Shown here one piece after another: positions 1-44,923 of a DNA stretch of 44,923 bases. Positions within the stretch are counted from its first letter, which is position 1. Every line of letters begins with the position of its first letter. The DNA lies in the IMG/VR virus record IMGVR_UViG_3300008261_000182, positions 1 through 44,923 of that record; one strand, given 5' to 3'. The position numbers were made by a program, and so were the translations under genes. The notes under the pieces were generated by a model. It was not told the DNA's origin, did no database searches, and saw only the letters and a list, made by a program, of their open reading frames with translations. The DNA comes from a virus.

Positions 1-242
1 TTTCTTGCGTACTTCATCGCTATAATATTATCTGCAAAGTACTTAGGAAATACCTTTCGAAGACCTTCAGCAGAATAATTTAGATTCTCAGTAACAAATT
101 GGAAGTTACCTGACTCATGCGCAATTTGTGCTAGAAAGTGAGCAAGATGTAAAGGATTTTTAATGTCGTACTTATCGACAACTTGTAGCATGTAAGAAGA
201 TGCCGCTTTTGGTAATTTTGTTGCTAAATTTGATGTGTTCAT
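1..242 (-). CDS. GH19-type endolysin (chitinase-like lysozyme), N-terminal part only
   Basis: The reverse strand encodes about 80 residues from the ATG at 242 and runs off the left edge. The visible part carries the start of the glycoside hydrolase 19 fold, with HFLAQIAHES (a likely catalytic Glu lies in the HES segment) followed by FQFVTENLNYSAEGL and a KYF motif, as in phage GH19 lysozymes that cut peptidoglycan. Its ATG overlaps the TGA of the PAS-membrane gene upstream (ATGA), and two holin-like genes precede that one, so it is the lysin of a lysis cassette. The active site beyond residue 80 cannot be assessed. Confidence 0.88.
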   Translation of the reverse strand, partial: MNTSNLATKLPKAASSYMLQVVDKYDIKNPLHLAHFLAQIAHESGNFQFVTENLNYSAEGLRKVFPKYFADNIIAMKYAR

Positions 243-982
243 TTTTTTTCTTCTTGAGTTGCGTATTTAATTCCCATAATTGTGCCAACAATGGAGAAGG
301 CATTTGTTAATAAAACTGAAAACATGTTTGACCATGTTGAACCAATAATTTGCGTGTCTTTATTTGATAGTATAGCGAATGAATACATCACAGTAGTGAT
401 AAAACCTACACTCATTATCACAAATAAAGCAGACTTTACGATAACCTTAATTAACTCGTTTTGACTTTTCTTAATAGTAGCGTCTAAGTCATTTAATGCT
501 GCATCCTTTTCAATTTCGATTGCTGCCTTTAATTTATTTGAGTTTTCCAACTCTGCTTTTATATTTTGAGATAGTTCCTCAATCTTATTCTTACTTTCAA
601 TAGTTTGGCTGATATCAGTAGCGATCTTCATGATCTTTGTTATTTCACCGACCTCATTAAAGATAGGATTATAAGTCGCTTGTAAATAGATAGGACTTCC
701 GTCTATTTTTCTTCTTTCAAATTCACCTTCAAAAAACTTTCCTTCACGTAGAGTTTCCCAAAACTTTGTATACTCATCTGATTTAGAGTATTCGTAACTA
801 ACAAAAATAGAATGATGTTTCCCAATTAATTTATTGTGTTCATCTTCAGCTAATCCCATAGCTTTTAAAAAAATAACATTCACTCCAAGAATAAAACCAT
901 TCAAGTCAAAGTAAATAATCGCATTGCTACGATTAATCGCCTCCATTCGGCTCAATAGTTCTTCCTTGCTAAGGTTCTTCAT
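239..982 (-). CDS. PAS-domain, coiled-coil, two-membrane-span protein in the lysis cassette (holin-like)
   Basis: 247 residues. Residues of about 15-125 form a PAS domain with its PAC segment. It is of the chemoreceptor subtype (GKHHSIF, a conserved EY..S.EY..FW pattern, GEFERR, YNPIFNEVGEI, then KIATDIS). A charged coiled coil follows (about 130-178), then two hydrophobic spans (about 180-203 and 218-240) separated by a short polar loop, and a lysine-rich end. It sits between a small two-span protein and the endolysin, each joined by 4-nt ATGA overlaps, so it belongs to the lysis operon. By inference it is a holin-like or lysis-timing membrane protein with a cytoplasmic sensor. The ligand (flavin, heme or none) is unknown. 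No kinase or methyl-accepting domain is present. Confidence 0.8.
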   Translation of the reverse strand: MKNLSKEELLSRMEAINRSNAIIYFDLNGFILGVNVIFLKAMGLAEDEHNKLIGKHHSIFVSYEYSKSDEYTKFWETLREGKFFEGEFERRKIDGSPIYLQATYNPIFNEVGEITKIMKIATDISQTIESKNKIEELSQNIKAELENSNKLKAAIEIEKDAALNDLDATIKKSQNELIKVIVKSALFVIMSVGFITTVMYSFAILSNKDTQIIGSTWSNMFSVLLTNAFSIVGTIMGIKYATQEEKK

Positions 983-1215
983 TCTTCACTATTAGGCTTT
1001 TTAAATATCTTTTCAGCTGCGCTAATTCCAAGTGCAGCAGCAGACAAAGCAGCTACCGAGTAAACCAAAGCCTCAGAAGGTTCATTAACTGCATCGTGGT
1101 TAGCATAAAGCGTGTAGCAAAGAGCAATAGCACTAAATACACCTACAAATCTTTTGCTTGACGCCTCTCCGTTTTCGGATAGGAATCCTTTTGACCATTC
1201 AAAAAACTTTTTCAT
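979..1215 (-). CDS. Small two-span membrane protein, probable holin
   Basis: 78 residues with two hydrophobic stretches (about 22-39 and 49-66) and a charged C-terminus (KIFKKPNSEE). Size, topology and position just upstream of the PAS-membrane gene and endolysin fit a class II-type holin. The start overlaps the stop of the 70-residue protein upstream, and its own stop overlaps the next start (ATGA), indicating translational coupling. I do not recognise a named family with certainty. It could also be an accessory lysis protein with the PAS protein acting as holin. Confidence 0.7.
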   Translation of the reverse strand: MKKFFEWSKGFLSENGEASSKRFVGVFSAIALCYTLYANHDAVNEPSEALVYSVAALSAAALGISAAEKIFKKPNSEE

Positions 1216-1424
1216 AACTTCTTAAATATTTTGCGCCAGATATTTTTAACATCATTTAAAAAAAACTCACTTTTTTTAATTTGCTCCCAAAGTTTAATTA
1301 TCAAACCTAGAAAAGTCAAAATTAAAATTAGGAATTTAAGGGTTTCATTAATGTTCATTATCGAAGTAACCGCCCCTATAACGCCTAAACCTAATACCTG
1401 TTCAAATGGTGGAATATTACTCAT
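1212..1424 (-). CDS. Small membrane protein of the lysis cassette (holin or holin partner)
   Basis: 70 residues. There is one strong hydrophobic span (about 28-46, LKFLILILTFLGLIIKLW) and a weaker one near the N-terminus (about 10-24), followed by a basic tail ending FKKL. It overlaps the next gene by 4 nt and is the first of four coupled lysis genes. Two separate small membrane proteins plus the PAS protein make three potential membrane components in one cassette. Which of them forms the lesion cannot be told from sequence. Confidence 0.65.
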   Translation of the reverse strand: MSNIPPFEQVLGLGVIGAVTSIMNINETLKFLILILTFLGLIIKLWEQIKKSEFFLNDVKNIWRKIFKKL

Positions 1425-1832
1425 TTACGTAATTGTTTTTTTTAGGAATAGCTCAATGAATGTTGGGTATGATTCGCTTGACTTAAAGTCAAGATCATCG
1501 ATTGAGAAAGAGAAATCTTTAAAGTCAATCTCTTCATCAAACAGCTCTGCTCTATCGGTACTGTAGTTGATAAATGCCTCACTCTCAAAGAATTCTTTTG
1601 TTTGCTCTGGCTCTGTCTCTCCAAAGTACTTCTTAAATAACTCCTTCTCAGACTCAGTAAGTTGTTCAATTTCTTTTTCAACTTCTTTAGAAAGTTTTGA
1701 AAGATGATACTTAGCCTTGAAATGAATTTCCTGCAAAAGCAGTCCCTTATAGAAAACTTGTCCAGTTGTCCGATCAGACAACCCATTAAGCTCTTGCCTT
1801 AAGAGCACTAGGTCTTTTAATTTGAGTTTCAT
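1425..1832 (-). CDS. Hypothetical acidic protein upstream of the lysis genes
   Basis: 135 residues, strongly charged and predicted mostly helical, with an acidic C-terminal half (EEIDFKDFSFSIDDLDF). The opening MKLKLKDLVLLRQELNGL resembles small phage proteins found next to tail or lysis genes, but I assign no function. It abuts the 70-residue membrane gene with no gap. A TATATTTG box lies 18-25 nt upstream of the ATG, so this gene probably starts the lysis transcript. Confidence 0.6.
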   Translation of the reverse strand: MKLKLKDLVLLRQELNGLSDRTTGQVFYKGLLLQEIHFKAKYHLSKLSKEVEKEIEQLTESEKELFKKYFGETEPEQTKEFFESEAFINYSTDRAELFDEEIDFKDFSFSIDDLDFKSSESYPTFIELFLKKTIT

Positions 1833-1849
1833 AAGAATTAGATTTTTGA

Positions 1850-1857
1850 CAAATATA
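1850..1857 (-). promoter_or_regulatory. Bacteroidota-type -7 box (TATATTTG)
   Basis: On the minus strand TATATTTG matches the Bacteroidota -7 consensus TAnnTTTG and lies 17 nt before the ATG at 1832. The same octamer followed by TCAAAA occurs before the gene at 10114. It probably drives the lysis genes. Confidence 0.6.
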
Positions 1858-1867
1858 CTACTATTTT

Positions 1868-2182
1868 TTATTCTGCACCAACTTCTGGCTCAGGAGTTGG
1901 CTCAGGTGCAGGAGGCACTGGTGGAACATAGTCACCTGTGATAGTTAGGTTCAGCTGACCTGCAACCCAGTCATAGGCATAATCATTTGTCTGCCATGCT
2001 TGATAGTCCTCTCCAGTCATAGTAAGATTCCCTTGAGCAAGTTGCTGTTGAGCATCACTCAATATAGAATAGTAAAATGTTCCTGAGGTACTTAGATTGT
2101 CATTAATGCAATATGCATTTAGAATAGTTCCTTCATCTTGGGTTCCATTTACCCAAATGAAAATTGGCTCAATTGTCTTCAT
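1868..2182 (-). CDS. Hypothetical protein with proline-rich C-terminus
   Basis: 104 residues. The first 80 form a compact mixed domain (FIWVNGTQDEGTILNAYCI early, AGQLNLTITGDYV late); the last 20 are a Pro/Glu linker (PPVPPAPEPTPEPE). The FY.SILSD...QLAQG.LTMTGEDY pattern is like small tail-associated proteins near fibre genes. It follows the GIY-YIG gene by 11 nt. A role in tail-fibre assembly is only a guess from position. Confidence 0.55.
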   Translation of the reverse strand: MKTIEPIFIWVNGTQDEGTILNAYCINDNLSTSGTFYYSILSDAQQQLAQGNLTMTGEDYQAWQTNDYAYDWVAGQLNLTITGDYVPPVPPAPEPTPEPEVGAE

Positions 2183-2193
2183 TGTTATTTTGT

Positions 2194-2784
2194 TTAAGCG
2201 TAAATATAAATAGTTTTATTTTTTCTTGCTCCTGATAAATATCTTGCCATATTCCTATGGTTTAAATCATACAAATCAGTAAGTTCTTTTAAGCAATAAT
2301 AAAAAACTCCTGATTGAGTATCTAGTACTAGTTTAGCCTTATTTGATTTATCTCCCTTCTGAGCTTCAGACATTTTTTTTCTAGATTCTAAAGATGCTTT
2401 TCTTCCGTAGTTTGGATTTTCCTTTCCTTTTTTTTGACTACCAGATCTCAACATCTTCATTCTTTCAATGGTCTCCTTAGAATACTTATGTCCTTTTGAG
2501 CTCACTGCATTCTTATTAAGATTGCAACACTTATCATCATCAAAATGTAAATCTAAATAATGCTGCTCTCTAGAATTCAAATCATCATATAAACATTCTT
2601 CCAATATTTCAAATGAAGGCATACCATACTTGTTGTAAACGCTTTGAATAAATCCACTTTTATTCTTGTTGTTAATCATCAAGTACTTATGGCGATTAAA
2701 TCTATTCTGAATATCAATAGACTGACCTATATAAAAATACCCTGATTCTTCCCAGCTCAATTTATATATGCCTAGCTTTTTCAT
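2194..2784 (-). CDS. GIY-YIG homing endonuclease with NUMOD DNA-binding repeats
   Basis: 196 residues. The N-terminal GIY-YIG nuclease domain is intact: GIYKL at 5-9, YFYIGQS at about 16-22, then the conserved Arg/His segment NRFNRHKYL and the candidate metal-binding Glu region around 60-70. The C-terminal half has NUMOD3-like repeats (HKYSKETIERMK and RKASLESRKKMSEAQKG) and a NUMOD1-like helix-turn-helix (LKELTDLYDLNHRNMARYLSG) that would bind the target. Its ATG overlaps the fibre stop (ATGA). This is a free-standing mobile endonuclease lodged at the 3' end of the tail-fibre gene; lower-GC, lysine-rich coding fits recent acquisition. Confidence 0.88.
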   Translation of the reverse strand: MKKLGIYKLSWEESGYFYIGQSIDIQNRFNRHKYLMINNKNKSGFIQSVYNKYGMPSFEILEECLYDDLNSREQHYLDLHFDDDKCCNLNKNAVSSKGHKYSKETIERMKMLRSGSQKKGKENPNYGRKASLESRKKMSEAQKGDKSNKAKLVLDTQSGVFYYCLKELTDLYDLNHRNMARYLSGARKNKTIYIYA

Positions 2785-5700
2785 TTGTTTCTTAGTTTAT
2801 CTATTTCTTGTTTGAGTTCCTTAATTGCTGCAATTAGTATAGGGGTGAGCTTAGAGTAGTCTACCTCTTGCATTTCTGCTCCATCCTTTTCTCCTGTCAC
2901 AAGATATGGAAGTATCTCCTGTATCTCGTGTGCTATGAATCCATCCTGTACAGTCTTAGAATTTTTGTACTTAAAGTTAACAGGATTTAATTTCATTACT
3001 TTCTCTAGTGGATTATCAATAGCTCTTACTTGCTCTTTCAATCTGTAGTCAGAAGAAGTATTGTATGCAGTATTTGACCCATCAGTTGAGATTGACCCAA
3101 CGAATCCACCATTGTAACTGAATCTTATGATAGACCCTGTTACTCCACTTAATCCTACTACCATTGCTGTAGATGTACTGCTCTTTATAAACTGAGCATT
3201 ACCTACAAGATTTAGTGTATATCCTGCATCCGTTGTGGTTCCAATTAGTACGTTGCCGCTTGTAGGAATAATAGTCATTGCTGTTAGAGCGTAACTAGAT
3301 ATAGAAAAATTGCCACTACTAGCTTGTCTTCCAACACTCCAATAAGGAGTTCCTGCATCTCCAAAAGCTATAGTTGCTGCTGAGCCAAATGCTACTCCTA
3401 CACGTATTGTACTATTAACATTTAATTCAGAGCCTAAATTAGTTGTCGTTCCAATCAGCACGTTTCCGCCTGAGGTGATGCGCATTCGTTCAGCACTTGC
3501 TGATCCATTCCATGTATGAAACTGTAAATTAGCTGCCCCATCCCCTGCGTTTTCGTTTACTGCTAATATTCTAGCATTTCTTGTGCCTGCTCCACTTGCA
3601 CCCGCATCTGTTAAAAATGAAATTTCAGCTGTATTTCCTAAAGTGGAGGATGCAGGGTTATCAATTACAACTTGACCACCTACTCCTCCAGCTGAAGATC
3701 TGGCTACATGGAATATTGCATCTGGACTAGTGGTACCTATACCAACATTACCACCTGAGGTGATGCGCATTCTTATAGAGCCACTAGTTTCAAATGTTTG
3801 GTGATTGTAATTTGAAAATAATAAGGGAGAACTATTCCAAGTTCTAATAACTCCAGTAGTTCCATCATAACCAATTTGTAAAGACCCAACGCTTGTAGTA
3901 GTAGGATTTGATAATCCTGTGCTAGTTATGCCTCCAGCTACATTTAATTGGTCAATTGGGTCATTTGTTCCTATACCAATTCTACCTGTAAAAGTAATTC
4001 TCATCCTCTCAGTACCAGCCATTGGATAAACATCTCCTGCGCTATATACTGTTGGTGATGTGTGGAATGTAATCCCTTCTGAATAGTACATCTTAATCAT
4101 AGAGGTGTACCATCCACTATTAACCACGTTCACTTGATTAGCTACAGAAGCACTTGCACGTACATTGTGTCCAAGTATTCCCATTGCTCCTGATATTGTC
4201 TGACTATAGAAATTGTAATCTGAAATATTTAACCCAACATGACCAAGGGTTAAAGTATTAGCATATACATTACCATTAACATTTAGCTTAAAGCCTGAGT
4301 CCGTTGTCGTTCCAATCAGCACGTTGCCTCCGCTTTGGTTTAAAACTAAAGGTCTAAATGCAACATTTTGTTCTACTGCTTGAATCCTTCCATATCCATC
4401 TGAATGATATCCTAAAATTAATTGTTGATTTGTATTTGATGCCCTTCTTATATTAAATTGCTCGTTTCCAGAGTCTGCGGTTATTGTAATTCTTCCACCT
4501 GTATCTAAAGTACTTGAGAAGGTAGCAGCTCCAGCATATAATCCTGCGTACGCATTTCCATCTGTTAATAAAGTAAAAGATGTTGCATTATCAGAACCAT
4601 ATTGTATCCTCCTATATCCCGCAATACTGCCTAATCCTAATCCATTTGTATCATTACTTCTAATCGTTCCGTTTACGTTTAGTTTTGCTCCGTTGTCCGT
4701 TGTAGTTCCAATTAGCACGTTGCCGCCTGAGGTAATACGCATTCGTTCTGAGCTACCACCTCTAAATATTTGAGCGCCTGAATTTTCAATTGCAAAGTCA
4801 ACGCCTCCTGTTCCAAGTGTATATAAATAAGTCAAGTTGGCTCCGCTTGTTGATAATACAAGTGAGGAACCGCTTCCGTTAATATGTAAACCAGTATACC
4901 CACCGCCAGCAACTTGCGGAGAAGTTGTCCCAATCCCAACGTTGCCTGTGTTTGTCACAACTAATTTATTAGAAAAACCACCGCTTGGAGTTTGAACTTG
5001 AAAATCTCCATTGTTACCACCTAGAAAAACAGAATTTCCAGAGGCATCCAATAGTTGCATAAATACCCCATTACTCCCAGTTCTTTGCACTACTAAATTA
5101 GTAGAACCTGACGCACTAAACCGCCCAGTTCCGTTAACATCTAACTTAAAGCCAGCGTCTGTGGTTGTTCCAATTGCTACATTTCCACTAGGATTAATTA
5201 TGATATCATTCAAAGAAGCATCTCTACCAACTCTAATTCCAACAACACTTGAGTTTGAACCAAAGGTAGCATATCCTCCAGTTAAATTCATTAAAGCACT
5301 ACCGCCTTGTACTTCAGTAGAACTATATATTTTACCGTTTACATCTAATTTAAAACTTGGCGAACTTGTCCCAATCCCAATGTTGCCTCCGCTGGTAATG
5401 CGCATTCGTTCGGTGTCGTTGGTAATAAATCTAAAGTAATGGTTTGTTGTAGTTCCAACAAGTGAGCCGATACCATCATAGCCAAGAAAAGTTCTTACTC
5501 CACCATCAACTTGAGTAATATAACCACCACTAACCTGCAATCGTTGACCAATATCCGTTGTTGTTCCGACAAGTAGGTTGCCGCCGCTGGTTAGGGTCAT
5601 TGATGGAGTTGAAAACCCAATCTGAAATGATATATTTTGAGGTGAACGTAGGGTTAAAATATTACTACTTGAAGAAGCAAATATTCCACTTGCATAATTT

Positions 5701-8700
5701 CCTGACCCATTAAAAAACCAACCTCCATTTTGAGAGGTAAAGTTATCAGTTCCACTTATAAGAATTCCAGCACCACCTTCTTGAACAATACTATTCCCAA
5801 TCGTTGTACTTCCTGTAAACTTAGGCAAGTAGTTAGTTGTCCCTGTTCCAGTTACTGGGTTAGTTAAAGCGTTTTGCTTGTTGTTAAAGGTACTCCAATC
5901 AGTACTAGATAGGAATCCATTCTGAGAACCACTTGCTTGTTGGATTGTAATATTTGGCGTTGTACCTCCGCTAGACGCTAACGGACTTGACGCAGTTACC
6001 GCGGTAACATAAGTTCCTGCCGCTTGGTACTGAGGAATGTTTAATGTAGCACCTATCAATGTAGCCGCTCCACTTGTGCCTGTAGTGGTAAGTGTAATTG
6101 TGTTCTGCTTGCTATTAAATGTACTCCAATCAGCTGCACTTAATACACCTCGGTTACTAGCTGACGCTGTAGGTACGTTTAAGGTAATTACAGGGGTCGT
6201 AGTGCCATTAGCAACTGAAGATGATAGGTCAGTACCACTTGTGCCTAAAGTCAAAGCAGCAACGCTTGTAACGGTTCCAACACTATACGTACGGTCAACG
6301 GATAAATCTTGAGTTGTACCATTAATCGTAATCGTTCTGCTAGTAGGTACCCCACCTAATCCACTCAGGGTATAGGTAGGTACGTTCAACACGTTAGATA
6401 TAAATGTTGATGAGCCGCTGCTTCCTGTAGTAGTCAAGCTTATTGTAGCCTGCTTGTTGTTAAATGTAGTCCAATCAGCACTACTCAAGGCACCTCTATT
6501 AATAGCACTTGCAGTCGGGAGATTAAAGGTATGCGTATCAACTGAACTTACAATATTGAAGTCAGTTCCACTTGTTCCTGTAGTAAGGTATTGAACCTGC
6601 TTAGTAATCCCATTAAGCGCAGTTAATCCTGTAGTAAATGTTGTAATAACCTGACACAGGTGACTATTCTCAGTATGCAAGGTTATTGTTCTGCCTGCAT
6701 TGGTAACATATATTCTAATAGCAAGCCTATCAGTAGCAGCCAATACAGTCTCAGGAACACCTAGTGTTGAAAAGTAAGGATTAATTGTAGTCCCTAAAGA
6801 TATTAGCTCAGGGTTTGTAGAATTGCTAGCAATCAAAGTAAATGTAGTGCCATCATACTTGTACAACTCTACATAGAATGTTGGACTACCTCCACCTGAT
6901 GAAGCAGAAAAATAAAACTCAAGGTTCCAGTTACCTCCAGGAATTAGTAGTAAATCAGGATCATTAGCATCAGTAATAAACTGAGCAATGTATCCATTTG
7001 TATTAATATTAAAGTCAGTACCTGCTCCAAATATTGGAACCTTATTCATCTCATAATAAGTATTCCCAACAAATGTCCCTTGATTTACTGAACCATTTAG
7101 GTAGTAAGATACAGAGGATCCTCCGCCTCCTCCTCCACCAGGGAAGTCTCCTAGAGTACCATCACCTCTAACATACTGCGCTGCTGTACCTGCACCTACA
7201 ACAGTAAGTGTACCAGTACTTGTAACAGGGCTATTCGATACAGTAAAAGCAGGAGGCATACTAAGACCTACTGAAGTAACTGTACCTCCTGTAAGTTGAC
7301 TTAATGTAGCAAACTCATTTGAGTTAACTGCATTGCTACCAATAACTCTTCCATTAAAATTAGCAACAACCCCTGATGGTAAACTAGCAATAGCTCCTGT
7401 TACAGCATTTACTAATCCAGTATTATAACCGACAAGAATGCTTTCTGAGAACTGCTGTACGCCTGTATTGTAAGCATACACAGGATATCTGCCTGTAGGA
7501 TTGTTGCTGTAGTAATCAAGCAAATTTGCGTTTACAGATGAACTAATAAGTCTTTCACCTGTAACAAGAACTCCTCTAAAAAATGATAATGGAGTTACAC
7601 TGTAACCTACACCATCTCTATTGAATGTATTTACGAAACTCCATGTAGCCTCACCGCTTGGGACTAGCTCATTTTGATTGTAAGCTACCTTCAAGCCATA
7701 AAGAGTGTCTGTACCTATCTTAAAGTTAAGTACGTCTCCTGACCTAACTATAGTCTTTAGACCTGTTATAGTTTGATCAGTAGCAATAGTTACATAGTCA
7801 CCAGCTGGCTGTTTATTGTTAAATGTATTCCAGTCTGTAGAAGAAAGGTATCCATCAGTTGATGCGCTAGATTGTGTTATTCCAATAGTTCCAGATCCAG
7901 TAATAATACCTCCTGTAATTGGCCCATTCGTTGAAATACTTGTAACTGTACCTACACTCCAAGTCCTGTCAGCACTCAGGTCATAAGTTACTCCATTAAT
8001 TGTTAACTGTCTAGTTCTGTATGCGTATCTAGTATCTCCCCAAGTAGTATCAAATGAGATGTTTACATCTGAAGACAAGTTGCCCCCACCAGTAAGTCCA
8101 GTACCAGCATTAATTGATCTAGTAGTTGGTACATATTGGCTAGTATCAACAGACCCATCAGCTTTCAAAAACTGAGAAGATGTGCCTCCAGCCTTAATAA
8201 ATGAGTTAGCTGTAATGTTATTTGAACCAAGGTTGACGTTAGCGTTTGCTCCAGTGTAAGGGACAAACTTATTGTCAGACTCAGTCTTTGTGTAAGCATC
8301 AGTAATACCATATCCACTTAGTGTAGTAGGAGTACCAGTGATCTTTGACCAGTTAATTGAAGAAATTGAATCGCTTGAAATAAGTCCAAACAATAGATTT
8401 CCAGATGATCTTAAAAGAACATGACCGTCAGTACTTGCCTGTATATCAGCAGGATCTCCAGTACTGTTAGCAGCACGTCCTATTACAGACGTTCCTACGC
8501 TGTTTCTAAGCTTCGAATCTGTTACAGAGTTATCTGATATGGTCGTAGAAATGGACGTCTTACCGCTGCCCGTAACGTCTCCAGAGAGCGTTATAGTTTG
8601 GTTCTCCAAAAGAAATGGAGGAACGCCAGTAATTTTTGAAAATGCAAGGCTATTAATCCATGTTGGATTATCATAAGCCTGAGAAAGTCTAGGGTAAAAA

Positions 8701-9542
8701 GATTGATAGTCAGCCTCTAAAGATAAAATAGCTCCGATTCTACCAAACACGCTAGTTACAGCGTCAGTGTTATCTACCTTCTCCCAGTAAGACCCATTAG
8801 ATATAATCCAGTCACCAACTTGAAAATCAATACCACCAAATACTCCAGCAACAGAAACAACATAGTAGTGTCCCTTTTCTTCTGGAACTAAAAAATTTAG
8901 AGTTGGAGTATTAGTAAGCGCATTCCACGTACCCATGTACTGAACCTGACCAATAATTGAATCAGGAATCTGAGACAATGGAACCTTACCACCTGCATCT
9001 AGAGAAGCAACCCCGTTAGCAACTCCAACAGAGGTCTTATCAACCTTAAGAGCAAGTAAAATATCTATCTCAGCATCTAAGTTAGATATAGCAGTATTTA
9101 ACTGACCAAGTGTTGCAGACTCAGTTGTAAGAACAGCTGGAGGATGAATAATTCTTCTTGAACTAGTAATAGACTGGCCCAAGTCATTTGGAATAACAAA
9201 AATGTTTTCTCCTTCGGAAATAACTCTAAGTGCGTCAGCACCCAAGCTAGTGGTTTCTATTACAGCTCCGTTAAAGGCATAAATAGTTCCTCCTACAGCA
9301 AGGCGATAACCCATCGCATTCACGCCTCCAATTACGATGTTTGAACCGTCTTGGAAAATCTGTGAGTTACCTATTGAGTTATTTGATGTAAAAACAGGAA
9401 CATAACCTGCGTTACCAGATCCCTTTATATAGCCATCAAAAATATCAGATACACTAATTCTAATGTTCTGTTCTTCTGTATAACCTACAATAAAGTCTAG
9501 ATCGCCAGGATCGCTTACTAATAGAAAGTCCGAAAATCTCAT
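2781..9542 (-). CDS. Giant tail fibre with C-terminal S74 intramolecular chaperone
   Basis: 2,253 residues. The centre holds four repeats of the type S..DW.TFN.KQ followed by LTTTG.SG....LN.P.Y. The C-terminal half holds about ten repeats of MRITSGGNV.IGTT..-..LNVNG type, typical of long fibres of Bacteroidota phages. The last ~90 residues are a peptidase S74 (endosialidase-type) chaperone: SSDYRLK with the catalytic Ser-Asp at 2164-2165, then the helical GFIAHEIQEILPYLV segment and a terminal coiled coil. By family rules the chaperone trimerises the fibre and cuts itself off before that serine. A glycine run (FPGGGGGGGSS) lies about one third along. The protein mediates host recognition. Confidence 0.92.
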   Translation of the reverse strand: MRFSDFLLVSDPGDLDFIVGYTEEQNIRISVSDIFDGYIKGSGNAGYVPVFTSNNSIGNSQIFQDGSNIVIGGVNAMGYRLAVGGTIYAFNGAVIETTSLGADALRVISEGENIFVIPNDLGQSITSSRRIIHPPAVLTTESATLGQLNTAISNLDAEIDILLALKVDKTSVGVANGVASLDAGGKVPLSQIPDSIIGQVQYMGTWNALTNTPTLNFLVPEEKGHYYVVSVAGVFGGIDFQVGDWIISNGSYWEKVDNTDAVTSVFGRIGAILSLEADYQSFYPRLSQAYDNPTWINSLAFSKITGVPPFLLENQTITLSGDVTGSGKTSISTTISDNSVTDSKLRNSVGTSVIGRAANSTGDPADIQASTDGHVLLRSSGNLLFGLISSDSISSINWSKITGTPTTLSGYGITDAYTKTESDNKFVPYTGANANVNLGSNNITANSFIKAGGTSSQFLKADGSVDTSQYVPTTRSINAGTGLTGGGNLSSDVNISFDTTWGDTRYAYRTRQLTINGVTYDLSADRTWSVGTVTSISTNGPITGGIITGSGTIGITQSSASTDGYLSSTDWNTFNNKQPAGDYVTIATDQTITGLKTIVRSGDVLNFKIGTDTLYGLKVAYNQNELVPSGEATWSFVNTFNRDGVGYSVTPLSFFRGVLVTGERLISSSVNANLLDYYSNNPTGRYPVYAYNTGVQQFSESILVGYNTGLVNAVTGAIASLPSGVVANFNGRVIGSNAVNSNEFATLSQLTGGTVTSVGLSMPPAFTVSNSPVTSTGTLTVVGAGTAAQYVRGDGTLGDFPGGGGGGGSSVSYYLNGSVNQGTFVGNTYYEMNKVPIFGAGTDFNINTNGYIAQFITDANDPDLLLIPGGNWNLEFYFSASSGGGSPTFYVELYKYDGTTFTLIASNSTNPELISLGTTINPYFSTLGVPETVLAATDRLAIRIYVTNAGRTITLHTENSHLCQVITTFTTGLTALNGITKQVQYLTTGTSGTDFNIVSSVDTHTFNLPTASAINRGALSSADWTTFNNKQATISLTTTGSSGSSTFISNVLNVPTYTLSGLGGVPTSRTITINGTTQDLSVDRTYSVGTVTSVAALTLGTSGTDLSSSVANGTTTPVITLNVPTASASNRGVLSAADWSTFNSKQNTITLTTTGTSGAATLIGATLNIPQYQAAGTYVTAVTASSPLASSGGTTPNITIQQASGSQNGFLSSTDWSTFNNKQNALTNPVTGTGTTNYLPKFTGSTTIGNSIVQEGGAGILISGTDNFTSQNGGWFFNGSGNYASGIFASSSSNILTLRSPQNISFQIGFSTPSMTLTSGGNLLVGTTTDIGQRLQVSGGYITQVDGGVRTFLGYDGIGSLVGTTTNHYFRFITNDTERMRITSGGNIGIGTSSPSFKLDVNGKIYSSTEVQGGSALMNLTGGYATFGSNSSVVGIRVGRDASLNDIIINPSGNVAIGTTTDAGFKLDVNGTGRFSASGSTNLVVQRTGSNGVFMQLLDASGNSVFLGGNNGDFQVQTPSGGFSNKLVVTNTGNVGIGTTSPQVAGGGYTGLHINGSGSSLVLSTSGANLTYLYTLGTGGVDFAIENSGAQIFRGGSSERMRITSGGNVLIGTTTDNGAKLNVNGTIRSNDTNGLGLGSIAGYRRIQYGSDNATSFTLLTDGNAYAGLYAGAATFSSTLDTGGRITITADSGNEQFNIRRASNTNQQLILGYHSDGYGRIQAVEQNVAFRPLVLNQSGGNVLIGTTTDSGFKLNVNGNVYANTLTLGHVGLNISDYNFYSQTISGAMGILGHNVRASASVANQVNVVNSGWYTSMIKMYYSEGITFHTSPTVYSAGDVYPMAGTERMRITFTGRIGIGTNDPIDQLNVAGGITSTGLSNPTTTSVGSLQIGYDGTTGVIRTWNSSPLLFSNYNHQTFETSGSIRMRITSGGNVGIGTTSPDAIFHVARSSAGGVGGQVVIDNPASSTLGNTAEISFLTDAGASGAGTRNARILAVNENAGDGAANLQFHTWNGSASAERMRITSGGNVLIGTTTNLGSELNVNSTIRVGVAFGSAATIAFGDAGTPYWSVGRQASSGNFSISSYALTAMTIIPTSGNVLIGTTTDAGYTLNLVGNAQFIKSSTSTAMVVGLSGVTGSIIRFSYNGGFVGSISTDGSNTAYNTSSDYRLKEQVRAIDNPLEKVMKLNPVNFKYKNSKTVQDGFIAHEIQEILPYLVTGEKDGAEMQEVDYSKLTPILIAAIKELKQEIDKLRNK

Positions 9543-9564
9543 CCGATGATTATTCCAATTACAA

Positions 9565-9831
9565 TTACCATAATGCTATAATGTTTAGAGCTGAGGTACC
9601 ACTAGCCCATACCTTAATAACCTGAACTGGAACAAATGTTCCACTCACGATACCAGTAAAGGTCACATCGTCACCACCAGCGGTAGTAACTCTTAAAGTA
9701 CCTCCAGTTCCAACATACAAAACACAGCCTTTATTATCTAGGCCATCCTGGTTTGCAATATTAGGAATATCAACAGTATTACTTGGTGTAACAGCAGCAG
9801 CTCTAGCTGCTTGTAATTTTTGTACTGCCAT
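9565..9831 (-). CDS. Small beta-rich virion protein, spike-base-like
   Basis: 88 residues: an N-terminal helix MAVQKLQAARAAAVTPS, then CVLYVGTGGTLRVTTAGG, VTFTGIVSGTFVPVQVIKV and WASGTSALNIIALW. This order (surface strand, VTF.GV..G, P..V.RV...GT.A..I.AL) is what I know from small phage and gene-transfer-agent proteins called spike base proteins. It lies 22 nt upstream of the giant fibre, which fits an adaptor at the fibre or spike base. The family name is from memory. Confidence 0.65.
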   Translation of the reverse strand: MAVQKLQAARAAAVTPSNTVDIPNIANQDGLDNKGCVLYVGTGGTLRVTTAGGDDVTFTGIVSGTFVPVQVIKVWASGTSALNIIALW

Positions 9832-9979
9832 TTTCTTGTTGTTTAAAAGGAAATAACTCGTTTAACTTAGCTTTTCTAGCAGCACAACCACAATCTTTCT
9901 TACCAGCAACTTTTTTTACTACATAAGAAATACCTGTTGAGCTAACTACCTTTTCAACTACGTCTCCGAGTCCTTCCAT
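9803..9979 (-). CDS. Small CxC-motif protein, conserved phage hypothetical
   Basis: 58 residues from the ATG at 9979: helical start MEGLGDVVEKVV, then KKDCGCAARKAKLNELFPF and a polar tail. The CGC..RK.KLN.LFP motif is one I have seen in small proteins of Bacteroidota phages; the two cysteines could bind a metal or form a disulphide. The 3' end overlaps the next gene by 29 nt in another frame. Function unknown. Confidence 0.6.
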   Translation of the reverse strand: MEGLGDVVEKVVSSTGISYVVKKVAGKKDCGCAARKAKLNELFPFKQQENGSTKITSS

Positions 9980-9985
9980 GGTTAA

Positions 9986-10114
9986 TTATTTTTTACTTTT
10001 ACCAGCTTTAGAAAGAGCAATAGCAATAGCTTGCTTTCTAGGCTTACCAGCCTTAATCTCTTTTCTTATATTTTCACTAATCACTTTTTGTGATTTTCCA
10101 GACTTTAATGGCAT
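9986..10114 (-). CDS. DUF6496-like small basic protein
   Basis: 42 residues beginning [20 protein letters not shown], then [20 protein letters not shown]. The [11 protein letters not shown] and [10 protein letters not shown] signatures are those of DUF6496 proteins, tiny and very basic, common in phages and bacteria and of unknown function. A TATATTTG promoter box lies 15-23 nt upstream. Confidence 0.75.
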
Positions 10115-10129
10115 AGCTAAATGTTTTGA

Positions 10130-10137
10130 CAAATATA
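10130..10137 (-). promoter_or_regulatory. Bacteroidota-type -7 box (TATATTTG)
   Basis: TATATTTG followed by TCAAAAC on the minus strand, 15 nt before the ATG at 10114. Same octamer and flank as the box at 1850. Confidence 0.55.
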
Positions 10138-10144
10138 CAACTTT

Positions 10145-10387
10145 TTACCTCTTCTTGTTCTTGTGTAGACCATGAGAAGCATATTGTTTCCCAGATTTTG
10201 TTGCCTCTCTTTTCTCTTTATTAGCCATGGCAAGCTTTGCTCTACCAGATGGTGTAGACTTTAACTTAGAAATAGTGGCAGAAGGTGCATAAACCTCACC
10301 AGTCTCCTTAGAAGGTTTTCCGCTAGGAGTTCTCCACTTCTGATTTGTCCACCTATCTAGACTTTTTTGTGACTTTGCCTTTGCCAT
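10145..10387 (-). CDS. DUF5872-like small basic protein
   Basis: 80 residues, about one quarter Lys/Arg. The pattern KSLDRWTNQKWRTPSGKPS, then TGEVYAPSATISKL and a K.GKQY tail, matches my memory of DUF5872-type proteins (sLk.W..Q.W.T.SGKPS..TGE.Y.P). The role is unknown; high charge suggests nucleic-acid binding. It overlaps the 48-residue gene upstream by 35 nt. Confidence 0.65.
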   Translation of the reverse strand: MAKAKSQKSLDRWTNQKWRTPSGKPSKETGEVYAPSATISKLKSTPSGRAKLAMANKEKREATKSGKQYASHGLHKNKKR

Positions 10388-10499
10388 TATTTTTTCTGGT
10401 AACTACAATTCTTCTATTTTTCTCAGTTACTTCCATTCCAGCGTTCTCAGCCTGTCTTTTTATGGAATTATATTTCTCTAAAGCAGTAAGTCTTTTCAT
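10353..10499 (-). CDS. Small basic hypothetical protein
   Basis: 48 residues from ATG 10499: MKRLTALEKYNSIKRQAENA, then a strand-like MEVTEKNRRIVVTRK and a Lys-rich end. Start and stop overlap the neighbouring small genes (4 nt with the 59-residue gene upstream, 35 nt with the 80-residue gene downstream), the packing expected of real genes in this cluster. Not recognised. Confidence 0.5.
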   Translation of the reverse strand: MKRLTALEKYNSIKRQAENAGMEVTEKNRRIVVTRKNNGKGKVTKKSR

Positions 10500-10675
10500 T
10501 TTTTATATCCTCCACCTTTTTTCTTGTACTCACTTGCAAGAAGCTGTGCCTTTCGAGCCGACCACTCCCCAGGATCACCACCTTTGCTTCCAGCCTTGAT
10601 CTTTTCGAACAAAGCCTTCCTCATTGTTGGCTTAGTATAGTTGCCAGCTGAGTTAACAGTAGATTTCTTTTTCAT
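10496..10675 (-). CDS. Conserved small basic phage protein (AGNYTKP...WSARKAQ type)
   Basis: 59 residues from ATG 10675 (an in-frame ATG at 10681 is possible). Key motifs are VNSAGNYTKPTMRKALFEKI, then IKAGSKGG.PGEWSARKAQLLA and a GGGYKK end, a pattern I recognise from small proteins of many phages without assigned function. I chose 10675 because its ATG overlaps the upstream TGA by one base (TGATG). Very basic; possibly DNA- or capsid-associated. Confidence 0.65.
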   Translation of the reverse strand: MKKKSTVNSAGNYTKPTMRKALFEKIKAGSKGGDPGEWSARKAQLLASEYKKKGGGYKK

Positions 10676-10923
10676 CACCATTTTACCTTATCTGCCCAAT
10701 AAGCTGCTGACATTGGTCCTTTTGCAATATTTTTACTATGTCTTGCCTTAAAAGACGCTCTTTTCTTCTTCATAGCCTCAGACTCTCCAGCCTTCGGTTT
10801 GCCAGCAGTCTTAGCTCCCTGCTCACCAAAACGGATAACTTTCTCCTTTCCAGCAGAGCAAGCCTTGACAACGTGTGATTTTTTAGGATGTGATGGTGTT
10901 CTCTGTGGAGAGTTACACTTCAT
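10675..10923 (-). CDS. Conserved small basic phage protein (KCN.P.RTPSHPKKSHVVKAC type)
   Basis: 82 residues starting MKCNSPQRTPSHPKKSHVVK, then KVIRFGEQGAKTAGKPKAGE, FKARHSKNIAKGPMSAAYWA and DKVKW. This conserved small protein occurs in marine and Bacteroidota phages; I know no function. Conserved Cys, His and many Lys suggest a nucleic-acid or metal-binding protein. The reading frame is open further upstream, but ATG 10923 lies one base past the previous gene's TGA (10925-10927), favouring this start. Confidence 0.7.
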   Translation of the reverse strand: MKCNSPQRTPSHPKKSHVVKACSAGKEKVIRFGEQGAKTAGKPKAGESEAMKKKRASFKARHSKNIAKGPMSAAYWADKVKW

Positions 10924-10924
10924 C

Positions 10925-11077
10925 TCACTTTTTCTTACCATAACCAAGAGCTTCTTTAGTCTTAACCATGGCAAGTGCCTCAATTACAGCTTCGGCTAGC
11001 TCTTCTTTCTTATCGTTTGCCTTCTTGACCTGAATACATTTCTCGATTCCAGTCATACTTAGTGTTGGTCTCTTCAT
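10925..11077 (-). CDS. Small helical hypothetical protein
   Basis: 50 residues: MKRPTLSMTGIEKCIQVKKA, then a helix EELAEAVIEALAMVKTKEAL ending GYGKKK. It is the first gene of the small basic cluster; a TATATTTG box lies 20-28 nt upstream. The next gene's ATG starts one base after this stop. Not recognised. Confidence 0.5.
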   Translation of the reverse strand: MKRPTLSMTGIEKCIQVKKANDKKEELAEAVIEALAMVKTKEALGYGKKK

Positions 11078-11097
11078 AATTTTTTTTAGCTTTACTG

Positions 11098-11105
11098 CAA
11101 ATATA
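11098..11105 (-). promoter_or_regulatory. Bacteroidota-type -7 box (TATATTTG) in a 33-bp divergent gap
   Basis: TATATTTG on the minus strand, 20 nt before the ATG at 11077 and only 6 nt from the plus-strand ATG at 11111. A plus-strand near-match TAGCTTTA lies just before it, so the gap probably holds two back-to-back promoters. Confidence 0.5.
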
Positions 11106-11110
11106 CGAAT

Positions 11111-11566
11111 ATGAATTCATTCAAAAGGAGAGCAAAAAGAGTTTGGGATAAAGAAAACATCCCAATCAGAAATATCAAGCGTCCAATATACGACAGAAGA
11201 CACCCAGAGCACGACTACCTAAAGTACTGGAGGGTAATACGTTACTGGACACTACGCAAGTATAATCTAAAAAGTCAGGATCTAGACATGCTCCTGTTTC
11301 TGTACAGCGAGGGTTATTTTGACAACGAAAGATTTGAGGAGTACAACAACGTACTGAGCTGGGACATCGATAGATTTAGAAGGCTCCTAGAGAATGGATG
11401 GATTCACGTCTGGCGTGAAAAGACATACAACTCTAGGGCCCTCTATGAAATTACTGAAAAGGGTAGGAGAGCAGTGAACCCAAAGACGTCAGGAGATTCA
11501 AGAACAACGACAACGTCTCGCTCAAGTATTACAGTCAAAACCTCTCCAGCAATAATCATCTCATGA
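11111..11566 (+). CDS. Winged-helix (MarR-like) DNA-binding protein
   Basis: 151 residues; the only plus-strand gene in the left arm. A basic N-terminus (KRRAKRVWDKENIPIRNIKRP) precedes a winged-helix fold: helices around RVIRYWTLRKYNLKSQDLDM, LLFLYSEGYF, then a recognition-helix region WDIDRFRRLLENGWIHVWRE and the wing end YEITEKGRRAV (112-122) typical of MarR/PadR-like regulators. The last 29 residues (Ser/Thr-rich) are read across the 3' end of groES on the other strand. Probably a phage transcription regulator; the target is unknown. A strong terminator for its mRNA lies at 11684. Confidence 0.7.
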   Translation: MNSFKRRAKRVWDKENIPIRNIKRPIYDRRHPEHDYLKYWRVIRYWTLRKYNLKSQDLDMLLFLYSEGYFDNERFEEYNNVLSWDIDRFRRLLENGWIHVWREKTYNSRALYEITEKGRRAVNPKTSGDSRTTTTSRSSITVKTSPAIIIS

Positions 11567-11754
11567 GAAGCAAACTTGTCATAGTAGATAAACTCGCCAT
11601 CGTTGACCGACTTAACATCGTCACCAACCTTGACAATTTCACCTATACCATAGCGCATTTTATTTTTGTCATCAGCTGACAGTAGAAGCCCGACTTGTGT
11701 TCGGGCTTCTTTTTCTATTTTTCTGATTACCAGATACTTACCTATTGGTCTCAT
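11443..11754 (-). CDS. groES: Phage GroES-like co-chaperonin
   Basis: 103 residues. It starts MRPIGKYLVIRKIEKEARTQ (GroES-type RP....V.V....E....GL.L), then GEIVKVGDDVKSVNDGEFIY (core strands with the G.IV.VG and GD..Y motifs), a region equivalent to the roof or mobile segment, and the final strand VLTVILERDVVVVL. About 15 residues beyond the usual GroES end (ESPDVFGFTALLPFSVIS) extend into the winged-helix gene on the other strand. Its ATG lies inside the 3' end of groEL (17-nt overlap), so it is coupled to and follows groEL. It would cap the GroEL-like ring. Confidence 0.82.
   Translation of the reverse strand: MRPIGKYLVIRKIEKEARTQVGLLLSADDKNKMRYGIGEIVKVGDDVKSVNDGEFIYYDKFASHEMIIAGEVLTVILERDVVVVLESPDVFGFTALLPFSVIS
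11684..11716 (+). terminator. Intrinsic terminator inside groES, for the plus-strand winged-helix gene
   Basis: AGAAGCCCGA, a 7-nt loop, then TCGGGCTTCT form a perfect 10-bp stem, followed by TTTTCTATTTTT on the plus strand. It lies about 118 nt past the winged-helix stop and within codons 13-24 of groES, where on the minus strand it is read as KEARTQVGLL. There is no T-tract on the minus side, so it should act on plus-strand RNA only. Confidence 0.8.
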
Positions 11755-13294
11755 TTGCGATTATTGCGTTTGTAGTTAAAATTGTAGTCGCCACGGAGAT
11801 GGCGTTTTTCAAAGCGGTCTTTGTAACCTTAAGTGGATCAACAATACCCATGTCGAACATGTTACCGATCTCGTTGGTCTTAACATTAATACCCTCGTTA
11901 CCTGACGTATCTCGAAGCATCCCAAGGATAAACTCGCTATCTAGGTCCGCATTTTTAATAATTTGGTTGAACGGAGCCTGGATTGCATTCACAAAGCACT
12001 CAACAACCCTGTTGTTATAGCTTTCATTCAGCAGCTGCTGACCGATTCGGTATAGAGCGAGACCCCCACCTGCCACAATGCCTTCCTCCATGGCTGACTG
12101 CACCGCACAGACTGAGTCATCGACCCGATCGTACAACTCCTTTTGCTCAACGTCCGAGTTACCGCCCACGTGGATGATACCAACACCGCCAGTCAAGTAC
12201 GAAATGCGCTCCTTGATGAAGTCTCTGTCCTGCTTTTTGTTCGCCTGGTCGTGCGCCTGCTTCAACTCGCTCACCAAAATCTCCAACGCCTCTGTGTTGT
12301 CGGTCTTTGGATCTGGAACCAAGACAGTCTTGTCTCTCGATACCACTACTTTTGACGCGAAGCCAAGGTCATCGAAGCCAATTAGTGCAGTGTCATCGCC
12401 TGACATCTGGCTGAAGAACCGTCCGCCTGTCGCAACCGCAAGGTCTTGCATCAACTCGTGCTGCTTGTAGCCAAACTGAGGTGGCTCAACGATGCAGTAC
12501 TTCAAGTTATTCTTCAACACATTCGCTGCGATCGTATTTGTAAAGTTCGCAGAGCATGGTGCAACGATCAACAAAGGCTTCCGACTGTCAATCACTGGCG
12601 CAAGTGCGTTCTGGATCTGTGTGATGCTCGACAGCTCGATGTCTGTCATCAAGATGTAGCAGTCCTCAGCCACGTACTCGTCATTCTTCTGGTTGTTCAC
12701 GAACAATTTGTTCGTATACCCACGATCCATGCGGATACCCTTGATTACCTCAGCGTAGGTCTCCGTAGTCATCGACTTCTCAACCGTCACCACACCGTTC
12801 TTCCCGATCTTCTTGTACGTGTCAGCGATTAGCTTCCCAATATGTCTGTCGTTGTTGGCAGAAATTGTCGCAATGTCCTCGATCCAACGCTTAGTTGTCC
12901 GAACTGCCATCTTGGCAAGCAAGCCCTCAGTCCTCTCTGACAGCTCGTTGATCTTCTTGACAGTCCCCCAGTCAGCGTTCAACGCCATCCCACCCTCAAC
13001 TAGGGCCTCGGTTATCACCACCGCAGTGGTTGTCCCATCGCCTGCCGTCATCGCAGTCCTCTCACTGGCCTCACGAACGATTCGAACAGCCATGTTCTCC
13101 ACTGGATCGTTCAAGTGAATGCTCTTCGCAACTGTAACACCGTCCTTTGTGATTGTTAGACCACGAGTGTGACTCGGAGAGTCAATGATCACCGTCTTAC
13201 CACTCGGTCCAAGAGTGCTCTTCACAGCACTCGACATGGTCTTGACACCACGTAGTAGTTTGTCACGACCTTCTTGGTCAAAGTAAACTTCCAT
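11738..13294 (-). CDS. groEL: Phage GroEL-like chaperonin
   Basis: 518 residues, close to bacterial GroEL (about 545) but without a Gly-Gly-Met tail. ATPase signatures are intact: STLGPSGKTVIID (27-39), KDGVTVAK (50-57), AGDGTTTA (84-91), ISANND, EEGIVAGGGLAL (near 400) and MGIVDPLKVTKTAL (482-495) with the nucleotide-contacting Asp. The apical domain is divergent, as expected if the substrate set differs. The gene is visibly richer in G+C than its neighbours (about half G+C in many lines), suggesting strong expression or separate origin. It precedes groES on its strand, the reverse of the usual bacterial order. Confidence 0.93.
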   Translation of the reverse strand: MEVYFDQEGRDKLLRGVKTMSSAVKSTLGPSGKTVIIDSPSHTRGLTITKDGVTVAKSIHLNDPVENMAVRIVREASERTAMTAGDGTTTAVVITEALVEGGMALNADWGTVKKINELSERTEGLLAKMAVRTTKRWIEDIATISANNDRHIGKLIADTYKKIGKNGVVTVEKSMTTETYAEVIKGIRMDRGYTNKLFVNNQKNDEYVAEDCYILMTDIELSSITQIQNALAPVIDSRKPLLIVAPCSANFTNTIAANVLKNNLKYCIVEPPQFGYKQHELMQDLAVATGGRFFSQMSGDDTALIGFDDLGFASKVVVSRDKTVLVPDPKTDNTEALEILVSELKQAHDQANKKQDRDFIKERISYLTGGVGIIHVGGNSDVEQKELYDRVDDSVCAVQSAMEEGIVAGGGLALYRIGQQLLNESYNNRVVECFVNAIQAPFNQIIKNADLDSEFILGMLRDTSGNEGINVKTNEIGNMFDMGIVDPLKVTKTALKNAISVATTILTTNAIIANETNR

Positions 13295-13316
13295 AGATTA
13301 GATTTTTAGTTCATGG

Positions 13317-13324
13317 CAAATATA
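13317..13324 (-). promoter_or_regulatory. Bacteroidota-type -7 box of the groEL-groES operon (TATATTTG)
   Basis: TATATTTGCC on the minus strand, 22 nt before the groEL ATG at 13294, with TTG-containing sequence upstream that could serve as the -33 element. It matches TAnnTTTG. Confidence 0.65.
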
Positions 13325-13611
13325 CAAACCCTATGCCAATAAACAAGCATGACAGAAATGTCAGAAAAAACGTCCGTATATATATATATATGTACGATAT
13401 GTATAAATAGATATTTTTTTTTATTTATTTTAAAGATAAAATGCGCATTTTGAGCATCTCTCTAAGTATCAGCGACTTAACTAACACTTTTTCGACATTT
13501 TGCCAGTTTTCATTTACACTTTTTGTCAGAAATAAGCACTTTTTGGGTTATACCCCCAGAAATCACGTGGCGGCCCCAGGTGGAAAACGATCCAAAAATG
13601 GCATGGGGGGC

Positions 13612-13670
13612 TGCAACATGGTTGCATTTACGGCACTTTTTTGGCTTTTTTCCGTGCAACATGGTTGCAT
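13612..13670. repeat. Two copies of the palindrome TGCAACATGGTTGCAT
   Basis: Identical 16-bp copies at 13612-13627 and 13655-13670, 43 bp apart. Each has 6-bp inverted arms (TGCAAC/GTTGCA) around ATG. Identical paired palindromes suggest an operator or initiator site bound by a dimer. Confidence 0.7.
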
Positions 13671-13693
13671 AAAGGCCTCTTTTGACACGGATT

Positions 13694-13742
13694 GTGTCGA
13701 TATTTTAGGCATTTGTGTCGATTTTGTGTCGGTCGCGTGTCG
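13694..13742. repeat. Phased GTGTCG hexamers (iteron-like)
   Basis: GTGTCG occurs at 13694, 13715, 13726 and 13737. The last three are exactly 11 bp apart, one helical turn, and an inverted relative (TTGACACGG) precedes them. The same GTGTCGA core recurs at 23161 and 23238 upstream of the primase-helicase gene. Confidence 0.55.
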
Positions 13743-13791
13743 CTTTTCCCAGCATTTTTGTTACGAATCTATGACAATTAGTGACAAAGTT

Positions 13792-13861
13792 GCCTAAGCA
13801 AATATGCAGATACGCAATGTCCGTGCGTGCATAATCGCCTATGCAAATATGCAGATAAGCA
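13792..13861. repeat. 25-bp direct repeat pair containing GCAAATATGCAGATA
   Basis: Two 25-bp copies (13792-13816 and 13837-13861) with two mismatches and a 45-bp period; the core is GCAAATATGCAGATA. The period is close to the 43-bp spacing of the upstream palindromes. Confidence 0.65.
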
Positions 13862-13890
13862 GTTATTGACCGCGAGTCAACTTACTCAAC

Positions 13891-13910
13891 TGACGCAATA
13901 ATGACGCAAT
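13891..13910. repeat. Tandem TGACGCAAT pair with 11-bp spacing
   Basis: TGACGCAAT at 13891-13899 and 13902-13910, again one helical turn apart. It is flanked by related CGCGAGTCAA (about 13871) and CGCGGGTCAA (about 13915) elements and a GTCAGTCAACT further on. Iteron-like. Confidence 0.5.
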
Positions 13911-14482
13911 TGAACGCGGGTCAAAAATGTGCGAAAAGACTTTTTGAACGTCAGTCAACTATTCCCTCACGCGTGCGCGCGCAATTCCTTTATGGGATTT
14001 TTAATTAGACATACTCAGAGATTGCTTTATCCCTCCATTATCTTTTAAGAATCAAAAAATCAACAAATTTCGGATAATGAAATTACAACTTACTGATTTA
14101 CAATGCATTACAAAGGAAAATTAGGGCATTTCCTCCATAGTGTTCATTTTCGGACAAAAGTGATCGATATCGGACATTTTTCATGCATTTTGGCCTGATG
14201 TTGCTCACCAAGGCAATTTAGACCATGGATATCCAACCGACCTAGATTGAAAATTTTCTCCCTGATTATCAAGCAGTTACAAGAAAGTTGAAAAAAATAT
14301 TTGCATGAAATTTGGAATTCTGATGCCCCTCCCCCCATCTTTGAATCATCAACAACGGCACACGGCCTTGAAGTTCTTTGACATGCTGAAATACGCCCAC
14401 TGGGTGTGACACAATACAAGTGTATAACATGACCTGTAGAGTAACCTGACGGCTAGGGTAACAGGGACGGATTAAAACATAG

Positions 14483-14595
14483 CATTAGACATCGAATGAT
14501 GAATCGTAAGGTAGCATCCAATTAAGCGTTATACCTAGATGTCCAATGTATACATCCCCTACACTATGGGTGTGGCATTCGATTGCGATAGGGGA
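14483..14595 (+). ncRNA. Structured 5' leader of the early operon (two predicted hairpin domains)
   Basis: Domain 1: 14483-14493 pairs with 14538-14548 (10 of 11 bp, one A-C mismatch), and inside it AGGTA (14509) pairs with TACCT (14532). Domain 2: TCCCCTA (14555-14561) pairs with TAGGGGA (14589-14595), enclosing two small hairpins (CAC/GTG and TCG/CGA) as a three-way junction. The 27-nt tail to the first ATG begins ACAAACCTAAAC, resembling the leaders left by the two hammerhead ribozymes downstream. It may be a regulatory RNA or another ribozyme; I match it to no known class. Confidence 0.45.
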
Positions 14596-14622
14596 CAAAC
14601 CTAAACTTAAACAACAAAAAAC

Positions 14623-14832
14623 ATGACAACTTTAAACAATGTAACAAGTATTGAAGAGTTAAAAACTTTTGTTTTATCATCTGATTACTTAACGAGTGTA
14701 GTAGGAATCGAAAGTGATTGCACAAGAGATGAGTTCATAAAGGCAGTTGCAGGACTTAAAAAAGAGTTAGCAATCCAATATAAGATGAGAGACCTTTGGT
14801 TTGAGGAATATGAAAGAACTAACAAATTTTAA
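14623..14832 (+). CDS. Small early protein, paralogue of the 15017 gene
   Basis: 69 residues; first gene of the early arm, preceded by an A-rich leader ending AACAAAAAACATG without a Shine-Dalgarno. The segment LTSVVGIESDCTRDEFIKAV aligns with LTFLVGLDSNCTNQELIKAI of the gene at 15017, so the two are paralogues. Predicted mostly helical with one conserved Cys. Function unknown; the position suggests an early host-takeover protein. Confidence 0.65.
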   Translation: MTTLNNVTSIEELKTFVLSSDYLTSVVGIESDCTRDEFIKAVAGLKKELAIQYKMRDLWFEEYERTNKF

Positions 14833-14857
14833 CTAAATAAAATTAAATAATCAAAAT

Positions 14858-14880
14858 GCCCCCTCACGGGGGCTTTACTT
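14858..14880 (+). terminator. GC hairpin with T-rich tail after the first early gene (terminator or attenuator)
   Basis: GCCCCC, loop TCAC, GGGGGC (14858-14873) followed by TTTACTT on the plus strand, 26 nt after the stop at 14832. A 6-bp all-GC stem with a weak T-tract suggests partial termination, giving more of the first product than of downstream genes. Confidence 0.6.
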
Positions 14881-14894
14881 TAAACTAAAAAATC

Positions 14895-14999
14895 ATGAGC
14901 GATAACACAAAATCATGGGTAATCACAATTGTAATCTTAGCCATTGCAATCACAATTGGTACTTTCTTCGGAATTGAATTAGAAAAAACTATCTGGTAA
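14895..14999 (+). CDS. 34-residue single-span membrane peptide
   Basis: MSDNTKSWVITIVILAIAIT then IGTFFGIELEKTIW: a short polar start, one hydrophobic span (about 8-26) and a charged end. The start context AAAAATCATG matches other starts in this arm. One of several tiny membrane peptides here. Function unknown. Confidence 0.55.
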   Translation: MSDNTKSWVITIVILAIAITIGTFFGIELEKTIW

Positions 15000-15016
15000 T
15001 CTAAACAAACAAAATC

Positions 15017-15226
15017 ATGAATACAATACAAGAAGTTAGAAATCAAGTTTTTTCTTGTGAAAGGCTAACATTTTTAGTTGGATTGGACTCTAATTGTACA
15101 AATCAAGAGTTAATAAAAGCGATAGCCAATCTAGACCAAGAGATAGGCTTTAGAGACCAAGTTATTTCAATGACTATTAAAATTATTTTGAACCACATGG
15201 AAAAAAACGAACCATTACCTTGGTAA
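15017..15226 (+). CDS. Small early protein, paralogue of the 14623 gene
   Basis: 69 residues, sharing the VGLDSNCT.QELIKAIANL core with the 14623 product; a helical, charged C-terminal third (MTIKIILNHMEKNEPLPW) differs. Start context AACAAAATCATG. A hammerhead ribozyme begins 6 nt after its stop, so self-cleavage would leave this ORF at the 3' end of an RNA fragment carrying most of the ribozyme. Confidence 0.65.
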   Translation: MNTIQEVRNQVFSCERLTFLVGLDSNCTNQELIKAIANLDQEIGFRDQVISMTIKIILNHMEKNEPLPW

Positions 15227-15232
15227 ATTAAA

Positions 15233-15282
15233 GGTTAACTGATGAGGATTTAATATCCGAAACGCCTTCGGGCGTCTTAACC
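15233..15282 (+). ncRNA. Type I hammerhead ribozyme, copy 1
   Basis: The complete core is present: CTGATGA (15239-15245), GAAA (15259-15262) and cleavage triplet GTC (15274-15276). Helix I: GGTTAA (15233-15238) with TTAACC (15277-15282), 6 bp. Helix II: GGAT/ATCC with a 5-nt loop. Helix III: CGCC/GGCG closed by a TTCG tetraloop, plus the A-U pair beside the triplet. The open end is at helix I (type I). Cleavage is expected after C15276. It lies between the stop at 15226 and the ATG at 15303, so it would cut the polycistronic early mRNA between these genes. Confidence 0.95.
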
Positions 15283-15302
15283 AAAACCTAAACACACACA
15301 TC

Positions 15303-15509
15303 ATGGAAACTTTAGAATTCACTTTGTCCCGAGTAATTTTCCTAGCAAAAAACTATGGCGGAAGTCAGCCTAGTTTTAGAATTTCTAAATGCAAAAATCA
15401 TGTAGAAATAACAGATTCATCCTCTGGATTTTTAAAGATTTTAATGTCGGATGATAAGGTCATGGCACACTTTCATGGTGGAGTAATACATGTTGAATAT
15501 TTCAAATAA
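15303..15509 (+). CDS. Small hypothetical protein between two hammerhead ribozymes
   Basis: 68 residues with alternating strand-like segments (FRISKCKNHVEITDSSSGFL, KVMAHFHGGVIHVEYF). No family recognised. The start (CACACATCATGG) is 26 nt past the predicted cut of ribozyme copy 1, and ribozyme copy 2 begins 2 nt after its stop. Self-cleavage would release this ORF on its own about 283-nt RNA with a short leader. Confidence 0.65.
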   Translation: METLEFTLSRVIFLAKNYGGSQPSFRISKCKNHVEITDSSSGFLKILMSDDKVMAHFHGGVIHVEYFK

Positions 15510-15510
15510 C

Positions 15511-15566
15511 AGGTTAACTGACGAGTCCTAAAAGGACGAAACCAGCCTACGGGTTGGTCTTAACCT
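15511..15566 (+). ncRNA. Type I hammerhead ribozyme, copy 2
   Basis: Core CTGACGA (15518-15524), GAAA (15538-15541), triplet GTC (15557-15559). Helix I: AGGTTAA (15511-15517) with TTAACCT (15560-15566), 7 perfect bp. Helix II: GTCC/GGAC with loop TAAAA. Helix III: CCAGCC/GGTTGG with one G-U pair and loop TACG, plus the A-U pair at the triplet. Cleavage is expected after C15559, 20 nt before the ATG at 15580. Helix I is the same sequence as in copy 1, while helices II and III differ in sequence yet keep pairing, which is covariation-like support. Confidence 0.95.
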
Positions 15567-15579
15567 AAACAAATTAATC

Positions 15580-15876
15580 ATGGAAAATCAAAAATCTTTT
15601 ACCTACAATGAGGCGGTTGGAAAGTCAATTGTTTGGGCATCTTACGCTCATAACTTCTCAGAAGAACGAATCAAAGAAATTGGATACAATCCAAGCAATG
15701 ACTTGTCTTATATTGAACTTGAAAATGGCATTTTTATTTGCTCAAGTAGTGGGCGTGATGCTTTTTATCAGATTAGAGATAAAAAGGAATTGATGTTTTC
15801 TCAATATTCAACGAATACATGGGAAGGATGGAGAAGGATTACTGAATTAAATAATTTCTTACTAAACGAATTTTAA
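15580..15876 (+). CDS. Small early hypothetical protein with ribozyme-derived leader
   Basis: 98 residues: an N-terminal AVGKSIVWASYAHNFSEERI, a strand-rich middle (LSYIELENGIFICSSSGRDA) and a WEGWRRITELNNFLLNEF helix at the end. Not recognised. Start context TTAATCATGG. After hammerhead cleavage its mRNA would begin TTAACCTAAAC, close to the leader of the gene at 15303. Confidence 0.65.
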   Translation: MENQKSFTYNEAVGKSIVWASYAHNFSEERIKEIGYNPSNDLSYIELENGIFICSSSGRDAFYQIRDKKELMFSQYSTNTWEGWRRITELNNFLLNEF

Positions 15877-15879
15877 TTT

Positions 15880-15969
15880 ATGCTACAAGACTTAATCATC
15901 ATCGCAATTGGAACGGCATTAGTATTTGCCTTTGGTTTTATTTATTCACTAATCACAGAAAAGAAATGA
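15880..15969 (+). CDS. 29-residue single-span membrane peptide
   Basis: MLQDLIIIAIGTALVFAFGF then IYSLITEKK: nearly all one hydrophobic span with a basic end. Its TGA overlaps the next ATG (ATGA). Function unknown. Confidence 0.5.
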   Translation: MLQDLIIIAIGTALVFAFGFIYSLITEKK

Positions 15970-16283
15970 TAACTATCAACATCGGATTAAACAATAATCC
16001 ACTTAACCTAGAGCAAGTAGCAAAATTACTTAACCAATTCAAACTATTCGGACTTAACGACTACGCTGAGAAGTTAGGTGAGTATGTAGGTGCTGACGAA
16101 CCGACATTTGTTGGCGAGTTGGATTTCATTACCGCTAATCATGTGGAGGCGTTGTGCGAAATCATGACACAAGACTGCATCGCAATTTACAACCATGACA
16201 CGGAGGTTGGCGAGTTGGTTTACAACCCATTGTACGAAGGGGATAAGTACACATTCGATCCGAAATACTTTTTATTCTTATGA
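15966..16283 (+). CDS. Small early hypothetical protein
   Basis: 105 residues, acidic. An N-terminal ITINIGLNNNPLNLEQVAKL and helix KLFGLNDYAEKLGEYVGADE precede a C-terminal acidic stretch. I recognise no family. It is coupled by 4-nt overlaps to both neighbours. Confidence 0.6.
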   Translation: MITINIGLNNNPLNLEQVAKLLNQFKLFGLNDYAEKLGEYVGADEPTFVGELDFITANHVEALCEIMTQDCIAIYNHDTEVGELVYNPLYEGDKYTFDPKYFLFL

Positions 16284-16507
16284 GACTTAGAGACTGGTAT
16301 ACCACTAATTTCCAAAGTGACGAACTTGGAATTGAGATAGATGCTACGGCAACATTTGACGGGCTATTCGAGACATTGGATAGACGAAGAGATGTATACG
16401 AATACATCGGAGTTCATGACTCCGTAGTACGGGAGAGATTGTTTGAAAAGTTAGCGGAGTTGGCTGAGATGCCTTACTCATACATCTATGACCAATGGTT
16501 ATTATGA
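16280..16507 (+). CDS. Small early hypothetical protein
   Basis: 75 residues. It opens MRLRDWYTTNFQSDELGIEI and has a helical, acidic C-terminal half (VVRERLFEKLAELAEMPYSY). It starts in an ATGA overlap and ends in one. Not recognised. Confidence 0.6.
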   Translation: MRLRDWYTTNFQSDELGIEIDATATFDGLFETLDRRRDVYEYIGVHDSVVRERLFEKLAELAEMPYSYIYDQWLL

Positions 16508-16686
16508 GAGGGTATTCGGTAGTAATTGACTGGCAGAGTAACAAGTTGACATGGCGTACCGCTCGAATGAGAGTGGTCGCCACAACTGAAGACGAGGCAA
16601 CTGAGGTTGCATTAAATAAATTAAAAAGTAGAAAAGATTTTAACAGATACATTCAAATTTCAACACTATGCGAAACACTGCAATAA
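16504..16686 (+). CDS. Small early hypothetical protein
   Basis: 60 residues from the ATG at 16504, chosen over an in-frame upstream codon because it forms the ATGA overlap used throughout this operon. The pattern VVIDWQSNKLTWRTARMRVV, then ATTEDEATEVALNKLKS, looks like a small strand-strand-helix domain. The 3' end overlaps the following membrane peptide by 19 nt. Not recognised. Confidence 0.55.
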   Translation: MRGYSVVIDWQSNKLTWRTARMRVVATTEDEATEVALNKLKSRKDFNRYIQISTLCETLQ

Positions 16687-16763
16687 AAATTATTTGGACA
16701 ATCATTGCATTTATTCCGATGCTAATTTTCGGGTACATGGTAGGTTTATTCCTAATGAAATAA
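16668..16763 (+). CDS. 31-residue single-span membrane peptide
   Basis: MRNTAIKIIWTIIAFIPMLI then FGYMVGLFLMK: basic start, one hydrophobic span, Lys end. The start lies inside the previous gene's 3' end. Function unknown. Confidence 0.5.
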   Translation: MRNTAIKIIWTIIAFIPMLIFGYMVGLFLMK

Positions 16764-16805
16764 CCCAACTTGGAGCATGGGCAGATTCGATTTCTGCCTT
16801 GGGTT
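16762..16805 (+). ncRNA. tRNA acceptor/T-arm-like minihelix
   Basis: AACCCAA (16762-16768) pairs with TTGGGTT (16799-16805), 7 bp. Directly abutting on the 3' side, GGCAGA (16780-16785) pairs with TCTGCC (16793-16798), 6 bp, closing the 7-nt loop TTCGATT, which matches the tRNA T-loop pattern TTCRANY. Eleven nt replace the D and anticodon arms. There is no CCA. It starts at the stop codon of the 31-residue peptide and ends 20 nt before the next ATG. It may be a tRNA mimic, a tRNA remnant or just a stable hairpin. Confidence 0.45.
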
Positions 16806-16825
16806 CTCACTTAAACAATTTAATT

Positions 16826-17089
16826 ATGAATGTAATAGTAAACAGAGGAGGCTACGGCTTCGGTCACACATGGACTTTGGAAGTTTATGGTAAGCAGTAC
16901 TACCTTGGACAAGATGTCAAGTTTTGCTCAAGGGTACTTGGTATGTCACCCAGTGATGTGGTGAGTGCAATCGGAACGAATCGTTTGGATACGGATGAGG
17001 GTACAAAGGCATTGGCTAGGTTCATTGTCGTAGAGTTAGGTATTAAGAAATCATCAAAGATAGAACCATGGGGATTATGCTCAGAGTAA
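16826..17089 (+). CDS. Early hypothetical protein
   Basis: 87 residues from ATG 16826. The start MNVIVNRGGYGFGHTWTLEV was chosen over an in-frame upstream ATG because that extension would cover the tRNA-like hairpin and the previous gene, and because AAACAATTTAATTATG matches the local start context. The domain continues GKQYYLGQDVKFCSRVLGMS and ALARFIVVELGI. Not recognised. Confidence 0.55.
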   Translation: MNVIVNRGGYGFGHTWTLEVYGKQYYLGQDVKFCSRVLGMSPSDVVSAIGTNRLDTDEGTKALARFIVVELGIKKSSKIEPWGLCSE

Positions 17090-17229
17090 AGGTAGACATG
17101 CGAAGTATTTATGGAACTTACTTCACACAGGTAAAAGAGTTCAAGGATAACAACCACTTAGAGAACTGGCTCAAGTGGATGGATAGTAATCAAGACAGAG
17201 TAAAAGTAATTGGAACAACTAACTTATAA
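17068..17229 (+). CDS. Small early hypothetical protein
   Basis: 53 residues from ATG 17068 (an in-frame ATG at 17077 would give 50): MGIMLRVKVDMRSIYGTYFT, then KEFKDNNHLENWLKWMDSNQ and DRVKVIGTTNL. It overlaps the gene upstream by 22 nt. The small strand-helix-strand pattern is not recognised. Confidence 0.5.
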   Translation: MGIMLRVKVDMRSIYGTYFTQVKEFKDNNHLENWLKWMDSNQDRVKVIGTTNL

Positions 17230-17233
17230 AATC

Positions 17234-17437
17234 ATGGAAACAAGAGTATACGGAATTAATCTAGACATGACAAGCGATGAGGTTAATCGAAAAATTGTAG
17301 ACTTTGAACTATCAGATTCAGAGTTTGTAGAGATTTCAAAATCATGTGGTGGAGATTGGTCATTAAAAGAATTTGAGCATTACTACAATATTGACGATAT
17401 ATATAGACAAGTAATTATAAGATTTATACAACTATGA
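17234..17437 (+). CDS. Small early hypothetical protein
   Basis: 67 residues starting METRVYGINLDMTSDEVNRK; an in-frame upstream codon is rejected because ATAAAATCATGG is the recurrent start context here. Acidic, helical C-terminal part (LKEFEHYYNIDDIYRQVIIR). Its TGA overlaps the next ATG. Not recognised. Confidence 0.6.
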   Translation: METRVYGINLDMTSDEVNRKIVDFELSDSEFVEISKSCGGDWSLKEFEHYYNIDDIYRQVIIRFIQL

Positions 17438-17652
17438 AAACACACACATTTAAAATGACAAGGGTATACGAGACAATCATCGAGATTGAGGCTGAGAATG
17501 TCAAGGATGCATTCAACAAGTTGCAAGACGTTGATGTATACCAATTAGAGTTGGAGCAGTGCAATGTGGTTCACGATGCAATCGAATTGCAATATGACTA
17601 CGCACTGGAAGATAAAGTAACTAGTATGTTTATTAATCAAATCAATAAATAA
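17434..17652 (+). CDS. Small early hypothetical protein (strand-helix domain)
   Basis: 72 residues: MKTHTFKMTRVYETIIEIEA, then ENVKDAFNKLQDVDVYQLEL. The two-strand then helix layout with I.IEAEN..DA resembles small phage and plasmid proteins of the DpnD/PcfM type, but the match is weak and I do not assert it. Confidence 0.55.
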   Translation: MKTHTFKMTRVYETIIEIEAENVKDAFNKLQDVDVYQLELEQCNVVHDAIELQYDYALEDKVTSMFINQINK

Positions 17653-17656
17653 AATC

Positions 17657-17902
17657 ATGGACAAAACACAATTCTTTCAAAAGTATGGCCATCTGTTGGT
17701 AAAAGTAAACGAAGATGATGCCAGTACTGGGGACTACATGTTGTACTTTCCAGAGGAGAAGTACATTGCTAAGGATTACTTAGACAAAGGCTATTCGGTT
17801 GCATCGGTTTTCGAGACTGAAGACGATGAAGACTTCGTGTTGCTTGATAACGACATCAGCAATGCACACCATAAAATAGGACTACTAATTTTAGAAAAAT
17901 GA
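17657..17902 (+). CDS. Small acidic early hypothetical protein
   Basis: 81 residues, very acidic (VNEDDASTGDYMLYFPEEKY, FETEDDEDFVLLDNDIS). Start context ATAAAATCATGG; ATGA overlap with the next gene. Such small acidic proteins can mimic DNA or inhibit host enzymes, but nothing specific is recognised. Confidence 0.55.
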   Translation: MDKTQFFQKYGHLLVKVNEDDASTGDYMLYFPEEKYIAKDYLDKGYSVASVFETEDDEDFVLLDNDISNAHHKIGLLILEK

Positions 17903-18102
17903 AAACACTACTGATTGCCCTATTACTATGGGGATGCAACGACAAGGTTGTAATTGAAAACGCTGGTGATGTGGAAGGTCGCAAGACCTACCATGTCAAG
18001 GTGGGTGACAAGACCTACGAGTATATGTACGCTGAAGAAATCGCTCACGCCCTAACTACTGGGGACTGGGTATATAATGAAGACTTAAAACTAAACAAAT
18101 AA
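17899..18102 (+). CDS. Small putative lipoprotein
   Basis: 67 residues. The start MKTLLIALLLWGCNDK has a basic N-terminus, a short hydrophobic run and a lipobox-like LLWGC with Cys13; the signal is shorter than usual, so lipidation is uncertain. The remainder (VEGRKTYHVKVGDKTYEYMY) is a small soluble domain. If exported, an early phage lipoprotein could affect superinfection; that is inference. Confidence 0.5.
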   Translation: MKTLLIALLLWGCNDKVVIENAGDVEGRKTYHVKVGDKTYEYMYAEEIAHALTTGDWVYNEDLKLNK

Positions 18103-18106
18103 AACT

Positions 18107-18700
18107 ATGCCTAACTGGTGTTCAAATGAAATTACAATTACTGGAAATGTTTCAGAAATTGTTAAAGCCCTAGATTCTATTGAGAATAAGGAAGAAAGAA
18201 ATGTATTCAAAACCCTAATTGGTTTACCAGAGGGGATCGGTCAAGAAGAATACGAGAAGGATTGGTACAACATAAACCTTGATAGGTTTGGTACGAAGTG
18301 GGACATATCTTACGAAGATTGTGACCCACAAGAATTTGATGATGAACTGGTACTAACTCCAAACACTGCATGGTCACCACCTACTGAATTTTGTGTGAAC
18401 CTAGCAAAGAAGTATGGTGTGGAGATAGAGATGTACTACTATGAGTCTGGAAATGATTTCTGTGGTAAGACTTACATCAACTCAGATGGCACATACAGAG
18501 AAGAGGACTATCGATATGTTGAGGGTCTATATCATTTTGAATCTGACTATTTCTGGTTAGAGATTAGAGATTATGTTGAGTATGCAATTGAGGAAGACCA
18601 ATCTCTTGATGAGTTTTTAGAAGAACATACTTACCTAAACGAAGAAAACAAACAAGAAGTAATTAAAATATTTAAAGACAATGAGAGCATACGAAATTAA
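18107..18700 (+). CDS. Api92/DUF1281-like protein (MPNWCSN family)
   Basis: 197 residues beginning MPNWCSNEITITGNVSEIVK, the hallmark of the DUF1281/Api92-like ferredoxin-fold family found in phages and plasmids. The middle has TKWDISYEDC and LVLTPNTAWSPPTEFCVNLA, also typical (family pattern W.TKWD, F.TaWsPP). The C-terminal 70 residues are acidic. Function of the family unknown. The 3' end overlaps the next start by 20 nt. Confidence 0.8.
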   Translation: MPNWCSNEITITGNVSEIVKALDSIENKEERNVFKTLIGLPEGIGQEEYEKDWYNINLDRFGTKWDISYEDCDPQEFDDELVLTPNTAWSPPTEFCVNLAKKYGVEIEMYYYESGNDFCGKTYINSDGTYREEDYRYVEGLYHFESDYFWLEIRDYVEYAIEEDQSLDEFLEEHTYLNEENKQEVIKIFKDNESIRN

Positions 18701-18902
18701 CACGACCGCATGGAAGGAAGAGAACCTTATAATCTTTACAGACTTGACCATTAGTCAAATCAAGAAGGTTATTGAACCAATCGTTCTAAGTGAGCGAGAG
18801 GATGATGAGTACTACGACAACGATGTACTACTGGATGCACTGGTAGACGCCTATCCAAACAATCAAGTTTATAATTTTGACCCTATACTAATTACGATAT
18901 GA
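18681..18902 (+). CDS. Small acidic early hypothetical protein
   Basis: 73 residues, acidic (SEREDDEYYDNDVLLDALVD). Overlaps both neighbours (20 and 4 nt). Not recognised. Confidence 0.55.
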   Translation: MRAYEINTTAWKEENLIIFTDLTISQIKKVIEPIVLSEREDDEYYDNDVLLDALVDAYPNNQVYNFDPILITI

Positions 18903-19180
18903 AATTTACACCGACAAGTGATACTGCAAGGCAAGAGGTCTTGGAGTATGCAAAAACACAAATGACCACAGATGACGCAAGAAAATTCTTGGCAGAGCAA
19001 GGGTTCTTTACTGGCAACCTATGGCACATAGATGATGTGACATCGTTGTACCAATGCAGTAATGAAGACGCCTACAAGGTACTTGAGATGGCTTTGACAA
19101 ACGAGTACACCATGTCCCAGATTTGGGATGCAATTGAATTAATAGCAAACGACCTAGACTTAGAAGAAAATGAAAATTAA
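18899..19180 (+). CDS. Early hypothetical protein
   Basis: 93 residues, helical: TSDTARQEVLEYAKTQMTTD, AEQGFFTGNLWHIDDV, CSNEDAYKVLEMALTNEYTM. The helix-rich arrangement could be a small DNA-binding fold but no family is recognised. It overlaps the next gene by 11 nt. Confidence 0.55.
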   Translation: MKFTPTSDTARQEVLEYAKTQMTTDDARKFLAEQGFFTGNLWHIDDVTSLYQCSNEDAYKVLEMALTNEYTMSQIWDAIELIANDLDLEENEN

Positions 19181-19766
19181 AATTGAAGTAAATGTACCAG
19201 ATAGCGTGGACTTGGAGCACGCAATTGAATCAATCTCTGACGCAACTTTTGTTGCAGACAATGTAACACAAGCAGAGGCTAACTTGGTCTTCTCCATGCT
19301 GACCAAACTACAGGTGGAGAAGGATAGGGTTGTTGACACCAATAAGCGTGACTTCAATCAGCAGTACCAGACCACATCGGTGTCACAGATTGCTACTCAG
19401 ATTAAGAACATGACTGAGAAGATCCGACAAATTATATTGGATGAACGAAAGGCAGTGTTAATTGACTGGAATTCAAATGAGATTAAGTTTGATAATGGCT
19501 ACCAAGTAGCAAGGGTAGCACCCATGGTGATTACTGGTTCAGAGAAGTTTGTGCACCAACATTGGGAGGAGTCAAGCGAACTAATCAAGCCGTTGTACTG
19601 GAAGGCATCGTCTCTGGATTATGTATTGGTTAGAGTTTTGAAGGGAGATTTACTTATTCAACTATGCCAACACATTGAGGACGAGTCATGGGCAAGGAAG
19701 ATTGCCTTTGGAAACTACCAGAAATCTATTTATGACTGCAAAAAAAGTAAGGAGGTAAAGTTATGA
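19170..19766 (+). CDS. Early hypothetical protein
   Basis: 198 residues. The N-terminus (KIKIEVNVPDSVDLEHAIES) looks like strand plus helix. The middle (about 45-95) is a helical, basic region and the C-terminal half has Trp-rich segments (FVHQHWEESSELIKPLYWKA). No family recognised. G+C is slightly higher than in downstream genes. Its stop overlaps the next ATG (ATGA). Confidence 0.55.
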   Translation: MKIKIEVNVPDSVDLEHAIESISDATFVADNVTQAEANLVFSMLTKLQVEKDRVVDTNKRDFNQQYQTTSVSQIATQIKNMTEKIRQIILDERKAVLIDWNSNEIKFDNGYQVARVAPMVITGSEKFVHQHWEESSELIKPLYWKASSLDYVLVRVLKGDLLIQLCQHIEDESWARKIAFGNYQKSIYDCKKSKEVKL

Positions 19767-20023
19767 GCAACGGATTTAGAAGTTGGGCAGAGACCCACCA
19801 CGAGATAGTAACGATAATCAACTACCAGATAGATAGGGATGTAAAGATTTTCGGTCAGATGCCAAGGTTGTTGGACGAAATATTGTCAACTGAAGGCACT
19901 GGAGATATATACGACCTATGCATTGACCTTACCACTGAGTTTGAGAAGATTCATGAGGATAGGGTATGGGACGGAGACTGGCTTGATGCAGTAATCGAAT
20001 TTGTACAAGAGAAGATATCATGA
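19763..20023 (+). CDS. Early hypothetical protein
   Basis: 86 residues, acidic and helical (WAETHHEIVTIINYQIDRDV, IYDLCIDLTTEFEKIHEDRV). Coupled to both neighbours by ATGA overlaps. Not recognised. Confidence 0.55.
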   Translation: MSNGFRSWAETHHEIVTIINYQIDRDVKIFGQMPRLLDEILSTEGTGDIYDLCIDLTTEFEKIHEDRVWDGDWLDAVIEFVQEKIS

Positions 20024-20256
20024 GGTATGTACACATTTTGATGTTGAACGGGCGTCCGATTGGGGACGCCTACACAAAGTTTTGTTCGCCCAGAGGTAAT
20101 AAGCATGATGATAAAATGAAAAAGGTTATTGCATTTATAATTTTATTGTCTGCCTCATTCATTTTGTTGGCAGAAATTAGGTATTACCAAGAACTTTCAA
20201 GAACTTGCGGAGACAATCGAACAATGTATGTTAAACTTAAAAATGTATTTAAATGA
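20020..20256 (+). CDS. Small membrane protein, start uncertain
   Basis: 78 residues from the ATGA overlap at 20020. A single span VIAFIILLSASFILLAEI lies at about 35-52. The first 32 codons contain a strong hairpin, GGCGTCC (20051) with GGACGCC (20064-20070) around a 6-nt loop, so the alternative is a 46-residue membrane peptide starting at ATG 20116 with the hairpin as leader. I keep the long form because of the overlap but regard the start as open. Confidence 0.45.
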   Translation: MRYVHILMLNGRPIGDAYTKFCSPRGNKHDDKMKKVIAFIILLSASFILLAEIRYYQELSRTCGDNRTMYVKLKNVFK

Positions 20257-20468
20257 TAGTGAAAGAGAATCTAAGTGTGTATTGCTCAAGGATTGAGCAG
20301 GCCACATCTGAATTTTTAAAATTCAGGAAGGAAGAAAGGGAGAGAACCAAGGATGAGAAGTCCAACATCGGAAACCAGAAGTTTTACGCCCTACACATTG
20401 ACAAGGTCAATGAGATAGTACAGAAGTACAACATTTCAGAAAAATCTTTATCAAAAATATGCAAATGA
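20253..20468 (+). CDS. Small charged helical early protein
   Basis: 71 residues, rich in Lys and Glu (FLKFRKEERERTKDEKSNIG), predicted helical, ending NISEKSLSKICK. Coupled by 4-nt overlaps on both sides. Not recognised. Confidence 0.55.
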   Translation: MIVKENLSVYCSRIEQATSEFLKFRKEERERTKDEKSNIGNQKFYALHIDKVNEIVQKYNISEKSLSKICK

Positions 20469-20674
20469 CTAGACTACAGAAATCAATCGCACAAACACTT
20501 CTCGACCTTGCACTTGAGTTAGGTCACCACTATAGTTTTAGCCCACATGTCATGGGAATTCACATATACAGAACTTCTGACTGCCATGGTACAGATACAC
20601 TTTACTTGGATAAACCAGATAAGGAATTGATTACCAAGTTAGACAAGGTAGTTCAACAGGCATACGAACTATGA
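20465..20674 (+). CDS. Small early hypothetical protein
   Basis: 69 residues from ATG 20465, which forms the ATGA overlap (an in-frame ATG lies at 20459). Helical N-terminus LQKSIAQTLLDLALELGHHY, then a strand region with Cys and His (GIHIYRTSDCHGTDTLYL). Not recognised. Confidence 0.55.
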   Translation: MTRLQKSIAQTLLDLALELGHHYSFSPHVMGIHIYRTSDCHGTDTLYLDKPDKELITKLDKVVQQAYEL

Positions 20675-20862
20675 ATGTATACATCGGAGACCAAGCAAGG
20701 CGGATCTTCTATAGCCTAGAGATTCCTAAAAAATCCATTGGTGTTTTTGAATCTAACTCTGGTGACTGGATTTATTGGTTTACCGATGGATGGGCATACG
20801 ACAGCGGTTCTGCTGAAAATGAAATTGAAGCATTAAGAAAAGCAAAAGAAAATTTCAGATGA
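20671..20862 (+). CDS. Small early hypothetical protein
   Basis: 63 residues, aromatic-rich (SNSGDWIYWFTDGWAYDSGS) with a C-terminal helix AENEIEALRKAKENFR. The strand-strand-helix layout is like small phage proteins of unknown role. ATGA overlaps on both sides. Confidence 0.55.
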   Translation: MNVYIGDQARRIFYSLEIPKKSIGVFESNSGDWIYWFTDGWAYDSGSAENEIEALRKAKENFR

Positions 20863-21002
20863 AGACAGAGACAGACATACTTGTCAGAATTTGCGAGTTA
20901 GAAAATAAAATTTCTCAGTACAAGAAGATGGGTTACGAGCCTCCATGGTCTAAGTACCCAGAGCAAATACAAATCGAAACTTTAAAATGGATATTAGAAT
21001 GA
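20859..21002 (+). CDS. 47-residue early hypothetical protein
   Basis: MKTETDILVRICELENKISQ, then YKKMGYEPPWSKYPEQIQIE and TLKWILE: two helices around a Pro/Trp linker. Begins and ends in ATGA overlaps. Not recognised. Confidence 0.55.
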   Translation: MKTETDILVRICELENKISQYKKMGYEPPWSKYPEQIQIETLKWILE

Positions 21003-21127
21003 AAAATCAAATCAAAAGACCACATGACCTAGCCCCGAAGGGTGTCAAGTACACAATCAAAGGTAACTACTCATTCAATGAGACATTTCAACACATCTTT
21101 AACGAGTCAAGAAAGCCTTTGATGTGA
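20999..21127 (+). CDS. 42-residue early hypothetical protein
   Basis: MKNQIKRPHDLAPKGVKYTI, then KGNYSFNETFQHIFNESRKP and LM. Starts in an ATGA overlap and ends in a GTGA overlap with the next gene. Not recognised. Confidence 0.5.
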   Translation: MKNQIKRPHDLAPKGVKYTIKGNYSFNETFQHIFNESRKPLM

Positions 21128-21408
21128 AGAAACAAGAGAAGTCAAAGCCAAATTATTCAATAAGAAGAAGGTTCTTTGATGCATCTGGTAATCCATTGCC
21201 GTGGCAAGACCATGGCTTTGGATTGTTTATAGACAGAAAAACTATTAGAAAACAGGTAGACCTTATGGTTGTACCCACAAAAAAAACAGAAATCGAAATC
21301 ATTTTACACAAGGAAAAGGTTGACTATGACCTATATCCAACAAAAGAAAATTTAATTTATGACAAACGAACAGATTATTTGGGTAGCAACCCTACAGAAA
21401 GCGATTAA
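21124..21408 (+). CDS. Early hypothetical protein with GTG start
   Basis: 94 residues from a GTG that overlaps the previous TGA. Basic N-terminus (KKQEKSKPNYSIRRRFFDAS), then NPLPWQDHGFGLFIDRKTIR and strand-like EIEIILHKEKVDYDLYPTKE. The last 50 nt overlap the next gene in another frame. Not recognised. Confidence 0.5.
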   Translation: MKKQEKSKPNYSIRRRFFDASGNPLPWQDHGFGLFIDRKTIRKQVDLMVVPTKKTEIEIILHKEKVDYDLYPTKENLIYDKRTDYLGSNPTESD

Positions 21409-21709
21409 AGCAAATTTCGCTCTTGTAACTACTGGAACTCCAATGGGAGCAGATACTAGGTACGAGTATACTTATGATTGTCCAAGGGCTATGTTTTACG
21501 GAATCATGACCGAAGAGCTGGGTGAGGATTATGCTAGAGACTTTGTAGCAACATCTGGTTACACTGATTATGATAAAATGATTTTTCAGTATAATAATCT
21601 ACTATTATATAAAGAGATATCATCTAAGAAAAATTCAAAGAAACCTTGGAAGCGTTACCAAGCGAAGAAACAAGCATTACTAAACTATTTAAAATACGGA
21701 AGAAAATGA
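21359..21709 (+). CDS. Early hypothetical protein preceding ERF
   Basis: 116 residues: MTNEQIIWVATLQKAIKANF, then a central YDCPRAMFYGIMTEELGEDY and a Lys-rich C-terminus (KKNSKKPWKRYQAKKQALLN). It ends in an ATGA overlap with ERF, so it may be part of the recombination set. Not recognised. Confidence 0.55.
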   Translation: MTNEQIIWVATLQKAIKANFALVTTGTPMGADTRYEYTYDCPRAMFYGIMTEELGEDYARDFVATSGYTDYDKMIFQYNNLLLYKEISSKKNSKKPWKRYQAKKQALLNYLKYGRK

Positions 21710-22287
21710 AAGAGTTAATTCAAATCCAATCAGAACTAAAAGCACCTAAGAGCCAGTTCAATTCGTTCGGTAAGTACAACTATCGATCTTGCGAGGACAT
21801 CCTTGAGGCAGTAAAGCCTTTGCTACTCAAGTATGGTTGTACCTTGACTATTCGTGACGAGGTGAAGGAGATTGCTGGTATTCCATTTATCGAATCTACT
21901 GCATCTATTCAAAAGGATGACGAGAGCAGGTCTGTTACAGCACAGGCTGGCATTGACCCTAACAGAAAGGGTATGGACATTGCTCAGTGTTTCGGAGCGT
22001 CAAGCAGTTATGCTCGAAAGTACTCGCTTAACGGACTTTTCCTTATCGATGATACTAAAGACCCAGACTCCACCAACGACCACTCTACAAAGCCAGAGTA
22101 TGTAGCACCTAAGCCTGCTAAGGTGGTAACACTTCCAGACCTACCAGAAGAGAAATGGTTGGAGACTGCCAAGTGGATAGCAGATAACAAGTCATTAGGA
22201 CTTACGGAAATCCTTAAGAGGATAGGAACAAAGTATTCAGTCAGTAATCAAACCAAAACAAGAATAGAGAATGAGTTTAAATCTTGA
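21706..22287 (+). CDS. erf: ERF-family single-strand annealing protein
   Basis: 193 residues from ATG 21706, the ATGA overlap; upstream in-frame codons read inside the previous gene. Residues 1-125 match the ERF superfamily: FGKYNYRSCEDILEAVKPLL, the TLTIRDEV segment, RSVTAQAGI, then GMDIAQCFGASSSYARKYSL and NGLFLIDDTKDPD. ERF proteins anneal complementary single strands in phage recombination. The C-terminal 65 residues are variable. It is followed directly by a PD-(D/E)XK exonuclease, forming a two-component recombination module. Confidence 0.92.
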   Translation: MKELIQIQSELKAPKSQFNSFGKYNYRSCEDILEAVKPLLLKYGCTLTIRDEVKEIAGIPFIESTASIQKDDESRSVTAQAGIDPNRKGMDIAQCFGASSSYARKYSLNGLFLIDDTKDPDSTNDHSTKPEYVAPKPAKVVTLPDLPEEKWLETAKWIADNKSLGLTEILKRIGTKYSVSNQTKTRIENEFKS

Positions 22288-22360
22288 GTTACAAAAGTCT
22301 GAGAACTACTATGGTGAATTGGGGAGGGCATACCTCTCCAACTCAGACATTGATGATTGA
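22271..22360 (+). other. Orphan 5' frame of the exonuclease (frameshifted N-terminus)
   Basis: A 29-codon frame overlapping the ERF end: MSLNLELQKSENYYGELGRA then YLSNSDIDD and TGA. YY.ELGRAYLSNSDI is the usual N-terminal signature of phage PD-(D/E)XK exonucleases, yet it lies one base out of frame with the nuclease body that follows. A +1 slip at GAT-TGA would join the two. Confidence 0.6.
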
Positions 22361-22919
22361 GCCAGACAAGGCAGGAGAGATTATTTCCAATGCCGTAGAT
22401 GCCTCCACTAGGACAACTAAGGTGTACAAGGAGTACATCGAAGAGAATGGCTTAGAGATAGCCCTTTTGACTTCAGAGGTTGAGCAAGTAAAGTCAATGG
22501 TTGATTCTATGAGGTCTAACCAAGACTTCTACTCAGAGATTTACGAGTTCGGTAACAGGTACGAGGAGGCAGGCACAACTACTTTATTTGACCTTCCATG
22601 GAAGGGTAAGGCTGATGTTGTATCAGATAACTTTATCATCGATCTAAAGACCACCAGTTCTATTAAAGACTTCAAGTGGTCAGCCAACAAGTACAACTAC
22701 GATAGCCAAGCCTACATCTACCAAGAAATTTTTGGTAAAAAATTAAAGTTTTTTGTAGTTGAAAAGGAAACATTTAACTTAGCGGTCTTCACCTGTTCAG
22801 ATGCATTTCTGGAGAAGGGATACCATAAAGTTAAGTCAGCCTCAGATAACTATCAGTTATTCTTTGGCGAAAATAAAGTTGCAGACCCTAATAAATTTTA
22901 CTTAAACCAAATGCTATGA
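22284..22919 (+). CDS. PD-(D/E)XK phage exonuclease (RecE/lambda-exo-like), N-terminus disrupted
   Basis: The frame is 211 codons from a TTG; ATGs at 22311 and 22353 are alternative starts. From residue 25 the sequence is family-like: IEPDKAGE, VDASTRTTKVYKEYI, then the nuclease core WKGKADVVSDN, FIIDLKTTSS (Asp and Lys of the metal site) and the helix KYNYDSQAYIYQEIFG. It would degrade one strand of duplex DNA to supply ERF. The first 24 residues are unlike the family, whereas the expected N-terminus is encoded in another frame at 22271-22360, pointing to a frameshift, a small deletion or programmed slippage. Confidence 0.8.
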   Translation: MSYKSLRTTMVNWGGHTSPTQTLMIEPDKAGEIISNAVDASTRTTKVYKEYIEENGLEIALLTSEVEQVKSMVDSMRSNQDFYSEIYEFGNRYEEAGTTTLFDLPWKGKADVVSDNFIIDLKTTSSIKDFKWSANKYNYDSQAYIYQEIFGKKLKFFVVEKETFNLAVFTCSDAFLEKGYHKVKSASDNYQLFFGENKVADPNKFYLNQML

Positions 22920-23140
22920 GCGACAAGAAGAAGATTGACGGACTAATCGTCAAGAAAAATGAGAAGAGCCCAGAATGGGTGTTGACATCCGTGTCAGTAG
23001 AGGTTGAGTCATTTAAGAAATGGCTCGATGAGAACAAGAATGGTAAGGGATGGGTGAACCTAGACCTTAAGAAAACTAAGGATGGAAGGTTCTATTTAGA
23101 CCACAACGACTACAAACCAAAGGAGTCAGTTCCATTCTAA
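22916..23140 (+). CDS. Small hypothetical protein of the recombination block
   Basis: 74 residues: KKIDGLIVKKNEKSPEWVLT, SVEVESFKKWLDENKNGKGW and LKKTKDGRFYLDHNDYKPKE. A conserved-looking small protein that follows the exonuclease by ATGA overlap; I associate it with phage recombination operons but know no function. It is the last gene before the 245-nt gap upstream of the primase-helicase. Confidence 0.6.
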   Translation: MSDKKKIDGLIVKKNEKSPEWVLTSVSVEVESFKKWLDENKNGKGWVNLDLKKTKDGRFYLDHNDYKPKESVPF

Positions 23141-23385
23141 GTGTTGATTGACACAAATTAGTGTCGATTTGTAAATACCCTGTATAAAATCAACGTAATG
23201 ATTTACAGGTAGTTAGGTAAATAAACGGGAGGGTTGGTGTCGAAAATGTCGAAAATGACCCTCCCAATTATTTTGAATTTTATTTTATTGATTCTCTTTA
23301 CTTTTTTTTTTATATATGAGAGAAAAAAAATGAGCATTTCTGTCATCGACCTAATAATCAATTAGTTACATCAAAAAAAATCGTC
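23141..23385 (+). promoter_or_regulatory. Non-coding control region before the primase-helicase
   Basis: 245 nt without a gene. It holds an inverted repeat GACACAAATTAGTGTC (23150-23165), a second GTGTCGA at 23238, the terminator-like hairpin listed separately, an A/T-rich stretch with TTTATATATGAGAG (about 23310-23323) and a 35-nt A-rich leader. GTGTCG elements also occur as phased repeats at 13.7 kb, so one protein may bind both regions. Confidence 0.5.
23227..23265 (+). terminator. Long-loop hairpin with T-rich tail (possible terminator or binding site)
   Basis: GGGAGGGT (23227-23234) pairs with ACCCTCCC (23258-23265), 8 perfect bp, around a 23-nt loop carrying two tandem copies of TGTCGAAAA. 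TATTTTGAATTTTATTTTATT follows. The stem and T-rich tail suggest termination of the upstream operon; the repeat in the loop suggests a protein or antisense target. Confidence 0.45.
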
Positions 23386-25803
23386 ATGCAAGTAACAGTT
23401 TTTTCACACGTGAAAAATACTGACCAACCTTTCTACAGGGACATCATGTATGTACTAGAAAGAATTCGGTCTGGATCTTCAAAGAACCTTATCAAGGATA
23501 TAAGGCACTGCGATACTCAACAGGAGCAGTACGAGTTAAAGTTAAAGCTCCCTGCCATTTGTTTCTCTGGCAAGTTTAACAAGAGGAATGACGAATCACT
23601 TATAGAACATAGTGGTTTAATATGTTTAGATTTTGACAAGTACAAGAAGCGTACGGATATGTATGAAGACAGAGATGTTTTCTGTAAGTCCAAGTACGTG
23701 TTCGCAGTATTTGTATCTCCATCTGGTAATGGTCTAAAGGTTCTAGTTAAGATACCTGCCGATGCATCAAAGCACAAGAGTTATTTCAATGCTCTTGGAA
23801 AGTACTTTAAGAATAGTCACTTCGATACAACATCTAAAAACGTAAGCAGAGTTTGCTACGAGTCTCATGACCCTTCAATATACATTAACGAGAACTCAGT
23901 AGTATGGGACGAGGCACTGGATGATGACTACACTGAAGTTCGTCAAGGAGTTCCGACTATACCAATTGATGATGAGAATAAGATTGCCGAAATACTTGTC
24001 AAGTGGTGGTCTAAAAACTTTCCTATGACAGAAGGTCAAAGAAACAACTCAGTTTTCACACTTGCTATGGCTTTCAATGAGTTTGGTGTAGCCAAGTCTT
24101 ATGCGTCCACCTTGCTTAGTGCTTATGCTCAAGAAGGTTTTACTGCACGAGAGATATTCCAGACCATAGACAACGCTTACGATAAGAATAAAGATAAGTT
24201 CAGAACTAAGTTCTATGAGGATCGAGAGCGTGTAGATGTTATTCGTGAGAGCATAAAGAGAGGTGACTCAAAAAATGATATCCTCCACCAGATAAAGTCC
24301 TTCGGTCTGAGTGGGGGTGACGCTGAGAATGTTATTTCTAAAATCGAGGAGGAAGATAAGCCACAACTATTTTGGAATGAGAATCCTAAGAATGGTTCTA
24401 TTAAGATTGTTCCAGTGCTTTACAAGAAGTTCTTAGAGGACAATGGATTCTTTAAATACTATCCATCAGGTTCTAGCCAACATATCTTTGTTAGGGTTGT
24501 AAATAATTTGATAAGCAATAGTTCTGAGGATGAGATTAAAGATTTTGTTCTTGACCACCTTCTGAAAAATAATATATCTATCTACAACTTCTTTGCAGAG
24601 AGAACTAAGTTCTTTAGTGAAGACTTCCTTACACTTCTTTCTCCAGTTGACGTTCTATTCATCAAGGACACAGCGTCAGAGGCTTACATCTACTTTAAGA
24701 ATTGTGCTGTTAAAATAACGAAGGAGGCCATAGAAACCATAGACTACATTGACCTAGCAGGTTATGTGTGGAAAGACCACGTGATTGATAGGATGTACCT
24801 TGACTGCGACTATACTGGCTGTGACTTTGAGAAGTTTATGTTCAACATCTGTGCAAAGGATGATGACAGGTTCAAGTCTCTCAAATCAACCACAGGGTAT
24901 CTACTTCATCAGTATAAGGACTTGTCTAAGTCAATGGCTGTAATCCTTAATGACGAACTTATATCAGATAACCCAGAAGGTGGTACTGGTAAGGGTTTGT
25001 TTGTAAAGGCTATCTCTAAGATGAAGAAGGTGGTTACTATCAATGGTAAGCAGTTCAGCTTCACTCAGTCTTTCCCTTACCAGTTGGTATCGGCAGACAC
25101 ACAGGTGCTATGCTTCGATGACGTTAAGAAAGGGTTTGACTTTGAGTCTCTGTTCTCTGATATCACTGAAGGTATCACATTAGAGAAGAAGAATAAGGAC
25201 GCTATAAAGATCCCATACGAGAACTCTCCAAAGATTATCATTACTACTAACTACGCCATCAAGGGTAAGGGTAACTCCTTCTCAAGAAGGAAGTGGGAGC
25301 AGGAGTTTCACAACCACTACAGGGAGGACTTCACACCTTTCCATGAGTTTGGCAGGATGTTCTTCTCTGACTGGGATGAGGACGAGTGGTGTCAGTTCGA
25401 CATGTTTATGATTAAGTGTTTGCAGTTCTATATGGTTAACGGAATGATTAGAAGTAAGTTTGTTAATCTTAAGATTCGTCAGCTGTCTGCTGAGACATGT
25501 CATGAGTTTGTTGAGTACTGCGGTCTTATCAACGATAACAAGCCATCTAATATTTTCTCAAGGTTCACGAACATGGAGAAGGTGTACAAGGCTGACCTGT
25601 TTGATGACTTCGTTAGTGACTACTCTGACTTTGCTCCTCGTTCTAAGAGAGCTGTATCAAAGACTGAGTTCAACAGATGGTTGTTGGCTTACGCCCTATT
25701 CAAGGAAGGAATAGCTCCAGAGGAAGGTAGAGATGCTAGGGGTAGATGGTTTAGATTAAAGAAAAAGTCTGTAATTTACCAGCCTGAAACCTTAGACCTA
25801 TGA
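23386..25803 (+). CDS. Primase-helicase: BT4734/VirE-N primase-like domain fused to SF3-like ATPase
   Basis: 805 residues. The N-terminal ~200 match the BT4734/VirE-N type: SGLICLDFDKY (Asp82 and Asp84), then FAVFVSPSGNGLKVLVKIP (106-124) and a VSRVCYESHDPSIY segment, as in archaeo-eukaryotic primase-like folds. The central part is a helical linker (about 200-330). The C-terminal ATPase has a Walker A variant NPEGGTGKGLF (near 530, Gly after the Lys), Walker B VLCFDD (near 575) and sensor IIITTNYAI (near 618), like phage D5/SF3 primase-helicases. It would unwind and prime phage DNA. The preceding non-coding region may be its operator or an origin. Confidence 0.88.
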   Translation: MQVTVFSHVKNTDQPFYRDIMYVLERIRSGSSKNLIKDIRHCDTQQEQYELKLKLPAICFSGKFNKRNDESLIEHSGLICLDFDKYKKRTDMYEDRDVFCKSKYVFAVFVSPSGNGLKVLVKIPADASKHKSYFNALGKYFKNSHFDTTSKNVSRVCYESHDPSIYINENSVVWDEALDDDYTEVRQGVPTIPIDDENKIAEILVKWWSKNFPMTEGQRNNSVFTLAMAFNEFGVAKSYASTLLSAYAQEGFTAREIFQTIDNAYDKNKDKFRTKFYEDRERVDVIRESIKRGDSKNDILHQIKSFGLSGGDAENVISKIEEEDKPQLFWNENPKNGSIKIVPVLYKKFLEDNGFFKYYPSGSSQHIFVRVVNNLISNSSEDEIKDFVLDHLLKNNISIYNFFAERTKFFSEDFLTLLSPVDVLFIKDTASEAYIYFKNCAVKITKEAIETIDYIDLAGYVWKDHVIDRMYLDCDYTGCDFEKFMFNICAKDDDRFKSLKSTTGYLLHQYKDLSKSMAVILNDELISDNPEGGTGKGLFVKAISKMKKVVTINGKQFSFTQSFPYQLVSADTQVLCFDDVKKGFDFESLFSDITEGITLEKKNKDAIKIPYENSPKIIITTNYAIKGKGNSFSRRKWEQEFHNHYREDFTPFHEFGRMFFSDWDEDEWCQFDMFMIKCLQFYMVNGMIRSKFVNLKIRQLSAETCHEFVEYCGLINDNKPSNIFSRFTNMEKVYKADLFDDFVSDYSDFAPRSKRAVSKTEFNRWLLAYALFKEGIAPEEGRDARGRWFRLKKKSVIYQPETLDL

Positions 25804-26252
25804 CAGAATTTGAACTACAAGCAATCTGGAACTCATACAAAGTGATAACCAGAATAATGACGTTTACAGATATCATGCTATCAAGAGTAAACGATGTAAT
25901 ACCATTTGCACATGACCCTGATTCAGATCCTTCCTTAGAGGATCTGGACAGGTTCATTAGTATATTTGAGTCCATTGAAGAGTATGATTCTTGTGATCGA
26001 CTAAATAAAATAAAAAATGAAATTCAGAGATTATCAACAGGAAATAATAGAGAAGGCGACAAAAGTCTTATCTACGGAGAAATTTGTCTACCTAGCGATG
26101 GAAGTACGTACTGGGAAGACTTTAACAAGCCTTGGTATTTGTCAGGCGATGAACCCTCAGAGGGTTTTATTTTTGACGAAGAAGAAAGCGATATCATCGG
26201 TGATGAAGGACTACGAGACATACTCACCGACTTATTCAATAGAAGTAATTAA
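25800..26252 (+). CDS. Hypothetical acidic protein with long overlap into the SF2 helicase
   Basis: 150 codons from the ATGA overlap with the primase-helicase. Residues 1-76 (MTEFELQAIWNSYKVITRIM, LSRVNDVIPFAHDPDSDPSL, IFESIEEYDSCDRLNKIKNE) look like an ordinary small helical protein. From residue 74 on, the frame overlaps the helicase start by 236 nt in another frame and becomes low in recognisable structure. Either the gene has lost its original stop or the overlap is genuine. Function unknown. Confidence 0.5.
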   Translation: MTEFELQAIWNSYKVITRIMTFTDIMLSRVNDVIPFAHDPDSDPSLEDLDRFISIFESIEEYDSCDRLNKIKNEIQRLSTGNNREGDKSLIYGEICLPSDGSTYWEDFNKPWYLSGDEPSEGFIFDEEESDIIGDEGLRDILTDLFNRSN

Positions 26253-27240
26253 CTATGAGAGTGCACACAAAAGGGAATTCGACTGGTTTGATATTGTTAT
26301 ACTTGACGAAGCTCATGGTCTTGGAGCATTCCCTAAACCAAGTGGTAGGGCGAAGCTGGCTAGAGATCTTGTGGCTAAGGCTTCAAAGGTTATACTTCTT
26401 AGCGGTACTCCTACTCCAGAGTCTTACTCACAGATTTATCATCAGGTATATGGGATAAAGGGCAATCCATTCTATGCGTACAAGAACTTTTATATGTTCG
26501 CTAAAGAACATGTAATGATTTCTTCAAAAACAATAAATGGATTCTCTGTTAATGACTACTCTGACGGAATGCCAACAATCATGGAGAAGATGAAGCCTTA
26601 CATGATTAACTACACTCAGAAAGAGGCAGGATTTCTTGTTGAAACTAGAGAAGTATTTCTTAAATGCAAGATGTCTACATATACTCACATGATAGTGAAT
26701 AAGTTAAAGAGAGACTTGGTTTTGTATTTTGAAGATCAAAGCGTAGTTTTAGGTGACACATCTGTAAAATTAATGACTAAGGTACATCAGCTCGCTTCTG
26801 GAACTGTTAAGTCTGAGCAAGGTAAACATCTAATTACTGATGATTCTAAGGCCAGATTTATTATGGATTTCTTTAGGGATAACAAGATTGGTATCTTCTA
26901 TAAGTTTAAGTCTGAACTGGATCTTCTCAAGTCAGTTTACAAGGATGGTTTGACTACTGATCTAGATGAGTTTAACTCTACTGACAAGAACATTGCATTA
27001 CAAATTGTATCTGGTCGTGAAGGAATTTCTTTGAGAAATGCGGAAGCATTAGTATATTTCAACATCGACTTCTCAGCGACCAGTTACTGGCAGAGTAAAG
27101 ACAGGATGACAACCATCGATAGATTGCATAGCGATGTCTACTGGGTATTCTCTGATGTTGGTATTGAGAAGAGAATTTATGAAGCCGTTTCTAAAAAGAA
27201 AGATTATACATTGTCTCACTTTAAAAAAGATTTTCTATGA
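26017..27240 (+). CDS. SF2 DNA helicase (SNF2-like)
   Basis: 407 residues, compact. The start MKFRDYQQEIIEKA carries the Q-like motif, then motif I EVRTGKT (29-35), motif II LDEAH (96-100), motif III LLSGTP (127-132), and in the second RecA domain IALQIVSGREGISLRNA (motif V) and YWQSKDRMTTIDR (motif VI, about 355-368). These small SF2 helicases are common in phages and serve replication, recombination or chromatin clearance. It is preceded by an A-rich run (AAAATAAAAAATG) and lies largely inside the 3' end of the previous frame. The next gene starts in an ATGA overlap. Confidence 0.92.
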   Translation: MKFRDYQQEIIEKATKVLSTEKFVYLAMEVRTGKTLTSLGICQAMNPQRVLFLTKKKAISSVMKDYETYSPTYSIEVINYESAHKREFDWFDIVILDEAHGLGAFPKPSGRAKLARDLVAKASKVILLSGTPTPESYSQIYHQVYGIKGNPFYAYKNFYMFAKEHVMISSKTINGFSVNDYSDGMPTIMEKMKPYMINYTQKEAGFLVETREVFLKCKMSTYTHMIVNKLKRDLVLYFEDQSVVLGDTSVKLMTKVHQLASGTVKSEQGKHLITDDSKARFIMDFFRDNKIGIFYKFKSELDLLKSVYKDGLTTDLDEFNSTDKNIALQIVSGREGISLRNAEALVYFNIDFSATSYWQSKDRMTTIDRLHSDVYWVFSDVGIEKRIYEAVSKKKDYTLSHFKKDFL

Positions 27241-27410
27241 TTATTATTGCTATCTGTATTTTAAGTCAACTGTACCTTTTGTTTTTCCTTTATAGGATTC
27301 TTGAGGAAATTGAAATCTCTAGTACAATTCACAAGTTTTTCTTGAGTGTTTCCGTTGGAATAAATTTTATTATTGTTCTTTACGCTTTATCTTTTTTTTA
27401 TTTAAACTAG
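27237..27410 (+). CDS. 57-residue two-span membrane protein
   Basis: MIIIAICILSQLYLLFFLYR forms one span, a polar EEIEISSTIHK loop follows, then a second span (SVSVGINFIIVLYALSFFYL). Start overlaps the helicase stop (ATGA). No family recognised; it could be an early membrane-targeting or exclusion protein. Confidence 0.55.
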   Translation: MIIIAICILSQLYLLFFLYRILEEIEISSTIHKFFLSVSVGINFIIVLYALSFFYLN

Positions 27411-27439
27411 ATGATTTATCTTTCGGTAAATAATTGATA

Positions 27440-27682
27440 ATGAGAGAGCAGGCGATTCAATCGAAACTTATTAAGAGGCTAGAATCTGAAGGTTATTACG
27501 TCATTAAACTTATTAAAACTAATAAGAACGGAATACCAGATGTTATAGCCATACCAAAAGATTGTTCGGTTGAGTTTTATGAGGTTAAAGTCCCAGGTAA
27601 AAAGCCGTCTGCTCTCCAGGAGTTTAGATTGAAAGAGTTAAATGATCATGGTTGCAACGCTAAAGTTTATGACGGACAATGA
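27440..27682 (+). CDS. VRR-NUC domain nuclease (Holliday-junction-resolvase-like)
   Basis: 80 residues from ATG 27440 (an in-frame TTG lies upstream). The domain is complete: MREQAIQSKLIKRLESEGYY (Glu in helix 1), then KNGIPDVIAIP with the metal-binding Asp, VEFYEVKVPGKK with Glu and Lys, and LQEFRLKELNDHGCNAKVY. VRR-NUC is a stand-alone PD-(D/E)XK nuclease family in phages that cuts branched DNA. Its ATGA overlap with the next gene and its position after the helicase fit DNA processing. Confidence 0.9.
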   Translation: MREQAIQSKLIKRLESEGYYVIKLIKTNKNGIPDVIAIPKDCSVEFYEVKVPGKKPSALQEFRLKELNDHGCNAKVYDGQ

Positions 27683-27900
27683 AAGGTATACTAGAGTTTA
27701 ATCTACCAGAGGAGCATGTTGACTTCGAGACAGCTGTAAAGTTTTCATCATACAAGTCTTTTGTGTGGGAGTTTGATCAGTGGATGAGAAGCAAGATTAA
27801 GTACGAAGATCTTGATAGGGAGCAGTACGAAGCGTTTGATCTTTGTAGGAAGAACTTCTGGAGCATAGCCCAAGAAAACAACATAACCATTGAACCATGA
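27679..27900 (+). CDS. Small conserved phage protein
   Basis: 73 residues: GILEFNLPEEHVDFETAVKF, YKSFVWEFDQWMRSKIKYED. A strand start followed by helices with (F/W)D.W.R..IKYE is familiar from small proteins of many phages, with no function assigned. Overlaps both neighbours by 4 nt. Confidence 0.65.
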   Translation: MKGILEFNLPEEHVDFETAVKFSSYKSFVWEFDQWMRSKIKYEDLDREQYEAFDLCRKNFWSIAQENNITIEP

Positions 27901-28055
27901 GAGAGTCATACGTTTCATTCTGCATAAATGAGATCCGCGTTTGCCTTGATGAGCTCTATAAATTGATGCTCGAGGAAAACAAAGAGGAGGCAGTTAAAAA
28001 GTGCAAGGAATCCATAAAGTTATTAAGAGATATTATTTCTGATTTTGATGATTGA
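27897..28055 (+). CDS. 52-residue helical early protein
   Basis: MRESYVSFCINEIRVCLDEL, then KLMLEENKEEAVKKCKESIK and LLRDIISDFDD: two helices. ATGA start. Not recognised. A 65-nt non-coding stretch follows. Confidence 0.5.
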   Translation: MRESYVSFCINEIRVCLDELYKLMLEENKEEAVKKCKESIKLLRDIISDFDD

Positions 28056-28120
28056 TAGTTTAGGTTAACGCTTATTCGGTCGCTAGTGCCTACCAACAGT
28101 AGCAAATTTAAAATATAAAT

Positions 28121-28384
28121 ATGAAGCCTCCATTCGCAATTCAGGTAAAAGAGGTTCTTGATAGCATAGAGAAAATGCTAATTGAAAAGAATCGTAAGTA
28201 TGGAAACTCAGCATTAGAGCCTCTAGGAGTATTTAGTAAGTTGTCCGCAAAAGAAGGACTACTGATTCGAATTGATGATAAGTTAAAGCGAATCAAGAAC
28301 GGAAGCCTAGAAAAAGACGATGAGGATGTGGTAAACGACTTGATTGGTTACCTTGTGTTGCTTAAGATTAATGATAATCAATAG
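28121..28384 (+). CDS. DUF1599 (Nmad1-type) nucleotide-modification-associated protein
   Basis: 87 residues: EVLDSIEKMLIEKNRKYGNS, ALEPLGVFSKLSAKEGLLIR, IDDKLKRIKNG, then EDVVNDLIGYLVLLKI. These K..KYGNSA, RIDDKL.R and D.ED...DLIGYL motifs define DUF1599, the nucleotide-modification-associated domain 1, an all-helical MazG-like fold found in phages. It may act on modified or unwanted nucleotides; substrate unknown. The leader is AAAATATAAATATG. Confidence 0.88.
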   Translation: MKPPFAIQVKEVLDSIEKMLIEKNRKYGNSALEPLGVFSKLSAKEGLLIRIDDKLKRIKNGSLEKDDEDVVNDLIGYLVLLKINDNQ

Positions 28385-28385
28385 T

Positions 28386-28400
28386 CGCAAATTGCGACCT
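28386..28400 (+). other. Small hairpin GTCGC/GCGAC between genes
   Basis: GTCGC, loop AAATT, GCGAC starts 2 nt after the stop at 28384. No T-tract follows, so it is more likely an RNA-stability or translational element than a terminator. Confidence 0.4.
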
Positions 28401-28413
28401 CAAATAAAAATGT

Positions 28414-28542
28414 ATGAAAAACTTAATTGTAATTGGTGTTAGTGTAGTTGTATCATCAATAGTTTCTATTCTTTGGATCAGAGGCATTGATCGAATGCAC
28501 AAAAATCATCCTGACTATAAAGGAGAAGACTTATTCGAGTAA
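28414..28542 (+). CDS. 42-residue single-span membrane peptide
   Basis: MKNLIVIGVSVVVSSIVSIL is one span, followed by WIRGIDRMHKNHPDYKGEDL and FE. No family recognised. Start chosen at 28414; an out-of-frame ATG at 28410 gives only a short frame. Confidence 0.5.
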   Translation: MKNLIVIGVSVVVSSIVSILWIRGIDRMHKNHPDYKGEDLFE

Positions 28543-28543
28543 A

Positions 28544-28627
28544 ATGAATTTAAACATACCAGCATTCCAAGCACTTTGTAAATTATATCATACATTAAGA
28601 TGTCTTTTTATATGCAATGACGTATAA
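28544..28627 (+). CDS. Possible 27-residue peptide
   Basis: MNLNIPAFQALCKLYHTLRC then LFICNDV, starting 1 nt after the previous stop. Only the close spacing supports it; it may be non-coding. Confidence 0.25.
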   Translation: MNLNIPAFQALCKLYHTLRCLFICNDV

Positions 28628-28669
28628 ATCAGACAAAATACTTTAATTATATGCTTTTAAATATAAAAT

Positions 28670-28864
28670 ATGCCAGACATAACCATGTGCAAGGGGACAA
28701 ATTGTCCCTACAAAGAATCCTGCTACAGGTTCACAGCAACTCCAAATGAGTTTAGACAATCCTATTTTATTAAACCTCCATTTAAAGACAATGACTGCGA
28801 AATGTATTGGGGAGACCTTCAAACAGATATCTGGAATCAACTCAAGAATATAGTGAAGGGTTAG
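28670..28864 (+). CDS. Small Cys-rich phage protein (putative metal-binding)
   Basis: 64 residues: MPDITMCKGTNCPYKESCYR, then FTATPNEFRQSYFIKPPF and DCEMYW. The four Cys in C....C.....C plus the later Cys, with CP.K..CYRF.A.P...RQSYF, form a conserved pattern known from phages; a zinc or Fe-S site is plausible. Function unknown. Leader TTTAAATATAAAATATG. Confidence 0.65.
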   Translation: MPDITMCKGTNCPYKESCYRFTATPNEFRQSYFIKPPFKDNDCEMYWGDLQTDIWNQLKNIVKG

Positions 28865-28976
28865 TAAAAATTCATGCACTTATAACTTGCCATTCGTCCC
28901 AAATATTGCCAATTTTGGAGACAAATCTCGGATAATATCCGAATAAACACCTTTAAGTTTACAAATTAAAATATAT

Positions 28977-29312
28977 ATGGAAGTACCTCAGAAATTAAAA
29001 AATCAAGTAACCTGCTATATGAGGTTCGAAGCACTCAATGAGTTGATGCTAGATCAACTATCAAAGACTAGCATGCTTAAGGTTTACGATCCAGCACTAG
29101 AAACTAAACTAAAAAATCTTAAGGTTAACTTCGAGAGAGTATCAAGTAAGTCTTTCTCCTACGTTAACGATAGCCCATCAAGGGATTGGTTCTTCGCAGT
29201 AACAAACATGTTCGAGCAACTGTTTGCTATAGAAGATCCAGAGAAGTTCTCAGAAATATGTGAGGTTGTTTTAATGTATCTAGATGGAGACATTAAACTA
29301 GATAAAAAGTAA
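28977..29312 (+). CDS. Last gene of the early arm, hypothetical
   Basis: 111 residues, mostly helical (MEVPQKLKNQVTCYMRFEAL, EICEVVLMYLDGDIKLDKK). Not recognised. Preceded by a 112-nt non-coding stretch with the small palindrome CGGATAATATCCG (about 28928-28940) and the leader AATTAAAATATATATG. Its stop abuts the stop of the opposing minus-strand gene with no base between them. Confidence 0.55.
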   Translation: MEVPQKLKNQVTCYMRFEALNELMLDQLSKTSMLKVYDPALETKLKNLKVNFERVSSKSFSYVNDSPSRDWFFAVTNMFEQLFAIEDPEKFSEICEVVLMYLDGDIKLDKK

Positions 29313-29444
29313 TTACCTACCTTGACCTCTGTACTTCTTAGGTTTCTCCTCGCACTTTGAGTAACTCTTTTTTGCTACTCCTTTTCTTCTCTTACCAAAA
29401 GATGTCTTCTGTTGTACTGCCGATACCTTGCTTTTAGCTGCCAT
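29313..29444 (-). CDS. 43-residue basic conserved phage protein
   Basis: MAAKSKVSAVQQKTSFGKRR, KGVAKKSYSKCEEKPKKYRG and QGR. The C-terminal KKSY...E.KPKKYRGQGR is a recurrent ending of small proteins in Bacteroidota phages. Very basic; possibly DNA- or virion-associated. It has its own TACCTTTG box (29462-29469) just past the terminator of the virion operon. Confidence 0.7.
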   Translation of the reverse strand: MAAKSKVSAVQQKTSFGKRRKGVAKKSYSKCEEKPKKYRGQGR

Positions 29445-29461
29445 AAATAATAGTTTAAACG

Positions 29462-29469
29462 CAAAGGTA
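29462..29469 (-). promoter_or_regulatory. Bacteroidota-type -7 box (TACCTTTG)
   Basis: TACCTTTG on the minus strand matches TAnnTTTG and lies 17 nt before the ATG at 29444, immediately downstream of the virion-operon terminator. Confidence 0.5.
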
Positions 29470-29475
29470 ATAAGA

Positions 29476-29499
29476 AAAGCCCAGTGTTTGCTGGGCTTT
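29476..29499 (-). terminator. Terminator of the virion operon
   Basis: AAAGCCCAG (29476-29484) pairs with CTGGGCTTT (29491-29499), 9 perfect bp with a 6-nt loop. On the minus strand TCTTATTACC follows the stem, which itself ends in a T run; the plus side has no T-tract. It lies 22 nt past the stop at 29521 and should end transcription of the right arm. Confidence 0.75.
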
Positions 29500-29520
29500 C
29501 TTAGTGTAGATCAGGAAATA

Positions 29521-29811
29521 TTAAGCAATTGCAATACCTGATACGGCAAACGGTAGGTTTTCAACCTGAAACGCTACATTTGTCCATGATGTGCCCAATG
29601 CGCTTACAACAGCACTTTGAATAGCATCACGCATAGCCTCGCTTCCAGAAGGGGCTGTTGCATGAGTAATTGTCACAACATCAGTTCCTGTGCTTGACTT
29701 GTAGTGCACAGCCACAGTAGTTGTTGACGCTTGCGTAATTAATACAATACCTGTTGCAGAAAGCAATTGATTCTGTTGGTCTGTTACTGGGATACTTAAA
29801 AACTTCTCCAT
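29521..29811 (-). CDS. Small conserved virion-type hypothetical protein
   Basis: 96 residues from ATG 29811 (an in-frame ATG at 29838 would include the promoter). MEKFLSIPVTDQQNQLLSAT, then GIVLITQASTTTVAVHYKSS, VVTITHATAPSGSEAMRDAI and NLPFAVSGIAIA. This IPVT..QQ.QL.SA..V.LI.QASTTT pattern recurs in small phage proteins that I regard as structural; exact role unknown. Confidence 0.6.
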   Translation of the reverse strand: MEKFLSIPVTDQQNQLLSATGIVLITQASTTTVAVHYKSSTGTDVVTITHATAPSGSEAMRDAIQSAVVSALGTSWTNVAFQVENLPFAVSGIAIA

Positions 29812-29835
29812 TTTGTTTTGTGTTTTTGGTTTATA

Positions 29836-29843
29836 CAAAGATA
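29836..29843 (-). promoter_or_regulatory. Bacteroidota-type -7 box (TATCTTTG)
   Basis: TATCTTTG on the minus strand, 24 nt before the ATG at 29811. It matches TAnnTTTG. Confidence 0.5.
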
Positions 29844-29864
29844 ATAAAAAATGAAATATCTATT

Positions 29865-30110
29865 TTAAAACCCGTAATACTCTGTGAATGAGATTCTAGG
29901 CTCTACCTTTAGATATCCACTTGTTGGAAACTTTGATCTTGTTCTTTTGATAAGAGTTCCGTCATTAAATAAGGTGTAGAATTCATTTTCTTCATCTATT
30001 GGCGTTGATTTGATTTTGTCTTGCATGGCACACATTGACAGTTTTGATTCGTCAATAGCCCTCAATACTTTTAGTGAACTGCCAGCAAATGGATTTTCGT
30101 AAGTGTTCAT
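29865..30110 (-). CDS. Small hypothetical protein
   Basis: 81 residues: MNTYENPFAGSSLKVLRAID, MCAMQDKIKSTPIDEENEFY, DGTLIKRTRSKFPTSGYLKV. Not recognised. Coupled by ATGA overlap to the HNH-like gene upstream. Confidence 0.5.
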   Translation of the reverse strand: MNTYENPFAGSSLKVLRAIDESKLSMCAMQDKIKSTPIDEENEFYTLFNDGTLIKRTRSKFPTSGYLKVEPRISFTEYYGF

Positions 30111-30349
30111 TTTTTTGCTCTGTTTTTTGAAGCTGTCATTACTCTGGTTCTTTTTGATTTGATCCCATCAACGTGGTCAACATCCATACCGTCTCCCTTC
30201 CTTACTCTCCCCTTCTTCATTGCCTCTCTTCTGGCACGATTCCTCTCCACTCTATCCTCAACGGTATTCTCGTTGTACTCCTTGTCGTACTTGGCCTTTT
30301 TCTTCTTGGCCTCTGGGTTCTCCTTGTAATACTTAGCTGTTGCTTTCAT
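30107..30349 (-). CDS. Small basic HNH-like protein (DVDH motif)
   Basis: 80 residues, extremely basic: KYYKENPEAKKKKAKYDKEY, then NRARREAMKKGRVRKGDGMD, VDHVDGIKSKRTRVMTASKN and RAKK. NRARR....G.V.KGDG.DVDH.DG....N resembles the core of phage HNH nucleases in which the D-x-D-H and final Asn-Arg coordinate metal. A nuclease or DNA-binding role is likely but unproven. Confidence 0.6.
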   Translation of the reverse strand: MKATAKYYKENPEAKKKKAKYDKEYNENTVEDRVERNRARREAMKKGRVRKGDGMDVDHVDGIKSKRTRVMTASKNRAKK

Positions 30350-31194
30350 TAGTAAATAGTTCTTTCTTCAATAAATCTAGGCTTCTTGTCCTTCACAAAA
30401 AACTTAACCCAGTAACCACCAATGTTTGCTGGTCCGAATCCTCTCTGTGCTTCCCAAGATCCTCTGTGGCTTTCTTTAAAACATCCTAGTTGTAAATGTA
30501 CAATGTCCTTTATCTCTTCAACACCATGGCTGTTCACCATACGCTGTGGAATTGGAAAAGCAAACTGAGTGTGAATGTGTCCAGAAATGAACATGTCAGC
30601 ACTAATCTGCACCTGTCTTCTTGAGGTCTGAATAACACCTCGTGTCACTGGAGCGTTACCTCCTGCACCATGGGTGTAGTAAGCCTTAACTGTACCTCTG
30701 TTGATGTTTGTTGCCCCCTCTAATACTCTGAATAGAAGCCATCCCTCATAAGGACCTAGTAGACCTTTCCAGTTGTACTCTTGCTTTAACTTGTAGGACA
30801 TGATCGAAAGAAGATCAAACTCGTGTCTCTTCTTTACTGAGTCCTCGTGGTTACCCATTGACAAGAACAAGATCCTGTCTGCATACTGACCAAAGAATCT
30901 AACCGCATCGTCCAACACCTCCATGAAATAGTTGTTAGTGTTGTACTCTGGTCTAAGATCCCCCTTGCCTGATCTTGGGTCATACTTAGCACCCATGATG
31001 TCTAAGATGTCTCCAAAGATAGCGATAGAGGCATCTCTCTCAACCGCTTCATCCATCATAGCCTTAAGAGCTCTCCTGTTACATTTCTTTGAGTCGAAGT
31101 GTAGATCAGAAATGAACAGAATGCTCTTGTAATCTGTCGAATCTTTAAGAGGAACCTCTACAAGAAACGAGTCATTTTGAACTTTGATTTGCAT
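30349..31194 (-). CDS. Calcineurin-like metallophosphoesterase
   Basis: 281 residues with the full two-metal phosphoesterase set: SDLHF (29-33), FGDILD (60-65), GNHED (114-118), THG (174-176) and SGHIHT (204-209). Family members cleave nucleotides, DNA ends (Mre11/SbcD) or other phosphoesters. No SbcC partner is seen in the window. It sits at the end of the virion operon and overlaps the next start by one base. A role in DNA processing at packaging or ejection is speculative. Confidence 0.9.
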   Translation of the reverse strand: MQIKVQNDSFLVEVPLKDSTDYKSILFISDLHFDSKKCNRRALKAMMDEAVERDASIAIFGDILDIMGAKYDPRSGKGDLRPEYNTNNYFMEVLDDAVRFFGQYADRILFLSMGNHEDSVKKRHEFDLLSIMSYKLKQEYNWKGLLGPYEGWLLFRVLEGATNINRGTVKAYYTHGAGGNAPVTRGVIQTSRRQVQISADMFISGHIHTQFAFPIPQRMVNSHGVEEIKDIVHLQLGCFKESHRGSWEAQRGFGPANIGGYWVKFFVKDKKPRFIEERTIY

Positions 31195-31211
31195 TATAAA
31201 TTGGATTTGGT

Positions 31212-34200
31212 TTATTTTTTCTCTAATCTTTCTTTAAATTCCCTCAGCTTTTTATCCTCAGCTTTTTGCAGATCATAAATTTGCTGAAGCTGTCTTGCTC
31301 CAGCAGGGTTTGATTTACGTATCAAATCTATCTGTTTTTGAGTGATAGTGAAAGAAGAAGAGCTTTTTTTATCATAATTTCTTGCGTAAAAGTCGCTCAT
31401 CAATATTCTTCTTGCGTCCTTGTAGAATGGAATCAATCCTAAGTTACCAACAGCCTCGAATGCCATTCTTGTCTCAAGCTCTTCCATCGCTCTCTTTTTA
31501 GTCTCTGGCTTAGATCCTTCCTTATTGGCTCTGCCGTATAGAGTTGCAGCTCTAGCAATAGTAGATAGTGTTGGAGCATAAGGTCCAGCTATCGCCTTTC
31601 CAAAAACTTCCCAAGGGCTCTTGGTGTTCAAATCTGTTTCTGATATCTTAGAATATACTAATGAATTCTTGAATGGATCATATTCATCTTCTCTTAGTCC
31701 GTAATCTTCACCAAGTTCAGCATTTAATTGCTCAACACCATACGCTACAGGAATGTAACCTAAGTTACCTAGTGTTCTTCTACTTAGAACACCAACTCCA
31801 GTACCTACGATGCTTCGCTTTACTTTCATCATTAGATCTTCATCTTCCTCATCTTCCTCTTCCAAGTCAAACGCCTCTCCGATAATTGAGTCAAAGATAG
31901 AACTTAATAATGAATATGCAACAATATACATGCTCATTCTTGTAACAGAAGCAGCAATGATAGCAGTTGCCATCTTTCTGTCTATCTGTCCGCTCTTAAA
32001 CAATGCTATTACGGCAGATCTTAGCGTTCCATATTCAGTTAGGTAGAATCTAGACATGAAAGAGTTTATTGCTCTATATGCAGACATCATCGCATTGTCC
32101 TTCTTTCTAGGCACGTTCTTTAGGATTGTGTTGAAAGAGTTTCCAGAAGCGGCCATTCTTACAATATCCGAATCAGCCTTCTGTCTTGCAGATTGAATTG
32201 CTGACTCAAATTCTGGAGAAAGGTACTGAGACGTTCCATCTGATATCTTTCTAAGCTCCGCTTCAGTTAGTTTAATCCCAGTTAACTGCTCAAAGTTATT
32301 TACGAAATTTGCTACATAATAAGCCTTAGAAACTACTTTATCTGGTGTAGATATTAAAAGGTCTGAAACTACATCGGCAGTTCTGTAAACCTTTCCTACA
32401 GTCAGTCTTGTGATAAATGAAGCGTAGTCCATAACCTTAGATGACGCAGCAGACTTAGATGTTCTTCCGTATCCAGATGCAAATCCACCTTCAGCGTACT
32501 TACCAGTTAGCATTTGATTTCCAGCAAGTCTTGTAGACTCAGCACTTCCAATCTTCTCTAGGAAGCCAAGTAGGTCTGATGAGAATGCAAACTTAGTATG
32601 TTTTAGCGCGTCCTTAGTTGTCTTTGGATCTGACAAGATAGCGAACGACATGTTTGAAGAAAGTTCAGCAAAAGCTCTTGGAATTGATGCCAGAGTTGTC
32701 TGGTATCCAAGTTTCTGCATAGCCTTAACAAAAGCCTCAGCCCTTGTATCTGAACCAAAATGATTTTGGAATGTTACCTCCAAAGCCTCTTCTACAGCTT
32801 CTACTAATGCTTGAGCCACATCTCTCTGATCCTCTGTTGAGTTTGGATCATCAAATACATTATCCTTTAACTTGTTCAACATGCCAGTAACCTCTCTGAT
32901 TGCTGGTGTCATGTAGAAGTCTGTAAGTGTTTCTCTAGCACCTCTCATTGATGCTGACACTGGGTCAAACATAATTGCCTTAGCTCCAGGTGTTCTCTCG
33001 TTCAAAGTTCCAGCCTTAGTTGATGGCTTTCCATTTGGACCTCTTCCAAACAACTTGTTTATTAATGACTCTGTTTCTTGAGCCTGATTTCTACTTAGAA
33101 CAGCGTGGTGAACATAGTTGTTGATGATGTTAACTCTAGATCCTCTAATTACAGAACTTGTAAATAGTGCCTCAGAAGCTTGAGCCGCATTGATCTCATC
33201 AATCAACTTCATTGCTTTTTTGTCATTTTCTGTCAAAGAGTTCTCAATAGCCTCCACGTCAATTGTCTGATCACCGTTTGCATCCTTCATTCCAAATTCT
33301 TTCTTGATCTTCTGGAGTATTCTTGCATCATTGTTTGTAAGTGATGACTCTTTTCTAGTGATTGCTTTAAGGGTTGCATCAATGAATTCTATGGCTGGAG
33401 CAACAGATGGGCTTCCAGGGTTTGATTCAAACTCTCTCTGCAACTGCAAAATCATTATTTTGTACTTGGCCTCAACAACTGCGTTGTCTGTCCTTCTTAT
33501 GTTCTGTAATAACTTTTCAGCTGCGTCTGCTTTAGCCGCCAAGTCAGCAAGTCTTGCGTCCAGCATACCTTTTTTAGATCCAAGTACTCCAAATGTAAGA
33601 TTGAAAATTGTCTTGTCGTTGAAGTTACCGATAACGTCATCCATAAACTCAAGAGGTGTAGATCTTATTGCTTCAAGAACTCCTCCTCTATTTGTTATAG
33701 CACCTTTGATTTTAGATATCGTTCTAGTTACACCGTTCAAAATCTTTGCACCAGTGATCTTTCCGACAACTTCTGTCAAAGTATTTACACTTCTATTCTG
33801 TGCCACATCTGTAGCCATAAGCATGGCTTCATGTGTTACTATTCCAGCCTTGATGTTATCTCTAATGCCAAGAAGTAACTTAAGTTTTGAGTAGTCAACA
33901 AGACCATCTTTGTCTTCAGTTAGAAGATCTCTCATGTCCTTCTCATTGATGGATGCGATCTTTCTTGCGATAGCAGCATCGTTAGGGTCGGTGATGTTTG
34001 ACGTTTCTAACTTGTCAGACAAAATCTCTTTAATGATAGAATCTGCGGCCTTCTTGCTTTCCTCTGGAGTTTCTTTTACTGTTGTATTCTCTCCAGAGAT
34101 GGCTGATTCTTCAGACTCATTTATCACAGCGTTGATGATTACATTCATCTTAGCTGTAAGCTCTCCAGAGTCTTTGATTGATAGAACTCTAGCTCTTTCT

Positions 34201-37200
34201 CCAATAACCTCCATTATCTCTAGGTAGTCATCGATCATTGGGTTCGGTATGAATGCAGGGTCTATGGACACCAATATCTTTCCAGCGTTAAACAAGTCAG
34301 GGTTCTGACCAATCTTTGAGTTAATATTTCTCTTAGCGTTTTTAACCAAGGATCTAGCTCGGCTAATCTTCATGGCTAGGTTTGCATTGTCAAATATATC
34401 TGCAACGTAGTTTAAAGTCTTTTTAACAGACTCAGGGCTTCTTAGGTTTGTCTTTGCTATTCTGCTGATGATTACCCCAGCTCTGAATGTGCTTATCTTA
34501 CCAGCCTTAGCCAAAGCTCTAACTGAGTTGATTAGACTATTCAAAGATTTCTTGTGATCAAAAACAGCTTCTCTAGCAGCTTTTTCTTCTAGTCTTATCT
34601 GATCCTTAAGTGCCGCATACTCATCGACAGTAACTTTAACTCTCATACCAGACAATCTCTTGACTCCAGACAATACTTTTGCTTTGTCTCTGTCGCCAAG
34701 TTTATTGTATGCGTCAGTGCTCTTAAGATACTTAGCAGCCTCTCTAGCAACTTCAACAGGTGTCTTTCCTAGTGCCTTCTGCTCAGAAATAACATTGTTA
34801 ATTTGCTCATTTACCCTTGAAGGTAGTTGCTTTTGAAATTGAATTTCAAGACCTTCAGCTGATGTAGTAGTAAACTTTGGATCAGATGGAAGTACTTTCT
34901 TAGCATTTTTTGCCAATACTAAAGCTCCAACTTGAATAACTTCGTCCGCAGTTACAACTGGCATCCCGTCAGTCTTGTCATAAAACCAACTATGCCTAAA
35001 TGGATTCATACCAACCTGAATCCACTCAGGATCGTCCATTAATTTCTTAGCTCTCTCGTGGACTGCTTCAGGGTCTTCATTAACCCAGTTACCAAATATT
35101 CTTGCTAAGGTTTCTTTATTTTCTCTACCTCTAGCTATATTTAGCCCCCTTTTTGGAAATGTTTCAAAATTAACATCTTTTAGAACAGCAGTCTGTCCAA
35201 ATGATATACTTTTACCTTCCTTTTTACCATCATGTACTGACACAACCCAAGTATCATAAAAAGAGTAAGCTGGTATGTCTAGTCTTGAAGCAACCCTTTG
35301 TCCTTCTTCAATGTTTTTTGTAGCACCTATTATACCAATACCAACTTTATCTTCATTTAATGAGTTAATTATATCTCTCAATGATGGAAGTTTAGGTACT
35401 GATTTAAAAGCCTTAATTGGTTGATTTTTTCTTACAATATCAAGATACTTTTCTTGGTTTATTAATCCGTTATAATAATCAATTGCAGCTTGTTGAACTA
35501 CAGGATTTCTCTGTGCTGCTTGACTTACTTTATTTGCTTTTCTCCAAGCATTTCTTTCTTCTTCAGTCTGGTTGATAGCCTTCATAGCAGCTTCATAACC
35601 AGGCCTTGCGTCTTTATCTGTAGTTATTTGCTTTACAATTTCAATTGATTCTTTAGATCTATTTTCTCTAGAATCTAACCCATTCTTGAATTGTTTGTCT
35701 CCAAAAGTGTATATGTCTCCCATTGGCCCATCATCAGATATTTTTTCTGAATCAAGTGCTTTTAAGTCTCCATTTTTAAGCATCTCTACTGTTAGACGCC
35801 CTGATTTTACCTTATTTGTTATAGAGTTTGCAGCGGAAGAATATGTTGAATCTTCTCTTTGTTTTACTCCAAGTTGACCAAATAAATTCTTTTCATATAT
35901 CCAAAGAATTGCCTGTACATCAGAAACAGATAGTTTTATCCCTGTTTTATCAAATACAATGTCTCTTGCTTTTTCAAAAACATTTTTAGTGAAGCTTCTA
36001 AAATCTCTTCCATACTTTGCTTTGTTTCCTATGGATGCATCTATTCCCTCAGATATATCATTAACCACACCTTGAGACTTTGTCCAAATTTGATCCCCTT
36101 TTCTATAAGGTTTTAATAATTTATTTCTTTCAGACTTAGGTAAAGATGCGTATTCACCCTTTCCAGCAAGTATTCTTTTAAACATTTTAGAGTGTTCTTG
36201 AGCCAGAGATATTGCGTCTGACTCTGAAGCACCATTTATACCGTTTTCATTCATGAATGATTTCATGACTGAAGAAGGTATTTTTGCTCTCATATCACCC
36301 TTGTATCGGTATATTGTTCTTATACACCATCTATCAATAGTTGGCGTACCATCTAGTCCAGAAAGATTAGACCAGAATGCACCAATTTTTGGACCAAATA
36401 TTAGAACAGACATTGGTAATGTTTCAGAGTCATTCCAATTTGGATCTGTAGCAAGATCTTTCTTAGCGTCTGCCCAGCTATTCATACCAAACTCTTTAAC
36501 AAGTTTCTTTTTTAATTCAGAAACCTTGTCTATTTGACTCATAAATTTTTCTACTCTAACTGGATCATTTCCAAGTTTCTCAACAACCTTGTTATATCTG
36601 TCAATACCAGTTGCTATCGCTTCTTGACCTTTACCAGTGCCTACGTTTAAAGGTATCTTACCAGTTTTCTTATACTCACTTATACCGTATATTACCCTTG
36701 TGAGGTTGTCATAAACACCACTTGAGTTAGATGCTACGGCAATAATAGCGGTTGTTATTGCTTTTATCTTTGGATCTTTAGTTATATCTGGATCAATAGA
36801 TGAAAGTATATCTAAAGCCTTAGAGTAGTCTTCTGTATACCATCCTTTACCAGAGTTATCTCCAAACTTAGACATTGCAAACAACATCTCTACAGATGCA
36901 TAGTCTGCCAATGCGTCTACAGCTTTCTGAGAAAAGTCTCCTGGAGCTATTTTACCGTATTTTTTAGTATAGTATTCATTCAATCCTTTGGCTACATCAA
37001 AGTTTGTAACCTTAGTTTTACCTGTTTTTGGATTTGTAACTCCAACAGATATACCCATTTCTCCAAGTTTACCAGAGAATGCCTCTGTTGATTGTTTTAC
37101 AACATCAACTCCAGCTTTTAATTGTTTTGCTTCAGGCTTACCAATCGCTGGTCTTACATCCTCTCCCTTAGCAACCAAGTCGGAAACATTGATCATGAAC

Positions 37201-40200
37201 TGAAGAATGTTCTCTGGCTTCGCGTCCTTAAGGAATACATCCTGCCCAACCATTGACTTGGCAAACTTGTTGATGATCTCCTTGATCTTCTCAAGTATAG
37301 ATTTCTCCTGTGCTGTTAGGTTCTTAGGATCGAAACCTTTTGTAGTCAACAATCCACCAAGCTCTGCTAGGTACTCTTCGTAAACTGCATCACCTTCGTA
37401 TTCAGCTGAGAATCTGTCAAGATAATCTGCAACATCAGTATAGCCAGCATTCTTAAGTTCTCTAGAAATAGCGTTCTGGAAGCTCTTAAATTTCTTAGGA
37501 TTCTTTCCAAATGCTTCTCTTAATATCAAGTGCCAAACCTCATGTGCGGCAGTGTTTGATATTGCCTTCTCTTTATTTACTACAACAGCAACTGGCTTAC
37601 CCTTGTAGAATACCGCCTGCCCTCTTGCTGTCTCTATTTGATCTGCAATATTTTTTGCGTTTTCTTCTCCAACAATTGGGGTAAGCTGCTCTACAATTTG
37701 TTTCTTGGCGTCTTCAGTGTTATCTGCTACAATAACATTAACCCCAGGGAATGATGTCTGAAGTGTCTTTGCAGAGTTCTTAATAGACTCCTCCACATTT
37801 GTAGGGGCTGCTTTCTTCTGCTCAGATCTTCTGGTCTCCTCCTTTGATCCAAGAATCTCATTGTATTCGTTCTTGATATCCTGTGGTAGGTCAGAGTTAT
37901 CGATCAATTCAGTGATCTGTTCCTGAGTATACTTAGAAGAATCAGTGTACAAACTGTAAAGATTGTCGTACCTCTTCTCAACACTTCTTAACTCGTTGAT
38001 CTTGTCGTAAACAGCCTGTAGTTTGTCTGCTTTTCTCTTAGGTACAACTGGAGTAAATCCTTTGCTCTTGTTGGATTCGTACTGGTTATCAAAATTCTTT
38101 TCAATAACATTTCCAGTAGACTCCTGTACATCAACAGGTGTTAGCTCCTTAGTTGTCTGTGCTCTAGTTCCTCCAGCCCAGTCAGCAACGACCATGTCGA
38201 AACCTCTCTCGCCAGCAATCTTAGTTACATAGGCAATCTGAGAGTTTGTGTCGAACGCTTTCCCAGGATTCTCTGCTTCATGTCTTTGTCTTGCCTCGTC
38301 AATTAAGTTGAGCTTGTCAGTGTTGAAGTCATATACTTTCTCCTTTGGAACCTTTACAGCATACTTAGCCCCATCGGCACTTTGTCTTTCTGTCTGCTCT
38401 GGAGCGGTGTAGTACATTGCTAGACCACCAACCTTAGATAATGCAGACGCCTCTTCTCTTGAAGTTACTTGAGAAGCTCCAGTCCCTTTCTTAATGGTTT
38501 CATAACCTTTCTTGCCAACGTGGAAGAACACGAAGTTACCCTCGTTATCTTCAGTCATGTTTGCGTAGTTTGAAGACGTTTCAGGGGTCACTGTTACCTC
38601 CGTTTGCTTCGGTCTAGATAATCTATCCTGAATATCTAAAAACTCTTTAGGAGTCAAAACTTTAGGGTTCTTACCGTCAGCACCAGTCTTAATGTTCTCA
38701 AATGTATCTAGGTCAAAGATTGACTCCTGACCAAGCTCTCTTGCAATTTCAATAGCCTCATCTCTTCTTGATCTGTCGGCTACGATGTTGATGTCTATAG
38801 ATGCTTGATCGCTGTTTGGGAACTTGTAGATACCAACCTTAACCATATCAGATCCAATAGACTCTGAGTTCTCTTTTACAAACTCATCTATCTTTTCAGG
38901 TGTAAGTTCTGATACAGCCATGTTTCTTGATGCAAGTGGAATAACTACTCCACCTTTCTCGTACTTGGTTCCATCCAAGTTCATGGTAGCTCCATCCTCA
39001 TTCTCAATTGGAAGGGCTTTTACTCTCTCTACCTCATCTACAGTGTACTTGTCTGCGACATTAATTGTCACTGGCTGTGTTTCTGCAACAACCTCAACAG
39101 TTGTTTCTGGTGTCTCTACAGCGGTGGGCTGTACCTCTGGCTGTACCTCTCCAGTCAACTTAGCTCTCTTGGCATCGATTACCTTTTGAACTTCTGGATC
39201 AGTAGTCTCAAGTTCATCTAGAGCTTCTTCGTTATTGGCTTCCTCTACGGCAGCAACAAATCTAGCTCGGTCCATTTTAGAGCCATCTATCTTATACTCA
39301 ACAGTTTCAGCAGCTGGCTTTTCTTCTAATGTATACTTACCAGTAATAGAGTCAATCTCTTCATCAATAGCCTTAACTCTGTTCTGAGCAGACTTTGTAT
39401 CAAGACCTTTTAATTTTGCTCTTTCTTTCTCTAGTTTAACAAGCCTAGACTTGTCAGTCTCTTCGGTTACAGCTGGATCTATCTGACCAGCAAGCAACGC
39501 CTCCTTCTTCTTATCTTCAGCAACAGCCAACACATCGTTGTCATCTGTTACTTCTATATTTGTTTTAGCAACTTCATCTGGAGTGGCTGTCTGTAAGAAT
39601 CTGTTTAATCTGTTCTTGGATACCTCTTCTCCATTGATCTTGTACCTTCCAACTTTTTCTCCACCAATGATGGTTTCAACACCTACGTTGAATACACCTC
39701 CACCAACACCACCTAGCATTTCAAGAGCAATCTCTTCTCCAGAAACTTCTTGTCCAGAAACAGCCTGAGCAGCACCTTCTCCAACACCTTCACCAACTGA
39801 TTCTACACCGAGAGCAGCAGTTGTTCCTAATGCTTTTCCAGCAGTTCCTTTTACAGCAGCTTTAGTAGCTCCTAAAGCTTTACCTGCAAGTCCAGATGTT
39901 ACAGCATCTACCAAAGCAACAGTAGCACCTCTAGATAATGCTCTATTTGTAGCTCCATCTATAACAGTCTGATCCTCTAATAATTTTTTAACATTTTGTT
40001 CGTTGAATTCAAGACCTCTCTTCTGGGCTTCTTCTTGAAGATACTGACCATAAGACAATGCAACCTCAGTTGTTCCTGACATGCCAGCCATCAAACCTCT
40101 AAGACCTCCAGCAACAGCACCAACTGTAGATGTTGCTGGGGCTAGTGGTCCTCCTATAGCACCTAGAGCAGCACCAGTTCCTGCACCAGCAGCACCACCT

Positions 40201-40832
40201 GCCGCAGCTCCTCCAATCCCATATCCACTAACTCCTTCACCAGTTACTGGTATAAGCATTGAGAATGAGTCAACTGTAAGTTGAGGGATAATTGCAGGAT
40301 TTTTAATTGCCTCAATTATTGAGTTAGTGAATCCACCGCCTGCATTTTCTACGCTTTTGTAATACTCTTTTAGCTCGTCAGTGACTGGTACATTCTTTAA
40401 CTTATTTGTGTACTCTACGAATTCTTTTAGTGAGTTCTCATCTATTTCTGATGCCTTCTTACCAAAAATATTCATAGTAGGATCAACAACGTCTACCTTT
40501 GCTGCACCACCCTTGTATGCTCTATAAATGTCTCCAAGAGCATTTGTAAAATCATTTTTACCAAATGTTCTTTCTATTAAAGTATCCTTTTCACCGCTTG
40601 GTAAATCCAAAGAACCAACTTCCGATATTGAAGCCGTACCTCCTTTTTTTTTTCCAACTAAGCCAGAAAAATCTTCTATTCCTTTTTGATAGCCTTTTGA
40701 CTGAACGTACGAGTACATATCATTTAGTACCGCATCATTTGTATGCAAGAGATTAACAAATTCTTCTCTACTTTTTTTGTATCCCTTAGATACCGCCTGA
40801 TTGAAAAGGTCGTCTATTACTTGTTCGTTCAT
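31212..40832 (-). CDS. Giant polyvalent internal virion protein (3,206 residues) with zincin and ART-like domains
   Basis: A multidomain giant. Residues 195-260 are an Ala/Gly-rich membrane-active stretch, with another at about 300-380. An ADP-ribosyltransferase-like or polyvalent-associated domain (about 750-880) has FFHVGKKGYETIKKGTGAS and LAMYYTAPE. A metallopeptidase has HEVWH at 1097-1101 and a later YEEYLAELGG that could supply the third ligand. A conserved phage domain holds TIDRWCIRTIYRYKG near 1500. Long helical segments follow, and a C-terminal LPD38-like region (from about 2650) ends with membrane helices (near 2960) and an acidic run EEEDEEDED (near 2985). Proteins of this kind are packaged and ejected with the DNA. 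Its place after two smaller proteins parallels T7 gp14-gp15-gp16. I see no RNA polymerase motifs. Confidence 0.8.
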   Translation of the reverse strand: MNEQVIDDLFNQAVSKGYKKSREEFVNLLHTNDAVLNDMYSYVQSKGYQKGIEDFSGLVGKKKGGTASISEVGSLDLPSGEKDTLIERTFGKNDFTNALGDIYRAYKGGAAKVDVVDPTMNIFGKKASEIDENSLKEFVEYTNKLKNVPVTDELKEYYKSVENAGGGFTNSIIEAIKNPAIIPQLTVDSFSMLIPVTGEGVSGYGIGGAAAGGAAGAGTGAALGAIGGPLAPATSTVGAVAGGLRGLMAGMSGTTEVALSYGQYLQEEAQKRGLEFNEQNVKKLLEDQTVIDGATNRALSRGATVALVDAVTSGLAGKALGATKAAVKGTAGKALGTTAALGVESVGEGVGEGAAQAVSGQEVSGEEIALEMLGGVGGGVFNVGVETIIGGEKVGRYKINGEEVSKNRLNRFLQTATPDEVAKTNIEVTDDNDVLAVAEDKKKEALLAGQIDPAVTEETDKSRLVKLEKERAKLKGLDTKSAQNRVKAIDEEIDSITGKYTLEEKPAAETVEYKIDGSKMDRARFVAAVEEANNEEALDELETTDPEVQKVIDAKRAKLTGEVQPEVQPTAVETPETTVEVVAETQPVTINVADKYTVDEVERVKALPIENEDGATMNLDGTKYEKGGVVIPLASRNMAVSELTPEKIDEFVKENSESIGSDMVKVGIYKFPNSDQASIDINIVADRSRRDEAIEIARELGQESIFDLDTFENIKTGADGKNPKVLTPKEFLDIQDRLSRPKQTEVTVTPETSSNYANMTEDNEGNFVFFHVGKKGYETIKKGTGASQVTSREEASALSKVGGLAMYYTAPEQTERQSADGAKYAVKVPKEKVYDFNTDKLNLIDEARQRHEAENPGKAFDTNSQIAYVTKIAGERGFDMVVADWAGGTRAQTTKELTPVDVQESTGNVIEKNFDNQYESNKSKGFTPVVPKRKADKLQAVYDKINELRSVEKRYDNLYSLYTDSSKYTQEQITELIDNSDLPQDIKNEYNEILGSKEETRRSEQKKAAPTNVEESIKNSAKTLQTSFPGVNVIVADNTEDAKKQIVEQLTPIVGEENAKNIADQIETARGQAVFYKGKPVAVVVNKEKAISNTAAHEVWHLILREAFGKNPKKFKSFQNAISRELKNAGYTDVADYLDRFSAEYEGDAVYEEYLAELGGLLTTKGFDPKNLTAQEKSILEKIKEIINKFAKSMVGQDVFLKDAKPENILQFMINVSDLVAKGEDVRPAIGKPEAKQLKAGVDVVKQSTEAFSGKLGEMGISVGVTNPKTGKTKVTNFDVAKGLNEYYTKKYGKIAPGDFSQKAVDALADYASVEMLFAMSKFGDNSGKGWYTEDYSKALDILSSIDPDITKDPKIKAITTAIIAVASNSSGVYDNLTRVIYGISEYKKTGKIPLNVGTGKGQEAIATGIDRYNKVVEKLGNDPVRVEKFMSQIDKVSELKKKLVKEFGMNSWADAKKDLATDPNWNDSETLPMSVLIFGPKIGAFWSNLSGLDGTPTIDRWCIRTIYRYKGDMRAKIPSSVMKSFMNENGINGASESDAISLAQEHSKMFKRILAGKGEYASLPKSERNKLLKPYRKGDQIWTKSQGVVNDISEGIDASIGNKAKYGRDFRSFTKNVFEKARDIVFDKTGIKLSVSDVQAILWIYEKNLFGQLGVKQREDSTYSSAANSITNKVKSGRLTVEMLKNGDLKALDSEKISDDGPMGDIYTFGDKQFKNGLDSRENRSKESIEIVKQITTDKDARPGYEAAMKAINQTEEERNAWRKANKVSQAAQRNPVVQQAAIDYYNGLINQEKYLDIVRKNQPIKAFKSVPKLPSLRDIINSLNEDKVGIGIIGATKNIEEGQRVASRLDIPAYSFYDTWVVSVHDGKKEGKSISFGQTAVLKDVNFETFPKRGLNIARGRENKETLARIFGNWVNEDPEAVHERAKKLMDDPEWIQVGMNPFRHSWFYDKTDGMPVVTADEVIQVGALVLAKNAKKVLPSDPKFTTTSAEGLEIQFQKQLPSRVNEQINNVISEQKALGKTPVEVAREAAKYLKSTDAYNKLGDRDKAKVLSGVKRLSGMRVKVTVDEYAALKDQIRLEEKAAREAVFDHKKSLNSLINSVRALAKAGKISTFRAGVIISRIAKTNLRSPESVKKTLNYVADIFDNANLAMKISRARSLVKNAKRNINSKIGQNPDLFNAGKILVSIDPAFIPNPMIDDYLEIMEVIGERARVLSIKDSGELTAKMNVIINAVINESEESAISGENTTVKETPEESKKAADSIIKEILSDKLETSNITDPNDAAIARKIASINEKDMRDLLTEDKDGLVDYSKLKLLLGIRDNIKAGIVTHEAMLMATDVAQNRSVNTLTEVVGKITGAKILNGVTRTISKIKGAITNRGGVLEAIRSTPLEFMDDVIGNFNDKTIFNLTFGVLGSKKGMLDARLADLAAKADAAEKLLQNIRRTDNAVVEAKYKIMILQLQREFESNPGSPSVAPAIEFIDATLKAITRKESSLTNNDARILQKIKKEFGMKDANGDQTIDVEAIENSLTENDKKAMKLIDEINAAQASEALFTSSVIRGSRVNIINNYVHHAVLSRNQAQETESLINKLFGRGPNGKPSTKAGTLNERTPGAKAIMFDPVSASMRGARETLTDFYMTPAIREVTGMLNKLKDNVFDDPNSTEDQRDVAQALVEAVEEALEVTFQNHFGSDTRAEAFVKAMQKLGYQTTLASIPRAFAELSSNMSFAILSDPKTTKDALKHTKFAFSSDLLGFLEKIGSAESTRLAGNQMLTGKYAEGGFASGYGRTSKSAASSKVMDYASFITRLTVGKVYRTADVVSDLLISTPDKVVSKAYYVANFVNNFEQLTGIKLTEAELRKISDGTSQYLSPEFESAIQSARQKADSDIVRMAASGNSFNTILKNVPRKKDNAMMSAYRAINSFMSRFYLTEYGTLRSAVIALFKSGQIDRKMATAIIAASVTRMSMYIVAYSLLSSIFDSIIGEAFDLEEEDEEDEDLMMKVKRSIVGTGVGVLSRRTLGNLGYIPVAYGVEQLNAELGEDYGLREDEYDPFKNSLVYSKISETDLNTKSPWEVFGKAIAGPYAPTLSTIARAATLYGRANKEGSKPETKKRAMEELETRMAFEAVGNLGLIPFYKDARRILMSDFYARNYDKKSSSSFTITQKQIDLIRKSNPAGARQLQQIYDLQKAEDKKLREFKERLEKK

Positions 40833-40835
40833 ATT

Positions 40836-42509
40836 TTATAGATCTGAATAATTTACTGCACCACCTTGAGCAGGAGCGGCTTGTTGTTGAGTACTTTGAA
40901 TTCTACTTTGATTGATCAAATCAATTAACGCCATTTGATCTCCGTCATCATCAAATTTAACAGTTCCTACCTTAACTCCATTCTTGAATAGATCTATTTG
41001 ATCTTGAGTAGAGAACCATGATGAAGGTGTTGCTTTTACAGATAGTGTTGGATCAATAGACATTAACGCTCTATTTACGTCAACAACACTGTCTTCGTCT
41101 GGAGATATTCCCATTATTATATCAGAAGCATTAGCTGGTTCACCCTCATACATAATCACTGTTTCAGACAAAGGTAAAATTTCTGCTACAGGAGCGTATC
41201 CTATTCCAGTTGTAGCCATTTGTAATCCTGGAGTAATTCCACCTGCTCTAATAACTCTGTCAACATTTCTAATTGATTGAGGCATCAAGAATCCAACTAA
41301 TCCTCTAGCAATAAGATCAGCATTCATGCCCTCCTGATTCTGATCAAAAGATTGAGGCGCAGAACCATCATTAAAGTTAATAGTTATAACTCCATTATTT
41401 CTATCAATAGATCTAATTTTTGGATTTTGACTTGCAAAGAACTGTGCTGCAATTTTAGACCTAGTAGGGTCTCCAGTTATTAGATCTCTCAAGCTGCTTC
41501 CTACCTGATCTTCTCTAGGAGCATTTCCTCCTCCTCCTCCTCCGCCACCAGTAGAGATAGGCATAGGAGTTGCTTTCTTAGATACTCTAGCGTCAAACAT
41601 TGCGGTAAGTTTTTCTTTAACTTCCTTTACCTGTTCGTCTGTCGGAATAAAGTTTCCATTAACGTCTCTATATATGTTCTTTCCTCCAGCCTTCGACTGA
41701 TCATCCACAGCGTTGTATCCTCCAAGGTAGTCACCCATAATAGAGATTACATTTTTTGGATTACTAATCATGGAGTCGATGTAAAGGTCTCTAGACTTCT
41801 TGTACTCTGGATTGTTCATTTGAGAATCAGTAGCAAGTACTCCATTTCTCCTTAGTATTTCAACAACTGATCCTATTGACTCAACTCCTTTATCTAACTG
41901 TGCGTTAACATCGTACTTCACCATCTCCTGCCCTAATCCTTGAGCTAGAACAGCAGTGTTCATCATCTTTCTAGGGTCAGCAACTGGGTTACCATTCTCG
42001 TCAATACTTGTAATATACATAGACCCATCAGGAGCTACATACAAAGTCTTATCCTTAAGGTTTCCGTACTTAAAAAGTTCTTCCTTTTGTTGCTGCTCTT
42101 CCCAAGGCATCTCTCCTTTAGCCAATCTTTCCATTGACTTTTTGTAAGATGCATCAAATTCTTTCGCAGCCTTATCTAAGTTATTAACGCCAGCACTCAT
42201 GTTCTCCATAGCCATTCTATACTGAGCTGGTGTAATTACACCTCTCTTCAATAGATTGTTATTTGTAAGAGCGAGGTTTTTCATCTCGTTAGTACCGTTC
42301 AAAACTAAGTTTCTAACGTACTCTTGCTCTGGAGCAGTAACTTGTGATGCTGATCTAATTAAATCAGTATTAAGTTTATCTAGTTCAGTTCTCTGGGCTT
42401 CTCTATCTTTAGATATTCTAGTGATCTCATCAGACAATCCCTTACCTATCTTTCCCCAGTCTACCTGAGACTCGGTTCCTCTCCTTACGTAATTATAGTA
42501 TGTTGACAT
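40836..42509 (-). CDS. Internal virion protein (T7 gp15-like position)
   Basis: 557 residues, helical and charged in the first 300 (GKIGKGLSDEITRISKDREA, KEFDASYKKSMERLAKGEMP, a DGSMYITSIDENGN insert), then STGGGGGGGGNAPRED, an eight-glycine hinge near 330, and a C-terminal mixed domain ending in a Gln-rich tail (QSRIQSTQQQAAPAQGG). It is 3 nt upstream of the giant gene and 2 nt downstream of the gp14-like gene, consistent with a component of the ejection machinery. No direct homology to T7 gp15 is claimed. Confidence 0.6.
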   Translation of the reverse strand: MSTYYNYVRRGTESQVDWGKIGKGLSDEITRISKDREAQRTELDKLNTDLIRSASQVTAPEQEYVRNLVLNGTNEMKNLALTNNNLLKRGVITPAQYRMAMENMSAGVNNLDKAAKEFDASYKKSMERLAKGEMPWEEQQQKEELFKYGNLKDKTLYVAPDGSMYITSIDENGNPVADPRKMMNTAVLAQGLGQEMVKYDVNAQLDKGVESIGSVVEILRRNGVLATDSQMNNPEYKKSRDLYIDSMISNPKNVISIMGDYLGGYNAVDDQSKAGGKNIYRDVNGNFIPTDEQVKEVKEKLTAMFDARVSKKATPMPISTGGGGGGGGNAPREDQVGSSLRDLITGDPTRSKIAAQFFASQNPKIRSIDRNNGVITINFNDGSAPQSFDQNQEGMNADLIARGLVGFLMPQSIRNVDRVIRAGGITPGLQMATTGIGYAPVAEILPLSETVIMYEGEPANASDIIMGISPDEDSVVDVNRALMSIDPTLSVKATPSSWFSTQDQIDLFKNGVKVGTVKFDDDGDQMALIDLINQSRIQSTQQQAAPAQGGAVNYSDL

Positions 42510-42511
42510 TT

Positions 42512-43354
42512 TTATCTACCAGGAAGAATTAGTGGAACTTTAGGAAGAGATGGAGTTTTCTTAGGTGCTCTTACTCCATAAGTACGAGATGGTCCTATAT
42601 TTACACTAGGAGCAACTCCAAAGTCAGCAGTAAGATTAAAGCCTTGAGGAGCATTTTTGTAAAGATCTTTTAACATATTTTGATCCATTCCTTGAAGCCT
42701 AGATCCAACTACGCTCATTTCAGCTGGTGTAAGACCTGCACCATATTTCTTTAAAACTTTATCGCTTAAATCTCCTCCATACAAATCGGCAGCCTCATAA
42801 ATTGTTGACATTGCTCCCTGTAAACCTCCAAATGCACTCTCAACACTTTGAGCTCTCAAAGCTTGAGCATCAGCAGCAGCTTGTTGAGCACCAGCGGCTT
42901 CACCTAGATCTATCTCTGCCTGAATATCTCTAAGTCTAGATTCTTCTGCTGCGATTGCTTTATCTCTTTCGTATAGGTCTTGCTGCATGTTCATTCTAAG
43001 TTGCTCCGCTCCAATTTGAGCTTGTCTCTGAAGACCAGCTACACCTCCAAGGACAGCTCTCTGGCCAGACTCTCTCAAGGCTTCTATATTTTGAGTCACT
43101 GCCTCTCTATTTAAATCAGAAGCCATCTCATAACCTTCTAGAGGAACTTGAAGCTGCTCAGCGAAGTTTACGCTAAATTTTTTTCTAGCGTCATCCATGT
43201 ACTTTGCTGCTGCTTCCTCAGCCTCTCTCATTTGCCTTTTTTGTTTTGCTGCCTGTGCAAATGAAGCGCCAGCAGATCCTAAAGATGCTGCTGCTGAACC
43301 TATTGCTGCGGCTCCTTGTATCGTTGCGAGTGTCGCTGCTGTTATTGCTCCCAT
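42512..43354 (-). CDS. Internal virion protein, gp14-like (membrane-inserting, coiled-coil)
   Basis: 280 residues. It opens with an Ala/Gly-rich hydrophobic stretch (AITAATLATIQGAAAIGSAA, about 3-36), then long coiled coils (KQKRQMREAEEAAAKYMDDA, EESRLRDIQAEIDLGEAAGA) and a Pro-rich end. This layout is that of T7 gp14-type proteins, which enter the outer membrane on ejection. Start overlaps the GNAT gene by 13 nt. Function inferred from architecture and order only. Confidence 0.65.
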   Translation of the reverse strand: MGAITAATLATIQGAAAIGSAAASLGSAGASFAQAAKQKRQMREAEEAAAKYMDDARKKFSVNFAEQLQVPLEGYEMASDLNREAVTQNIEALRESGQRAVLGGVAGLQRQAQIGAEQLRMNMQQDLYERDKAIAAEESRLRDIQAEIDLGEAAGAQQAAADAQALRAQSVESAFGGLQGAMSTIYEAADLYGGDLSDKVLKKYGAGLTPAEMSVVGSRLQGMDQNMLKDLYKNAPQGFNLTADFGVAPSVNIGPSRTYGVRAPKKTPSLPKVPLILPGR

Positions 43355-43758
43355 ATTACTTTTATCATTTCTTGTGAGTTACTCGTTCCTTTATTAAAAC
43401 CACATTCAACGTAAGCGTTTATTAATGATTCATTTTTAAGGCTCGAGTAAATGTATTTCTTTCCACTTATCTTAGCTAACTCCTCTAGAGTTAGTATTAG
43501 CAATTCTATAGCTTTCTTTCTATTCTCCTTGTGCCTGTATTCCATGTTAGACACAATGAACTCTAGCCAAGCTACACTAGAGTTAGTAACATACAGAAAA
43601 CCAGCAACAACTGGATAGTCCTCGTCACACACCATAAATCCTCCCTCTCCATTCTCTGGTAGAAAATCTGCTGGAGGAGGTGTCCATCTCCAGTCTTTCC
43701 ACCACTTAACTAAGTTCTCTTCGTAATCCTGACAATTCAATTTTCTGACGTGCAGCAT
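43342..43758 (-). CDS. GNAT-like acetyltransferase-fold protein in the virion operon
   Basis: 138 residues: MLHVRKLNCQDYEENLVKWW, PPPADFLPENGEGGFMVCDE, VAGFLYVTNSSVAWLEFIVS, RKKAIELLILTLEELAK and YSSLKNESLINAYVECGFNK. The strand order, the ....NRK.AI..L helix and the final (S.N..LI..Y...GF) are GNAT-like. The position just before the gp14-like gene matches T7-group phages, where a GNAT-like gp13 precedes the internal proteins. The acetyl-CoA loop is not clearly canonical, so catalysis is uncertain. Confidence 0.68.
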   Translation of the reverse strand: MLHVRKLNCQDYEENLVKWWKDWRWTPPPADFLPENGEGGFMVCDEDYPVVAGFLYVTNSSVAWLEFIVSNMEYRHKENRKKAIELLILTLEELAKISGKKYIYSSLKNESLINAYVECGFNKGTSNSQEMIKVIWEQ

Positions 43759-43762
43759 AATG

Positions 43763-43770
43763 CAAATTTA
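43763..43770 (-). promoter_or_regulatory. Bacteroidota-type -7 box very close to an ATG (TAAATTTG)
   Basis: TAAATTTG on the minus strand, only 4 nt before the ATG at 43758. If used, transcription would begin at or just after the ATG, giving a leaderless mRNA; otherwise it is chance. Confidence 0.35.
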
Positions 43771-44403
43771 CGGAAAGGATTTGAATACATCTGAACGAAT
43801 AGCAAATAATTCAACAGCAAATGTATCATCATTTGTTACAGTATAATCTCTTGAGATAACTGGTCCACAAAAAAATACTTGATTTAATCCAGTATTAGAC
43901 TCGTAAACTAAATCACCAACACTAATCATTGAGTCAATTGCAAAAGAAAAGTTAACCACAGTAGATGCTGGAGTTGAAGCATTAACTGATGTAGAAGACC
44001 CAATACCTTGAGTAGATCTTAGGCTTAAGTTTGGAGTTGCACTATCTACTCCTCTAATAAATGAGAAGAAAGTAGCTTCCTTATTTTCAAAGTAAGACTT
44101 TTCAATAAATCCAGACTCTAGATCAGTAATTAAAGTTGCAGACCAAGCAGCGTTAGATTCAAGAGCTATTGTCTTGAAAACCTTCTTCTCGATAGGAGAC
44201 TGGTTTATAATGCCTCTAACCATTGATGGTGTAAATGAACCATAGAAAGTGTTTCTATTCTCATTTGCATTGTGCCTGTATAGGTTTCCTCCCTTAAATG
44301 TGTAGAAAAACTGATTCATGCCTATCATGAAATCTGGATAGTATGAATAGAATGAAGGCCATCCTTCAACTCCTGGGCTATATGTTAGTGTGTAGTTTGC
44401 CAT
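43768..44403 (-). CDS. Virion structural protein
   Basis: 211 residues: ANYTLTYSPGVEGWPSFYSY, YPDFMIGMNQFFYTFKGGNL, YRHNANENRNTFYGSFTPSM, then IALESNAAWSATLITDLESG and a strand-rich C-terminus (SVGDLVYESNTGLNQVFFCG). The YSPGV.GWPSFYSY.PDFMIG and LY.HN....RNTFYG motifs recur in structural proteins of marine and Bacteroidota phages, perhaps a tail-tube or stabilisation protein; the exact role is unknown to me. Confidence 0.7.
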   Translation of the reverse strand: MANYTLTYSPGVEGWPSFYSYYPDFMIGMNQFFYTFKGGNLYRHNANENRNTFYGSFTPSMVRGIINQSPIEKKVFKTIALESNAAWSATLITDLESGFIEKSYFENKEATFFSFIRGVDSATPNLSLRSTQGIGSSTSVNASTPASTVVNFSFAIDSMISVGDLVYESNTGLNQVFFCGPVISRDYTVTNDDTFAVELFAIRSDVFKSFP

Positions 44404-44406
44404 AGT

Positions 44407-44923
44407 TTAACAAGGTCCTCCCCAGCTTGAAGTTACTCCAACTCCATCAATTAATAATGTCTCTCCTGAAGCAGGAGCTGAGACAGTCTTATAGTGTGTA
44501 TTGTTACCATTCAATGGTGTAGTAAGCCCTACGTTTGTGTATAGTACCTTACCCAATGTTACTACCGCATTAAATAAAGAAGATGCCGATCCAGTAATAT
44601 ACACTGTAATTGGTGTCCCAGTACCTGCACAGGCAACAGATGAACTACCCCATCCATAAGTATTAGGAGATGTAGTTACATCAAAGTAAATAGTGAACTG
44701 ACTTTGATCCGCTGGACACATTGCTTTCGCTATAACCACTCCAGACGAATTTACTTGTATGTAATTACCAGAGACAACTTTATAGAATCCAGCAGCTAAA
44801 GGTGTTGTCCCTTCATCATCACTAAATACTAGGTCTCCGATCTCTGGCTCTGTCTCTCCAACCCCACCGTCAACATTTTCAAAGTAATAAGTCTCAGTTA
44901 TTGCTGATGAGCAAGCGTTAGCT
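44407..44923 (-). CDS. Virion protein with repeated strand-rich modules, partial
   Basis: The frame is open to the right window edge, so the start lies beyond it; 171 residues are visible. Two module-like parts can be seen: ETYYFENVDGGVGETEPEIG, FSDDEGTTPLAAGFYKVVSG and VNSSGVVIAKAMCP, then FTIYFDVTT, VVTLGKVLYTNVGLTTPLNG and LIDGVGVTSSWGGPC. GD.VF.D...TPL.AG.Y......I.V...G.V is a repeat I know from appendage proteins of Bacteroidota phages. It is probably the C-terminal part of a larger structural or adhesion protein. Confidence 0.6.
   Translation of the reverse strand, partial: ANACSSAITETYYFENVDGGVGETEPEIGDLVFSDDEGTTPLAAGFYKVVSGNYIQVNSSGVVIAKAMCPADQSQFTIYFDVTTSPNTYGWGSSSVACAGTGTPITVYITGSASSLFNAVVTLGKVLYTNVGLTTPLNGNNTHYKTVSAPASGETLLIDGVGVTSSWGGPC

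Follow-up and report, generated by a model that had tools for sequence, protein, structure and literature searches.

Clusters of hammerhead ribozymes flanking genes in prophages were described in 2011 by Perreault et al., who proposed that they process transcripts into gene-length mRNAs (PMC3088659). They demonstrated cleavage of three clusters in vitro and of one cluster in E. coli. Several closely spaced hammerheads, described as types I, II and III, surround individual phage genes or short runs of them, and the passages available mention neither a constant spacing to start codons nor an overlap with stop codons. A 2017 review regarded the purpose of prokaryotic hammerheads as an open question (PMC6155905), and a review of 2023 still described their association with genes as unexplained (PMC10085705). 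The type III hammerheads of retrozymes and viroids have the same catalytic core as the ribozymes analyzed here and likewise come in paired copies, but their open helix is stem III rather than stem I, and the present locus shows no evidence of circles or reverse transcription.

Here we examine two hammerheads in a phage genome, the whole 44,923-base record IMGVR_UViG_3300008261_000182 (positions 1 to 44,923; hereafter, the window). They resemble the Perreault clusters in the close spacing around a single gene and differ from them in that they belong to a family with one compact type I layout and a 6-bp stem I, which is found in many phages. The first-pass annotation set a processing site inside an operon apart from what was known of phage hammerheads. 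This contrast was too strong: gene-flanking phage hammerheads with a proposed role in mRNA processing were already reported in 2011 (PMC3088659). What is added here is the constant geometry, the stop codons embedded in the ribozymes and a blind spot of Rfam. In the open-licence literature, we found no description of the fixed stop-ribozyme-leader-ATG layout with embedded stops, or of the gap in Rfam, which is weak evidence of absence.

Gene context of the ribozymes

The 805-aa primase/helicase encoded in the window has its closest homolog, at 57% identity, in a Caudoviricetes genome from Manatee Spring; the next closest come from phages of Flavobacterium, Polaribacter and Maribacter, which points to a host probably within the Bacteroidota. 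At the DNA level, 12 kb of the window yielded no match among annotated phages. A block of small genes runs rightward from about position 14623, with replication genes further in, and the tail and head genes are oriented leftward. Around the ribozymes, mechanical, uncurated ORF calls (longest ATG ORF) on the plus strand give a 69-aa ORF upstream of copy 1 (15017-15226), a 68-aa ORF without an assigned function between the two ribozymes (15303-15509) and a 98-aa ORF downstream of copy 2 (15580-15876); no PHROG was assigned to the small proteins flanking the ribozymes. A terminator-like hairpin, GCCCCC-UCAC-GGGGGC, recognizable in the sequence and its fold (14858-14873, plus strand), precedes a tiny ORF at 14895.

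The 69-aa ORFs at 14623-14832 and 15017-15226 look, by eye, like diverged tandem copies that share VG-x-(E/D)S-x-CT and IKA stretches. A phage-encoded GroEL-like chaperonin (11738-13294, minus strand; PHROG 5725, E 6e-131) adjoins the small-gene block in the window and also in MW202828.

In a near relative, locus L121, the ribozyme-ORF-ribozyme block recurs with 97% identity at the DNA level. Positions 14873-15019 and 15232-15586 of the window match L121 4467-4613 and 4930-5282, respectively, and the genes outside these blocks are unrelated; between these two genomes, small genes appear to be swapped as blocks bounded by ribozyme or leader sequences. At the junction where the window has the terminator-like hairpin, L121 carries a hammerhead, in line with a role of the ribozyme as a maker of 3' ends.

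Structure of the two hammerheads

Copy 1 occupies positions 15233-15282 of the plus strand, and every element of the complete type I hammerhead that the first-pass annotation had listed there is present in the sequence, with all three helices confirmed by position. The 6-bp stem I is formed by GGTTAA (15233-15238) and TTAACC (15277-15282), and the core consists of CTGATGA (15239-15245) and GAA (15259-15261). Stem II pairs GGAT (15246-15249) with ATCC (15255-15258) over 4 bp and is closed by the loop TTAAT, and stem III comprises A15262-T15275 and four further pairs (15263-15266 with 15271-15274) closed by TTCG. Position C17 is C15276, and by the hammerhead consensus the predicted cleavage site is 15276/15277, where the cut would leave a 2',3'-cyclic phosphate and a 5'-OH. 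The spacing also agrees with the earlier reading: 6 nt separate the upstream stop codon (TAA, 15224-15226) from stem I, and the predicted cut lies 26 nt before the next ATG, at 15303. The downstream RNA would thus begin with a 26-nt A-rich leader (15277-15302), against a family median of 22-24 nt.

Copy 2 (15512-15565, plus strand) starts 2 nt after the TAA stop codon of the 68-aa ORF. Its C17 is C15559, with the predicted cut at 15559/15560, which would place a 20-nt leader (15560-15579) on the next RNA before the ATG at 15580. Stem I reaches 7 bp through A15511-U15566, and loop II is atypical (UAAAA), with L121 differing in this loop. In both copies, the core residues C3 U4 G5 A6 N7 G8 A9, G12 A13 A14, the A15.1-U16.1 pair and H17 are intact, and both are of the type I permutation, in which the ends lie in stem I and stems II and III are closed by loops.

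Folded alone, copy 1 adopts exactly the hammerhead as its minimum-energy structure. If the folded RNA extends through the leader to the AUG, a competing structure is 2 kcal/mol more stable and the probability of stem I falls to 0.05; for an RNA ending about 16 nt past the cut, this probability is 0.65. Because the competing fold arises once the AUG has been transcribed, copy 1 probably has to cut early, before that fold can form, and its cutting may be partial given the slightly greater stability of the alternative. For copy 2 with its leader up to the AUG, the modelled probability of stem I is 0.92.

A compact type I family below the Rfam threshold

The Rfam covariance search that the first-pass annotation proposed as a check gave scores below gathering, an outcome that, taken formally, counts against the ribozymes. 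With RF00163 (Hammerhead_1), which has the same core and an open stem I as in the window copies, copy 2 aligns along the full model but, at 30.5 bits, stays under the gathering threshold of 34, and no match is reported for copy 1 at E<=10. This shortfall is a gap in model coverage for a compact subgroup and no refutation of the two copies, because the same model misses their relatives: 44 hammerheads of the same kind in 15 other loci have no gathering-level Rfam hammerhead match. The RAGATH-1 hammerhead (RF03152) matches copy 2 weakly over its full length (25.6 bits), far below its gathering score of 56.3, and has an extra 5' hairpin and a long stem III, both of which copy 2 lacks. Matches in the window to Trp_leader and several snoRNAs were below threshold and were taken as chance. 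With a family covariance model built from 33 aligned rows from other phages, none from the window or its near relative, copy 1 scores 72.9 bits (E 1.4e-15) and copy 2 57.8 bits (E 7e-12).

The window contains two matches to the GTC-bearing core pattern, compared to 0.24 expected in shuffled sequence. In a collection scan in which the core and the adjoining TTAA/TTAA were fixed and stems II and III and both loops were left free, the intact core was found in at least 119 viral stretches, whereas the same scan with a broken core (CGAAAC to CGTTAC) returned 0 viral matches. Among the matches listed, stem II had at least 4 bp in 124 of the 135 distinct sequences and stem III in 132 of 135; only the first pair of each of these stems was set by the pattern, the remaining pairs being free. 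The converse scan, with stem II fixed and stem I free, recovered stem I of at least 4 bp in 112 of 125 cases (mode 6 bp), with many different sequences. A relaxed finder run on all retrieved loci identified 316 distinct ribozymes in 238 loci and 0 with the mutated core CTCANGA.

All three helices of the family covary. For the alignment of 33 rows, the covariation score is 0.75 vs at most 0.073 for slid versions; these rows had been picked as paired, so that the evidence lies in the two-sided changes and not in the percentage of pairing. Together, the covariation, the absence of broken-core matches and the independent model scores make the type I hammerhead identity well supported at the sequence level. 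The pattern appeared in only 10 stretches across about 85,000 bacterial and archaeal genomes, including Pedobacter, Mucilaginibacter and Aquimarina, which identifies it as a phage feature. Family members are present in the cultured Methylophilales phage MEP301, Flavobacterium phage elemoC and Pelagibacter phage Jormungand.

Several features that the search did not fix are shared across the family. Stem I has exactly 6 bp in 272 of 316 ribozymes, and in these it is flanked by an A on the 5' side (232/272) and on the 3' side (226/272). The five-nucleotide loop II has the consensus U-N-A-N-U (U, A and U in 187, 171 and 187 of 195, respectively). Stem III is GC-rich (76% GC), with UNCG or GNRA in 168 of 213 four-nucleotide loops, and stem I is weak, with 35% GC across the family. 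Fast hammerhead cleavage at low Mg2+ depends on a tertiary contact of stem I with loop II. Reports on engineered hammerheads locate a tertiary contact at nucleotide 7 downstream of the cut (PMC9217987). This is where the conserved 3' A of the phage ribozymes sits, which makes a stem I-loop II contact plausible in the family.

The densest array that we found, with at least eight strong hammerhead matches, is in a 5.8-kb contig binned as Aliivibrio (L232). A separate group with the stem I CTGTCT/AGACAG (L123, L124, L134, L139, L144, L155, L177, L199 and L213) has its own conserved post-cut sequence and lies mostly 46-51 nt from an ATG or has no ATG; this group may represent a different use of the ribozyme. 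In phage elemoC (L290), a predicted opposite-strand CDS (2962-3069) covers the hammerhead at 2995-3057 and is probably an annotation artefact.

Fixed placement between stop and start codons

The family occupies a constant place between genes. The distance from the predicted cut to the ATG has a median of 22 nt (IQR 20-26) among the matches listed in the first scan and of 24 nt (IQR 21-30) in the larger set, in which an ATG follows within 80 nt in 284 of 316 cases. The leader is A-rich, with a Shine-Dalgarno (SD)-like motif in 72 of 234. On the other side, the last base of the upstream stop codon falls in the span from 10 nt 5' to 4 nt 3' of C3 in 198 of the 230 ribozymes with a clear upstream ORF, and in 156 of the 230 the stop overlaps the ribozyme itself; the overlapping stops include 60 UAA codons at the end of stem I, 42 UGA codons in the core and 14 further in, in the loop II region. 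Among the 72 distinct stem I 6-mers, 16 end in a stop codon compared to 4.5 expected, a count reached in 0 of 5000 shuffles. In phage MEP301, the annotated stop of gp02 lies inside loop II, and gp03 starts 24 nt beyond the end of the modelled ribozyme. The fixed position thus joins structure, covariation and family membership among the established features of these RNAs.

No locus had ribozymes on both strands, and all matches fell on one strand in 37 of 38 whole records, with up to eight per record. The interval between neighbouring ribozymes most frequently contains a single ORF (45 of 117 intervals) and often two or more, and 128 of 193 retrieved loci have a single ribozyme only. Many junctions in ribozyme-bearing operons are free of ribozymes; therefore, processing cannot be needed for every gene.

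A three-way-junction RNA upstream of the first small gene

Another structured RNA of about 40 nt precedes the small-gene block of the window (14556-14598, plus strand). It is a three-way junction with P1 of 6-7 bp, P2 of 3 bp, a UG linker, P3 of 3-4 bp and the hexaloop UUYGAU. All three stems covary, with P3 represented by GCA/UGC, GCC/GGC, GGUC/GACC, CCGA/UCGG, GAGG/CCUC and GAC/GUC. We found 28 distinct examples and 0 with two permuted loops that served as controls; further loci include L121 (5987-6027), L071, L104, L242, L246, L250, L260, L308, L313, L332 and L349, among others. A search against Rfam gave no match. As with the hammerheads, an ATG follows closely, and the two kinds of RNA at times share an operon; the hammerhead model detected a hammerhead in 5 of 15 searched records, all of which carry the three-way junction, and one three-way-junction locus has a twister-like match. 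Given that new ribozyme classes have been found earlier through such gene neighbourhoods (PMC10085705), the covarying three-way junction is a candidate new ribozyme or 5'-leader element.

Proposed processing at gene junctions and alternative readings

We consider it likely, judging from sequence evidence, that both copies are active type I hammerheads and cleave the polycistronic phage message between genes while it is being transcribed. The first-pass annotation placed copy 1 as a processing site inside an early polycistronic operon; given the fixed place between stop and ATG, intercistronic processing is the best reading and stands, whereas 'early' is suggested by position only, at the head of the rightward primase/helicase block. 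Each copy forms a compact intercistronic module of stop codon, ribozyme, a leader of 20-26 nt and an ATG. Cotranscriptional cleavage after C17 would fall on the gene border, and the upstream mRNA would carry the GC-rich hairpin of stem III and a 2',3'-cyclic phosphate at its 3' end, which would resemble a terminator hairpin although RNA polymerase would continue. Stem I, a weak 6-bp helix rich in A and U, would then separate, leaving a downstream mRNA with a 5'-OH and a short unstructured A-rich leader of the kind that these SD-poor genes carry anyway. We infer cleavage in the cell, the nature of the RNA ends and effects on stability and translation from the features described above.

Timing of the cut by translation would add to this mechanism. 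A ribosome finishing the upstream gene could hold the ribozyme open, so that the cut occurs only once ribosomes have cleared, coupling upstream translation to separation of the mRNAs. The overlap of the stop codon with the ribozyme in most of the family, at stem I, in the core and beyond, and the excess of stem I 6-mers ending in a stop point in this direction, but the stops in the window sit outside the ribozymes, 6 and 2 nt before them, and stop embedding may merely reflect compact genomes. We regard this reading as unlikely, and with equal doubt its generalization, a ribosome-sensing mRNA cutter in which termination times the cut and which serves as a general punctuation mark in many unrelated phages. 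Much less probable still, and in our view highly improbable, is that the paired ribozymes free the RNA 15277-15559 (283 nt, one ORF), the ends of which are joined by the ribozyme or by RtcB into a circular mRNA. Tandem copies would indeed leave a 5'-OH and a 2',3'-cyclic phosphate on the ORF-bearing middle piece, and such circles are known for retrozymes and viroids (PMC6155905), but most loci have only one ribozyme and RtcB is encoded in 1 of 38 ribozyme-bearing records, although the host could supply it. Moreover, Perreault et al. examined their clusters for spliced or circular RNAs without detecting any (PMC3088659).

The ribozyme could also serve mainly as a boundary for gene exchange between phages and not for RNA processing. 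The homology blocks shared by the window and L121 break at ribozyme/leader junctions. In the general comparison, gaps with ribozymes have about 3 times as many breaks per kb as other gaps; set against other short gene gaps, however, the difference does not reach significance (38% vs 30%, p=0.08), and conservation of the catalytic core is left unexplained, so that we rate this reading lower again than circular mRNA. Finally, it is barely credible that the two copies are inactive relics or chance matches. Both do miss the Rfam gathering threshold, but the zero broken-core matches, the covariation in three stems and the family-model scores argue against this reading.

Implications for phage gene expression

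Annotation that relies on Rfam misses the ribozymes of this compact phage subgroup. From its sequence and placement, the family most likely divides a long transcript into individual mRNAs whose ends are defined, and the fixed start-codon distance, the embedded stop codons and the family members in cultured phages make this mRNA-processing hypothesis directly testable.
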